NCBI RefSeq assembly: GCF_019649055.1 | Contig: NW_026570426.1 | Location: 83,296-147,295, forward strand | Reading direction: 5' to 3' | DNA: 64,000 nucleotides | DNA from: Paramacrobiotus metropolitanus | Lineage: Eukaryota > Tardigrada > Eutardigrada > Parachela > Macrobiotidae | Part shown: piece after piece, positions 1 through 64,000 of the stretch | How positions within the stretch are numbered: position 1 is the first letter of the stretch | Layout of the letters: every line of letters begins with the position of its first letter | The notes under the pieces: generated by a model | Databases searched by the model: none | Told to the model about the DNA's origin: nothing | Seen by the model: only the letters and a program-made list of their open reading frames with translations | Translations under genes and position numbers: made by a program

Positions 1-188
1 ACTGAGGCACTTATTTGCACAAAGGTTTTTTTTTTGTTTTACAATAATCTGATTTCGCCAGATGGCGTTACAGTGTCATCTGCAACCTGAAGTTATGACA
101 AGTGACGTTACTCAGCTACTGATAGTTACAACGATGCATTCCGTACTAGTGGAATTTTTGTTGTCATAGTTCTTACCTTCTCTTGCAG

Positions 189-307
189 TTGGCCATTCGG
201 CGTGCCTGACGACCTGGCTGACGACCTATTCGCGCAACTGTCCGGTGTGCAGACAACCCGTCTCAACGGAATATACCGCTGAACCCAATTCTGACTACTA
301 TTTTTAA
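189..307 (+). CDS. PA-TM-RING E3 ligase, terminal exon only (locus 0)
   Basis: This is the last exon of a PA-TM-RING ubiquitin ligase whose other exons lie left of the window. It follows a TTGCAG acceptor and, entered in phase 1, reads VGHSACLTTWLTTYSRN, then CPVC, ending in ...EPNSDYYF and TAA. It supplies zinc ligands 5 to 8 of a RING-H2 finger (H-x2-C ... C-x2-C). Ligands 1 to 4 would come from the preceding exon, as in the intact copies further right. The tail (VSTEYTAEP...YYF) is nearly the same as that of the 10.2-kb copy (VSTEYTSEP...YYF), so these two are probably the closest paralogues. By family knowledge the RING recruits an E2 enzyme, and the full protein would be a membrane-anchored ligase of the secretory/endosomal system. 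Confidence 0.8.
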
Positions 308-931
308 TTCTATCGCGCTTCCGCCACATTCGACGACGGAATAATTTGATATGTTTTATACCTTTTTTATTGGTGCTACGATGTGTTCGTGCCTAATGTG
401 TCTTGTGTCTGCATGTAGTAAGTGCATGCAAACAGGGTACGCCACAGTGTCAATAATTCCATCGCTGAAGTATACGCCTTTGTTTGATGTTTAACCGACT
501 CCACTTTTTTTCGCAGAAAGCGGCATATGATCTCGCGCTGTGCCTTCCGCCCCGAGCGAAAAAAAACAAAATAAAACATGCCCTTAGAAACATTATCGCT
601 ATGAAAAATTCTTGGCTGTCCCCCTTCAAATTTAAGATCGCCATGGTTGTTGATCGCTGCTCCATGCTAAGTATGTATCTCGAGCTGAAGCCGTTGAAAG
701 AAATCTGGGCGCACGTGCCGTAATAGTATAAACTAGCATTTGCCAGTTGCCAGTTATATACACTCGCACGGCTTCCAGCCTACAACAATGACCTGTGAAT
801 GATCTTAAACTCAAAGCTTCACCAGCGTCAGGTTTCTTTTACAGGACGACCACCACTGGGACGGCATTAGCCCCTGTAAATGACCTTTGAAAAAACGCGT
901 TTATATATGAGAAATCAGTTACGCTCCGCGG
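308..931. other. Intergenic stretch, no gene seen
   Basis: Only short overlapping open frames on both strands, with no splice-site-bounded or family-like peptide. No feature is supported between the terminal exon of locus 0 and the foldback element. Confidence 0.5.
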
Positions 932-1568
932 GTACGAGGCGTGTGTCCCTTACTTAGATAGAGCACATTTACCTTACCATACTTAGATAACTGTGCCCGT
1001 GTTGTGCACTCAATTTGCAGCGCTGTCAACCACCCAGAGATGGCAACGCTAGGGCGAATTTCAAAAATGTGTTGATTCAGACGTTGATAACTTCAGGTGC
1101 TCACATCTCGTGAATGTGGGAACAAAACTGTTCAAGCAATATCTCAAAAGATGCAGAAAAAATTAACAAGATTTTTGATACCAAGTAATATAGGATCTAG
1201 AGCAACTGAAACAAGTTGTAGCCTTTTTGAGTTTCTCGTAGACACACTATAGGATCTCTTCGTGGACCCCTTCAACGTAATACTTACTATGCTTAGTCTA
1301 TGGGGAACAGAAATGCCTCTGATTTATTTCAGTCGCTCTAAATCCTGACTTACTTGGTATCAAAAAATTTGTGAATTTTTTCCACATCTTTTGAGATATT
1401 GCTTGAACAGTTTTGTTCCCACATTCACGAGATGTGAGCAATTGAAGTTATCAACGGCTGATTCAACAGATTTTTCAAATTCTCCCTGACGTTGCCATCT
1501 TTGGGTGGTTGACAGCGCTGCACAACACGGGCACAGTTATCTTAGTATGGTAAGGGTAAGGTAAATGT
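932..1568. mobile_element. Foldback/MITE element, main part (rest at 4787-4819)
   Basis: This is a long imperfect inverted repeat. The arm from 932 to about 1214 (GTACGAGGCGTGTGTCCC, then ...GATACCAAGTAA) is complementary to the arm starting near 1319 and running right to 1568. The outermost 33 bases of the right arm are displaced to 4787-4819 by a LINE inserted at 1568/4777. Internal stretches such as CGCTGTCAACCACCC and TCACATCTCGTGAATGTGGG match their partners nearly perfectly, and the loop is about 100 bp. There is no coding capacity. Reassembled, the element is about 670 bp, and its transcript would form a hairpin of more than 250 bp. Confidence 0.8.
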
Positions 1569-4500
1569 AAACGAAGTGAAATGAAATGAATATGAATTGA
1601 AAATGACGAAATGTGAATTGAGAAATTGAAACTGAAGCAGGTACTCGTAGCTTCTGCAGGGCACGAGTTTCCTTGAAATCTGAAGCGTAGCGGTTACGTA
1701 ACCGACTGTAAGTAGACAGGGTTTCGAAAGCAGTTTCCTGGAGCTAAAGGTTTTTGTATGCCAGAGCAGTGCCTGCGCATATACAGTGTCGACACAATCT
1801 TGAGCTGTAAATCTAATTGCTGAAATTTCTTGATGGCTGATTTTTTATCATGGATTTATCTTCTGATGGAGCTGCGCAGTCTTCAAAGCCTTCTTTCCCT
1901 TGCTTGATCTGTGGATTTGTCTGCTCGACCAAGAGCGCTTTCACCAATCACAGCGGGAGCAACAAGTGCGGGGAGAATGTGCTACGACGTCAACGCGGAC
2001 TGGACCATTGTGTTCCCAACAAAGCTCCTGCGACGGAACCTAGCTGCAGCCTTCTGAACCAGGTGAAGTTTCTGAAAACCAACACGAGGCTTGTGAAGCG
2101 AATACCCAAAGGGGCACGTAGAGCGGTTACTACAGCTTTTACACGCGTAGTTTCTCGATGTGTTACAGAGAACTCGGTAAAGTCCTGGGAAGATCTTTTG
2201 ATTTTGCATATTTTGTTTTTCGTTTACCAGGTAAAGCTAAGAACGATCGCACTCATTCTTTAGCGTCAGTGATTAAGTCTAACGTTGTTAATTTTGAGTC
2301 TGGTGCAAGAGAAATTCCCGTTGCGCCTCTGAAATCATTACGGCCTTTTGATCTACAGAAATTTGTCCAGGGTAAAATTCAAAATGGCGACGTTTCTGGT
2401 GCGGTGCGCGTCCTTTGTTCCGAAGACGCCTTGGCACCGCGCACCGCGGCCACTTTCGCAGAACTACAGAAAAAACATCCGGGTGTTAACCCGGATGCTC
2501 GTTACCCTGCATCGTCATCAGCTAAAGGCGACGCCATTAGCCGTGTTACACAAAAAGAAATTTTCGATACAGTCACTAGTTTCCCAAACGATTCTGCCGG
2601 GGGGCTTGACGGGCTTCGGCCTCAGCATTTGAAGGACATGATTAGCGATACTACCAATGACAGTTCTTCGCTATTGTGTGAACAGCTAGCATTGTTAGCA
2701 GACATTATGCTTTCCGGCCGGGTGCCTAATGATATTTTGCCGATACTTTACGGGGCAAACTTAACTGCATTAAATAAGAAAGGGGGTGGTATAAGACCAA
2801 TAGCAGTTGGTAGCACGTTACGTCGTATCGTGGCGAAAATTGTGGTTAAGCGAGTACAGCAACCGATGGGAGAAAGCTTAGGCCAAAGCAATTGGGTTTC
2901 GGTACTCCCGGCGGTTGTGAGGCAGTTGTACATGCAGCCAGGCGGTTTCTCAATACGGTTTCAGACGAAGTGCAAGTGGTCGTTAAATTTGATTTTCGAA
3001 ACGCGTTCAACACTGTCCATCGCGATAAAATGTTGCATTGTGTACAGTCAGAGCTACCAGAATACGCACAATTTATCAGCCAATGTTACCGAAATCCCAG
3101 CAGTCTACTTTTGACCAATGGGACATGTTGTCCCAAGCGGGGTGCAGCAGGGTGATCCGTTGGGCCCATTACTGTTTTCACTTCTTATATTGATACTAAT
3201 ACTGTCGCTGGTGTCACCTCTGAACGCATGGTATTTAGACGATGGTGTGATAGGTGGTAAATTAAGCGAAGTATTAAGCGACATAGATACTGTCATTGCT
3301 ACCGCCAGTGATCTCGGTCTCGAGCTGAATCTCTAAATGCGAGTTTTTATTTTCGGTGGTACACTGGAAGATCGCGAAACCACAAAGAAAATTTTGATTA
3401 ACCGTTACCCAGAATTTTACATCCCACTGAAAGCGAATTGATACTGCTCGGTGCTCCTCTTTGCAGGCTGCCATTCCCAATGCCATTCTTCAGAAGTCCC
3501 TGGATCTGCAAAGACTAGCTTCCAAGCTAAGTATACTGCCTGCTCATCAGGCTTATTTTCTGCTGCGCACTTGCATTGGCGTTCCTAAAATGAACTATTT
3601 ACTACGAGCAAGTCCAACTTGGTTGTGCGGAGACGAACTTGATAAATTCGATAACATTACCAAATCGGCATTAGAAGCAGTAACGAATAATAAGATCGAC
3701 GGTGTCACCTGGGCTCAAGCATCGCTCCCTGTGTCCAGTGGTGGGTTGGGGATCAGACGTGTGGCAGAACTAGCTATTCCAGCCTATTTGGCTTCGGTTT
3801 ATGCCACAGCGCCTCTTGTCTCGACCATTGCCTCTGGTACGGAGAGCCTTGACTTGGTGCATCAGTTGTGGCAAACAGCTACGGGCACCGAACTACCACC
3901 AGAAAATCTTCGGCGTGTACAAAAAGTGTGGGATGTAGCTCTGGTACAAAAACTTGTCAAATTATTAAGGAAGAGTTGTCTAGTGATGTCACCCACTGTG
4001 CGCGTTTGCTTGCTGTTGCAGAGCCGGAATCTGGCAAATGGCTGAACGCTCTGCCTGTTTCTTCACTTGGAACCCTGATGTCGGACGAGTGCTTTCGCGT
4101 AGCAGTCGGCCTTCGAATCGGCGCAGCTATCTGCCGTCCGCACCTTTGCACGGACTGCCGTCTCCCTGTGGACGAATACGGTCACCACGGCTTATCCTGC
4201 AAAAAGAGCGCTGGGCGTTTTCTTCGCCACACCGCACTGAACGAACTGATTCGGAGAAGTTTGGTCACCGCTAAAACGCCGGCTGTACTAGAGCCGCTTG
4301 GAACAAGTGACGAAGACGATCGCCGTCCGGACGGTGTGTCGCAAATGCCTTGGAAGAACGGTTTACGGCTAGCCTGGGACGTGACGTGTGGATACCGTCG
4401 CATTTTCAAACGTCATTAGCAGCAGCGTTAAGGCTGGAGAAGCGGCCCGAAAAGCAGAAGACGAAAAGCGGCGGAAATATGAATATTTAGCACCTGAGTA

Positions 4501-4776
4501 CTATTTTGTTGCATTGGCTTTTGAAACTTTTGGCGTCGCTAGCCCTTCCTGTATTAAGTTTTTGCGAGAATTGGGCAGGCGGTTAAAGGATGCTACGGAG
4601 AACGACGCTCTTACGAGTTTCTGCTACAGCGTATTAGCATTGAAATACAGCGGTGGAATGCGCTGTCTGTGACTTCAACCGTACCGCGTTCTGATGGTTT
4701 TAACGCTGTTTACTTTGTTTTATAATGTTGATGTTCAAACGTCTGAACGATAAGCAAACCAATAAATTCTTCATGT
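1569..4776 (+). mobile_element. Full-length RLE-type LINE (R2/NeSL/HERO-like), copy 1
   Basis: A 3.2-kb non-LTR retrotransposon flanked by a perfect 10-bp target-site duplication, AGGTAAATGT (1559-1568 and 4777-4786). It sits in the right arm of the foldback element. Removing it and one duplicate rebuilds an arm that matches the opposite arm. It has a purine-rich 5' leader (1569-1849), a region encoding a C2H2 finger, reverse transcriptase and restriction-like endonuclease in several frames, and a 3' UTR of about 100 bp. There is no APE endonuclease domain. The intact TSD at the 5' end argues for full-length insertion. Confidence 0.85.
1850..4672 (+). pseudogene. LINE copy 1 ORF: zinc finger, RT and RLE, frameshifted
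   Basis: The ORF product would nick the target and reverse-transcribe the element's RNA. Domains in order are: an N-terminal C2H2-type finger (CLICGFVCSTKSAFTNH, near 1895-1950); RT motifs including SAGGLDGLRPQHLKDM (about 2600), a GGGIRPIAVGSTLRR block (about 2785), FDFRNAFNTV (about 2995), GVQQGDPLGP (about 3140) and YLDD (about 3232); a CCHC knuckle, CTDCRLPVDEYGHHGLSC (about 4150); and a PD-(D/E)xK-type nuclease signature, RPDG ... LAWDVT (4325-4390). The coding frame jumps repeatedly (near 2200, 2900, 3120-3160, 3400-3460, 3900-4000 and 4400), so this copy is dead. The architecture is that of R2/NeSL/HERO-clade elements. The exact clade needs a tree. Confidence 0.8.
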
Positions 4777-4786
4777 AGGTAAATGT

Positions 4787-4819
4787 GCTCTATCTAAGCA
4801 AGGGACACACGCCTCGTAC
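4787..4819. mobile_element. Displaced right terminus of the foldback element
   Basis: Reads GCTCTATCTAAGCAAGGGAC and continues to CGCCTCGTAC at 4819. It is the reverse complement of 932-964 with one mismatch. It continues directly from 1568 once the LINE and one TSD are removed. Confidence 0.75.
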
Positions 4820-5536
4820 ATACGTAGTACTGCTTGGCAGTACTAAAGTAAGGTGGCTTAATGTGAGATGTTGTTAATAGTAATGAAATGTGAAAGTGTG
4901 CGGTCTTTCGCTACGCGGTTCTTCCTGAGAATTCTCAGCTTTGGTTGTCTGATGATGCTGGCAGAAGGCCTACTTCAGGTATATAAAAAAGAGCATCGCA
5001 CTATAATCGTGCGGTTTCGTTTATTTTGAGCAGCCAAACGCTGAGGCGCTCATACATCTGTCTGGTCAACGTGCATTACAGTTTAAGCAAACCAACATCT
5101 AATAAAGCGCAAAAGGTCCCTACAAATTGTAAACTGGAGCATAAACCAGTAGAATAGAATTTGAGCGGGCTGAGTCGCAGTCGACAAAACTTGCGCTATT
5201 TATTTTTCAAGTAATGGCATTTTTGTGCCTGCATGACATTATTTTGCGGAAGTAATAACAACTGAAGCAGATTTTTGAAAATTTTTATTCAAGCACGATG
5301 CCGTGTATAGTTTGAGTGATTAAAGCTCTGTGGAGCATTTCTGGGGCAAAAGTCATTCTATCCAGAAAAAAACAATCTTGCGACACCGGAAGTCACATTC
5401 TTCCTTATTTTATTTAAACGAACTCATGTCCTGTCCGCCCTTGCCACGCACTTTCACATGTACCGCGCTAATAAGCCCCGTTTTCTAGCGTTTTCTAAAG
5501 AAAATGAATACATAACATAATTATAATTAACGGCTT
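4820..5536. other. Intergenic stretch with a small palindrome and a TATA-like motif
   Basis: No gene is seen. It contains the palindrome CTGAGAATTCTCAG near 4926 and a TATATAAAAAAGAGC string near 4980 that could be a core promoter, but no convincing coding exon follows on the + strand. Confidence 0.3.
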
Positions 5537-6797
5537 TTACGGCAGTGGCCGGTGTTTAGCGCTGTTAACCAATGCCAGTAATTCTTGCTTCGACGTTTTT
5601 TCATCCAGCAGACCCTCTTCTATATCCACGAGGACTGCTTGCAGCTGATCATTTTGGCTCTTTATCATTTCGAAATCCTTCTTCAGCTTTTCGTGGTCTT
5701 CGTGGAGACGCTGCTTCTGGAGGCGCTTTAGCTCACGATATTTTTGAACTGCTCTAGTGCTTCTCCTGCGCTTTTGAGCGTGTACTGAAACGAATAAAAT
5801 GCAGAAAGATGAGAATTGCTTACGCTGAATTAACTGTGGAAACAAATAACACGTGTCACGCATTCAGAATACGTAGTACTGTATTTTAATACAGCATGCT
5901 AGTGCCCTAGCAGTTTGTGCGCGCAACATCCGGCTCAGGTGTTATGGATGTAGAAAATTCCAGAAAGTTTAAATGCATTTAAGTACCTAATATCTCATTA
6001 CGGACTGATCTCATTAAAATTCTGCATGTAAACCCACATAATCATAAAGATCGTTCTTATACCGAGCCAGAGTTTCCATTTTTTTAAATTCTAGAATGTA
6101 TATTAATTACTGTAGTATAAAAATTTAATATTAATTTTAAAATTTGAAAAAAACCGAGCTTTACTTTGTTTATAATGAGTTTTAATACACATGGATGCTT
6201 TTGAAATTAATTTATTTAATTTAATTTTCTTTTAGCCGTAACTCTCGAACCAGATGTTGTGCGCTTAAACGGTTTTCCCTACTTTGTATGCCAATCATCA
6301 GATTCTTACAAAATATTGCCATTAAACAAAGTAAAAAAGCGTTTGAGAGTGCGTGAACGTGAAAGATTTCGGCATGTATAGGACCCAAATACCATGTACC
6401 GGGCCACTTCCCTTAAGTACGACTTATGTAAGCTTAGTAAAATTAATAGTAATACAGAGATTATCAGCGCTACAGCGCACTCACATCCTTCAGATGTAAG
6501 ATCTTTGCTGGAAATCGAGCTGTCGGCTACTCCAGACAGTGACCTTGCACTACACGAAGGCTCCAACCGAGTGTCGTTCCAGGTTGATTTGATCTCCCGC
6601 TCGGGTGTATATATTTCTGGATGCACCCGGGCAAGGCTGTAGTGCCGCCAACTTCCCCGGTGAACTGTCGACTTTTCCAGATTCTTGCGCATCTCTCGTT
6701 TCCGTGTTGACCGCTTTAGAGGCGCACTCGTCAACACTTTCTGATGGCGAAACTCTTGATTTCCATACAACCGAGGCATTACGAAAGCTACAGGCAT
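5537..6797 (-). CDS. C/EBP-like bZIP transcription factor, two exons
   Basis: The 3' exon (5784-5537) begins after a TTTCAG acceptor. It encodes a basic region (KRRRSTRAVQKYRELKRL) followed by a leucine zipper with hydrophobic heptad residues L-L-I-L-I, and ends in TAA. The spacing AV-x-K-x-R resembles C/EBP-gamma-type factors, but the usual invariant asparagine of the basic region is replaced (RRST for RRNN). An upstream open frame ends at 6485 with a GTGAGT donor in phase 1, which matches the acceptor phase, so I join them over a 700-bp intron. The upstream part is low-complexity and not recognisable. Its first residues, including the first ATGs (6797), come from the end of an inserted MITE. 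A downstream Met near 6690 may be the native start. The bZIP exon is fairly secure; the first exon is inference. Confidence 0.55.
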
Positions 6798-7510
6798 AAA
6801 ATCGACTGCGACGGTGTCAGGATAGTGGAGACGATGTACTGTGTCGCCCGTAGACTTACATTCAACTTTGAAATTCTAGAATTCCTTGTACCTTTGTTTA
6901 TAAGTCTCCAGGAACACCTCAAAAGAAAGAGAATAATTTGTTGTTTCTTCTGATACTAAGTTAGCGCGGATCCGCTGCAAATTAGATGCGATATGAGTGT
7001 TTTCATTTAACATGGAAGTCTATGGAAGAAGCCTGCACTTGTGGCTATGCTTGTGGTGCGGATTTACTGTGGACGGCTGCAGTCTTCCGACTAAGTTGCT
7101 GACTATCTGTCACTATCAGTATGTGAACACTATCTGAAATACGAGTCCAGAAATTTATGTTTTCACTTGACTTTGTTTCCTGGACTTTAATCATTAAGAA
7201 AACGGCCATGGTTGCAGCTTAACCACTCTTTGAAGACACACCAGTACCTTGGCTCTTGGATCTACCATGTGCGAGGCCAAACTGCTTTTAACTCAACTTT
7301 TACCTCTAGAATTTTCGGACACAGTGACGAAACATCATGTTTTTCAGTTTTAAACAAAAAAAACCCATTTAGACGCAAGGAAATTTCGTTCTGCTGGAAC
7401 GCAAAAAGCGCGCAAGCCTATGGAGTTCGCAAGATTGGTCTCCTCCACCGTGACGTCATCGTACAGGCTGCCAGTTCGATTTTATGCCTTAGAGCTTTCG
7501 TAATGCCTCG
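6772..7510. mobile_element. MITE copy A (739 bp, TIRs, 7-bp TSD)
   Basis: A non-coding element with terminal inverted repeats of about 35 bp, both starting CGAGGCATTACGAAAGCT. It is flanked by a perfect 7-bp duplication, ATACAAC (6765-6771 and 7511-7517). A near-identical copy lies in opposite orientation at 11401-12136. The autonomous superfamily is not identifiable from these ends. Confidence 0.85.
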
Positions 7511-7517
7511 ATACAAC

Positions 7518-8126
7518 ATATAAATAAGAGTCTTGAAAATAACCTACTCCAGATCCAGATAGAGTCTTGTGTATTGCACTCGAAGACAGAACTGCTTCAC
7601 TCAGCTTATACAGAAATCGTTTGAACGTTGCGGAACTGGCAAGCAGATGACCGTCACAGTACAGTAAAAACTCGCTTTCTGATGCAAAACACAGTGCGTA
7701 TTGCATCAAAAGATTTTTTTCCTTTAGTACTGTGTACAATGGCCACACCGGAGCAATAGTGCCTAATAAACCGCAGTTGTACGTACTGTTTGAAGCAGTC
7801 AGGTTCGGTCATAAATGAGCCGTCTTGCCGATGACGAACAAACACCTTCGGCCATCATGCATTTTTCATTTTTTCTGTATGTTGTAATTAGCTGCTTACT
7901 AGTGCATTTTCCTCGCGAGACGATGACGCCGGAATTGTAGTTTGTTTCACTGTGGTCTGTTCAGGAAAGTGACACGCCACAGACGAATAACCGCTTACAT
8001 GCAATAAACAGTATTCGTACAGTAGTTTGCTGCTGTGTGCGGTACTCGACCGGATATCCCACAGCGCACAACGGTTTTGTTTACAAATAATTATTTTCAT
8101 CTTCTCTCTGATTGTAATCGGTTACC
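7518..8126. other. Intergenic stretch, no gene seen
   Basis: No exon resembling the first two PA exons was found here, although the next PA-TM-RING copy would need them. Only scattered short frames. Confidence 0.4.
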
Positions 8127-9137
8127 CTTTAGCGATGGCGATTTCCTTGAATATTACCAGCCAAGCCAAGATCGGGACACATTTTGTCCGATACGGATAC
8201 GAAACACCAGTAGCAGTGTACGGATATGTTATACTCCGAGTGTAACATATGCATAATAGCATTTACTGCATTTTGCCACACTTTACTTGGGGCTGATTAC
8301 ACCATAATAATTTCATATTGATCTGCTTTTCCAGTGACCTAATGAACCAGTCCTCCGCAGTGGAATGTCAGCGAGATAATGTCACGTTCGCGTGACGCCC
8401 ATCTCCCGTCGACCCACAGGAATGGGCAGCGTACCGCACCAAAGTGATTATGGCTGTGGCCGTTCCCGCCGTCATTCTCGCCATGCTCATATGGTTTGCC
8501 ATATACCGGTGTCGGCAACATCGAATTCGTCGGAGTGCGGACGAAGATGCCTTTCGCGCTATGGTAAGCTGAGTCAGGATACTTATCGCTGGAGTAGCTC
8601 GCCGCACCGTAAATAAAGTTCGTTGTGCTTTTGTGCGACCAGCCACGGTGTTCTGGCTGCAGGTTGATCAATTCCTGGCCGACGAAGCCGAAGAGGAAGA
8701 GCACAGGCAAGCCAATGGCTTACCGTTGCCACCGTTAGACATCGAGACGCTGCAGCAAATCGAGGTCACCGACGAGTCCGACGACATATGTCCAACCTGT
8801 CGACAGACCTTCGCCGTCGGCGAAATGAAGATGCTTCTGCACCTGCGAGCACGGTATAGATTCTGTAGCACGGCTTATAAAGATCTCCATGAAATCTTCA
8901 CACCAGATGAGCTTCCGCCACTACGCAGCTTAAAGGAACAACAACTGCGCTGCACCAACTGTAGTGTTTTATCGAATCTGTTTTGCAGTGGGTCATGCGA
9001 CTTGCCTGACCACCTGGCTGACGAGCTATTCGCGCCAGTGTCCCGTTTGCAGACAACCCGTACAGATCGCTAAAGGCGTCACGACTCAAGCGGACACTGC
9101 ATCTGCTCCTCAACGCCCAAGTTTAACGATAAGCTGA
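8127..9137 (+). pseudogene. PA-TM-RING E3 ligase, damaged copy (locus 1)
   Basis: Recognisable pieces in family order are: a decayed PA exon (8127-8242, with NITSQAKIGTHFV resembling the conserved NITxxIxIAVHFV); a TM exon ending at 8563 with a GTAAGC donor (VIMAVAVPAVILAMLIWFAI, then a basic CRQHRIRRS stop-transfer); a first RING exon 8663-8853 (DDICPTCRQTF); and a last exon 8989-9137 (VGHATCLTTWLTSYSRQ, CPVC, TGA). In the first RING exon one extra base before the third zinc ligand shifts the frame. In the shifted frame the ligands Cys and His are still encoded just before the donor. Signal-peptide and first PA exons are missing. This is probably a recent pseudogene, or a sequence error sits at the frameshift. 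Confidence 0.7.
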
Positions 9138-9894
9138 GATTCCGTGTTCGGCTTCGGTGATTTTGTAATCAGATCGGTGCAACTCCATCTGCGAAACAAA
9201 AAAACCTCGTTTACATACTATAAAGGCGTGAGCTTTTTATGCCGGTGCCCTTTTGTGCCTGATCTGTCTGCGTATAGCGGCTACGCAAAACAACCATTAA
9301 TAAAATTAATATCAAATTATCAATAACCGCTGTTTCATACGAAGCGCTGCTCTACTTTGTTGTTGCTTTAGATAGTGGGTTCGTTGATCTAGCCGTAGCT
9401 ATACGCCGATACAAGTTTAAAGCCACAGACTTTAGTTGGCCATAAATAACTTTGTCTACTGTAGCAGTAAATTAAGTATTCGATGATCACTACAGTTTGG
9501 CAGCTCAAATGTCTCGGGAAGTTCAATCTGAGTATTTCGATAAGAGTTTTAAAGGAAAAGTCCAAATCCCCACTGTCAAGACCACATTGCGACCACCTTC
9601 GTTTGGCAGTTTAGTAGTTACTTTATCACAAGACTATTTCGTTCAAACGTTTTCTAAAACTTTCTCATAGAGTTTCACTGGACACGTTATGAACTAAAAT
9701 GTAGAGGATTAAATTCTCTGCATTTTAGTTTCTCTAGGCAGTAGGCACTCATGCTCGTTTAGTAAGTGCGTTATAACCAGCGAAAAACCGAGCCCGGCCA
9801 TATAATCCCATACTTTCATGACTCTGAATTATTGAGTGCACATGTGCACTTTAATGCCCGCGTTCACCAGGGTATTGTCCATTTATGTTAATTT
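9138..9894. other. Intergenic stretch, no gene seen
   Basis: No signal-peptide exon for the following PA-TM-RING copy could be found here, nor any other gene. Confidence 0.4.
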
Positions 9895-9964
9895 GCCTAT
9901 AGCCTGGTGGTAGTACGTCTGGCTTTAAGATTGTATGTCCTGGGTTCGATTCCCAGGTTAGGTA
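9895..9964 (+). repeat. tRNA-like sequence, probably a SINE head or tRNA pseudogene
   Basis: There is a perfect T-arm (CTGGG-TTCGATT-CCCAG) containing a pol III B-box (GGTTCGATTCC), and an A-box-like TAGCCTGGTGG about 35 bases upstream. The acceptor stem pairs only partly and the anticodon stem does not pair, so a working tRNA is unlikely. An A-rich stretch follows, as in tRNA-derived SINEs. Confidence 0.4.
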
Positions 9965-10167
9965 ACTTTTATCTCATAAAATCAATAAACCAAAAAAAAT
10001 GTGAAAATGTGCCAAAAAGATTTTTCCATTAACTTGGTCAGATATCTTCATCCGCTTACGCTGAATAAGTTGGCTACTGTAGGAAAATAATAATAAAAAT
10101 ACTAATAAATCTGTATAATCGGTTTGTTGGTCTTAATAACATGGACCAACCAAGGGGAACTGTGTAG

Positions 10168-12937
10168 GGTTATCTCCGCGTTGCCGATCCGGAAGACGCT
10201 TGTAACGGCGAAGATGTGGAACCGGCGCCTCTCGCGGCGGAAGATAACCGATGGGTTCCGGTCTTTTTGCTGACGAACGATGTACCATTTGCTCCACAAA
10301 CCGGTAATTTTTCACGGTTAACAAACTCAACTGAAGCAACAGGCCACTGTTGCTTCAGTTCTTCTTGTAGATCCTCTAGAATTTTCATTATCATGTTCTC
10401 CCAAATTTTCCACAACCGCTTTATGACTTACACAGATTCTAATAATCTGATCGATGCTGCAAGTATCTAACAAATATTCTGGCGAAGCTTTATGACTTCG
10501 CCAAATTTCTTAGGAATATTTTATAACATAGCTTTCGCAAAAACGTTCTTTTCCAGGCTATCGGAATGCCATCGGCAGTGATGGTAGTGGAGTGGTTGCT
10601 AAGATCTTCAACGCTCAGGATAAAGGCTACAGCGGCATCATCGTGTACGCCAGCTTCTTCAAAGAGAAGACACCTCCGATGATAGTTAACGGAGAACCTC
10701 AGTATTTCAGCAGTATTCCAGCGCGGACGACACCATTTCCCATGCCGATTGCCGCCAACATTACCGACCAGATCGAGATCGCGGTGCATTTCGTCGGATA
10801 CGACTACGGAACTGGACTGGCGCGCTACGCGCTCAGTTCATCTACCACGATACGACACGGACAAAACTTTCTGCTTCGAAACGAAGCTCGAAGCGGTTTT
10901 AAATTTCTGATATCAGTATAACATCATCTGGTGGCTTTTGCATAGGTACAAACTGAACATTAATCCGGTGGAGGCCGATCAATCAGACCTGTACGCTTTC
11001 CTGTATGCTCTTATGTGAGTATTATTTCTTCAATTTATCTCCAAGAAACAGTCTTGGTGCATTGCAGGATAAACAAACTATCTTGATTTTTTCGTGGCAG
11101 AAATGTCAAACCTTCGCAATATGAACCTCCGTCACGGAGTAGCCCGTCTTCCAGCAGCACAGGATTGTCGCCAGACATCAGCTCAATACTCATGGGCATA
11201 CTGATTCCGTGCGCGGTTATCAGCGTCATAGGCCTAATCAGATACAAATATTACAAACGTCAAGCAGCCAAAGCAACCGCCCAAGCGATAAGGGTACGTT
11301 GCGTACCACGAAGCTCGAAGACACTGTTTAACGCTGCTGCTTATACCTCGTACAACTCTACGCCAAAATCCATTGAAAGAGGCATTTTTATAGATAGACG
11401 CGAGGCATTACGAAAGCTCTAAGGCATACAATCGAACTGGCAGCCTGTACGATGACGTCACGGTGGAGGAGACCGATCTTGCGAACTCCATAGGCTTGCG
11501 CGCTCTTTGCGTTCCAGCAGAACGAAATTTCCTTGCGTCTAAATGGGTTTTTTTTTAAAACTGAAAAACATGATGTTTCGTCACTGTCCCCGAAAATTCT
11601 AGCGGTAAAAGTTGAGTTAAAAGCAGTTTGGCCTCGCACATGGTGGATCCAAGAGCCAAGGTACTGGTGTGTCTTCAAAGAGTGGTTAAGCTGCAACCAT
11701 GGCCGTTTTCTTAATGATTAAAGTCCAGGAAACAAAGTCAAGTGAAAACATAAATTTCTGGACTCGTATTTCAGATAGTGTTCACATACTGATAGTGACA
11801 GATAGTCAGCAACTTAGTCGGAAGACTGCAGCCGTCCACAGTAAATCCGCACCACAAGCATAGCCACATGTGCAGGCTTCTTCCATAGACTTCCATGTTA
11901 AATAAAAACACTCATATCGCATCTAATTTGCAGCGGATCCGCGCTAACTTAGTATCAGAAGAAACAACAAATTATTCTCTTTCTTTTGAGGTGTTCCTGG
12001 AGACTTATAAACAAAGGTACAAGGAATTCTAGAATTTCAAAGTTGAATGTAAGTCTACGGGCGACACAGTACATCGTCTCCACTATCCTGACACCGTCGC
12101 AGTCGATTTTATGCCTGTAGCTTTCGTAATGCCTCGATAGACGTCATCGTTGGCGGTTTTGACATACAGTGTAGTAGTGCGCACGGTAAAGTTCTTCGTA
12201 GTTGTGAATCGTACAAATAATGTACGCGCTGGCTCTGCTACAGTTCCTGTTTTGGAAGATAGACTGTCAGTAAAAGCTCAGATTCGCCCGGCTTTTGCGT
12301 CAGCGCGTCAGTTAAATTAAGGTGATAAATCAACGTGTTGATAGATCGCCCGGGCCGCAGCCGAGTTGAAGCTGGCGCGCATGCAAGCTTTTCGAGAGGA
12401 GCAAGTGCGACGCTTTATCGAGGCCTTCAAAGAGCGCGCTCAGACCGCCGGAGAGGAAGAGCACGTGCAAGCCAACGGCATCCCGTTGACAACCGCGGAA
12501 ATGCACCGGCTGACGGAACTGACGCAAGTAAAGGTCACCGAGGAATCCGACGACATCTGCCCCACCTGTCAGCAGACGTTTGTGGTGGACGAAATGAAAA
12601 TTGTTCTACCTTGCTCCCATGGTAAGTTGACCTTTCGTCTCAACCGGTGGACAATATAGTAAGCTTTTTGTATATACTCGTACAATGCACAAGCACAGCC
12701 GTGTTTCGCTTTCGCGACCGCTCTCTTTCGTCATCAACTGCTACCCGAAACAGTCATAAGCAACGTCATTACTCGCTATGTTAAAATGCGAATTATGTTT
12801 TATTGCCTTTTTTTGCAGTCGGCCACTCGGCATGCTTGACGACCTGGCTGACGATGTACTCGCGCAATTGTCCCGTGTGCCGACAGCCCGTTTCAACGGA
12901 ATATACCTCTGAACCCGATGCAAGCTATTATTTCTAA
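10168..12937 (+). CDS. PA-TM-RING E3 ligase, copy 2 (5' exon not found)
   Basis: Exons seen: PA-1 10168-10303 (YLRVADPEDACNGEDVEPAP); PA-2 from 10557 (VVAKIFNAQDKGYSGIIVYA ... IAVHFVGYDYG); linker 10946-11014; TM 11101-11293 (ILMGILIPCAVISVIGLI, then YKYYKRQAAK); RING-1 12361-12621 (DDICPTCQQTF ... LPCSH); RING-2 12819-12937 (VGHSACLTTWLTMYSRN, CPVC, TAA). All junctions checked are phase-compatible except the donor of PA-2: where sister copies have a GT after the tyrosine-rich end, this copy reads CGATACGA. All eight RING-H2 ligands are present. No signal-peptide exon is visible upstream. The TM-RING intron carries MITE copy B. The gene may be 5'-truncated, or its first exon may have diverged. 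Confidence 0.7.
11401..12136. mobile_element. MITE copy B (736 bp, 7-bp TSD), inverted relative to copy A
   Basis: It is the reverse complement of the element at 6772-7510 with few differences. It is flanked by a perfect 7-bp duplication, ATAGACG (11394-11400 and 12137-12143). It lies in the intron between the TM and RING-1 exons of copy 2, so it can be spliced out. Confidence 0.85.
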
Positions 12938-13362
12938 TTCTGCCACAATTCTGTCTGAAATGCCACGGCTTGCAAACGGAACCATTGTAATTTTTATAAA
13001 GTTTTTTTTTAAATGGCGCTTCGAAGTAAACGATTTTTGGTACTTACTATTAAAATTGCTTCTGTGGCTTTGACGCCTTACTGCTTTTGAAATTTAATTA
13101 GTGTCTGCGCGTGTTTCTTCAAAATTAAATGGCAATCGGGGATCTTCACTTTGCCGTTTGCAAGAATCCTGGAAGCAAACTCCGTGGTATGATTGGCAAT
13201 ACTAGAACTGCGAAACACTGACATGGCTGCTTTTACCTACAGTAGTATACCTAACGCTAACGGTAACGGGAGGACCCCGCTTATTGGCCATCGATAAAAG
13301 CGCGTGATGTGCCGATTGTGTGTGTCTGCGTGTATAGACTGAATGCTGCTGTTTTTTTGCGG
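12938..13362. other. 3' flank of copy 2, no gene seen
   Basis: AT-rich sequence between the stop of copy 2 and the PAT/Ngaro element. No coding or repeat feature supported. Confidence 0.4.
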
Positions 13363-13489
13363 ATAAACGCTGGTACCTCACTTTATTTTCGTTAACACAA
13401 TACATTACAGAATCGCTACAGACATGGGGGGAACGAAAGGGCACCGAAGTGCCAACAACAACACGGTGCGAAGCGCCCTAAGGACGCCC
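13363..13489. repeat. Split direct repeat B, outer copy
   Basis: 127 bp starting ATAAACGCTGGTACCTCAC and ending AAGGACGCCC. Nearly identical to 13694-13820. It forms the left (3') end of the PAT/Ngaro element. Confidence 0.9.
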
Positions 13490-13501
13490 GAGAGCGAAAA
13501 A

Positions 13502-13693
13502 AAAATTTTTGCAAGTAACTAGCTGCAATAATGAAGCCGGCAGCCGGTGTGCAGGGGCTTTTATAGGCTTAGCGGCGCAAGTAACCCGGATCCGGCGTAG
13601 TAGGAGGTAGGCGAGCGGTTAAAGGGCAGAGAGAGGCTGCAAGTTCAGGTGGGCGTTTATCAACAGATTTCTCCCATCAGAGAAATCTTCCCC
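13502..13693. repeat. Split direct repeat A, inner copy
   Basis: 192 bp from AAAATTTTTGCAAGTAACT to AGAAATCTTCCCC. Nearly identical to 17962-18153 and abuts repeat B at 13694. Confidence 0.9.
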
Positions 13694-13820
13694 ATAAACG
13701 CTGGTACCTCACTTTATTTTCGTTAACACAATACATGACAGAATCGCTACAGACATGGGGGGAACGAAAGGGCACCGAAGTGCCAACAACAACACGGTGC
13801 GAAGCGCCCTAAGGACGCCC
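13694..13820. repeat. Split direct repeat B, inner copy
   Basis: 127 bp, second copy of 13363-13489. It overlaps the 3' end of the tyrosine recombinase frame. Confidence 0.9.
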
Positions 13821-14751
13821 AAAATCCCCCAAACTGGTCGATACCGTTTCGGCGAAGTGGGATCGAAGGTCTCGAGTGCGGTCCGCATAACGTTCGAAGC
13901 ACTGACTGGCCCAAGTGCCCTGAGCTTTTAGTTCATCCGGTGACACACCGGCGGCAGCCGCAAAGGTGGCACGACCTCTACGGAAACTGTGCAGCGAGTA
14001 GCGGCGGGGATCATATCCGGCGGTTTCGAGGAGGTTTTTCAGAAAGCGCTGAAACTTGTTTGCGGTCAGCGGATCTAGTTTCCGGTTTGCGGTTTTGATA
14101 GAGAACGGCGACGCATGCGGGTGCTTCATGACCTTTTTCTCAATGGCGGAGAATGCCTGTTACCGGGCAAAGCGGGGAATTGGCCACCCGTGGCAACGGC
14201 AGCGTTATCATCATCGAGGCGTGTGCTGTTGTTTTAATCTGCGGTACAGTGATCTCAAGGCCGGAGGCGGTGCGTTTAATCCCACTGACTCGCAAGTATT
14301 TGCTGTTTCCACTAAACTTCAGCAAATTACTTTTGCGAAGGAGAGAAAAGAAAGCAAACAAGGCGGCCGCCCAGAAGGCTTTCCGGCATTGCTTGGGCAG
14401 TACAGAGAGGTGGCGTTTAATGGCGTACAAGATCTCCGGTGTTATAGGTAATCGAGCATTTGGCGTCTGCCTTTTCTTTTGTTGAACACCACGGAGTGTC
14501 TGTCGGATGCGGAAATGACCGAGATCTGGTGCTTCAAACCCCTTCAGGTGATGAAGCGACACCACGCTGGCCAGATAGTTGTTTATGGAGGTGAACTGCA
14601 TCCTCGGAGAGAGGTGGGCAATATAGCGGCATAGCGTTTTAATCGTGGCCGGATAGGGCCGCGTTGAAATGCTTTTGCAAAACCGGCGGTAGGCTTGCCA
14701 CTGGCACTTTCTCGTGCGCAATGAGGAGGGCGCGAGTGAGGCTTTCCACAA
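13809..14751 (-). pseudogene. Tyrosine recombinase of the PAT/Ngaro element, one frameshift
   Basis: This enzyme integrates the circular DNA copy of the element. The N-terminal part (14751-14140) has the core-binding region and the first catalytic Arg (FAFFSLLRKSNLL). The C-terminal part (14129-13809) has the box-2 motif LHSFRRGRAT (His-x-x-Arg), a Trp in GTWASQCFERY and the catalytic Tyr in the same string. So the R...HxxR...W...Y set is present. The two parts are in different frames and meet near 14130-14160, where a one-base shift ends the first part at ILRH-stop. The 5' end overlaps the end of the RT/RH frame, as in related elements. Confidence 0.85.
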
Positions 14752-16413
14752 TTTGCGCCAGCCGTTTGTCCAATCGTCGCGTTTGGATACCTGAAAAGGA
14801 AGCCCGGTGGTAAGGGGCGCACCAACCCTATACCCTGTGGAAGTGCCGATTGCAATAACGCGGGGTCGAGCGTATGGCGACTCAAGGCATCGGCCACAAC
14901 ATTAGCCTTGCCCGGTAAGTACGCTGCAGCAACCCGGAAATCGTACGCCAGTGAGGCGTAAAAGACAAGTTTAAGCCAAGACAGCGCATATTGATTTTTT
15001 TGAACATGCGCGGTTAATATAAGCAACAGTTTGTGTGTTGTCAGATTCAATGACAACACGGAAGCCCGATAGTTGCGGAGCCCAAATAAGCAGCGGCAAG
15101 CAGGCGGCGACCAGCTCTAGGAAATTTATGTTGTTTAGCAGTGAAGCTTCAACAAGCGGCGTTGCGGCCCAAATCTTTTGCAGTTTTGCGGCTGGCTTAT
15201 AAGGTTGCCACGAACCCGCGAGTAGGTGACTTCCAAACGTGGCACCGAATCCAGCAAGGCACGCGTCTGTCCGTATGAAGACAGTTTCGCGTGGGGGCGA
15301 CAACAAGGATGGGCAAAGGCCATTCAGTGCTTTCGAAATCTCGTACCACCATTGTAGTTCAAATTTCAACGCTGCCGTAAGCCTAGTGCGGTGACTTGGG
15401 CGGGCTAGCGGCCTCAGGGCATCAATAAAGAGGCGAGTGAAAGGACGAGCACCATAAATGGCTTTTGCGGCAAAATTGAGTCGACCGGCTAGCTGCTGCA
15501 GTTCTCTTTTGGTGACTTTTGACTTGTGCATGATCTCTTCAACTTGCGCGGTCAGTGTGCACAACTTGTCCTGCGGCAGTTCTACAGTAAGTTTGACCGA
15601 GTCCAGGATGATTCCCAAAAAGCGTATGCGGGTAGTAGGTGAAATAACTTTTTCCCAGTTAATTTCGACCCCTAGCTCCGTGAGCGTGGCAATAAGGCAT
15701 TCTAGAGCGGCCTGGCAGATTAGGCTAGTGGCGCCAATGAGCAAAAAGTCATCGAGGTAGCAGATGATTGTGTGACCTTTCCGTCTCACCATGCGTGCAA
15801 TGGCCGATGACAGGCGGAAAAATATAAAAGGCGCTATGCAGAATCCAAAGCATAGGAAATTATCCACAAAGTAAGATTCGGGCTTATCATCAAAACTCCG
15901 GGCAAAACCTTGTAACTGTCTGTGAAGCGGGTACACCGGGACATGGTGGTAGGCGGACTTTATGTCGACGAGTGCGTAATGGTAAGCATAGCTGCTGTTT
16001 TTCAGTGCGTCGTCAACCGATTGCAGAGAAAACTTATCTGGGAAGATGTGCGAATTTAGGCTATTGCTAAAAGGTCGACTGCAGTCGGTTATTGGGCGGA
16101 AGTTGTCTGAGTTGGCTTTCTGTATGGCGCCTATGGCATGCACGCGTATTGGCTTTATTTGCTGGTGAGATATTTTACCGGCGGTGAGCTCGCTTAGGAA
16201 AAGTTTATATAGGAAAGGTTTCGCTTGTTCGGACAGAGCACTGGCATAGTTTTTACATTCGGCTGGGCTTATAGCATCCAAATTTTCAACAATTTTAAAA
16301 CCGCATTGTAGCCCATTAAGAATAAAATCCCGATCGAAATCGTCACGCAAAAGGCTATCCCAGTTAGTTATTCTTCGTGTTAAGGAACATATTTCATAAA
16401 GTGCCATAACCAA
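14583..16413 (-). pseudogene. Reverse transcriptase/RNase H of the PAT/Ngaro element, one frameshift
   Basis: RT motifs read NFRPITDCSRPFSNSLN, DIKSAYHHVPV, a GFCIAPFIFFRLSSA block and YLDDFLLIG (catalytic Asp pair). The thumb region is followed by RNase H, with FIRTDACLAGFGAT (first Asp), LVEASLLNNINFLELVAA (Glu), VIESDNTQTVAYINR (Asp) and a C-terminal LPGKANVVADALSRH. The main frame (16413-14971) ends prematurely after SDNTQTVAYINRACSK. The RNase H tail continues in the next frame (from about 15000 down). The shift lies in a run of seven A on the coding strand (seven T near 14996-15002); six would keep the frame. It is a replication or sequencing slip more likely than programmed frameshifting. 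Confidence 0.88.
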
Positions 16414-16693
16414 ATTCGATAATTAGTGTAAACAGCATTCCAATTAGAAATCTACAATGCGCTGGAGAGCGATTCGAATAAATTTCATATGACAGTTCTG
16501 TAGCATGCATTAGGCTGGCTTAAGACAATCGCACAAGGATGTAATTATTAGGTTAGCAGACAGTCATTATTACTATCACGATATTCAAACAAAGAGGACA
16601 TGCCAAGAAATTAGGAATTTGACCTGTATAATGCCCTTAACCCGGATTCCATCGCGACAGACAATCAGTGGCCCAGAAAAACAAGCAGTCAGG

Positions 16694-17893
16694 CTAATTA
16701 GTTCCGGTGGCAGTGCGGCGCAATTGCGGGCAATTTTGGCGGCCATGACCTGGTTGTTTGCACTTGTAGCACTCATGGCGATAGTTGCAGCCAGGACAGC
16801 CATCTTTGTTGAAACGCCCGCACACGGGCGCCGACGAGTTTCCGTTGCGTGCATGGCCACTGGCCGGCATAGCGGCGTTGGCCGTCGACGTGGAAGGAAC
16901 CAGTGCATTTCTTCCCGCAATAGAGTGGCGGCAGTAACTGGCGGCGTGGAAATGGGCTGCGGCGATATTCTCTCGCTTCGCCACGTCATCCAATGCCCAA
17001 TGCTGATGCTTGGCGCGGTAGCGGAAGTCCTGGTCGAAAGCAAGGATGCTGCGGGCGTAATAATTCTTGCGCTTCTGAGCCAAGTAGTCCAGGTAGTCGG
17101 CGAATTCTTGGGCGGTTTTTAGGTGCTTTGGGTTTGGCGATTGCAGAAGGCGCTTAAGCGTTTCCATGTTACCCGCCCAGAATTCATCCAGCGTTAAATC
17201 GGACCATTTGAGCTTGCTCTTGACCTTTCCGTTGGCACCCAGGCTGGCTTGGGCGAACACAAACTTATGTGGGCGGCGCAACGTGCGGGCTTCCGTGCTC
17301 AGATCAGACCAGGATGCCTGGTTATGGGACTTACCACTGGCCGAACTGGAAGAGCTGCTGCTGGATGAGCGGGATGAGCTACGGGAGGACGACGTGGAGC
17401 TGGAACGGCTGCTAGTGCGTGAGGGAGAGCGAGAGCGGCGCTGCTTTTTGGCCTTTGATGGTTTCCCGGCGTCGCCATCCACGATAACGTTGCGCTTGTG
17501 CTTGATGTCGCTGATGACCTTTAGGGCAGCGACGCGGGGCTCATAGGCTTGGAACTCTTTAATGCGGCGGCGGTCACCAATCTTCTTAACGATCGTGTCC
17601 ATGTCCTCCGACAACAGCAATGGCAGGTGAGATGGTTCAGTGATGTTCTCTTCCTGGAGTGCTGCAATTGTCTCTTGGCTGAGGCCGATTTCGGCAAGGG
17701 TTCGTGGTGGCTGAGCTAGTTCTTGGCGTTGCTGGCCGGCACGGACAGGTGGTTGATCTTTCGGGTAGAAATGATCAATCAGGCGGTCGGCAAGGGTGGT
17801 GATTCCCCCTTTGGCAGATAAACCGGCGTCTTTACAGGCGGCTCTCAGAGCGGAAAGCGACATATTCTTATAGTCGGAAGCAGATGGTGCCAT
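16694..17893 (-). CDS. Gag-like protein with SAP domain and zinc knuckle (PAT/Ngaro element)
   Basis: A 399-residue intact frame. It begins with a SAP-like DNA-binding motif (about residues 11-42, LSALRAACKDAGLSAKGG ... DRLIDHF). A helical, SAM-like segment follows (LSQETIAALQEENI ... IGDRRRIKEF, about 75-120), then a long Ser/Arg-rich stretch, and a C-terminal Cys-rich region with CPGCNYRHEC and a classic CCHC knuckle, CYKCKQPGHGRQNC. This suits RNA packaging plus binding to DNA or chromatin. It is the only unbroken protein of the element. Confidence 0.85.
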   Translation of the reverse strand: MAPSASDYKNMSLSALRAACKDAGLSAKGGITTLADRLIDHFYPKDQPPVRAGQQRQELAQPPRTLAEIGLSQETIAALQEENITEPSHLPLLLSEDMDTIVKKIGDRRRIKEFQAYEPRVAALKVISDIKHKRNVIVDGDAGKPSKAKKQRRSRSPSRTSSRSSSTSSSRSSSRSSSSSSSSSASGKSHNQASWSDLSTEARTLRRPHKFVFAQASLGANGKVKSKLKWSDLTLDEFWAGNMETLKRLLQSPNPKHLKTAQEFADYLDYLAQKRKNYYARSILAFDQDFRYRAKHQHWALDDVAKRENIAAAHFHAASYCRHSIAGRNALVPSTSTANAAMPASGHARNGNSSAPVCGRFNKDGCPGCNYRHECYKCKQPGHGRQNCPQLRRTATGTN

Positions 17894-17961
17894 AATGAAT
17901 AGCTGCGTGATTCACTACGTGAACCGAAAACTTTTGCAAAGTGCGAGTCAAAAAATTTCAG

Positions 17962-18153
17962 AAAATTTTTGCAAGTAACTAGCTGCAGTAATGAAGCCGG
18001 CAGCCGGTGTGCAGGGGCTTTTATAGGCTTAGCGGCGCAAGTAACCCGGATCCGGCGTAGTAGGAGGTAGGCGAGCGGTTAAAGGGCAGAGAGAGGCTGC
18101 AAGTTCAGGTGGGCGTTTATCAACAGATTTCTCCCATCAGAGAAATCTTCCCC
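17962..18153. repeat. Split direct repeat A, outer copy
   Basis: 192-bp copy of 13502-13693. It forms the 5' end of the minus-strand PAT/Ngaro element and presumably holds its promoter. Confidence 0.9.
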
Positions 18154-18576
18154 GTTAATTTTTATCTTGGACTATAGTGCCATACTGCCATACCAGTACG
18201 ATGGCAGTGATTTCAGTTGCCACCAGGGTACCGCAAACACGCTTTATTACAATAAATAATTTCATGAACGCCATTTGATTCAAAGACGATGTCATTCGCT
18301 CCGCTCATTATACGAGCAAAATAATCAACAGTCGGCTTTGCTTTGGAGCAGGATGCGCCGGCAGGTATGAACGTTACTGTTGTTTCCCATACGCGCAAAA
18401 AACACGGTTCATGTGCGTAAAACTGGTAGACAATTGCATCATGTCTTTTGCCGCTCGATATGATGCAATAGAACTCGTTATCCAGTTAAAAACCAGCATC
18501 GTGCGTATCATATATGGTGCGCATCATGCGCTATTAATGCACTTACTGGCAATTCCGCCGTATGCGCTGTTGTGAT

Positions 18577-18585
18577 TATAAAAGG
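18577..18585 (+). promoter_or_regulatory. TATA box of PA-TM-RING copy 3 (putative)
   Basis: TATAAAAGG about 260 bp upstream of the copy-3 start codon, in otherwise mixed-composition DNA. The position fits a core promoter with a 5' leader of roughly 240 bases. No experimental support. Confidence 0.35.
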
Positions 18586-18846
18586 AGCTTGCACAAGGTT
18601 ATTCGCTAAGCTCCGAGAATGTGCTACAACGGCTTATTTCTTTCTCTTTAGATTTTTTTCAAGATTGTTTCCTGCGCAAGTTTAGTTACTAGAATTTGAA
18701 ATGCTCGTCGTAGAAATTCATACTGCATAAGCTTATTACTTATCGCAATGAGGAAAGTGTGGCTCGTGATTACAGCACCCATCGGATTCCACTAGTTGAG
18801 CTCGGCTGTCAGAAGCCCACGTTAGTCCGAATCCTTGGGTGATCAC

Positions 18847-21744
18847 ATGCGGAAGGGACCATTTTTCCTAGGTTTTCTTTTGGGACTGAGTTGGCTGGTG
18901 CAGCCCGGCCATGGCTTAATTGAAGTGTACAGCGGAAATGACGACTCAAGTGTCTGGGTTCCCGCATTTCAGTTTCCCAATTATCAGGCCATCGCTGGCC
19001 GTATCAGCGGTGTTCCGGTAAGTTGTTACGGCGCAGTTTTTGATCCCAAAAGCAAATTCGCGAAGAATAATTTGTAATGGTGCGCGTACCACTTAACTTC
19101 CATGTCGATGTCGATAAAAAAAAACAGATGTACTGACCGGCTGCTATTTCGCTCTCCCGACGTAAATGACTATCTGCTAATGGTTTACAGCAATTCGTAG
19201 AGGTTCTTTAAGACTTCGTTAACCCCACATACGTGTTTAGAGTTATCTTCGAGTTGCCATTCCAGAAAACGACCGCAATGGCGAACTTGTCGAAGCGGCG
19301 CCGCAGGTGTGGGAAAACAGCCGCTTGGTTCCCTTCTTCTTGTTGACGGATGACACGCCCTGTTTCCCACAAACTGGTAATTTTACAGTTGAAGAATGTG
19401 ATATGCACACCGGGCCAGATTCGTATGCGTGTCTTCCTGACATGTTCTTTATTATTTAATAAACAAAATAAATTGACTTGCTACATGTACTGAGTATTTT
19501 AATTGTCGACATATCAGCAACCGGCTGTCTTGCAAACAAACGATTTCTTCCTCAACGCACACAAATCTTCCGTACAAAGTAAAAAAATTGTGGAAAAATG
19601 GGCATGAAATGTGGTTGCTATTAACAACCAAACATTTAAAAATCATTACTAGGATAATACATATTTTTCATTTAATAATTTACATAGACTTCTTATAAAT
19701 TGATAAATAAATAAATAATTATTTGATAATTAATTTGTTAATAAATGATAATCCTAAAAGTGCATGCCGTGAGAGTGAAATAGACGCAATCCCGTAAATG
19801 CCTGCGTTGCCATGTACGCTTTATTAGTCGGTTTGCGATTATGATGCTGCCGTATTGCAGTCGGCAACGACGTCAGCGGAGTGACGGCAAAGATCTTCAA
19901 CGCCCAGAGCAAAGGCTACAACGGCGTCATCATTTACGCAGATGCCTCCAAAGAGACAGTAGCCCCACCGTGGATTACCAACGGAGAGCGGGTTGTTCCC
20001 GGTCCTGCGCAACCACCGATCACGCCCTTCCCGATGCCGATTCCAGCCAATATTGCCGACCAAATATGCATTGCGGTGCATTTTGTCGGACACGACTACG
20101 GACTGCAACTGACGCAATACGCGTAAAATGTGTTACTGTGCAGATCATCAGTACTTTGGTTAATACAGCTTTGCGGCTTCCCCGTAGATTCCGGCCGGTC
20201 GCTGGTTCTCCTTCATACAATTCCTGTCGATATCGACTGAGAGCTAATTCCGAGGATATCGGCACTTCAGCTCACTGGTTCCCCGTCCAGTAAGTGACAA
20301 TCGTTATGTTTATCAAGAAACCTGAGCACATCAGGAACGAGATTAATTATCTGTATTTTTATGATTTTTATGTCACCATAGAAGTGATTACAACCGTCCA
20401 CAAACTACGCAGTATGTCAACTCAGCATCGACGAATCCGCGTCGCCGTTGGTTGATAGAACCATAGGTGTGGTGACGATCCTTTCCGCCGCTGCTCTCTG
20501 CGTCCTCCTCTGGTTAGTCCGATGTGCCTACCGGCGACGAAAAAACCGCCAAGCCGCAGCCCAACAAGTATGTGATCTGCCGAACAGTCAAACAGCCGAA
20601 CATCTGACTAACTTCGAACAGCCTCAATTTCCGGACCAGGTGTGTACAAGTAGAGGTCCACAAGTAGCACTGCTTGCACAGGTCACATGCAGAATTCGTG
20701 AGACCACTGCGAAACTCCAAATCAAGCGATTCTATTGGGGTTTTGCTAATTCAAACTGACATGTACGATCTCACGTGAACCCTTCAAACACTTGTCAAAC
20801 TGTTCCGAATGTACCTAGAGAATTCAAACCGTTTTTAACGTAACGGTAATTAATACGCTGTTTTCCAAATAATATTATGTGGATAAGTGATGTAACACTG
20901 GGGCCACGTAGTAAAACAAATGATCCAGCGCATCTGTGACCAGTCAAACTTTCAGGCTTTGGGGAGGCACCGATTTGGCGTGACCTCTTTAACCCCGGTT
21001 CGCTTCCTTAATTCCGCGAACGAATTGCGGAGGCAGCTAGCGCGCCGATTTTTCGAGACCTTCGCAAACGGCTTCCAGCCCGCCGGAGGGGAGCACGTGC
21101 CAGCCAACGGTCCCCGCCTGACACTCTCGCAAATGCAACGGCTGGTATCAGTCAAGGTCACCGAAGAATCCGACGACGTCTGTCCGATCTGTCAGCATGC
21201 GTTTGCTGTAGACGAGGTGAAAATCATCCTGCCCTGCTTTCACGGTAAGTTCCAGGGCTAACCAAGGAATGTGACCGCCAAAACAGTAACTACACCGAGC
21301 TCCACAATGGGGTGGTTGTCTTTGTAAGGACTAAGGAGAGCAGACATATTGAGGCTGTGAAAGCACCCTGTAACAGCTGGTTTTACGCTAATGCAAGAAC
21401 AAAGTTTCTCGCAATGCTTTTGTGAACGGGTTTGTCGCCTAGAGACGGTTACGTTATCCATGAATATTGCAAAAGATCAGAGCGCAATGTTCTAGAACTA
21501 CTATTTTTCATAAGCGTGGATCACTTGGTCAGCACAAGAGCCCAGTTGTACTAGCAATTTCTAACATTTTTTTGCAGTTGGCCATTCGACTTGCTTGATG
21601 ACCTGGCTGACGACCTCTTCGCGCAAATGCCCCGTGTGCCGACAACCCGTGGAAACGGAATCAACCGCGGAATCCAACCCGAGCGACTTCAATCCCGGCG
21701 CACTTCCTTCTGACTTTCAGAACTACAATGAAACCTCTCTATAA
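18847..21744 (+). pseudogene. PA-TM-RING E3 ligase, copy 3, with nonsense codon and transposon-derived C terminus
   Basis: Exons: signal peptide 18847-19017 (hydrophobic GFLLGLSWLV, donor GTAAGT); PA-1 19241-19376; PA-2 from 19861 (VTAKIFNAQSKGYNGVIIYA ... IAVHFVGHDYGLQLTQYA); TM about 20413-20567 (TIGVVTILSAAALCVLLWLV, then RRRKNRQ); RING-1 20956-21244 (DDVCPICQHAF ... LPCFH); RING-2 21578-21744. The upstream TTG at 18835 is not needed as a start. After QYA the PA-2 frame hits TAA (20124-20126) where sister genes read a Tyr codon (TAC), which would end the protein before the membrane span. The linker exon is not identifiable. The last coding bases (NETSL-stop) come from a DNA transposon inserted at 21726. 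It could now make a secreted PA-only protein, or be dead. Confidence 0.75.
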
Positions 21745-22527
21745 TACAGGCCCGGCTCCATCCATTTTGTATTTTATTTCGGGGTTGATTTTATGCAGGA
21801 AAACTGATCCCATGGGGCTGTGGTATTTATTAAGGGCGTGCGGGGGCGAGGGCAGAGCAAGATTTTATTGCTTTAACAATTAACAAGACAGCAGCAAGTA
21901 CATACACAAGACAACTCAATTCCCATAACAAGATTCTGATGAAACCAAATCATTAACATTTTTTTTAAAAAAAAGATCAATATGCGTAAGTATAAAAAGG
22001 CTTTTCAGAAAGTGTAAGTAATAACTGTAACGCTTCCGAACTCGCGGAGCATGTAACGCTTTGCGTGCGACGGTAACGGCTGCAGTTCCCCAGCATTGCC
22101 CAACGTTAACATTCGTAAAATTAATTTAATTCTGTTAACACAAACGATGTTTGAGTTGATTGTTATTATTCTGCTGACTGATGTGATCTCACTGCATCAA
22201 ACTGCATTTGGTTAGCCGTATAAAACCGGAGCTAAATCTTATGCAAAGGCTCTCTAAACCGGTAAATATGCATTCGGTTCCACGAAAAGTGTATGTAAGG
22301 CCTATAAAGAGGTGAATGCTATAAAGAGTCCCCCCTATGTTACAGTCTACGAGCCGATCTGGTTCCTTACAGTTTGTATGTATGTAATAGAGAAGACCAG
22401 AAGGGTATTTTATAAAGATGTTGTTATTGTCAACCGACACTTTCGTACTGCATTTTTCGCTACGTACTGATCAATAAAACGTTTTTGTCGTTTTATAAAG
22501 AAGTTTATTTTAGAAGAGGTTTCACTG
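21726..22527. mobile_element. Tigger/pogo-like non-autonomous element in the last exon of copy 3 (TA TSD)
   Basis: An 802-bp element with ends CAATGAAACCTCT and AGAGGTTTCACTG (reverse complements), flanked by TA (21724-21725 and 22528-22529). Sequence right of it, TACTCAGCCGATATAGTGTGA, continues the reading frame and matches the end of the paralogue at 54.15 kb (TATTCAGCCGATACAGTGTGA), so the original C terminus can be inferred. No transposase frame is seen. It shares an internal block (TCCCCCCTATGTTACAGTCT) with the element at 52918-53451. Confidence 0.85.
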
Positions 22528-22840
22528 TACTCAGCCGATATAGTGTGATAATCATTTATAATCAAACAATGCAAATTCCAGTTATATGAGAAAATTTCTT
22601 TCGCTGATTTGGCACTGCAGCTGTACAATATTTCAGTCAATTTATTTTTAATATGCGGTATTAAATAACAGACGCGTTTTTCCCGACCAAAGATTGATAT
22701 CGGCAAACTGAAAATCTAAAGAGTAAAAAACCATCTATGTCGTCGCATCTATGCCCATCAAAAAGTGCTGGTACAGTTAACCTTAATAGCTTCGAAAATA
22801 TTTATAGCCAGTGCAGCGTATCCGTGACCAGTTATTGCAA
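22528..22840. repeat. Segmentally duplicated 3' flank shared with 54.15-54.45 kb
   Basis: Displaced 3' end and downstream flank of copy 3. Blocks such as ATATCGGCAAACTGAAA and AAAAGTGCTGGTACA recur, diverged, at 54345-54420. This shows that copies 3 and 6 arose by duplication of a segment including flanks. Confidence 0.65.
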
Positions 22841-24516
22841 TAAACAGCGGCATGTTTGCACTGGCAGCGCCGAATTGGACACCAGCTCCGTCGGGAGGGG
22901 AAATGATCCGATCGATCGTTTTGGCATTGACGTATAGTGCATCAACCGGAATGTGTGCACTGCACACATAACGGTTGGTGTTCGCAACCCAATATCATGC
23001 GAATGTTTTGCATTCGTTGAACTGCATAACATCTAACTTTTACACTTCGTGAAATGCCTGTCAGAGGTAGCACGTCCCCATCACGATATTTCCGTCGAAC
23101 CCGACAAAACAAATTCTCTCCAGCTCGGCAGGCGCACACCGAGGACCGCGTGGCTGCATTTGTATACTGTATAGCAGAAGGCGAAATGCCCGATTGAAAG
23201 AGAAACAGTAGCAAACAGTGCCGACAGGACTGTGTTACCTGATTCCCTAGCTTTGTGACTGCTTACCTGCATTTCCAACTTTCCCGACCGCGGATCGCTG
23301 CAACCTCACGTCCGTTCCTCATTGTGTTATACGTTGCAGCAGTAGTGTAATACTTCGTGACCTTTCCTTTTCCACCGCCCCGTTCACAATGATTTATGGA
23401 TAAATAAAATTTATTTATCCATAAATCTTACTTATATCTTTGATGCTTACATAATAGCGCGGGATTATCCCCGTGCTTATCCGCAGGAGTTCCCTGCTGT
23501 TGCATAAGCCGCGGTGTTAATTTACGCATAACCGATTATTCTTTTGATTCAAATGGCCATGGAACGGTCGTATTTTCATACGGAAGCGCAAACCTAGTTA
23601 GACTGTTGTGCTCGTCCCGAACAGCTGAAAAACATGGACAGAACAGTAGAACAGCTAAACCAGGTTTACTCATCTTTTTCAGTAAGAACGAGTACAATAT
23701 TTGCCATCGCAGCTTAAGAGGTAACGTTCAAGCTACACTGGCAAATCTTTGCACTCATTCTGACTGGAGCTGTTGGCTGCGTGTTTACAATTGTGTGCGT
23801 GCTCCGTTAACGCAAAGCGACGACAACAAAGTGGGCAGATTGTTAATTTTCTAATATCACGAAGCACGTTCCGAATGTACTTGTATCAGCCTTCCCCGCG
23901 CCCACCAGTCAACAGACGGCGGCGTGGCTAATTGAAGTTAGCATATATGATTACTTTCCGTGTGCAATTTTTTTTGTTCGTTTTGCTGGTTTACTTGTGT
24001 CGTTGGGCGTTAATATCCGCTTAATCAACGCTACAAAGCCTAATAATGTTAGATTTGTAGAACATGATCGGCAAAAGCCGTTCTATTACCGAAGGCAGCG
24101 AAATGTATGATCCACTTGCTGGTTAGTCAAAGCTGCAGTAATACACTTTTGCAAGAGTTTTTGCGATGCCTTTGCATTGCACATTTATCTAGACTGTATT
24201 TACAATTTTACACCATGGCAGCAATGTTATTATTAATTTTCGAATTATCCACACGAGTTGCATCAGGTTTGCGATTGCTGCGTTTCACGGGGTAACTTTT
24301 TGTAAACTACATAAGCGGGTTTATCTCTGCAGCACAATTTCACAAGTAACTGCGCCAACCGTAATTTTACCGTTGCACTGTCAATGCTTTCATACATTCT
24401 TCTGACTGGTGTAAATTTGTTCGGGCAGATCGATCATTGGAACTACATGGCAAGCCAGCCCTGTCATCCGGCAAGGAGAGGTTTTGAGTAAACGGCTCGG
24501 AGCCTCTCGTTTCCGG
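22841..24516. other. Intergenic stretch, no gene seen
   Basis: No supported gene. It contains the perfect palindrome at 23391-23427, listed separately. Confidence 0.4.
23391..23427. repeat. Perfect 37-bp palindrome
   Basis: Two 18-base arms (GATTTATGGATAAATAAA and its exact reverse complement) around a single A. It could form a hairpin or cruciform. AT-rich and without neighbouring genes within 3 kb, so function is unknown. Confidence 0.85.
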
Positions 24517-24890
24517 ATGACAGTGATGCTTAAAAAGTTTTACCGCCTTATCACGGGTGACGGATTGCCCATCGCGTTGGAGATCAGCTTTAAATCTGCC
24601 AGCTTTAAATCACTAGGAGTGGCTGAAGCTGAGTACTAAATAGGTCGCGCCTACCGGGACGCCCTATATGGCAACGAGGAATGGGAAAAAGAGTTTGCCC
24701 GCTTCTGTAAGACCGTTGGTTGGGAGTTTATCTAGTCACTGTCACATGATGCTGTTCAAGCTGCTGTAACACAGAACCAGAAAGCAGCTAACAGATGGTT
24801 TGCACGCGCTGCAAACCACGGCTGCGTCAAAGCGCAGAAATTTTTTCCAAAGCTGCACCAAGCTGGACGAGCAATACCACGTTTTTAAAA
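24517..24890 (+). pseudogene. Degraded Sel1-like-repeat protein fragment (putative)
   Basis: One frame reads through about 120 codons with two in-frame stops (TAA, TAG). The segments GVAEAEY-stop-IGRAYRDALYG and KAANRWFARAANHGCVKAQ resemble Sel1-like (TPR-like) repeats, whose consensus is A-x-A-x-x-x-L-G-x-x-Y and A-x-x-W-x-x-x-A-A-x-x-G. No splice sites explain the stops. It may be the remnant of a host or transferred gene. The recognition is by eye and tentative. Confidence 0.35.
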
Positions 24891-26340
24891 CGTAGCCTGA
24901 CTGACCACAGCGAGAACAATGGCTTGGAAAAAATTTAACGCTCCGTTAACGGGTTGTTTCTTACGACGCGGAAATTGTTGAACGACAGTATAGCTGCCTG
25001 TTGCTTTGTAATTCTGAAGAAATTTATCTTCAGCTTATCTCGGAAACTGTTAGTGTTGCTCATGGCGCGAACGAGCGACGTACCATCGTGTACCCACGGT
25101 GTATTTCTGTTATCTTTGTGTGCTTGATATTTAACTGCAACAGGTTAAAGAGCATAAGTCTCACGTCGTGGCAACCGTGCAGAACCATAATCACGCCTTT
25201 TACGTCAGTGGTGTCAGTTCTCTTCGTGCGGCGTTCTTTGCCGCCCCGGCTGACCATCTGCTCATGAAAGCGTCTCATTTTAAGGCTGAACCCGTGTGCT
25301 GATCTAGGTTAAGGCAGCTCTTCCCGGTTCAAAGTTGGCAGTTCCTTTACTTTTGTTCTTGATCGTCATTCGTCAACGTTTAGTGTCACATTATAAAATG
25401 ATGCTTTTATTCCAGTTGTACGGTGCAAGAAAATCTTTGGTATGGTTGCATTTACGGCAAAATGGCATGTGAGGTCCATGCAGAATACTGTTCATTAGCA
25501 AGTCTGTGCGCATGGCGACGAACCTCTCTGCATATGCTCCGCGCCGGAAACGAGTGATTATTCTATGCTGCGTGTATCAACTATAAATGACACAAACCAA
25601 AACCATTGCTCAATACGCTGTTTTTCTTAGGTTTCCACGCAATATCAGTACATCGCAGCCACTGAGTGGACTTGCCACCGAAATAGCATCAGCAGCACTA
25701 AATTATTTTCTTCTTATTATCGTCAATCGTCACAAGAATTAGAAATGATGTCATACGCTCCGTGCCGCGTGATATACGGGCAATTAATAAGCAGTTGGTC
25801 ACGCGTCGAAGTTGCATTAATAATAAATACCAACATTACAATCAACACAACATCGTCCTTGCGCACATGTACACAGCCGGTAGACAGTCGAGACATAATG
25901 ATTTTTGCAGTTGTCGAACAAGTTTAATTCCGGCTGGAAAGGTACCAGCAACGTTGCAGTAGGTATGTTGCATTACATGATGAATACACGCATGAAGTCA
26001 CCTGCCTGTGGATCAGTTTATTTGCGCGCTGCTTAGTAGTACTGTACAGGTTTTTTCCTGAGTTTTAGCTATATTTTAGAACGTGCTGATGTAATTATTT
26101 CGCGCTCCGTATTCCTTTTAAATTCTCGGCCAGTTTAACGGTAGTGGTAACAACATAATGGAATATTACATCCTATTACATTGAAATATGATCCTATTAC
26201 ATTAAAATTTCACGTAGCGTAGGTTATTGGATTTTTGTAATGCCGAACGGACGCCTGCCGTTTGTTGCAACTATAGACCGACCCAAATTACGAGTGGATC
26301 ATACTGGTCCACGTGATTGCATAAGGAAGTAGAGGGAATC
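24891..26340. other. 5' flank of PA-TM-RING copy 4, no other gene seen
   Basis: Mixed-composition DNA with short frames only. No clear promoter motif was identified. Confidence 0.35.
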
Positions 26341-29300
26341 ATGCCTTCGCCCATCGCAAGATTTCTTCTGGGATGGTGTAACTGGGCCTGGCTAATACAG
26401 TCTGGCAACGGTCTCATTCAGGTGTACAGTCTGTACAGACAATATGACGCCACCGTTTTCTGGGTGCCCGTCTACTACATTCCCAATAATTATCAAGCCA
26501 TCGCTGGCCACGGCAGCAGTACTCCGGTACGTGGACTGCCATAGATCTGAGCACTGCCCTACTCAAGGGGCTTCACTGTATTGTATACAGTGAAGATACT
26601 GTATACAATAGTCTGTATTGTATTAAATACACTGTGCAGTATGGATGTGGTACAAAAGGCGGAGCCGAGGCGGTCATTCACGGGGTCCGATCGTATCTTG
26701 AGACTACACACGACGGAGAGCGGGTTGTGGTAAAGCTTGATTTCAAGAATGCGTTCAATCTTTTACGGCGGGATACTTTGTTGGAAGCTGTAAAGCAGCA
26801 TTTTCCACAATATTACAACTATTTCTGGCAGTCTTATCGGTTTGCAAGTCACTTGATATGTGGAGATGAAGTTCTGTCGTCCGCCCGGGGAGTACAACAG
26901 GGCGATCCATCGGGCCCCTTTGGATATGGTCTCGCAACGCTGCCGCTGTTCGACGGTCTAGACTGTGATCTGTTTTTGGGCTACCTCGACGATGTCACTC
27001 TTGCTGGTACGGTTTCGAAAGTAATTGCCGCTATACAACGCATTGAAGAAAGGGGAATTGCGATGGGGCTGGAGCTGAATTTTAGCAAGTGTGAGTTTTA
27101 TGTCCTAAACCCATCAGCGAAAGCGGGTAAACAACTACTGGAACTATGGCCCGACATGGTACGGTTAAGTGATGATAACTTTTCTCTACTCGGCGCGGCT
27201 CTTAAGCCGGCCGGCTGCGAGAAATTTCTAACTGAAAAGAAAGAACAGCTGAGCAAGTTTGTACAGCGGCTCTCGAAACTGCCATCCCACTACAGCCTTT
27301 TTCTGTTAAAAAACTGTCTCAGTATACCGAAAGTTTTATTCGGCTTACGGACTTCCCGATGCTACGAATTCCCGGCACTACTCCGAGATTACGATGAATT
27401 GCTACGTAAGGGCGTGCAGCAGTTATCTAATGTGAGCATATCCGAAGCTCAGTGGATGCAGATGGCATTACCGGTTCGGCGTGGTGGACTGGGAACGCGA
27501 CGCATTGAGTCACTAGCTGTGTGTGCCTTTCTGGCATCGGTGTACTCTGTGCAGTCTCTTGTTTCTAGGTTTTACACGCCGGCTGGCGAGTGTCTGACGC
27601 AATCGGCTTTGGAGTGCTGGCTAACGAACACCAAGTGTATGCTGCCAGAAGAATGCGAACGAAGGTGTCAGTATGTTTGGGACACGCCGATGATTGACCG
27701 AGATGTGTCGACGCTAATGTTGTCAACGGTCGGCGATGAGCGTAGGAGAGCAGTGCTATGAGCAGCGTTCAGTAGAGATTCAGGAGCATGGTTAAACGCG
27801 CTGCCGGCGCCATGTCTTGGGACATTTTTACGAGATGAAGAAGTAAGAATTGGAGTGGCCTTGCGTTTTGGCTTACCAGCAGTTATTGCACATAACTGCG
27901 TCGCCTGTGGAAAAGCTGTAGAAATAAACGGCCATCATGGACTCTCCTGCAATAAATCAACAAAAGGACGCTGGGCGCGACACAGAGAAATGAACAGCAT
28001 CGCTAAAAGTTGCTGCGAAAGTGCAGGTTTTCCGTGTCAGTTGGAACCTGTGGGCTTATCAAACGACGGGACAAGACCTGATGGTATGACGCTGATTCCT
28101 GTCCAGCAAGGAATGCCAATAGTGTGGGATGCGACAAGTTGGTGCACTGTGGCCAATTCTCATGTCCACGGGAGCTCGAAGAAGGCTGGCAGTGTGGCCC
28201 ACCTAGCAGAAAGTGCGAAGCGACGGAAGTACGCAAGTTTAGAAAACCTAATATAATTTTTAACAGTAACGTAGTGTGCCTGCGCTTGCACTTCTTGTTA
28301 CTTTGACGGCTATTGCCTATTAAAGTATCCATTAAATACAATACTTTGACGGCTATTGCCTATTAAAGTATCCATTAAATACAATACAGCCCCTAGAGAA
28401 CCGCGTTGATCTGAGTAATGTTGGATTCTGTTTTCACTAGCAATAAATTATACTAATAAAAATGAATATTTGCAAAAAACTTTGTTGCGGTGGTAAGAAA
28501 GATACGGTCATACGCGGATAACCAGTTCATGGAAAATATTTAAACGCGAAGTGACCGAGAAACATAAGTGAAATCACAGTTACCTTAGGGTTGACAACCC
28601 CGATGGGCTTCTTTAGCCTCTATGCTATGTCGAACAGTGCGAGGAATCTTTGGCTGACTTTAGAAATCTGTGTAGAGCTACCTTCAAGTTGCCTCTCCCG
28701 AAAACGCTTGCAATGCCGAATATGTGGGTTCGGCACCTGAGGTGTGGGAGAACAACCGTCTGGTTCCGTTCATCTTGCTGACAAATAACGCACCATGTTC
28801 TCCGCAGAGCGGTACATACAGTACACGGCAAAATAATGAAAAAAATTGTCTGCGATATCGAACACATATGTATCCATATTAGATTGGCAAAAGTGAAAGA
28901 TACAGTAGATATTAATGTGTAGCCAGTAGCCATGTAGTACCAGTAACTATGCGCTCCACGTGTGTGTTTTAAGGCAACCGCAATACTGCCGACAGCGACG
29001 ACAGCGGAGTGACAGTTAAATTAATCAACGCTCAGAACCGAGGTTACAGCGGCATCATCATTTACGCTCACATTTCTAAAGAGAGAGCTTTCCCGAGTGG
29101 ATCCGGGCCGATACCACCGCGGACCACGCCCTTCCCCGTGCCGATCCCCGCCCACATTGCCGACCGAATCCACATTGCGGTGCACTTCGTCGGACACGAT
29201 TACGGACTGCAACTGGTGCAGTATGGGTATAATCCGTTCGCCCGGACCCGGTACGCACATGATAGGAGCTTCTTCCCTTTATAATACGTCTTCATACGCT

Positions 29301-30920
29301 CTGCTTACTTCTCACACCTGAATGACGATGTTGGCGGCAGTTGAACTTTCCGGTTGTTATTAAGGTACCGAATGAGCGTCAGTTCCGTAGTGAACGATCT
29401 GTCCTCCAGTAGCGGCTCCCGGTACCCCATGCAGTGAGTGAATGTTTTCAAATTTTACCGAAAACTTGTAAGTACCATCAAGGATAAAAACTAACTTGTT
29501 GTTGCTAACGCCGGGAAAACCATCACAGGTATCCCAAAGATGAAAATTTCCGCCCGACAACAACGAGTTCACCGTATCCCAGCGATTCCTCCTCTTTATC
29601 GGATGGAATCGCTATGATCACAATCTTTGGCGTCTTTACGGTCGTGATTGTTTGCGTTCCTTTATGGTGGTGTTGCTGTGGATGTCCGAAGTGCAGAATT
29701 CGTCTATCCGCGGATAGAGCCGCCGAACAGCCGACGGTAAGTACAAACTGAAAGAAACTGAAAGAAATCGAGCAGCTAAGATCTTGCGAGTTACGAATAG
29801 GGTTTGTTTATGTCATGTACAGAAGCGCGGTGTTACAAAGTGTTTTGCTTCGACTTTGACTGTGCTGTTGGTGGCAGCAGCTGGAATCAGATTTGTGCCG
29901 TGTTTCGGTACGCCACGGTTACTATGTACAGTACTTAATTATAATCCGCATATGGAACCAATGCTGTAATATCCCAGTTTATACCAGCGGCAGCGTGTAC
30001 TGTCTGTAACTGAAAAAGCACGCGTGTTGCATGCAGAACCCGCAAGTTGCCGCACATCCCACATCTGGGGAAGAAATGGCGGGCGTTGCGGCTGATCCAG
30101 AGCGGACAGACCACCAGTATACCGAGGCCCCTGTGGTGCCTGTCCAACTACCTGCCGGAGGAGTGCCGCTGCACACCGACGACACCCCACTGACGCAAAT
30201 GCAAATGCAACAGCTGACGCCCGTAAAGGTCACCCACGAGTGCGACGACGTTTGTCCGACCTGCCAGCAGACGTTCGCCGTGGACGAAATAAAAGTCATC
30301 CTGCCCTGCTTTCACGGTAAGCGAGACAGCTAACTAGTGAAATGCAAACGTCATGTGCAAATACAAAACCGGCAAAGTATTTCGTAAAATAGTATTTGCA
30401 GTCAATCGAGCGCCTTTGTTGCTCGACCGCCAAAATCGCCGTCCGACTGAAAAAATTCAATTAAGTTGACTTCCCGAATGAACACTTGCTCAACAGCTAT
30501 CAGTATCGAAAAGTTCTAGAAAAAGCTATGTGGGCAAAATAGACCGTGGACGGTATCTCCGGTTACAGACGGATCACCTAACTCTCTCTTACTTAACTTA
30601 TATTATAGCGCAATCTGATAAGACACGATACTTACGGACTGTGCTAGCCAAATTGATTGTATGCTGTAAGCCCTATTGGCAATAGAGCGCAGTAGTGTGG
30701 GCGTAGTTACCAGCATTATTTTGCAGTTGGTCATGCGGCGTGCTTGACGACCTGGCTGACGACCTATTCGCGCAACTGTCCCGTGTGTAGACAACCCGTA
30801 GTCACTGAATTAACCGCTGAACTTAGCCCGGCTGACATTATCCATCCCGTCGCACTTTCGCCTGATCTGTTGAACTATATAGCCGGATTGGATTATATAG
30901 ACTATCACGATCTAGTGTGA
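26341..30920 (+). CDS. PA-TM-RING E3 ligase, copy 4 (complete, seven exons)
   Basis: Exons: signal peptide 26341-26526 (MPSPIARFLLG ... NGLIQVY, donor GTACGT); PA-1 28676-28811 (SYLQVASPENACNAEYVG); PA-2 28974-29250 (NAQNRGYSGIIIYAHISKE ... IAVHFVGHDYGLQLVQY); linker 29365-29433; TM 29529-29736 (IAMITIFGVFTVVIVCVPLW followed by a Cys cluster CCCGCPKC); RING-1 30037-30316 (DDVCPTCQQTF ... LPCFH); RING-2 30727-30920 (VGHAACLTTWLTTYSRN, CPVC). Junction phases agree throughout. All RING-H2 ligands are present (C2-C-x-H-H-C-C2). Predicted type I membrane ubiquitin ligase with a lumenal PA domain. It has a longer acidic, Tyr-rich tail than its sisters. Intron 1 is about 2.1 kb because a LINE fragment sits in it. 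The start could also be an in-frame upstream TTG; the ATG at 26341 gives a good signal peptide. Confidence 0.85.
26627..28385 (+). mobile_element. 5'-truncated RLE-type LINE, copy 2, in intron 1 of copy 4
   Basis: It encodes the RT from just before GTKGGAEAVIHGVR through FKNAFNLLRRD, GVQQGDPSGP and YLDDV (26634-27761). After a break at about 27760, it encodes a CCHC knuckle (CVACGKAVEINGHHGLSC) and nuclease block RPDGMTLIP ... IVWDAT (27855-28256). This is the same family as the element at 1.6-4.8 kb, but with a different sequence, so it is a separate lineage. It lacks the zinc finger and N-terminal RT, i.e. 5' truncation typical of LINEs. ATTAAATACA just left of it (26617-26626) recurs at its right end (28374-28383) and may be the target duplication. 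One frame break makes it non-functional. Confidence 0.8.
28300..28385. repeat. Tandem 43-bp duplication at the LINE 3' end
   Basis: ACTTTGACGGCTATTGCCTA... to ...ATTAAATACAAT occurs twice in exact succession (28300-28342, 28343-28385). Short 3' tandem repeats are known tails of some RLE LINEs. Here the unit also contains the presumed target sequence. Confidence 0.85.
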
Positions 30921-32798
30921 TACTCCTGGCTCGTATGCGTCTCACAAACCCTAGCGTAGCTCCAATGTAAGTTTCCACGACGGCTGCAAACCCCCAGATG
31001 CATTATAAATTTAGGCTCTTTGTATCGTATATGGTCCTATGGATATCCGTAGAATATGACTGCCTTTGATGGTAGGTCGTACTTTGCCTGTGGTTGCTCA
31101 AATAATTTTCTGCTGGCCAGATTTAGAACGCTCGATGATTAAGCTGAAATTCAACTCAACCTGCAGTTTCTCTTGTTTACCGGCCGGCAAATACTATCGC
31201 AAACACGATTGCACGGTGAAATTCAAATAACAAAATGACGATCGTTGCAATAAGATGAGAATGGCGATATACGCAACGGAAAACTGCTTATCGATCACGG
31301 GAAAGGCACGTCGGTGCCACTGACGTGTACGGGCGTACCAGCCCCGTCCACATCGTACTACTCTACTACTGCCCCAAGGCTTAGGCTTACTCCTTACTAC
31401 AGCTTCTACGCGAGTCATGACCGCGACTCCGAGTGCCGACTTCTCAGAAATCCCCAGCAGAGAACTTTGACCGCGACTTGCCATTTCGACGTGACCGCGC
31501 TTCGATGACGTAGCTCAACCTATTGTTCTAGTGTATTAGCTAACCTCTTGTTCTTATTAGTCCACGTGTAGTGATGCAGCTGTGTGATTAGTCCACGTGT
31601 CCTCAGATGTCTCTTATTGGTTAGTGTTTAAATCCCTATTGTTCTCTGACCCGTACCTGCGTGTACGAAGAGCCAGCACTTGCGGTGCCCAGGGCTATAT
31701 AAATCGCTCGTCGGACCTTTCACCTATTGTCAGGGGTCATTCCTCTATCTCGTCGACGTGCATTATCATCTTCGGATAATCTCGTGACGTAACAGGTTAC
31801 CCATTTGATCCCACTTGATTTGCCGTGACCTTTCGTTCTCTTCATCATCTTCATGCCCTGTAGCGCCAGGTTGATGGATATCTCTCTTATCGCTTCGGCT
31901 AACATCTAGCGTCGGACAGGTAACGTATACTTCTCCGTCGTGTGTATTTCTTGTGTTTGCAGGACCCGGACCTCTTCTTCTTTTCCTTTCCTACCTTACC
32001 AGATCTACGTTATCTTCTACCATCTTCCGTAACAGTTTGAGACAGAGTCGCTCTATCCGACTGGACGTGGTCGGACAAGTGGATACAGTACCCACTTCAC
32101 TGTGTTAGGTCTTTATTTCACGTCACCACCACCAGATACAGTAAAGCACACGGCCAGTGGCGGCCACACCGATAAGCGTTAATTTATTTCAAGGTAGCCA
32201 CAAGAATCAGTTGTGATATCATACTATAATAATAATCATAGGCTCAACGGCAGTTAATGCACCTTGCACAAGCAATTCAGTGAATCGTCCTTGCACAAGC
32301 AATTCATCGACGATCGTCCACTCGTCAGAGAAGGATGCGCCTTTGGGCATCCACGCTCATGATTTTTTTCGTATGCTCAACAAACACGGTTTTTCTGCAT
32401 GGAGCCGGTAGACAAGCGGAACACGTTTTTCGCAACTGCAAAACATACCAGCAAGAAAGCAACCAGCGATGTTGTAAAGCTGTCATGCATGTCGTATGTA
32501 ATCAGTAATCACCGGGCCGACTGAACTGCATTATACAAGTATCATAGTGATGATGCAAAAACGTGCATAACTTCATTCGCTTAATTTCGAAAAATGTACT
32601 GACAAGATTTCCGTTTTTTTTAAAATAACAGATACCTGTTAGTGATTCGGAATATGCTCCGACTGAATTAGCGAAACCACAGAAATTGCTTCCTTATTCC
32701 TTGCAATGAGAGAGATGCAAAAAGCATTTACAGCCACGATCGCTTAACTGCATTTACAGCAACGATCGATCGCTCGAGCTGCTGCCACCGCCACCTCA
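30921..32798. other. Intergenic stretch between copies 4 and 5
   Basis: No gene supported. A GTCCACGTGT motif (E-box-like core) appears twice about 32 bp apart (31561 and 31594). A GGGCTATATAAATCGC TATA-like string lies near 31690 without a following exon; it might be a solo LTR or dead promoter. Confidence 0.3.
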
Positions 32799-35452
32799 AT
32801 GACGTCACACACGGAGACCGAATACGACATGCGGCGATGCGCGGCAAGATTTTTTCTGAGTCTGTGCTGTTTATCCCCGCTGCTGCAGCGTGGCAGTGGC
32901 GTGATCCTCGTGTACGAGCGAGACGTTGCCGAAGATACCTGGGTTCCGGTCTACCAGGTTCTCAATAACCACCAGTCCCTCGCTGGCCGACGCGACCGCG
33001 ATATTCCGGTGAGCGTTGCTTGGCTTTGTCTGCAGAGCAATAATAATATTAGAAAACAGGAGAACCGAATATGTCGGTCGTGTTGACTGCAACGCTGCTA
33101 TTGTAACCGTTCAAAATGTCCTCAAGGCTAAAACGTCCATTGTAAATTTCGGTCGGAAATCCGGAGAAAACTACACAGTTTATTCGGTGTACCTGACGCC
33201 CTGTGCTAATCTTTAGAGTTATCTGTACGTTGCCGATCCAGAGAACGCCTGCAACGCTGACGATGTGGATCCGGCGCCGCGCGTGTGGGAGGACAACCGA
33301 GCAGCTCCGTTCTTCTTACTCACTAACGACGCACCGTGTGCTCCACAAAACGGTATTTTAACAATTTATAAAAAGGGGGGAAATGTTGCAGCGCAATACA
33401 TTCGTTTAATACATTGAGTCTGCTTTAACGCCCTAGTAAAAGTTTTCTGCACTGTTTTATATCGTTGTCAAATAGAGATAAAAATGACTGCCACCTTTAT
33501 TTCGTTCATAGTGATATAAATAAGGCGAATTAAATTGCCGGGCTAAAAGCATAGGACAGCGCACCGGTAACTGGTCTGGTACTCATTCCTTTTTAAAACT
33601 TCGCAATGAAGCGCTTTTCACGTTAATGTACGCAAATGATTTGGAAATAAAATGCCATCAAAAATGTAACCCTACTTAATTATGAGGTTTCCGACAATTA
33701 AAGTTTTAAAAGATGTACGGGCGTCAGCTAGCATTAACGCTTCACGGAGCTGTTAACCGTTCGAAGGCTATCGGAATACCACGGGCAGTGATGGCAGCGG
33801 AGTGGTCGCAAAGATCTTCAACGCCCAAATGAAAGGCTACAGCGGCATCATCGTGTACGCCGATTACAGTAAAGAGAAGGTCCTCCCGGAGATGGCGGAC
33901 GGAGCGCACTCATACTATGAGGAGTGGCCGCGGACGACGCCGGTTCCCCGGCCGATTCCCGTCAACATTACCGGCTTCATCAAGATTGCCGTGCATTTCG
34001 TCGGACACGACGACGGAGCGCGACTGGCGCAGTACGCGTACAATACGTCTTCTCGGTATACCTGGATTTTCTCTTTCTTAGTGAATCTTGTTCCATGCTT
34101 CGCAATATGCGTTTACTAGTTGAATATTGTGCGCCTTTCTTACAGATCTCTGTACAAAGTGAAAGTTAGTTCGGTGGTGGTCGATCCAACCGACAGGTTC
34201 GGTTACCATCCCCGCGTTGCGTGAGTAAATATTTTTTCTGCTCATTTGTACTTAAGAAAAATTTTTCTTTCATTTCATTTTTGAAAAAGCGAATCATATT
34301 GATTTTTGATTTCCGTTCAAATAATTGAAAACTGTATTTGATAATGATCTACTGCATTTTTTTGAAAGCATACTAAAGGTCATAAATAATTTTCATTCAA
34401 TCAGAGATTTTTTGCGTAGTCCGTTCAAGCATTAGTTCAAATAAATTTCTAAAATCGTAATTATTCTTGGCGAACAAGCAATATGCAAAGTAATTAACGC
34501 GTTTCGATGTCACCTTGAAAACAGGTATCCGAGTTACGAGAGCCCGACGTGGACGAGCGCGCCTACCAGCAGCTCCGGTTCTTCATCTGACAGCAACGCA
34601 TTACTCTGGGGTATCCTCGGTCCCTCATTTGTTATCGGCGCTGTTATCTGGCTGATGAGATTCGCATATCGACGGCACCAGATTCGTCAAGCTGCGAAAG
34701 CAGCAGCCGAACAAGTCATGGTCTGTTACTTCTTCAATGCACCGTGTCACAGAAAAAATCTAAGGAAGTGCTTAATCACAGATCGCTCAGGCGTTGGCGC
34801 AAGCCGCCGCTGAAGATGAGTTAGCGCGCATTCTGATTCTGCGCGAGCAGCAAGTGCGTCGCTTTATCGAGGCCTTCATCGCCCGCGTCCAGGCCGCGGA
34901 AGAGGCAGAGCACGTGCAAGCCAACGGCGTTCCGCTGACACCGGCAGAAATGCAGCGACTGACGCAAGTAAAGGTCACGGAGGAATCGGACGACATCTGT
35001 CCGACATGTCAGCAGACGTTTGTTGTGGACGAAATTAAAATCGTCTTGTCCTGTTCTCATGGTAAATTCGTCGGATACTCGTTCCCGTTGCATTTATGAG
35101 AGATAATTTCAATTTTCTTTGCGCTTGCGATCGTAATTTTTGTTTGACAGTGCTATACCAGCTGCTGTTGGCTTAAAATTAAAGCAGTCTTTATTTGCTT
35201 AAGAAATAGTACTGACCATTCGTTGTGAAATGGCCGAATACTCTACAAATCGGGGAAGTCGAATTGAGTTGTAATGGTACTTGCATTCTTGCAGTGGGTC
35301 ATTCGGCGTGCTTGACGACCTGGCTGACGACCTATTCGCGCAACTGTCCGGTGTGCCGACAACCCGTGGAGACAGCGTCCATCGCAGATCCCAACCCGGG
35401 CGATTGTCGTCAACTCACTGATCGCCAGAACTCCACAGCCGAATTGATGTGA
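32799..35452 (+). CDS. PA-TM-RING E3 ligase, copy 5 (complete, seven exons)
   Basis: This is the cleanest copy. Exons: signal peptide 32799-33008 (a second Met at 32829 precedes FFLSLCCLSPLL and may be the real start); PA-1 33217-33352 (SYLYVADPENACNADDVDPA); PA-2 33767-34055 (VVAKIFNAQMKGYSGIIVYA ... IAVHFVGHDDG); linker 34146-34220; TM 34525-34720 (LLWGILGPSFVIGAVIWLM, then RFAYRRHQIRQ); RING-1 34782-35061 (amphipathic Ala/Glu-rich helix, then DDICPTCQQTF ... LSCSH); RING-2 35295-35452 (VGHSACLTTWLTTYSRN, CPVC). All junctions are phase-consistent. The split RING joins as C-S-H-V-G-H-S-A-C. Predicted membrane E3 ligase of the RNF13/Goliath/GRAIL type, about 440 residues. No disruption seen. 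Confidence 0.88.
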
Positions 35453-37541
35453 TAAGATTGCCGTACTGGCGCTTGGGAGATACATGGATACCATTTCTCT
35501 TTTCACTGTTTTATAAAAATGAATGATTTATCACGCAGAAGCCTGTGCCGATCCAAGGCATGACCTAACGAACAGCTACATACTACATACATACCGTCAT
35601 AGCATGACAAAATTGTATACATCAATACATGCGTAGAAACTTTTCGCTTCCGCACGGTACCAGACACTTTTTTGCATTGTTTAATGGCATTTTATAGCCA
35701 AGTGATTTGTACGCATTGGCATAAAACGGTCTGTATACGCAATAGCCGGTTTGGGAGTTATGACTGGAAATATCAGTAAATTATGTATGAAACAAAATAA
35801 CAAAAAAATAATATTAGTTTAGGTGTACCAGAACGCGGGCTCAGTATAGACCAAACAACTTGCTTCAAATTTTACACGTAAACGCTCACAACTGCAAAGA
35901 TCGCTGTACGCCAACTCATGGTTCTATCAACTTTTCTGAAATTTTGAAGTACATTTCAAAAATAGTTAAATTTGTTTTAAAATTTGAAAAAAATGTTGAA
36001 ACCTGATTGGGTGTAAAAAACGAATTCTGGGCAAAAGGCATTTCAAATAACATTTTTAATTTTTAGATTTCATTCGTTTTGATTTAAAGTAAATGTTGTA
36101 AATCATTTGGATTCGCCATCAGATTTACGTGTGCACTTGCTTTTACCGCAAATATTTTGCAAAAACTGGTAATTAGTAATATCCTGGATTTGTTGCACGG
36201 CAAAAAACCTTTAATTACCGGCACCTGGAATATGGTAACGTAGATTTTCCCCAACGTATAAAATGTATGTGCAGCAAGCCAAGGACAACGAGCCAGGACG
36301 GCGCGCTGCACCCGGTTCCGTCAACTCCACGGTGAACGCGTAACATATCAGCTTGAGTCTGTCGAACTGGACATGAAGTGAACTGGATGGTATCACAGAA
36401 TGCGAATACCGGGATTCGTTCTCCATGGAAGCGCAGCACAGGCTGCGGCAGTAGAACTGGCTAAAGACACTGTCTAAAGCCATTTGCACCATGTTCCGCA
36501 CCCCTTTTTCATATTCGCACCTTAATGTTAGTCGTAATGTTTCCCAGCGCCATTGTCACACGATCGAGTCATCTTCACAATTGTTCATACCCACGCTATT
36601 TTAATTGCACGCGTAAACCCGGTTATCTATTTTACTCACCAGTGACCTCACGTCGTCCATCCGACTGTTTTGTCCACTGTTGTAATGGGGCTTTTTCCCG
36701 CCGCATAGAGATGTTAAACTCGATTACTCCGTACTGCTTTATACAGTGTAAACAGATGATGGGTGCAGCCAGAGTCCTAATGTTCGCCATATTTAACAAA
36801 ATTAATGCCGCGCTCAAGTACGTTTATCTTAAAACAACGCTTCTTTAAACAACTTGAAGTTGTTTATCCGGACAGAAAATGCGACATATGCATAATGCAG
36901 TATACAACTTACAATTAGGTACAAACTTACAAATGCATTTAACTACTGTACACATGCAGTACGCAGATGCTAAATATCCAGCACACGGAACGCGTTTTAA
37001 TGTTTTAAGCTTTACGTACGTGTGAACAGGCGGACGATTATCTTGGTAAGCAACAACCTACTGACGTGAAAGATAAGAATACTGAAACGGCAAGGAATGT
37101 TAAGGAATAAGTAATAATGCAATCTGGAATCTTCTAGAAGGAGTAAACGAATAGCTCAGAATACTACGTCATTTACTCTTATAAAATTGTCTTTTAAATG
37201 ATTTTGTGTACAAACTGGTCAAATCTTTTTGAGTTAACAAGGTGATTACACGGTTCTGTTACACGTTATTTCTGAACACCGAAAACCTTAAAACTGTGGA
37301 ATATTTCATGAGGTATATTATAAATGAGTACGTACGTAGGACATCGCGCTGATTTATATAATTATTGTTTACCTATCTGTGTTGTGCATCATGACAAACA
37401 AATTTAAGGATATTTTAAGATCAGGGTAAAGCTATGCTAAAACAAACAGCAATAGAAAAACAGGCGGAAGTAGGAAATCAGAGTACTCGCTATTCGGAAT
37501 GCAGCAAAAACAGGTAGGCGAATATCTATATGCGTTAGGGC
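35453..37541. other. Intergenic stretch downstream of copy 5
   Basis: No recognised gene. A minus-strand 96-residue frame (36501-36211) without family resemblance is the longest candidate and ends near a possible donor; it is too weak to call. The rest is AT-rich. Confidence 0.3.
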
Positions 37542-38104
37542 CTAATTGTAGCATCCGGATTCGATAGGCGCCTCGCCGGGCACGAAGACAGCCAAGACAC
37601 GTGTATAGTACCGATATCGAGCCCGGGACTTGTCCTCGTTGCGTCCCTGGCACTCTTCCCTGCCGTTGATAGCCCTGATACTCTCTCCGAATTTCCCCTC
37701 GGCCACTCCGGGATGATTATGCACCGCGGCGCCCCAGTACCAGTAGGCGGTGGCCCAGGCGACGTCCTCGTCGTCCGCCACCTGATCCGGGTTCTCCACC
37801 AAGCGGTCATCGTGGTACAGCGCCTGCGAGGCCTTGCGGTAGTTGTCCTCCCACGTCAGCTGCATGTAGCCGCGTCCGTAGTACTTCTCGTACTCCGGTT
37901 GGGGCGAGATCTGCTTCTTGTAGCGCAGTCCGCCGGATTCGTGGAGAATGTTGGCCAGGAACATGGCCAGCTCGCGGCGGCTGGTGATTTTGCCGTTGGG
38001 AGCGCCTTTGGCGAAGCTCTCGTACTGCGCGTCCGTCGGCTGCGGGAGCCGGCGCTGGTTACGGCCTGCTGGAATTCGTCTCTGCTGACCAGATATCTAG
38101 ACAT
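37542..38104 (-). pseudogene. GH19 chitinase-like gene, intronless, one frameshift
   Basis: GH19 enzymes hydrolyse chitin or related glycans by inversion. The N-terminal frame starts MSRYLVSRDEFQQAV (38104 down). After about 16 codons the family match continues in another frame (PTDAQYESFAKGAPNGKI, then RRELAMFLANILHESGGL) to the stop at 37542. HESGG carries the expected first catalytic Glu, YYGRGYMQLTWEDNY is the family's substrate-cleft motif, and LVENPDQVADDEDVAWATA and INGREEC follow as in GH19 relatives. About 185 residues, the catalytic core only; no signal peptide is visible. The one-base shift lies near 38045-38060. The gene is much more GC-rich than its surroundings and has no introns, which suggests transfer from a microbe or a retrocopy. 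It could be functional if the shift is a sequence error. Confidence 0.75.
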
Positions 38105-40433
38105 GATGCTATGTAGAAATGTTTATTAATTACATAGTGTATGGGCAGAAGTGCGCTCTGATGGAAGGCTGCTTATATACACATTCGTTGGGAGAGAATG
38201 TGAACTGTAAAAAGTACTTATGACATTACGCGAAGTTTTTGTCATTTAGTTTTAACACCACGGAGTGATTTTGTGTTATCGCATAGCTGATCATTGAGCA
38301 TACGCTGCACCTTGTGTACCGAACTCTTGTTGATAAAATCCTTGTTTGCATTGTCACTCTTATGTGATACCTATATTTCCTGTCTGGAGGTGAGTATTCG
38401 CGCATGCTCAGCTATAGCTAACATTGGCCGAGATTGTTATTCATTAAATTCGGGAATTATCTGCGGTGTTTATCTGAATGACTGACTTACCGTTATTTTC
38501 AGTCGATAGCCGTACCCATGTTTGTGCAACGTGTTCGAGTAACCAAACCCTACGGCAATGTTTGATTGCAGTAAAATTGTTATTATTTAACACACTTCGC
38601 ACCCCGATAACATCCCACCAGCTAGATCTTTTAGGGCAATTAGCATGCCGCCAAAATGAGACCTCACTTCGTATGCAAGTATAGTAATGCAACACACGTT
38701 ATGCAGTATCAGAAAAATTAACGTATTACACTACTGCGTTGATAAAAGGTTTATTTTAGATGCGCTTAACTAATTATAAGGTTCTAAACTTAAAACTTTT
38801 AGTATAAAATTCACCAAACACTGTTCGCTGAATTATAATTTGGAAACGATATCGTGTGCAAAAACGTGGTAAAGGTATATCGCCCCAGGAGTTTTGAAAA
38901 TAATTTTATTTAAAATTTTAAAAACACACTTACGGGCGCCGTCGGGCGGTACCGCTACTGGACGTTGTGAGCTAGCTCCATAGCTTTCCCGATATCGAAA
39001 ACGGTAGGTTATGTAGACAACCTGTCAACCTCCAAAGACAGAACTGGATTTAAATAAATTTCTGGAGTATTTTTTTAATAACGAGTCGAGGTGTTATATA
39101 ATTGAATTGGTTTGCGCTTTCGTCGCTGCTGGCCGTAAAGGACCGGATTCATAACCCAGCCTTTTTTGAATCGGCGCTATTCGCTTTTTATCTGTTACGA
39201 AGTGTTTCCTCCATCAACACTCACGACGAAAAGTTGTGTTTTAACGTAAACGAATGTTTTTATTAAAAATTTATAAGCCTCATATACCAGAATATGGCGC
39301 CGCCAATGGCCCGCCATATCCTGGTAGCGCAAGCTTCGCACTTTATAATGAGATGTTAAGCCCAACATGAATAACCGCTTGAAACCTCGCCCTAATAGGC
39401 AGGCAAAGGTGTAGGTAAGAAGACTGTCATAAGGCAAAGGTGTAGATAAGAAGACTGTTTGTTGACCAGTTTTATTTGTGCATTCTATTATGCCGATCCA
39501 TCCCAGAAACTGTCAGCAAGGTGCAGCCGGAATGCGCTTAATGGGAGCGTGCCATTTTGAACACTGTGCAGCGGATAAGGGACACTCATTGTGTCAGTAA
39601 TTATTGATCATCGGGTTCGGTAACCAAATGCTTACATTAATTCGCTTGTTGGCCAATTAACGGATGAAAAAGCTCCAATAAAACTCGCATTCGCAGTCCA
39701 AAGTCTTCAAGTATTACCGCTTGCTCTGCTATTGGCAATGCCACTGGCAGGGCGCCAGAGCGACGTTTTAACCTGCCAACGCGGAGTCTATCATGCGCGG
39801 TGCTGATCGAGGCCAACTTAAATCAAATGTTTTCTGCGTTCAGAACGCGTCTGAATTTTGATGGTATTCCGTATAACAAGTCTAAGGTATTTGACTTGTA
39901 TAAAAGTGAAAACTGTGAAGTTTGTGTTTGAAATTGCAGAAAACATGTCAAAATTGTTCAAGACTAAACCGAAGGAAATTATCAATATTAATTTATCGGA
40001 GATTTTAATAAAGAATTTTATCCCCAAAAAATTCTGCTTGTAAGATGAAACTGAAATGGGGACGAGATGTTTCTGGCAATCTCTCTTGGGGTCAGAAACT
40101 CTACGGTCAAAGTGCTACGTGCAAATAATAAATAAAGCAGGCGCACGGTTGCAATCATGGCCGATAGCGCTATGCTTTCTCTTAGAAGCAGATTAGATGG
40201 TTTTCAGTACACTGCCTTCTTTTGAACATATGAGTAACGTATTAGTCATACAACACAACTGTGACTAATGTCTGCACAAGGTGACAAGATGACTGACCAA
40301 AAACAATATTATCTCAAATTAGATATGTTTAGATACCAGTACGGAATCACCCTATTTAAACCAGTACCCGTTATACCTGTAGTAAAATTTTCTAACACTT
40401 TTTCAAAAAGCATTACTTCAGTTTAGCATTAAA
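38105..40433. other. Intergenic stretch with one possible isolated exon
   Basis: No gene is recognised apart from the possible minus-strand exon at 38934-39021. There is an imperfect direct repeat around 39413-39455 (AGGCAAAGGTGTAG-TAAGAAGACTGT). Confidence 0.3.
38934..39021 (-). CDS. Possible isolated internal exon, unknown protein
   Basis: An 88-base open stretch on the minus strand bounded by a GACAG acceptor (39022-39024) and a consensus GTAAGT donor (38928-38933). It reads VVYITYRFRYRESYGASSQR and further residues without a stop. No neighbouring exon was found that extends it, and no family is recognised. It may belong to a gene with long introns, or be chance. Confidence 0.22.
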
Positions 40434-42430
40434 ATGCCTCATGGTGCTTCGAACCCGGCATCCAGCGGCAGGAAAATCGTGCTGGTGATCGGTGAAACTG
40501 GATCAGGAAAGTCTACGCTGATCAATTATCTCACCAACTACTTCAAAGGGGGAAATATTGCAGCACCTCGAATCGCTATTCCGACTGAGTACTATTCGAA
40601 GCCCACTGAGGCATACCAGTACCACGAAGCAAATGTCAGTAATCAAACTGCCAGCCAAACCGAAAAGTGGTAAGTCTTAAGACTTAAGGATATTGGCATG
40701 GTACCCCTAGATCCCTAGAGAACCGCGTTGATTAGGCTCTAAAAATACCAGAACACTGTTCTGTTTGGTAGCCGTGAAAGTCTGCCGTCATTAAACCTGA
40801 ACTAAAATGGTTGCACAATTTTATTCTGTAATAATTTTCACTGGGCAAAATAAAATTTTGGATTGTTCTGCTTTATATTTATCATTTCTTTTCTGTGCTT
40901 CTTAGACGGGCCACGTTTATCAAATTGCTTTTATATTATGGCAGTTAGACAGAACAGACTGATGTTGTAACACTCTCGTTTCTCGTTAATATTATTAGTA
41001 TTCTAATATTGCAACTGCAGTAGCCACACTCCTTTAGAAGAAACGTTAATAGGTTATTGGAAAGTGTCACTGTTAATTTTGAAAACCTTTTTCTGGTTTG
41101 GTTTAACGAAATAAAAGTTAAAGTTTTATTGAGTTAAATGTTAAGAATAATACTTTACGTTTGTAATACAATATTATTGCAAATTGTCGTATGGCCTCAG
41201 GTAAAAGGCATACACGGCGGGTAGCGATTTAAAAAAAATTACTACAAATTACCTTAGCTTCCATCCAGCTTTGTGGAGCTTGTGGACAAGAAGCAGAAAC
41301 AAAAGACGCCCACAAACGCAGTCAACGCGTTTCTCTAGGGGAAGTACTCGTATTGTATTTCATGCAATACTGTCGGTTAATAGAATATTTTCCGCAAAAT
41401 GCCGGGAAAAAAATTGCAGAAAGCGAATTGTCGGGCAGCAGTAAATCGAAGGTCAATAAACTGATGTGCTACCGGTAATGGTAGCTAATCCAGTGGTGTA
41501 CAATCGTAATTTTCTAGCAAACCTGCACGCATCCAAAATTAATGCGCAACCTAAAAGGGAAAATTAGGTATTATACACTGGCAAGAAGTAATCACATTTA
41601 ATGCTGGGCTGTACGAGCTTTCGTTAAAAAATCCCGTTTTTCGAGAAAAAACCGTTACGCAGATTGAACAGTCCTCTAATATTTGCAGTTCATAAAGATC
41701 ATGTGAAAAGAGTGCACAGTTCTTTGGGCGGGTTTAGCACTTCCTTCTTTTCAGTTAGCAATTGGGACTTACGTTAGTTCAAATCCTTTTCAATTTCTAC
41801 GGGTAAAAACAAATGGAAAAACGGCACCTTTTCAAACGATTCGATATACCCAGTTCTTGATCACCCAGATTCTTATTTTATCAAACGCTAAAATTTATTT
41901 GCAGCATGGATTACGATTTTGAATCGGGAACAGCATCATATCGTTTCATCGACACTCCAGGAATGAGCGATAGCAGGGGCGTGGAACGGGACGAAAAAAA
42001 TATTCAACAGATTCTCCAAGCAGCCCAATCAGCGGGAACTCTGTCGGCTATTGTCATCGTAATTAACGGCACACAATGCAGAGGCACCATCAATCTGCGC
42101 AATACGCTTACCCGACTGCGAGGTATAACACCGAACGCTTTAACGGACAACCTGATCGTTGTGCTGACAAGCTGCGATTCGACTAATTTCAAGTTCAAAC
42201 TTATGTCGCTGCATCCGTGGACGCTCAAAGCGGAGAACATTTTCGCCATGAACAATGCGGCGTTGAGTCAAGATCCGCTGTTAATGCTGGAGGGCGACCA
42301 CCGGCAAGGTAATCGAACGCTCCTAAACTACACATCAGATAGAATGATCGAATAGTTGTCTATACAACTAAAAAACGTTTTTTGTCAGTAATGGAAGCTT
42401 TGTGGAAGAAATCCATGGCTGAAATCAATC

Positions 42431-42438
42431 GGTTCGTC
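42431..42438. repeat. Left 8-bp target-site duplication of the KDZ-like element
   Basis: GGTTCGTC, identical to 50141-50148. Both flank the 7702-bp element and are part of the host GTPase codons Arg-Phe-Val. Confidence 0.85.
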
Positions 42439-42452
42439 CTCTCCTCTCGAGA

Positions 42453-42481
42453 GAATGTCCAAGTTAGGACATTAGTGGTTC
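42453..42481. repeat. Left conserved TIR block of the KDZ-like element
   Basis: 29 bases starting GAATGTCCAAGTTAGGACAT, exactly reverse-complementary to 50103-50131. The block itself contains the imperfect palindrome GTCCaagttaGGAC. The outermost 14 (left) and 9 (right) bases are less well matched. Confidence 0.85.
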
Positions 42482-42880
42482 AATGGTTCTGAACCAATGG
42501 AACCACACTTGAACCAAGTACGTTCTCACTTACCGACACGCTGACACACTACCGCTGTACCCCGTGAACTAACGGAACCAATGGAACCACATGGAACCCC
42601 AATGGAACCACAAGCGAACCAAGAGCACTCTCACTTGCATGCACGCTGTCCCACTACCGCTGTACCCCGTGAACCAATGGAACCAATGGAACCACATGGA
42701 ACCACAATGGAACCACAAGCGAACCAAAAGCACTCTCACTTGGATGCACGCTGTCCCACTACCGCTGTATCCCGTGAACCAATGGAAGGAATAGAACCAC
42801 ATGGAACCACAATGGAACTTCAAGCGAACCAAGGACACCCTCGCTTGCCGACTCGGCTGGACACCACCTGGGTATCCCAT
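42482..42880. repeat. Left subterminal repeats (about 4 x 105 bp)
   Basis: Units run from GGAACCAATGGAACCACATGG to CCCACTACCGCTGTACCCCG and are rich in TGGAACCA. They keep a long frame open by chance because the repeat avoids stops (repetitive Met-Glu-Pro). I treat this as transposase-binding DNA and do not call it a gene. Confidence 0.8.
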
Positions 42881-43099
42881 TTCGAAAAACAAACACTGAA
42901 ACATTAACTTCGGCCACTTAAATTTCGGCTGAAATACTACGTCCATCTTTCACTTTGGCCACCATTCACTTCGACCGCAGTGCATATCGGGCGACGCTCG
43001 CTCTGGCTTGCCCACATTACCGTCGTCATACAACAAGCAATGAGCCTACCTAACAGTCAAATGCTTATGAACCGCAACAATGTCCGAATGAAATATCTG

Positions 43100-43715
43100 A
43101 TTGATACTAAGAACAACAGGAAGTGAAGGCGAGAAACCTAATAAAATCCAAACCTGAAAGAGGAAGAATCACGAGAAAGCATAAGAAAACTCTAAACATA
43201 AGAACGCCTAAGAAAACCTAAAAAATTCAAGTTTCCAAAATGTTCAGTTGCGGAAATAACGCGGACCGAAATTAGTGCTGGCCCAAGTGAGTTTCGGCCT
43301 CAGTGACTATGTCAGTCTATGTGCAGCCGAAGCGATCTTGCACGGCAACCACCTTATAACCAAACTTAAACCACGTGAGTATACGTAATTATTCTCAGGT
43401 TATATTATGCGCTTTGGTTAGGCCATTTTCCCATTACAATTCGCTTTTTTTCATTTATTTATTCAGGTTACAAATATGCTTCGGTACCCTCTCGTCTCTG
43501 CCTAATCATCGAAGGGTAATAAACGTGCGAAATAAAATAAACGCCACCAAAGATGACAGTTTCTACTTCTTTGAGAAACTAAAAACGTAAAACAGCGAAT
43601 ATATTCGCAACTGATAATTCTGCTCATGATTTAACCACTTCTGCAAAGTACAGTAGCAGTAGCCGATGCTCAGAAGTATTCGGATTTAGTACGTAATATC
43701 TGTTCAAAGCATTTA
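43100..43715. other. Non-coding interior of the KDZ-like element
   Basis: AT-rich interior with short frames only. No supported feature. Confidence 0.35.
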
Positions 43716-44115
43716 TTAGTCCAAAGGCATCTGACTGCTGGCGCTGTCCGCGGACACCTTCGCTAAGTACTTGTTACGTCTCGTAATCAGCCGGTGCAGG
43801 AAAAAGAGCTGGCGATACTTTGGCATCTTGAGCAGTGCAAATTTATAGCGTCCCAGCCATGCATTTGTTTGCTCACACGCCTGGGTATTTGCTGATTTGA
43901 ATGTTGGATGAGTTTCCATAATCCGAGCCGGATTATAGTAGGTATGATACTGATGGCCGACGTGGTTGTCCAAGTGGAATTTATCGATTACCTTTCCTAC
44001 GCCGCTCCACATGGTGTCGAAGGGCTTTGGTAGTTGAAGTGAAAGGACGACGTGTAACGTCTTCAGAGAAACGGGAATGTTGGGTGTTGGGAGATACTGG
44101 GCTACGTTAAGAAAG
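43716..44115 (-). pseudogene. Second KDZ-family transposase, C-terminal exon only
   Basis: Begins after a CTCTCCAG acceptor and runs to a stop at 43716. It contains KVIDKFHLDNHVGHQY, a Tyr-rich stretch and NTQACEQTNAWLGRYKFAL. These correspond one to one to KVIDRFHMRNHKPECF and NTESAEQVFSQLRNL of the transposase on the other strand, including the Glu of the catalytic triad. Overall identity is low, so this is a different KDZ lineage and not a duplicate. The upstream exons that should hold the two catalytic Asp residues are not found, so the gene is probably a remnant from an older element or a second, truncated transposase gene. Confidence 0.6.
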
Positions 44116-45088
44116 CTGGAGAGCACACGGGATCGTGGTGAATTTTATTAAAATTTAATAAACACTCCGCACACTGTAAAAACCGACTAACTCCCGAACT
44201 GCACTTCCGAGTCGTATTACCCGCGCCAAGCTGATCGGTCTTTGTGTTGGGTGAGTAAGCTGGTCAGCCTGCAACGGGGGTTTGGTCTGAGAAGCTGATT
44301 GGCCTGCAACTGTTTGGTACAAAGTTATGCAAAGCTGATTGTTTCGCGGTTGAGTTTGTACATAGGCGTACGGGATTTTGATTTCTCCACGAAAGTGGGA
44401 AGAAAAAGGGAATTTGAGTCGCGCCAACGGCACAAGGCCATCGGGCAGATTTTGATTATCCTGACCACTTAACAGGCGTGCCTGTGATGCCACTGGTGGG
44501 TGACGATTGTCCCCGGGCATTTTAAGATGGAATTATTGATTTTAGTGGTCGAGAAGTTTAACCTAAAATTTATTTTGAGTCGCACCAACGTCACAAGGCC
44601 ATCGGGCGGTTTTTTGGAGATTTACCGAATGCAAATGGCTGATTTCCGCTAGAATAAATGTACGCGGCTGTATTTTGATTTACCAGGCACGTTCGTGCAC
44701 CGGTCGAAGTAATTTTGATTCGCTTTCTGATTATGTCATTGGGCACATGCGTGCGCCAATAGTGGAATGAGTTGATTACGGAAGTTATGCAGAATTGATT
44801 TATGTGGAAAAGTTTGAGTATGTAAGTTGGTTTGCGCGAAACGTCTCTACAGTGCAGTGTGCAAACAGAAGAAATTCTAACAAAATTGGGATAAGTCTAT
44901 TCTACATAAAAATAAGATCTATCGAAATTTATAACTAGAAAAAACAGGAACAAAATATAAGATCCATATCCACGCGCGTTTCCAGATCCACGCGTCCAAA
45001 TCCGCTTGACCACTATGAGTGCACTTTGGTCCATTCCGATCCGAGACAGCGACTATGAGTCTGCCTGTCTATTTATCCGTCGGATGAG
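44116..45088. other. Non-coding interior with a short internal duplication
   Basis: AAGGCCATCGGGC with its flank GAGTCGC-CCAAC occurs at about 44413-44446 and 44576-44610. A minus-strand open frame (44520-44155) shows no family resemblance and low complexity; I do not call it. Confidence 0.35.
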
Positions 45089-45890
45089 GCGCTGAAATCG
45101 TCTCCCTGCTGAGGGAAACTTCAGAAGCGGCAGTAAAGGCATGGTTGAACGAAAAGCCGGAAAAGAATTCCAAAAGAGGCGCAGTCAACATCACCGTAAA
45201 CACGTTCTGTACGGGAAAGCCGGCTGCTGGAGACGCGATGCCAATAACACTGCTGGGAGAGAGCTGGCAATTGATTAATGACGGTGAGATTTCAAACTTA
45301 GTTTCAAAACAGTAGCGCAATAATGCTACGGCAGAACTACATCCTTTTTGCAGAAGCAACCCGGCAGAGCCATGATCCAGCACAACTGAAATGTCATATT
45401 GCCAACCGAGCAATTTACAAGCGTCTTCTTCAAGGACGGAAGTGTTCAGAAGTAGCTACCGATAATCAGGTAGTTATGATTTGGTCGAAAACAATTATTT
45501 AAAAACTTACGGTATTATTTTGTGTCGTTCGAGTAGAAGTGTAGAATTTAATGTGAATTTCAGAGTTCTGGTGGCAATAAAGGAAATGAGCGGTCATCGT
45601 CGGTCGAGGATGCAGAGCAGAGTCGGAAGCGACCCCAGTCGCCGGATCCGACCCTCCAGGGTCCCGAGACAGATGCTGGAGATGTGTCCGCTGTCAGCGG
45701 AAGCACTCCTGCCGAAGAGGTGGTAACCGCTTACGGTCATCCGGCGCCTGGGTTCGATATTGCAAACGAGTTCGTGCAAGAAGACGTTGTTGCTGCTACA
45801 GCGGCCGCCGCGAAGAAAAAGCGCCGCTGCACGAAGCCGCCAACTGCTGAAAGCGGAAGGGTTTTGCGATCAAAATCATCGAAAGTTTAA
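45089..45890 (+). CDS. Accessory gene of the KDZ-like element, unknown function, basic NLS-like tail
   Basis: Three exons with consistent phases: about 45089-45283 (AEIVSLLRETSEAAVKAWLN ... GESWQLINDG, donor GTGAGA); 45354-45469 (TRQSHDPAQLKCHIANRAIY, donor GTAGTT); 45564-45890 (Ser/Glu-rich, then AAAAKKKRRCTK and a stop after RSKSSKV). An in-frame stop precedes the first exon, so a start exon upstream must exist but was not located. The product is about 210 residues or more, hydrophilic, with a KKKRR nuclear-localisation-like cluster. I do not recognise the family. Its position between two transposase genes inside the element suggests a role in transposition or in handling host chromatin, but that is inference. 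Confidence 0.5.
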
Positions 45891-46485
45891 TTATTAACAA
45901 GCTGTTTTTCGTCCATTGTTGAAGTTTGAGTTTACACATCCCCAAGCAAACAAATTGTTAGAAAGTTTTAACCAGCTATGGTTGCTAATGAACCCTTCTT
46001 AATGTATATTTATTTTAACATACAAGCACGTCATAAGACCTTCAATGACAATAATGATTATGGGTGTTTTTCAGTGTTTAAAATTTATCACCTTAACGAG
46101 TGTAAACCTGCGGAAGTATACTGATCTTGGCTGCTGCTTAATAAAAAGGCAACATTTCTGTTTATTTCAGTGAAAACAATGCAAACGAAGGGAACGAAAA
46201 AGAACGCAGGAATTAAGGAGTAAAAACAATAAACAACATACAAAATGAACAAAACAAAGTACAAAAATGAAAAAATAAAAAAGCAAGTAATAATGCAGTT
46301 TGTGTGCACTACGTCGCAACAATGCACACCGCACTTTCAACGACGAAAATAGCATGGGGTGCACCCTTTCGCCTTGTAGCGAAGATATAACAAAATTTTG
46401 CCACAATCTACATAAAAATTAAGGAGGTAGATGCGGTTTCTGTACGCCATATTAGTTGAAGATCAGCGTTTGTTATAAGTAAAAC

Positions 46486-48579
46486 ATGTCCGACAAGAAA
46501 ACCTTGTTTATACTAAACAATGGTTTTGATATCGCGCGGAAGACTGCTCGAGCACTGCACATGTGGCCGGAGCTCAGTCCCAAGTTTCCCGCCATTTGGA
46601 AGGTTTGTGATGTTTCGGTATATATATAATTACTAACGACGTTGTTGGTTTGCGTTTATCTTGCAGAAAATAACGACACATTTGAACTGCAACGAATCCA
46701 CTCTACTGCGAGTTGTAAAGGAGTTGAGGGCCCTTCCCGAAGTATTTGAAATGTTCGCACGGAAAACCATCGATCCTGTTATTCTTCTACCGCCCACTGA
46801 CAAGTGTTTGGTCGACGATTGCTGTCAAATCCGAAACACCAGGAACGGCCAACACGGAAACCCTTCTCTCTACACGCATCATGACCCTTCAGATTTAGTT
46901 AGAAAAATATAGATATTTTTTTGACTACGGCTATAAAATGTGCAACTATTTTTGTAGTGTACTGTCAGCGACATCGATGGCACGCATATAAAGTGCTGGA
47001 AGTTCAACCTCCGTTGCCGCTCCTGCAAGAGCTACTACCGCTACTCAACGTTCTTTCACTCGGAAAAAGAAAAATTTTTCTTGTAGGAGAACCCGAGACC
47101 TTTTGTGGAAATTTCCCGTGAATGGTGTTGCACAAGGCGGCTCTGTGCTTTGATAAAAACCGACATGTGAGATATGACACACCGACGCTAAACTAACTGT
47201 GTAAATTTAATTACAGTTCACAATTGGTTTAATGTTTTATTTCAGGTACTTCAAACAGTGCAGCTTTCAGGCATTTTCGTCTTGTGTCAAAAACGCGTTC
47301 GAATTGCTGAGGGTATGAGCTTTGCTGCTTTGGGATACATTCAGGATATATGAAATGTGTACTGTAAAGAGCTTTGTAGATTACAACCGGAAGCAATTGG
47401 CCGAAGCATTCTTTAAATACCACATTGAGCAGTATTTGCGAAGTCTTGGAAAGCTGAGTACTGGATTTACTGCTGAAAATGACTGGGACGAAGCGCTGAC
47501 AGAGCTGAATAAAATTCTCAGTAAGGAATTACTGCCACATGTACACCACGCGCTCTGCATAGCAAAAGGCTGCAGGGACGTTGTAGCAATGGATGGGAAC
47601 TGGAAATTCAGTCACGTCATCTGTTCCTTTCAGATCAAGGTTAGTCTTAACGCAAAATGAATGCTCCTGTAATAATTAACGCTAAAAATAATAATTTTTT
47701 CAGAAAACTCATCCCAAATTTCCGCTACTTAAATTTCCTTGCCAATGTACGGAAGAGCCGTTGCCTGGATTCTTGTATTGCAAAGCGCACCTGGTAATTG
47801 CGGAAAAAGAAGGTCTACCCGTTACTGCTAAGGCTGAGAAAACGGCGAGGCTTCCCGAAGCGGCTTTGATTGCGGCGGAAAGCGAAAGCGACACCAGCGA
47901 AATATTCAGTGCACCTCTGACTTGCAAGAAGAACTTGGGTTTGCATAAATACCTTAAATCGCGATCACGGGGATGGCTATTTTTTGTAACTGCTGGGGGC
48001 ATCATCAAAATGTTCCGACCGTTATATGTGTAAGTCTCAGGTTTTACAAAAGATATTGCTCCTAATGGAACAGGTTACTGTTGCAGGCCTGAATCATCGT
48101 CGCAAGTGTTTTTCCATACTGCTGAATATCTGCTTAAAGAGTTATCCACACGAGACCCGGCAGAGTGTTCGAAATTTACTTTATGCTATGATGACATGTG
48201 CTACTTAAACGCCCTTCGACAAGCAGCGAAAAAGTTGCCATATCCGGAACCTTATTCACAGATGTGGTTCCAAATTCAAAAAGTGATCGACAGATTTCAT
48301 ATGCGGAACCACAAGCCGGAGTGCTTTAAAAACTATAATGCTGACGAAGTGCTGGCAGCGATACATGGAGCTGAGACATCCATCAACACGGAATCTGCAG
48401 AACAAGTATTTTCTCAGCTGCGTAATCTGAAAGCTTCGCTGTTTGTCGTGGGAAAGAGAAGACAAGAATTCTTTTTGCATGTTATAAGCAGAATGCATAA
48501 TTGCCGCGTGGAGAAGTCGATGTCAAAAGGTACTTTTCCGATACATTTCAACGGGCGCAGACGTTGTAATACTATTTAG
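46486..48579 (+). CDS. KDZ-family transposase, seven exons, one in-frame TAG
   Basis: Exons 46486-46602, 46667-46897, 46958-47166, 47246-47312, 47370-47639, 47704-48029 and 48087-48579 join with matching phases to about 570 codons. A Cys cluster (CTVSD ... CWKFNLRCRSCKSYY) resembles the CxC modules linked to KDZ transposases. The catalytic core shows VVAMDGNWKFSHVIC (first Asp), a conserved SRSRGWLFFVTAGGIIKMF block, CYDDMCYLN (second Asp), IDRFHMRNH and NTESAEQVFSQL (Glu). It would cut and paste the 7.7-kb element. A TAG (47084-47086) interrupts exon 3 after HSEKEKFFL, with the same frame continuing as ENPRPFVEISREWCC, so this copy may be inactive, edited, or have an unrecognised splice. Family assignment is by motif and fits the 8-bp TSD. 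Confidence 0.75.
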
Positions 48580-48739
48580 CGATTTTCCGATGCAAAAGAA
48601 TTTTGTTTGTCGTGGAAAAGTTGCGCATGCTTTCTCTTCGGTTTACTAATGAGTGATTGTTGAGTTACTTTTGTTGAGTACTTTAGTTAGCAAAATGACA
48701 ATAATATGGTAAACAATAAACCGATAAAAATTGCGGTGT

Positions 48740-49330
48740 TCCATGAAGAGCAGTTACAAACAGCGGCTAACAGCGAAGAACAGTTAGGAACAGCGATTAA
48801 CAGCAAAGTAGAGTTACAAACATTGGCTAACAGCGAAGAACAGTTAGAAACAGCGGTTAACAGCGAAGTACAGTTAAAACAGCGAAGAACAGCTAGAAAC
48901 AGCGTAGAACAGCGAAGAACAGTTACAAACAGCGGCTAACAGCGAAGAACAGTTAGAAACAGCGAAGAACAGTTAGAAACAGCGGTTAACAGCGAAGAAC
49001 AGTTAGAAACAGCGGCTAACAGCGAAGAACATTTAGAAACAGCGATTAACAGCGAAGTGCTGTTAGAAACAGCGGTTAACAGCGAAGAACAGTTAGACAC
49101 AGCGTAGAACAGCGAAGAACAGTTAGAAACAGCGATTAACAGCGAAGAACAGTTAGACACAGCGTAGAACAGCGAAGAACAGTTAGAAACAGCGATTAAC
49201 AGCGAAGAACAGTTAGACACAGCGTAGAAACAGCGAAGAACAGTTAGAAACAGCGATTAACAGCAAAGTACCGTTAGAAACAGCGGCTAGCAGCAAAGAA
49301 CAATTAGAAACAGTTCTAAACACCGGCGAA
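48740..49330. repeat. 30-bp minisatellite in the KDZ-like element
   Basis: About 20 copies of a unit near CAGTTAGAAACAGCGGTTAA plus CAGCGAAGAA, with variants (GGCTAA, GATTAA, GTAGAA). GTTAACAGC/CAGTTAG steps give partial dyad symmetry. Both strands stay open over long stretches because of composition. It lies between the transposase gene and the right subterminal repeats. Confidence 0.9.
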
Positions 49331-49639
49331 CGGTTGCAAACAGTCGTGTACATTGGTAAACAGTAGAAATAGTTGCACTATCGCTGTTGCATTGTTGTAC
49401 GTATCTGTCACTAATGTTCGGAAGTGTGCCTACCCTCTAGATTTACCGTACCCATAAGTCACTTCTTGAATTGTAGTGGCAATTTTCGCAAGTCTGCAGA
49501 CGTTCAAAACCGAAAAGCTGAAGCCTTCGATTTTCCTGGCTAAAACGCCCGACTGCAAGGAACGGAGGCCGTACATATCCATAAACAATACTTTAGCTTT
49601 CCATTAGTACCCGGCCCACGCCGTACAGAGCTGGCGTGA

Positions 49640-50095
49640 CGCGAGTGTCGGCAGGTATAAGTGCTGTTGGTTCGCTTGTGGTTCCATTGTGATTCCATGT
49701 GGTTCCATTGGTTCCATTGGTTCACGGGGTACAGCGGTAGTGGGACAGCGTGCATGCAAGTGAGAGTGCTGTTGGTTCGCTTGTGGTTCCATTGGTTCCA
49801 TTGGTTCACGGGGTACAGCGGTAGTGACAGCTTGCATGCAAGTGAGAGTGCTGTTGGTTCGCTTGTGGTTCCATTGGGGTTCCATGTGGTTCCATTGGTT
49901 CCATTGGTTCACGGGGTACAGCGGTAGCGACAGCTTGCATGCAAGTGAGAGTGCTGTTGGTTCGCTTGTGGTTCCATTGTGATTCCATGTGGTTCCATTG
50001 GTTCAACTGAATCCGTTTTACGTTAGCAGGCTTTTTGCTTGGTTCCATTGGTTCTGAACCCAGTGAACCGCTCGTGTCCTGGCTTATGGGTTCAT
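49640..50095. repeat. Right subterminal repeats (about 4 units, inverted relative to left)
   Basis: Units such as TGGTTCCATTGGTTCCATTG, GGTACAGCGGTAGTG and GCATGCAAGTGAGAGTGCTG are the reverse complement of those at 42482-42880. This symmetric arrangement supports the element boundaries. Confidence 0.8.
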
Positions 50096-50102
50096 TCCTA
50101 TG

Positions 50103-50131
50103 GAACCACTAATGTCCTAACTTGGACATTC
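50103..50131. repeat. Right conserved TIR block of the KDZ-like element
   Basis: Exact reverse complement of 42453-42481, ending GGACATTC, nine bases inside the right element boundary. Confidence 0.85.
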
Positions 50132-50140
50132 TATGGGAGA

Positions 50141-50148
50141 GGTTCGTC
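50141..50148. repeat. Right 8-bp target-site duplication
   Basis: GGTTCGTC, identical to 42431-42438. The host codons AGC TGT ATT TCT follow directly in frame. Confidence 0.85.
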
Positions 50149-51033
50149 AGCTGTATTTCTAAGCTTGATGCAAAATCAACCGCGGCCTTTGCGGATATAG
50201 AACGTCATCGCAACAATCTCAAGCATGAGCTGAACCAATGCAAGCAAGAAATCGATAGGCTTCAAAGCACAAGGGAGGAACTGGTAAAGGCTGAAAAGGA
50301 TCACGAAGGCGCTAGAGCTGATGCTAAAAAGAACGGCGGATATAACCGCGGAAAAAAGACCATTACAAAAGTAAAACTTGAGCCCGCAGATTTTCCTAGC
50401 ACCGTGTGTATGCGACATGACGACGGCGTATGCCACGAAGGCTGTGCACTAAACTATACGCCAAAGACAGGAGATAATACGTTTGCCGGTTGTGCCTGCA
50501 TTATGAAAAGCGGTGTCTGCGAAAAGTGTGGATGTGGACCCGGCCAGCATTATCACGAAAAGGTCAAGGCAGTTATAGTCACGGAATATGTGGATGATAT
50601 TATAGAGCAAATGCAGAAAGACTATAACGAAGCGATGGGACGTGCCAACAGTTATGCAAACGAAACCAAGAAATTGCTATCGCGCCACGATTTGGTGCAG
50701 GTTAAGCTGCAAGAAAAGCAGACTGCAGCCGAAAATTGTATTTCGGAGTTGCATAAAATTTGCGGTTCCTTTAACTTTACGGATGAATTTAGCGGAATTC
50801 TGGAGTGCATGGAAGCTAACGCTAAAACACTGAAGGATCCGGATAATAAAATTCAGGCGGATAAAATAATTGCAACTTTGAAAGAACTCATCAAGCGGCT
50901 GCAGCAACCAAATTTTGAGAAGCCTTTGGATGAACAGTACTACAACACTTTGCAAAGAAGTAGGTGTCAAATTCTTCACTTACAATTTTGCCTCGAGTAC
51001 TACTTACTACCCCATGATAAGAAGGCTGCATGA

Positions 51034-52309
51034 GGCGGATAGTTTCAAACAGTGTAAGCTGATTAGTTTTATCGATTACTCACTTTTACAGCTGTGACCG
51101 CCAATATATGCAAGCAACACAGCAGCGCAAACGCGTTGGGGATGTGAAATACGATGGAAAATACCACATATACGGAATTCCATTCGCGCCGTTTAAATGG
51201 CTACAGAAATTAACATACATAGTAGTTCTGTTACTTATTACTCCGTCGCGCAAGCGGATTTTGCATTGCAATTGATTTAACTCTTGATGATGATTGTGGT
51301 CCAGTTGCTATTTTTGCTGTTCCCAGTTATTGTGAAAGCCTCCATTTTAAACCTGCAAAAAAGCCACCGAGACGTGAAAAATGCATGAGATATTTTCATT
51401 TGCTAGCCAGAATTAGTATGTCCAGTATCCGTTCGTTCCGTTCCGTTCCTTTTATTCAAACTGGTTACCGTAGCTAGCCTAGTTAGTTAGGTAATACGTA
51501 GATACCGACTGTTAAACTTTAAGCGAATGTGTTTTTGGGGACATTTTCACTAAAATATTTGTTGATAAATGGTTCATGGTTGTATCGCAACGTCTTTATA
51601 CAGCATAGTGGGGGATTTACGATATCTGTATAATGTGCGTTGCCGTTGCTCTACTCTAGGAGCGCGTGAGGAACGAACGAATGAATGCTCATCCATTCCT
51701 TTCGCAGTCCTAGAGCAACGGCAATGGCATATGTATACGAATATGTGGCACAGATAGTGAATAAATTTGTCGAGCGAAACTAAGCGAAGGCCTTCTGTAT
51801 TCAAGACAACTGAAATTTTGTCTGTCCGTTGGTCACGCACTAATCTGTCGGTCGGTTACACAATAAAAATAGAAAATAAATGAATGTAATTAAATAAATC
51901 AAGAAGTTATAGTATAATAGTATTCATATTAATCGAGTGGAAGCTCGGCATCATTTAATGATTTGCAGCCTGGACAGTAGTAGGAGCTCGGTCAATCACT
52001 CATTTGCTACCGAGATGAAACTAAACCAAAACTACTCTAATCTGCAGGCTGAACATCTCGGCAACCGATGCTGCGGGCGCAAACGGTTCTCAGCACAGTG
52101 TTTATTGTTTGCAAATCAATTGAGAATGATGTAGACTGTTACAGAAAAGTGGTTCTGATTGAGCGAAAGCGAAGATTTTAGGTTAAGTATCCAATTTTTG
52201 ACACTACGTACGCACCGGGCGTTTTAATTAAGTAACTTACGATTGTTATCGCAGTCGGTGCAAGCGATTTGCTGTACATTCGTATGTGTTGACTACAGTT
52301 ACAGACGGA
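51034..52309. other. Intergenic stretch, contains a hairpin
   Basis: No gene seen downstream of the GTPase stop. The hairpin at 51640-51724 is the only structure noted. Confidence 0.4.
51640..51724. repeat. Imperfect hairpin, about 85 bp
   Basis: TTGCCGTTGCTCTA at the left pairs with TAGAGCAACGGCAA at the right. A TAGGA/TCCTA extension follows after a 3-base bulge, and the loop holds a smaller GGAAC/GAATG-type fold. It could be a small MITE or a precursor-like RNA hairpin. No further evidence. Confidence 0.5.
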
Positions 52310-54190
52310 TTAAGCTGCAGCGCAGACCGCAGTCGAGGAGGATTTGGCGGCGATAGCACAGTTAGAGACGGATCGAGCTGTAGCGCAAACCGCAGTCGAT
52401 GAGGAGTTGACGGCGATAGCGAGCCTTCAGTCATTCCTGGGAGAGCAGTTTCGCTATAGCGCGGACTTCATCGCCTGCCCCCGGGCCGCCGAAGAAGAAG
52501 ATCACGTGCAAGGGAACGGCCTCAGACGCTAAAACCACAGGTTTGGTGACAGTCCTTAACGCCGCTGCGCTCTGCTTCTTCATCTGGGTTGATCCGATGT
52601 TCTTACCGGCAACGAGAAGTTTGTCAAGCCGCACCCGAACAAGTTATGGTAACCGAATTATGACTCAGTACTTCTGATCAGTGCGTGAAAACATAACTCC
52701 CAAATCAACCCAAATAGCTAGGTTTTTGGTAGTTCAGACTAATACTTGTGACACACCAGAACTCGTTCAAATACATGTTGCACGGACATAAAAATATCAA
52801 CATATGCATTTCTAATTTAGTAAACGCACCCTATATTAAATCTGCCATCATTACCAGAAAATTATATCGATTAAGAAAAAGTGTCATTATGAGCGGCAAT
52901 TTAGAATATAAATAAAACAGTAAAACCTGCGTACACTGAACACCTGCGGTTCCAGCTTTTTCGTTCAATGTAGACGCCTGTTCAATGTACAGAACAGCTG
53001 CCCCTAAGGGGCCCGCCCCTGGGGGCAATGGTTCTGTGCACTAAAGCTGCTCCTGAGGGCGAACGGACGCCGCCTCAATGGGGACAACCCCGCTACCAAG
53101 ACTTTTTTATGCTTTTTTCGCGCATAACAAATCAAATCGTGTGGCGTTAAAGTTGGAACAAGGCTCAACAAGCGAATGGCTAGTGAACTCTGGTCCGTTG
53201 AGCGCTTTTCTTGTGTTTTTTCGCTCCCAAAACCAGATTCTGGCGCTTTGTTCATTTTCGAAAGGGCTAAATATTAGTAAATAATTAGCTTCGTTCTAGC
53301 TAATTTGTTCAATGTTCACTTTAGAGAGATGTTCAATATACGCGAGGTCCCCCCTGTGTTATAGTCTACGAGACGCGCCGGTTCCGTAATGACCGTTCAA
53401 TGTACACTAGTGTTCAATTTACGCGAGTGTTCAAAGTCGCAGGTTTTACTGTATTGTTATCAAGCGTGCATGTGACTAACCACTCTGCTATGTTTCTCGG
53501 TAACAACCACTTCCCCTATCGAGGACTCGCCGAACAGCTTCCACCCGAAACTGGGCTGATACCTTCGCAAATGCAGCGGCTCGTGTCAGTAAAGGTCACC
53601 GAGAAATCCGACGGCGTCTGTCCGACATGTCAACCGTTTGCTGTGGACGAGATGAAGATCATCTTGCCATGCTTTTACGGTGAGCTCCAGGGCTAACCAA
53701 GGAATATGAACGCCAAAATATTAAATACAGCCTGCGCCACCACGGGTGGTTGACTCTGTAAAGCGAGCAGACATGATAAGGCTATGACAGCATATGTTGG
53801 TTTTACGCTTACGCAAAAGAACATTTTTTGAATTGTTTTTGTGGATGGTTATAGAGGGCATCCGTCACTATTATCCGTCATTATTACAAAGTGCCAGAGC
53901 GCAATTTTCTAGAACATACATACCTGTACACTCTGCTACCGTACATTGTATTTTTCAGTTATTATGGAGCACTTGGTCAGCACAAGAGCCCAGTTGTATT
54001 AGCATTTCTACAATTTTTTTAGGTTGGCCATTCGACGTGCTTAACGAACTGGCTGACGACCTATTCGCGCAACTGTCTCGTATGCCGACTACCCGTTGAA
54101 ACCGAATCAACCGCGGAAGCCAATCCGAGCGACTTCAGTTCGCGCGCACTTCCTTCTGATTTCCAGAACTATTCAGCCGATACAGTGTGA
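52310..54190 (+). pseudogene. PA-TM-RING E3 ligase, decayed and rearranged copy 6
   Basis: The pieces are out of order. First comes a RING-1 5' half with a tandem ~65-bp duplication (52310-52531, ...AAEEEDHVQGNG then a stop). Next is a frameshifted TM exon matching that of copy 3 (52540-52650, LVTVLNAAALCFFIW). Then the RING-1 3' half (about 53500-53680, VCPTCQPFAVDEMKIILPCF, with Tyr instead of the fourth ligand His and one residue missing), and RING-2 (54023-54190, GHSTCLTNWLTTYSRN, CLVC, stop). The tail ESTAEANPSDF ... LPSDFQNYSADTV is closest to copy 3. Loss of the ligand, the stop and the scrambled order make it a pseudogene. A MITE (52918-53451) separates the halves. Confidence 0.75.
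52918..53451. mobile_element. MITE, 534 bp, ends CAGTAAAACCTGCG
   Basis: Terminal inverted repeats start CAGTAAAACCTGCG and extend, with mismatches, about 28 bases. The inner block TCCCCCCTGTGTTATAGTCT matches the Tigger/pogo-like element in copy 3. A TA duplication is not clear on the left side. No coding capacity. Confidence 0.7.
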
Positions 54191-54510
54191 CATCCGTGTA
54201 TAACCAAATATTGCAAATTACAATTGTACCGTATGCGAAAATTTCACTGATTTTGTGCCGCAACTAAATAATAATCCAGTCGATTTAGCTTTAATACGAT
54301 GCAAGCGTGCCTTCGATTAATAGACGCGTTTTGCCCGACCAAATATCAATATCGGCAAACCGAAATCGAAAGAGTGAAAACTACAGTCGCTTCTTTTCCA
54401 TCAAAATGCGCTGGTACATTTGACCATAATAGTTGCAAAAGTATTTATAGCCATAGTAGTGTAGTAGTAGTAGTATAGCCATAGTATAGTTTTCATAAGT
54501 CGTGAATTTT
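54191..54510. repeat. Duplicated flank shared with 22.5-22.8 kb, plus a TAG microsatellite
   Basis: AATATCGGCAAACCGAAA and AAAATGCGCTGGTACAT match the 3' flank of copy 3. A short (TAG)n tract lies at about 54445-54465. The homology stops near 54510, where the LTR element begins. Confidence 0.6.
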
Positions 54511-55779
54511 CAGGAAGGTAATAACGGAAGTAAAAGCAGTGAATGCCCTTTTGTTGGGCCAGTCGCTATGGCAGCCTACGAGCAGGCAGCCAGCGACAGT
54601 CCCCCGGCCGACGTGAAGACAGGGGAGAACCAACGGTTCCCATCCCCATCTGATCGCCGCCATCCAGAACGGTTTGGTCTCTTTTCTCTCTCTTGCGGGC
54701 AGAAAGCCTCGGCAGACCCTCTTTTTGCGCGTGGACGGAACGTTCCTTGCGGAAACGATCTTCGGACGGACTTTGACCGGGTCGATTAGCAGTTCCCGCG
54801 GATCCCCGGACAGAACGTACGGCACGGACCCAGCGGACCCTCGCAGCCTCATCAATCGGGGTCACCTTTGCCTTAAGTGGCACCCGCAACTTTACCAGCG
54901 CGGGATTCACCGGATCGACAAGCGGAGTCACACGGATTAACCCGGCAAAAAGGGTCGATTGACCCTCGGTAACCCGTGTAGAGCCTTAAAAGACCCAATA
55001 TAGCCAGGCAACTTTCATCTTTACCGGACCAAAAGTAGTTTTGGCCGGCTAAAACTTATTTTTACCCGAAAAAACGGGCTTAAAAACATCCTTTTAGGGT
55101 AGAAATAGGGTATAGCCAGCCTTACTAGGTCGGACACTCGAGCCTCGGTGTAGACCCTCTGAGCCTCGGTTAACAACCTTTCTAAATTTACGGAAAATTA
55201 CGGGAGTTAATTTCCCCCGGCTAAATTAATTTTTGGTCGGTGAAAAAGAATTTTTCATAATTTTTCCGGAATTTCGCCGATTTTCCCACGGCAAAAATAA
55301 TTAATTCAAATTAAAAATTAATTGTGACGTCACGACGGCCGATTTACCATACTAAAATCTGACCAATCAGGATAACGGGGAGATTCCCTATGTTATAAGT
55401 CCGTAGTGAGTCACTGTTTTTTGGAATTTTTCACGCGGCGCGCAGAATCGTGACGTAGGCAGTAATCTGCAAGACCACTTAGCGGTGTGTGACGTCATAA
55501 CGGTCAGTGATGTAGTATAGGACGTAGGTAAGCTGTACCCTGTATTGACAACAGTACTGAGTTGCAAGTAGCACAAGCACACCCACACCATCCCCCCTCA
55601 CCCCACCGGACTTCTGCCCCCCCACCGGACCTAAGCCCCCCCACCGGGCCCTTGGACCTTCAACAGGCAAAAAAAGCCTCATCAGTCTCAGACAAGTCCC
55701 CAATAAGGATAGTCTGACTTTTTGGCCGAAGGGACAACCCGGAGGCTACTTCAAGTCTCCAATAGAGTCACCACTGAAG
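54511..55779 (+). other. Presumptive 5' LTR and leader of the Ty3-type element
   Basis: No coding signal; antisense frames here have no family match. A C-rich tract (CACCCCACCGGAC, CCCCCCCACCGGACC) lies just before the gag start. No clear tRNA primer-binding site was recognised. The left boundary is inferred only from the end of the host duplication. Confidence 0.4.
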
Positions 55780-58700
55780 ATGTCCGGTCGAGAGAATCCG
55801 TACGAACAAAAGTTCGACCAAGGGTATGCCAGACGGGACAATGCAGGCGGGTACACCTTCCGTCATGCCGGCCCGGGCACCGAGCCTCACTCGTCGGACT
55901 CCAACCGATCGAGTAACTTCGGCAAATCCAATCAGTCGACCAAGTCGGCCAAGGAGAAGCGAGATGCGCGGATCCTGGCGAACGACGTCAACCAGTCGCC
56001 GGAGGATAGCTTCGAGGACGCACACGACCGGACGTTCCTCGAGCTACCACAGGCTGAACCGGAGGTTCTGCATGATCCAATAGGTCAAACTGCGAACTCC
56101 GAGCTTGCGACTGGACTTGTCCACCCAATAGGTGCCTCGCCAGTCTTCTTTCCGGCCATCACCCCGGACAACGAAGCCTCGAGCCCGGTGCTAAGCAGCT
56201 CCGAAGTGTCACCAGACATGGGTGACCCTGTGCAGCCCCAACAGGGCAGCATGGCCGGACCTAAACCGAGGCAAGGCCAGGTGAGCCCGAGCCAAATGAA
56301 GTGTTCGACGCAACCGTGTTACCCAATAAGGTGACCGAGCGTCCGGACAGCAGAAAGTGCTTCAGGTTTTTGTCACCGAAGCAACATCCAGGCTCACACA
56401 TCGGAGCCTCGGACTACACACCTCGGCGGTACCTGACCAAGACCCCTCCGGAGAAAATCGACAACCCACAGTTCCTCCGTCAACGGATATACGAGCTGCA
56501 AAACCAGCTCTTGGCCGGACAGAACATCGTCGAATCGACGGAGAATGTCTTGACCCAGACGGTAGCATCGCACAAGCAGGAGCGCAAGAGGCTCACTGAC
56601 GAACTTGAACGTGCAAACACCGTCATTGACGACCTTACCCAGGAGATCGAACGGTTAGAGGCCCAGTTGCAAGTAACTGAGGAGCCCTGCCGTCATGAAC
56701 AAGCCGAAGTCACCAGACTCCAAGACATGCTGGAGCAGTCTCGGGCCGCAGTGGCCACCCTGCGAGAAGACTTGGAGCAGCGGTAACAGGCCCTCGGCTA
56801 CTCCGAGCTGGCTCGGCGGAACTTCATAAGATGTTCGACCGGGTGGATGAGTACCGCGAGGAGAACCATCACCTTAAACAGGGCATCATCGGCCTGGAGG
56901 GAGAGATCGACGAATTAAATTCAGAACTCCACTTCCTCCGGACAGCCTATATGAATCTCCGGGAGAACCAGAATGACCCGGAGGGTATAGCTGTGGACCT
57001 TCGGCTATGCCAGGCCCAACTTGGCCAGCAGATCCTCGCCCTCACCACCCATCTTCAGAACGAAACAGCCCGGTTCGAACAGGCCCGTATTGAGAATCTC
57101 GCGGTCATCGACGCTCAACGAGCCCGGATTACACAGCTAGAGTCCGAGAAGACCCAACTGGAAATAGACCAGGATCGGCTCCTAAAGTATCAACAGGAGC
57201 TTTATAACTTCGGCACGGATGCATCCAGCAAGTAGACCGACGTATGCGGAAACTACAACCAGCTGGTCCAGGAACGAGAAGACCTGGGCATCGAGGTTGC
57301 GTGCTTGAAGGAGGAAAAGACCTACCTCGAGGACTCTATGACTGAGCAACCTCCATCCTACCGGACTACTCAAGCGCAGGATAAATGTCAGCAGATTGAC
57401 GACTACCTGCGCCGAGACAACCCCCTGCTGAACCCAACAGGTCAAACGGGGGCTCTCGAGAGTCAAACCTACCGGGTCGGAATGCTGCGGACTGAACCTT
57501 CGGTGGGACCCATACCGAGGCCGCCGTTGGTACCGTCAGCCCCGGAGCCGGAGCGAAACACTTCGACGGCTACCCCCAACGCACCGACCCAGTCAACTAC
57601 CACAACCACTACGGCTTATGGAGGAACATCCACAACGACGATGTTCACAACCGGATCTAGACCCGTAGCATCAACCTCAGCCGGACAAGACCAACCCCGA
57701 GGCTCGAACCCCCGAGCCCCGGTAACCGGACCTGGTATGGGACTTCGACTGCCGACGAACGCTTCGGTGGGAAGCTCGCAACCTAACTCGGGGAACTCCA
57801 ACCGGGACCGACAACGTTCGGGCTCCCAAAACACGTACCCGCCGCGGATCGAAGTGCAACCCGTATCGGCAGGGCAGCGCAACTGGGCTGACCCGGTTCA
57901 CCCCGGATACCCGGACAACACACAGCAGCCTCGGCCAGATAACCGTGACCCAATAGGTCTGGCTGGCCCTGGCGCTGTTGGCAATGGACCCTGTCAGCCT
58001 CAGCAAGGCAACATGGACCTGAGAGCTCCGTGGTCCCAGGCTGACCAGTATGTGGTTATACCACCGGGGACGTGGCTCGACCATAACAGGGTCCTACAGA
58101 CGATGCCTGGGAATGCGGCACCAAATTTGCCACCCAACCAGGGGTATGGAGCGCAGAATCCTCCGCCCGGACTTTGACAGCCCCAGCCGGCACCCCCTGG
58201 TAACCCATACCCTCAACCGCAACCCCAGCCACAGCCCTACCCACCTCAACCCGCCCCGGCTGCGCAGAACCAGCAAGCGGCCTACCCAGCGGCTTGGAAT
58301 CCTCCGATAGCCCAACAGGCGATGCCGGCGGTCCAACAGCGTCAAACCCCACCACCCGATGAGCAGGACATTGCTCAAGCCCGACAGGAAGGCTACGAAG
58401 AAGACCGGCGCCTACACGAAGAACGGAACAACCGGATCTTAGCCCGGAAGAATCGGGCAGAGTTGCCGAAGTTCAACGGCGACAGCGCCAAGGTGGAAGG
58501 CTGGATCACAAAGATCCGGCGAATCTATCGCTCGGAGGCTGACGGCGTCGCAATGACGGACGTAGCCTTTATGACGGAGCTAGAGGGCGCCCTTACTGGA
58601 CAAGCCCTGGAATGGTACCAGAACCAGTCAACTCTGGAACCTGAAGAAAACGGATGGACCGTCGACTACTGGCTGCAGCAATTTGCGGCCCGGTTCATGG

Positions 58701-59998
58701 ACCCCAACAAGCAGGTCACGGCCGTGGCGGACACTACCACCAGGAAGTACATGCTGGGGCAAAAGACCCCCGAGCAGTACTACGACGCCATTATAAACCT
58801 CAAACAACGAGGCAATCTTACCGACGAACTGACGGTTTTCTACCTGCGGACGAACATAACGGAACCGGTCCTTCGAGCAGCCTTAGACGTTAGGATGCCG
58901 CAGACTACACAGGAGTTCCGTGACTACGAGCGGGACTTTACCCGGGGAAAGCCGATGTACCAGGTAGTTAAAGGTGGCAATACCACTAACTATATCACCG
59001 TCAGGGCAGCGACCCCCGCCCCTGCGACTCAGCCGGCTCCCGGATACATCCAACCTAACTCGCCAGGTTACCAGAATGTGCAACCGGGGCTTCACCGACA
59101 GAGCCCTCCGGCGACACCACCCCCTCAGGCTCGTGGTCAGATCGAACAGACTTGGGCGGCAATGGCGGCGATGAACCTGAATGGAGCCCCAACAGGGACC
59201 ATGGTCACGCCGCCAGCCTATGGGAACAGCGGCCAACCGAGTCAGCCTCGGAGCCCCGGCTACGGCCAACCACAGAACCAGGGTTACTCCGGCTATGGCC
59301 AGCCCCAACAGGGCTATGGCCAGAACTCCGGCTACGGCCAACCTCAGACCCAGGCGTATAGCTTCGGAGGCGGATACGGACGCGGTGGAGCCTTACAATA
59401 TGGGGGCTCCGGCGGAAGACGTGGCGGCGGGAATCGCGGCCGCGGAAACTTCGGCAACCGCGCGGGTGGAGGCGGCCAGCCTCAGAACGTGCAACGGCAG
59501 CCTCGGACACCACAGCAAGAGGCTCGCCAGCAGGCAACCTACGTTGACCGGATGGAAGCTAAGTTCTTCCTTTGGACCCAGGACGGAACGTTTCCTTGCG
59601 GTTACTGCCTATGGGGCAACCACAACCAAGCGAGTTGTGGCTATGCCAACCTCCGGCTGGAAGACAACCCGAACCGGAGATGGTACCTGGACTGGAGGTA
59701 CCGGTACGATAACGGATGGCCATTAGGTTCGGCGAATCAGAACTACCCGAACATCGTACCACCCCCGCGCCTCCGTCAGCAGAATGCCGGCGGATTCGGC
59801 GGCCAAGGCAGCCCTAACCGGCAGCCTGGCCAGGGAAATGGAGGGAACCCCCAGAATGGTGGCCGACCCCCATTGGCAACTCCGCCACCAGCCCAACGGC
59901 CGCAACTGCCGCCGTCCCCGGCCCCCAATAGGGGCCCGGGCGGATACCAACCGGCAGTTGGCGGGCCTGTCCCGGGTACATCCCAGGGAAACGCCTAA
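55780..59998 (+). pseudogene. Gag polyprotein with long coiled-coil N-terminal part (Ty3-type)
   Basis: A start near 55780 (MSGRENPYEQKF) opens a frame to 56334. Coding then shifts to 56301-56786 (coiled coil, RIYELQNQLLAGQNIVEST ...) and to a third frame from 56831 to 59998, interrupted by TAG (57233) and TGA (58175). This gives, in order, a disordered acidic region, two coiled-coil blocks, a Pro/Thr/Gln-rich linker, the capsid region (LPKFNGDSAKVEGWI, EWYQNQSTLEP, KQRGNLTDELTVFYLRTNI), a Gly/Tyr/Gln-rich stretch of GYGQP repeats and one CCHC knuckle (CGYCLWGNHNQASC). At about 1,400 codons it is far longer than usual Ty3 gags (300-500). It packages RNA in the particle. At least two shifts and two stops make it defective. 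Confidence 0.75.
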
Positions 59999-60162
59999 GG
60001 TCGATGAGCTCCGGTGACTCATTCGACCTCTGTCATCCGACGGAACCACCGGATGAGGATAACCCCACTAACCGGATTAACCCTTCGGACACAACTCGGA
60101 ATCTCAATGAGGACTTAGCCTCCGCAACGGTCAGCTAGTCCGCTAAAATCTTAGCGGCGGGG

Positions 60163-61371
60163 ATGGTAGCCCAAATAGGCGCCGAACATCCCCGGTTCGG
60201 ATACTCGGAGAATCGACCCGAACCTCGCCACGCCGAAAATGCTGCTCCCGGACCAGAACAGGTACCTGGGAGGATCGGCCAAGGAACTTGGACCCGATCG
60301 GCAGCCGGGACACAGAACGTGCCCGGACCCCCAGGCCCAGAAGGTGAAGCCGGGGATGTCGGCCGGAGAAACCGGACCCGACCAGCCGGGACGAGAAACG
60401 TCTCCAGGCTGCCCGGACGGCTCAGTGCCCAATTAGGCATTACGAGCCACGGGCTAAGCGGAGAATCGGGACGCCGACCCGCAACCTCACAGGACGCCAG
60501 AATGACGCCTGAACCGTCCTTGGTAGGCCAACCAAGTAGACGGCCGGAGGCTCCGACCGACGAAGTAACGGAGTACTCCGAAGACTGGGAAGCAGTACCT
60601 TTGTAGGCACAGGTGCCCGCCTACTGTCTGCAGCAGGAAGCGAACCTCTTCCAGCGACAACCGGCACGAACAGTAACCGGATCGCGTACGTTCTTCAACA
60701 TGCAATATAGCCTCTCAACTTTACGAGAGGGTCAACCATCCATGGAAGAACGGATAGCAAGCCGGATAACCCCGGTAGAAACCGCCGAAGCACTGACGGA
60801 AGGCGTTATGAACCGTCCGGAGTTGCACAACTCGGTTAACGAGGTTTCACCAGGCTCATCAGCCCCGGCAAAACGACTAAGTCCACACCGACCCTCGGAT
60901 GGCTACCCACAAGACGGAGTAGACCCACCGAGGTCGGACCGAATCTCACCACCGCCGCGTGTAGACACCAATAGTGTCCCCGGCGGATCAACGACAATCT
61001 TAATCCCGGTCGGAGTGACCATTCGAGAGGTAAAGATCCAACCGTTACAGTCCACCGAACGACCGAAGGTGGTCCGGGCATGGACACATGAAGTTCAAAT
61101 TGGACCGGTAACAACCACGGCCAAGCTGGATACCAGAGCCGAAACATCCCTAATAGAGGAGCGTTTCTGCCATACCAACAATCTTAAACTTGAACCTTTG
61201 GGGTATTTCACCAAAATACTCGGTGTTGGCGGACAAGTCGCCTTCATGGTGACTAATTGCTGTACCATACCGGTATTTCTGCAAGGTTTCACCAGCCCCC
61301 ACACATTCCACGTCCAACCCAATAATTCGGACGTTCCTGTACTTCTTGGATGCGACTACCTGCACTCCTAG
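60163..61371 (+). pseudogene. Retropepsin region of the Ty3-type element
   Basis: One frame with a TAG at 60604. The first part is low-complexity. The second (60613-61371) contains an aspartic-protease core: TTAKLDTRAETSLIEERFC (active-site Asp; the usual Gly of the DTG/DSG triad is Arg here), a GVGG turn, and VPVLLGCDYL (the ILG-like C-terminal motif). This protease would process the Gag-Pol polyprotein. The Gly-to-Arg change next to the catalytic Asp should inactivate it, in keeping with the other lesions. Confidence 0.65.
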
Positions 61372-61434
61372 TTTGTCTTCACTCGAGCGCCAACGACCCC
61401 CAATGAGGGCCAGCGGAACTCATCTTCGGGTGTA

Positions 61435-62595
61435 GTGCAGCCTATCCCGATACCAGAGGCATCGGGCACGGCAGCGAATGAGGCTCGGATAAATCGGCTT
61501 GATCACCCGATGAACCCCGGACCCCCGATCTGCCCGCAACGCTCGGACACCGAACGAAGCCTCGTAACGGAGCTGGAAATCCATAACGCCATAGAACAAT
61601 ACTTGGCGAAAGTACGGACGACCCGATTGGAACCAGTCCGAGGGATATTAAAGTCTATCCCGATACCAGAGGCATCGGCCTCTGGTATACTCAACCAAAG
61701 GTACCGAACCTGGTTTTCTGGCATTCGACACCTCCTCGAAACCCGGACGGTCGGCATAAGACTCGCACTCGATCAGGTCGGCGCAAGGACGGATGATCAG
61801 ATCCGAGCCGCATGGGAGGAATGCCAAGAGGTAATCAACCTGACCGAAGCCTTAAAAGAAGAGATTATCGAATGGGAAGAAGAGCGGATTGTACTCCACG
61901 CACAATTTGTGGAGCACAAGCTCCCCATACCGGCGATACTGGAAATCCAGTCCCATGAATTGGGCCGACGCCTTATGTGGCACTTCCGGGACCCTTACCA
62001 CTTCGGTACCCTGGATACTGCCTCCTTTTGGAGTCGATACGGCGAAGACACCCGCAAAACTAGGGTCGTGCCGGACTCTGAACCTCCGATCGAGCCTTGT
62101 AACTGGCACCAGGCCAAGAAAGTAAGGCTAGCCGAGGCTGTGCACCCACAAAATGGGGGCCGCTTAGCTAACACACGGGCACCACAAGCCCCGGATCAAG
62201 AATATATGGCCTTGGAATGCCCGATCTGCCACGAAAACAATGGAGCGATCGTCCAAGCCCTCAGAACTCGGAATGAAGAAGTCTGGGAGCATGGTAGTGC
62301 ACCATCCCCCCCGGACCTCCCGAACCGGGAAGGTGGGAAGGACCGACTCAGCAAACCCCAATTAGGGTTACTGACGGTCTACTTGGACCATCCGCCGGAA
62401 CAGCGGAGGAAGGCGAAGCCGACGAATTTGGAGATTGGGACTCGAAAGCCTCGGATGTACAGAGCACAAGTGACTCACCGGACACTGACTCCGATAATGA
62501 GCCATCCGAACCTTCAGAGGACAATTCATCGGATACCTCCGATGATGATGACGATGATAACGACATCGGCTTCGACCCTTCGGTTTGATGGGTAG
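61435..62595 (+). CDS. Open frame in pol between protease and RT, unknown
   Basis: 386 codons in the same frame as the protease, separated from it by a stop. It contains a helical segment (ALKEEIIEWEEERIVLHAQF) and one CPICH motif. A sequence block SIPIPEASG is repeated at about 61440 and 61650, a short internal duplication. No domain is recognised. Probably a linker part of the polyprotein. Confidence 0.35.
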   Translation: MQPIPIPEASGTAANEARINRLDHPMNPGPPICPQRSDTERSLVTELEIHNAIEQYLAKVRTTRLEPVRGILKSIPIPEASASGILNQRYRTWFSGIRHLLETRTVGIRLALDQVGARTDDQIRAAWEECQEVINLTEALKEEIIEWEEERIVLHAQFVEHKLPIPAILEIQSHELGRRLMWHFRDPYHFGTLDTASFWSRYGEDTRKTRVVPDSEPPIEPCNWHQAKKVRLAEAVHPQNGGRLANTRAPQAPDQEYMALECPICHENNGAIVQALRTRNEEVWEHGSAPSPPDLPNREGGKDRLSKPQLGLLTVYLDHPPEQRRKAKPTNLEIGTRKPRMYRAQVTHRTLTPIMSHPNLQRTIHRIPPMMMTMITTSASTLRFDG

Positions 62596-62750
62596 GAATC
62601 GATACACCCCCGGACGAACCCCCAAAAGGTGGATCGTCCGGCAAAGAACCTTCAAAGGAAGCCCAGCAACCTCAGAACGGAGGCTCGGGCCAACGACGGG
62701 TTGAGTTAACCGCAATTACGGTTTCTCACCCGGCTGACAGCCCAGTAACC

Positions 62751-64000
62751 TTGGCTACGTCCAGTAATACGGGCCTAGAACAGGATCCTAACACCTCCGA
62801 GGCTGAATCCTCGGAAGGCAGCCCCACATACGACGTCCGTGCGGCGGGACAACGGGTATCTCAGACCGACGACGAACAGATTGCCCAACAGGCGACACTC
62901 GTCGGAGGTAACCCCGTTGAACCTGATAAAAATACAAGTCCCGATGGAGCCTCGGCTAAACCGAAGACAGCCTCGGTTAGACAGACTAAGTCCGAGACCA
63001 CCGTATATAACCCATGGAAACGGGTACGGAGGCCGAAGCCAATAGCAACAGGCCCGACAGTTAACCGTCTTCAGCTCCATACCGAGGATAAAAGCGAAGG
63101 CCGACAACCTGTCTTCGGTGAGAACAAGTGTACCCTTCCACCCTTCTCAACCTGTGCCGTACTGGTACGAACCCTTAAGAGCATGCACCCTAAGCGGGAC
63201 ATCCATTATGAATATTTCCGGCGAAAGTACTCCGGAGTCCGACCGATTGAAGACACCATTGAGATCCGACCGACTTGCGACACCGCATGGATCAAGGTCC
63301 AGAACGCGACCGAGAACAACCAGGTACTCCGAAGAGGTGCCAAGGTCGGATATATGCATTACAGCGGCACCTACGACTTCGAACCCGATAATAAAGGGAT
63401 CGAATGGGAAATTCCGATAGGAGTAGCCCGAGTCTCACAACATGAAGAACGACCATTCAGACTACCGAGGACGACACAACACGACGCTACCACGGTACGG
63501 ACCCAACAGAAGGTTCAGCTACTTCCCAGGGCTATCGTCGAAGTTACGGTAACCCTCGACATAGAAGTCGACCCCGCTAAGAACAAAAACTTAATGTACC
63601 TCGGCTCGGAGGAAGCCTTAGCGGAAGGTTTTGAGATGAAGGATGGCCCGACCCCACATGACGGGAAGAAATTTACCATCCTCGTGGCAAACCACACTAA
63701 CAAGGACATAACCATCCCCACCCCAATGGGTCGAGTCGAGCCGTACGAAAGGATCCCCAATGGGTCGAGTCGAGCCGTACGAACATATGACGGACGACCA
63801 AAAGGCCCGGGTCCGACTTACCCAAGAAGGTGACGAAGACCCGGCAACCGTCGAAGAACAAAAGAAAGCCATCAACTCCATGAAGCTCGACGCGAACTTA
63901 ACCGATGAGCAGCGACAAGTCTTGCGGGACATCGCATGGGATTATCGGCTTTTCTTCCCAACTTCAAAACGACCCTACGGTGAAGTCAAGGGAGTTACCC
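62751..64000 (+). pseudogene. Pol domain upstream of RT and start of reverse transcriptase
   Basis: The frame to 63833 holds a beta-rich domain with ENKCTLPPFSTCAVLVRTLK, VQNATENNQVLRRGAKVGYM and LLPRAIVEVTVTLDI. This resembles the repeated module that precedes the RT in some Ty3-type pols. A 34-bp tandem duplication (63721-63749 repeated at 63755-63783, CCCCAATGGGTCGAGTCGAG...) shifts the frame. In the corrected frame the sequence continues through LTDEQRQVLRDIAWDYRLFF and PYGEVKGV, the N-terminal RT region, and leaves the window before the catalytic motifs. Confidence 0.65.

Follow-up and report, generated by a model that had tools for sequence, protein, structure and literature searches.

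The DNA analysed here, called the window throughout, is a 64,000-nucleotide stretch of the Paramacrobiotus metropolitanus genome. It contains an AIG1-like GTPase gene whose third exon is split by a DNA transposon. The features are listed in order; exon borders of the gene at 46485..48579 were set by eye, and 51033, the end of the open frame, is the putative end of host exon 3.

40434..40669, plus strand: host GTPase exon 1, with P-loop GETGSGKS; 59% identical to the paralogs L098 and L099
41905..42308, plus strand: AIG1-like exon 2 of the host GTPase; 51-56% identical to L098 and L099
42389..42438, plus strand: host exon 3, left part, in frame (...MEALWKKSMAEINRFV) and ending in the first duplication copy
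42431..42438, plus strand: target site duplication, left copy, 8 bp, GGTTCGTC
42439..42448, plus strand: left filler CTCTCCTCTC, CT-rich, 10 nt, absent from 15 flush pairs
42449..42498, plus strand: usual left terminus and terminal inverted repeat (TIR), 5'-GAGAGAATGTCCAAGTTAGGACATTAGTGG
42495..42848, plus strand: left subterminal array of 105-bp units, 3.4 copies
43719..44144, minus strand: what is left of the element's own KDZ-type transposase, namely its last exon, with homology at about 43714-44041
44040..44485, plus strand: foreign sequence adjoining the transposase remnant, with 90% identity to C63:760398-760845
45090..49439, plus strand: sequence captured from the C57 locus, including the KDZ transposase-like gene and 30-bp tandem array of the next two entries
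46485..48579, plus strand: KDZ transposase-like gene with several exons, inside the captured piece
48745..49313, plus strand: 30-bp tandem array, shared with the C57 source
49647..50030, minus strand: right subterminal array, in the opposite orientation to the left array
50086..50135, minus strand: usual right terminus and TIR, reading inward 5'-CATAGAATGTCCAAGTTAGGACATTAGTGG
50136..50140, minus strand: right filler, 5 nt, reading inward TCTCC
50141..50148, plus strand: target site duplication, right copy, 8 bp
50149..51033, plus strand: remainder of host exon 3; 33-35% identical to the C6 and C25 paralogs

Apart from the insertion, host exons 1-3 are open. The exon 1 donor GTAAGT lies at 40670, splice phases agree from exon 1 through exon 2 into exon 3, and exon 2 scores 22 bits against Pfam AIG1, under the 27-bit cut-off. 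Removal of the element together with one copy of GGTTCGTC restores an open frame, and in tblastn searches the resulting junction, SMAEINRFV|SCISKLD, aligned without gaps in four paralogs, of which C25 carries two and C6 and C69 one each. With the insert present, the reading runs 17 codons into the element and then stops, so that the joined frame of 445 residues is predicted to lose everything from residue 152 on while keeping the GTPase part. No uninterrupted copy or empty allele of the host gene was found in the assembly.

The two copies of GGTTCGTC bracket the insert, and directly inside them lie long inverted subterminal arms (136 nt at 98% identity in the window copy), with the TIR pair 42452-42498 / 50086-50132 at 87% identity. 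As a word, GGTTCGTC is not rare, with four exact matches in the window against a mean expectation of 1.65 and at least four in 6 of 100 shuffles; its weight rests on its position. As a control, flanks from different pairs of the family were combined, and 2 of the 812 mismatched combinations shared an exact 8-mer lying no more than 15 nt from either end. These results uphold a first-pass annotation in its proposal of a DNA transposon in a coding exon of a GTPase gene, with a perfect 8-bp duplication, an in-frame join after excision, agreeing upstream splice phases, TIRs and subterminal repeats. The insertion into the GTPase gene is real, and it is probably recent. The knock-out on this haplotype that the annotation also proposed is conjectural, no uninterrupted copy having been found in the assembly, and its 'immune-type' label for the GTPase is putative.

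The family termini, GAGAGAATGTCC.../...GGACATTCTATG, were read from the family's copies elsewhere in this 170-Mb genome and are asymmetric in the outermost 4 nt, with GAGA at one end and CATA at the other. The 22-base core of the left terminus occurs at 80 places in the genome at up to one mismatch, against none for the reversed control. Among the 29 end pairs audited (other, unpaired ends fall outside this count), 14 carry an exact 8-bp duplication flush with the termini and one a flush duplication with one mismatch. Six more, the window included, have an exact duplication displaced from the termini, one has a displaced duplication with a mismatch, and in the remaining 7 of the 29 a duplication is absent. 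Seven ends (C123, C284, C57:240k, C170, C7:800k, C36:612k and C21:845k) were left out of the count, since a search of 4.7-9.7 kb beside them turned up no further core. Also left out were the pair C439, where the contig stops 2 nt outside the core, and C305:27468, where the extracted stretch showed no partner core. A broad BLAST search with partial copies gave matches mainly in the subterminal repeats. Set against this family, the boundaries first proposed as exact are not supported: the usual termini do not lie at 42439 and 50140, and the window copy has 10 + 5 extra CT-rich nucleotides relative to the 15 of 29 pairs that are flush. The expectation that other copies would share both ends and duplications was half right, as they differ in the outermost 15 nt and show 8-bp duplications in 22 of the 29 pairs.

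A complete transposase of the element's own is absent from the window copy, in which the last exon alone remains on the minus strand. This remnant shares 82.6% amino acid identity over 109 residues with an ORF at C7:798k beside a GAGA end, and its DNA is 77-82% identical to four loci. One of these lies inside the C43 copy, which has GAGA/CATA ends, an exact flush duplication and own-transposase exons. Across four copies, the own gene is not consistently oriented with respect to the GAGA or CATA end. By tblastn, own or captured transposase exons gave no match in seven (L115-L121) of the eight large paired copies extracted whole, C43 being the only one with a match. A CxC5 domain (PF18718, 29.1 bits against a cut-off of 26.9) is found in a relative, L110:3-563 at C57:310k, and not in the window copy; the ORF bearing it lies upstream on the same strand and is tied to the own-family exons by colinearity.

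The larger plus-strand gene has another origin. The piece 45090..49439 matches C57:503327-507839 with 125 substitutions in 4349 aligned positions, or 97.1% identity outside gaps and 93.6% with gap columns counted (these figures are for the exact ends; a longer C57 stretch gave 130 substitutions in 4321). Among the matches listed by a DNA search, the piece occurs at C57 and in the window only. C57 carries two partial tandem copies, which have 598 bp in common upstream past breakpoint 45090, and the window holds a fragment because both copies continue upstream of that point. No outer GAGA/CATA termini were seen at the C57 locus. As far as seen, the source locus is free of the element's termini and runs on past the captured sequence, as in Pack-type capture. 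The captured gene has an in-frame TAG in place of the Tyr codon at C57, and one of its putative exons differs in length from C57 by 1 nt.

One exon of the captured gene scores 18.6 bits against the KDZ profile PF18758, under the cut-off of 26.6; the own remnant gives no PF18758 hit, and the window's own exons also lie under the KDZ cut-off. Homologs on C65 (34.2 bits), C129 (29.3 bits) and C515 (27.0 bits) exceed it and are 36-43% identical to the captured gene, and homologs that pass occur in both clades. The own-family last exon and the captured gene are 37% identical (E 3e-28). In a tree of 10 sequences, captured and own proteins fall on opposite sides of a 100/100 split, each side of which includes a sequence over the KDZ cut-off. 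Judged by these sequence comparisons, the captured and own transposases are both KDZ-related and belong to different clades. The motifs MDGNW, YDDMC and AEQVF, picked by eye, we take to be candidate acidic triad motifs of the RNase H-like fold.

The plus-strand gene had initially been read as the spliced transposase of a single autonomous KDZ/Zisupton element spanning 42439-50140, and its position within the TIRs and its 43% identity to the C65 gene over the cut-off agree with this. Such an element is nonetheless scarcely credible, as the gene's locus is present at C57, where it lacks these termini and extends further upstream, the element contains a remnant of another transposase specific to its family, and the gene contains a stop where its source has Tyr. 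We therefore reject this gene as the element's own transposase, and the accompanying claim of an almost complete picture falls with it, given an own enzyme reduced to its last exon and a captured gene with a stop; the KDZ relationship, TIRs and 8-bp duplications stand, and the autonomous, complete element does not. It is also improbable that a KDZ transposon belonging to the C57-type gene jumped as a unit into a resident GAGA/CATA element. The 30-bp repeat array adjoining the KDZ-like gene would suit such nesting, but in both C57 copies the sequence runs on upstream past breakpoint 45090. Moreover, inverted matches between C57:498.8-503.6k and 507.4-510.5k reach 19 nt at most (E 1.9 or worse), and the longest word common to the ~30-nt flanks at 45090 and 49439 is 5 nt.

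With the duplication, the termini, the continuity of the host exon, the loss of the own transposase except its last exon and the C57 piece of another clade all directly observed, we conclude that the insert is very likely a mosaic Pack-type KDZ-related element, non-autonomous, that moved in trans into exon 3 of the AIG1-like GTPase gene. It is read as Pack-type and non-autonomous because a piece of C57 has been captured and only a C-terminal remnant of its own transposase is left; the window element is probably a recent one of this kind. The C57 piece may have been captured by template switching during repair of an excision gap. A fuller relative would have supplied transposase in trans, a source we infer because none of the copies examined combines intact termini, a duplication and a complete transposase.

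CT-rich filler between duplication and terminus occurs in 7 of the 29 end pairs. Its bases are pyrimidines at 49 of 50 positions (48 of 50 if C9 is read as filler of 9+1), and TCTC occurs in 6 of 8 fillers; neither the pyrimidine share nor the TCTC count was reached in 100000 draws from 63 flank stretches. Seven ends resemble the window's over its first 10 nt (C7:800k, C284, C57:240k, C170:25k, C9, C123 and C21), and the CT-rich stretches outside them vary in length and sequence. Displaced duplications in 7 of the 29 pairs, one with a mismatch, could reflect imprecise cleavage in which the extra 15 nt are donor flank carried along. We regard this as doubtful, since donor flank should be of mixed composition, unlike the filler, and since the C493 left end, among the most similar to the window's (95%), has ...CCAGCTTTTT outside GAGA and not CTCTC, its partner end and duplication being unreadable. 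Inheritance of the filler within a subfamily was likewise unsupported: neither C493 nor C7a, the other most similar left end, which is altered and has no duplication, carries the window's filler.

We propose, tentatively and as one possibility that is itself not favoured by the odds, that fillers at either transposon-target junction of this KDZ family are copied from the GAGA terminus. They would be made at an open end, before integration or in the course of an aborted excision, with a polymerase copying the GAGA terminus that lies close by within the paired-end complex. If true, a polymerase extends the open end inside the paired-end complex with the opposite end as template. A limited literature search returned no description of templated end extension in KDZ transposition, and the matches listed for junction filler or extra nucleotides at transposon ends gave no matching description; in one source, the 'extra nucleotides' are a nested insertion (PMC3695323). 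What is most novel in these findings is that CT-rich filler recurs at the junctions, possibly as a copy of the GAGA end.

Among known systems, Zisupton and a Dileera family have 8-bp duplications (PMC12730594). The present family likewise combines 8-bp duplications with TIRs, and it resembles them in its KDZ-related transposase and in CxC5 in a family member. By these features the family is a candidate for placement with Zisupton or Dileera; the window copy differs in being non-autonomous and in its outer 4 nt (GAGA vs CATA). Kyakuja, also with a KDZ transposase, is described in the same source as having 7-bp duplications and no TIRs (PMC12730594), unlike the 8-bp duplications and TIRs seen here. 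Pristionchus Zisupton elements, similarly multi-exon animal KDZ elements, have TIRs, and duplications were not detected in them (PMC9297572), in contrast to 22 of 29 pairs here (two with one mismatch). Maize Ds2 and Ds-l4, of the hAT superfamily, are non-autonomous, with 8-bp duplications and, in some, captured gene pieces (PMC3260210). The window element shares these traits and the possession of family ends, but is KDZ-related rather than hAT, and what it captured is a transposase gene from a different KDZ clade.

Taken together, the results describe an animal KDZ-type element that retains little of its own transposase and harbours part of a gene from another KDZ clade, and they caution that a transposase lying between TIRs may not belong to those TIRs. 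Furthermore, flush and filler-bearing insertion scars of a little-studied transposon superfamily are found together in one animal genome. Through the filler pattern, end processing by KDZ transposases becomes testable, and, if the fillers are indeed copied from the GAGA terminus, genomic scars would reveal end processing in the KDZ superfamily.

The claimed perfect 8-bp duplication was confirmed: GGTTCGTC stands at 42431-42438 and again at 50141-50148, and directly inside both copies lie a pair of terminal inverted repeats (TIRs) and long inverted subterminal arrays. Since GGTTCGTC occurs four times in the window against 1.65 expected, it is the position of the word, rather than its scarcity, that carries weight. 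Removal of the element plus one duplication copy leaves a continuous reading frame in the interrupted GTPase gene, and four paralogs (two on contig C25, one on C6, one on C69) are gapless across the INRFV/SCISKLD junction, which bears out the proposed in-frame joining with agreeing splice phases.

Host exons and interior pieces of the element (window positions)
40434-40669, host exon 1, phase agrees with neighbours
41905-42308, host exon 2, phase agrees with neighbours
from 42389, host exon 3, phase agrees with neighbours
43719-44144, minus strand, last exon of the element's own transposase
44040-44485, foreign piece abutting the transposase remnant, 90% identity to C63
45090-49439, captured piece, matches C57:503327-507839

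Translation into the element runs for 17 further codons to a TGA, which would cost the joined 445-residue frame everything from residue 152 on. The AIG1 profile score (22 bits) is below the 27-bit cut-off, making "AIG1-like" the fair name. A protein search of the assembly, limited by its runs of N, found no uninterrupted copy; its five matches were the window gene and four paralogs at 25-35% identity. Upstream of the GTPase gene is an open frame matching class I chitinase (GH19; 37542-38096, minus strand; 59.5 bits, cut-off 25.5).

The 22-base terminal core occurs at 80 sites with at most one mismatch in the genome searched (169.8 Mb, 533 contigs), and its reversed control at none. The rates that follow hold for a sample of 29 end pairs (the window and 28 others), because ends were picked for resembling the window's ends or core. 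In 24 of the 29, the core is bordered on its outer side by an exact GAGA at one end and an exact CATA at the opposite end.

Duplications at the 29 end pairs (flush, touching the usual terminus; displaced, set off from it)
Flush, exact (14): C43, C56, C194, C48, C305s, C202, C22, C7d, C142, C103, C1a, C1b, C12, C118
Flush, one mismatch (1): C24x
Displaced, exact (6): window, C7c, C53, C9, C135, C35
Displaced, one mismatch (1): C21
None (7): C81, C7a, C55, C7b, C41, C78, C59

Among mismatched flank pairs, an exact 8-mer within 15 nt was seen in 2 of 812, none flush. The expectation of 8-bp duplications around other copies therefore held (22 of 29 pairs including the window, two with a mismatch), while the window's outermost filler nucleotides proved not to be the usual ends. 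At C7:1295582-1301392 two family copies, their ends in mirrored order, are separated by about 1.9 kb; a duplication, displaced, is present in the second only. Right-type ends at C19:1442166 (L075) and C58:895494 (L076) share the same 36 nt of displayed outside flank, which suggests a duplicated segment, or a repeat as the insertion target.

The boundaries 42439 and 50140, described as exact, do not coincide with the usual termini, from which CT-rich fillers separate the duplication.

Fillers, written from outside inward, with a slash before the usual terminus
Window: CTCTCCTCTC/GAGA and TCTCC/CATA
C9: CTCTCTCTCG/GAGA
C135: TCTCC/GAGA
C21: TCTCTCCT/GAGA (least sure, because the duplication matches at 7 of 8 bases only)
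C7c: CTCTC/CATA
C53: TTTC/GAGA
C35: TCC/GAGA

Pyrimidines make up 49 of the 50 filler bases, and six of the eight fillers include TCTC, which is complementary to the GAGA terminus; random sampling of 63 flank stretches (100000 draws) never reached either value. Only the window has filler at both ends among the 29 pairs, unless C9 is read as 9+1. Two CT-rich fillers are at CATA ends, which have no GAGA, and local fold-back alone is therefore insufficient for them. We infer that these would have been templated from the element's other end. Alternatively, the transferred strand may have gained purines without a template, or the filler may reflect repair following aborted excision. Unpaired GAGA-type ends with CT-rich sequence outside, long in some, were also seen at C7:800k (L034), C284:33.8k (L035), C57:240k (L036), C170:25k (L037) and C123:4.7k (L039), with no partner core within 4.7-9.5 kb.

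The window element is a patchwork. Its captured piece differs from C57 by 125 substitutions in 4349 aligned positions (97.1% identity; 93.6% counting gap columns). The C57 locus is partly tandem-duplicated (C57:496379-498806 and 502730-505173, L106; 99% identity). The two partial copies share 598 bp further upstream, beyond the window's piece, and the stretches compared around the locus gave inverted repeats of at most 19 nt; therefore the window holds a piece of the C57 locus. The spliced transposase ascribed to the element by the first-pass annotation is instead the transposase-like gene within this piece, with a TAG at the position of a Tyr in C57 and a 1-nt difference in one putative exon; the element's own is the minus-strand last exon. 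About 100 bp of the piece (46026-46125), possibly a small repeat, recurs genome-wide at 74-89% identity.

Relatives of the own transposase with earlier exons were found at C7:798k, C43, C260 and C57:312k. C43 is a paired family copy with a flush duplication, and the exons at C7:798k and C260 each adjoin one family end; no terminal core was found at C57:312k. The window remnant lacks the region of the first two candidate acidic motifs. The exons point to the CATA end in C43 and C260 and to the GAGA end in the window and C7:800k, as would be expected had the sequence between the TIRs been flipped in some copies. Using tblastn with the transposase exons tried, no match was obtained in seven of eight large paired copies cut out whole (L115-L121). 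The two interiors searched, those of C41 and C135, gave piecewise matches to other repeats, and the C135 copy has a PHD-finger ORF (L119:5496-5828; 25.3 bits, cut-off 24); these would be either captures or nested insertions. Capture is known in elements with 8-bp duplications from maize Ds (PMC3260210).

Among the three matches listed, PF18758 exceeded its cut-off at C65, C129 and C515; own-family exons and the window's exons missed it. In a tree of 10 rows, where C65 and the window remnant formed long branches, C65 grouped with the captured gene and C129 and C515 with the own family, a split at 100/100. PF18718 (CxC5) exceeded its cut-off in an ORF colinear with the own-family exons at C57:312k. 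These passing homologs and the tree placement thus make "KDZ-related" a fair description of both family and captured gene at the superfamily level. PMC12730594 gives 8-bp duplications for Zisupton, like the window element with its 8-bp duplication and TIR pair, in contrast to Kyakuja, with 7-bp duplications and without TIRs. Tardigrade Zisupton consensus sequences are already listed (PMC11071193), and tardigrade KDZ elements are therefore not new. The window insertion itself is probably recent, because its two 8-bp copies match perfectly, host exons 1-3 keep an open frame and the captured piece is ~3% in substitutions from its source.
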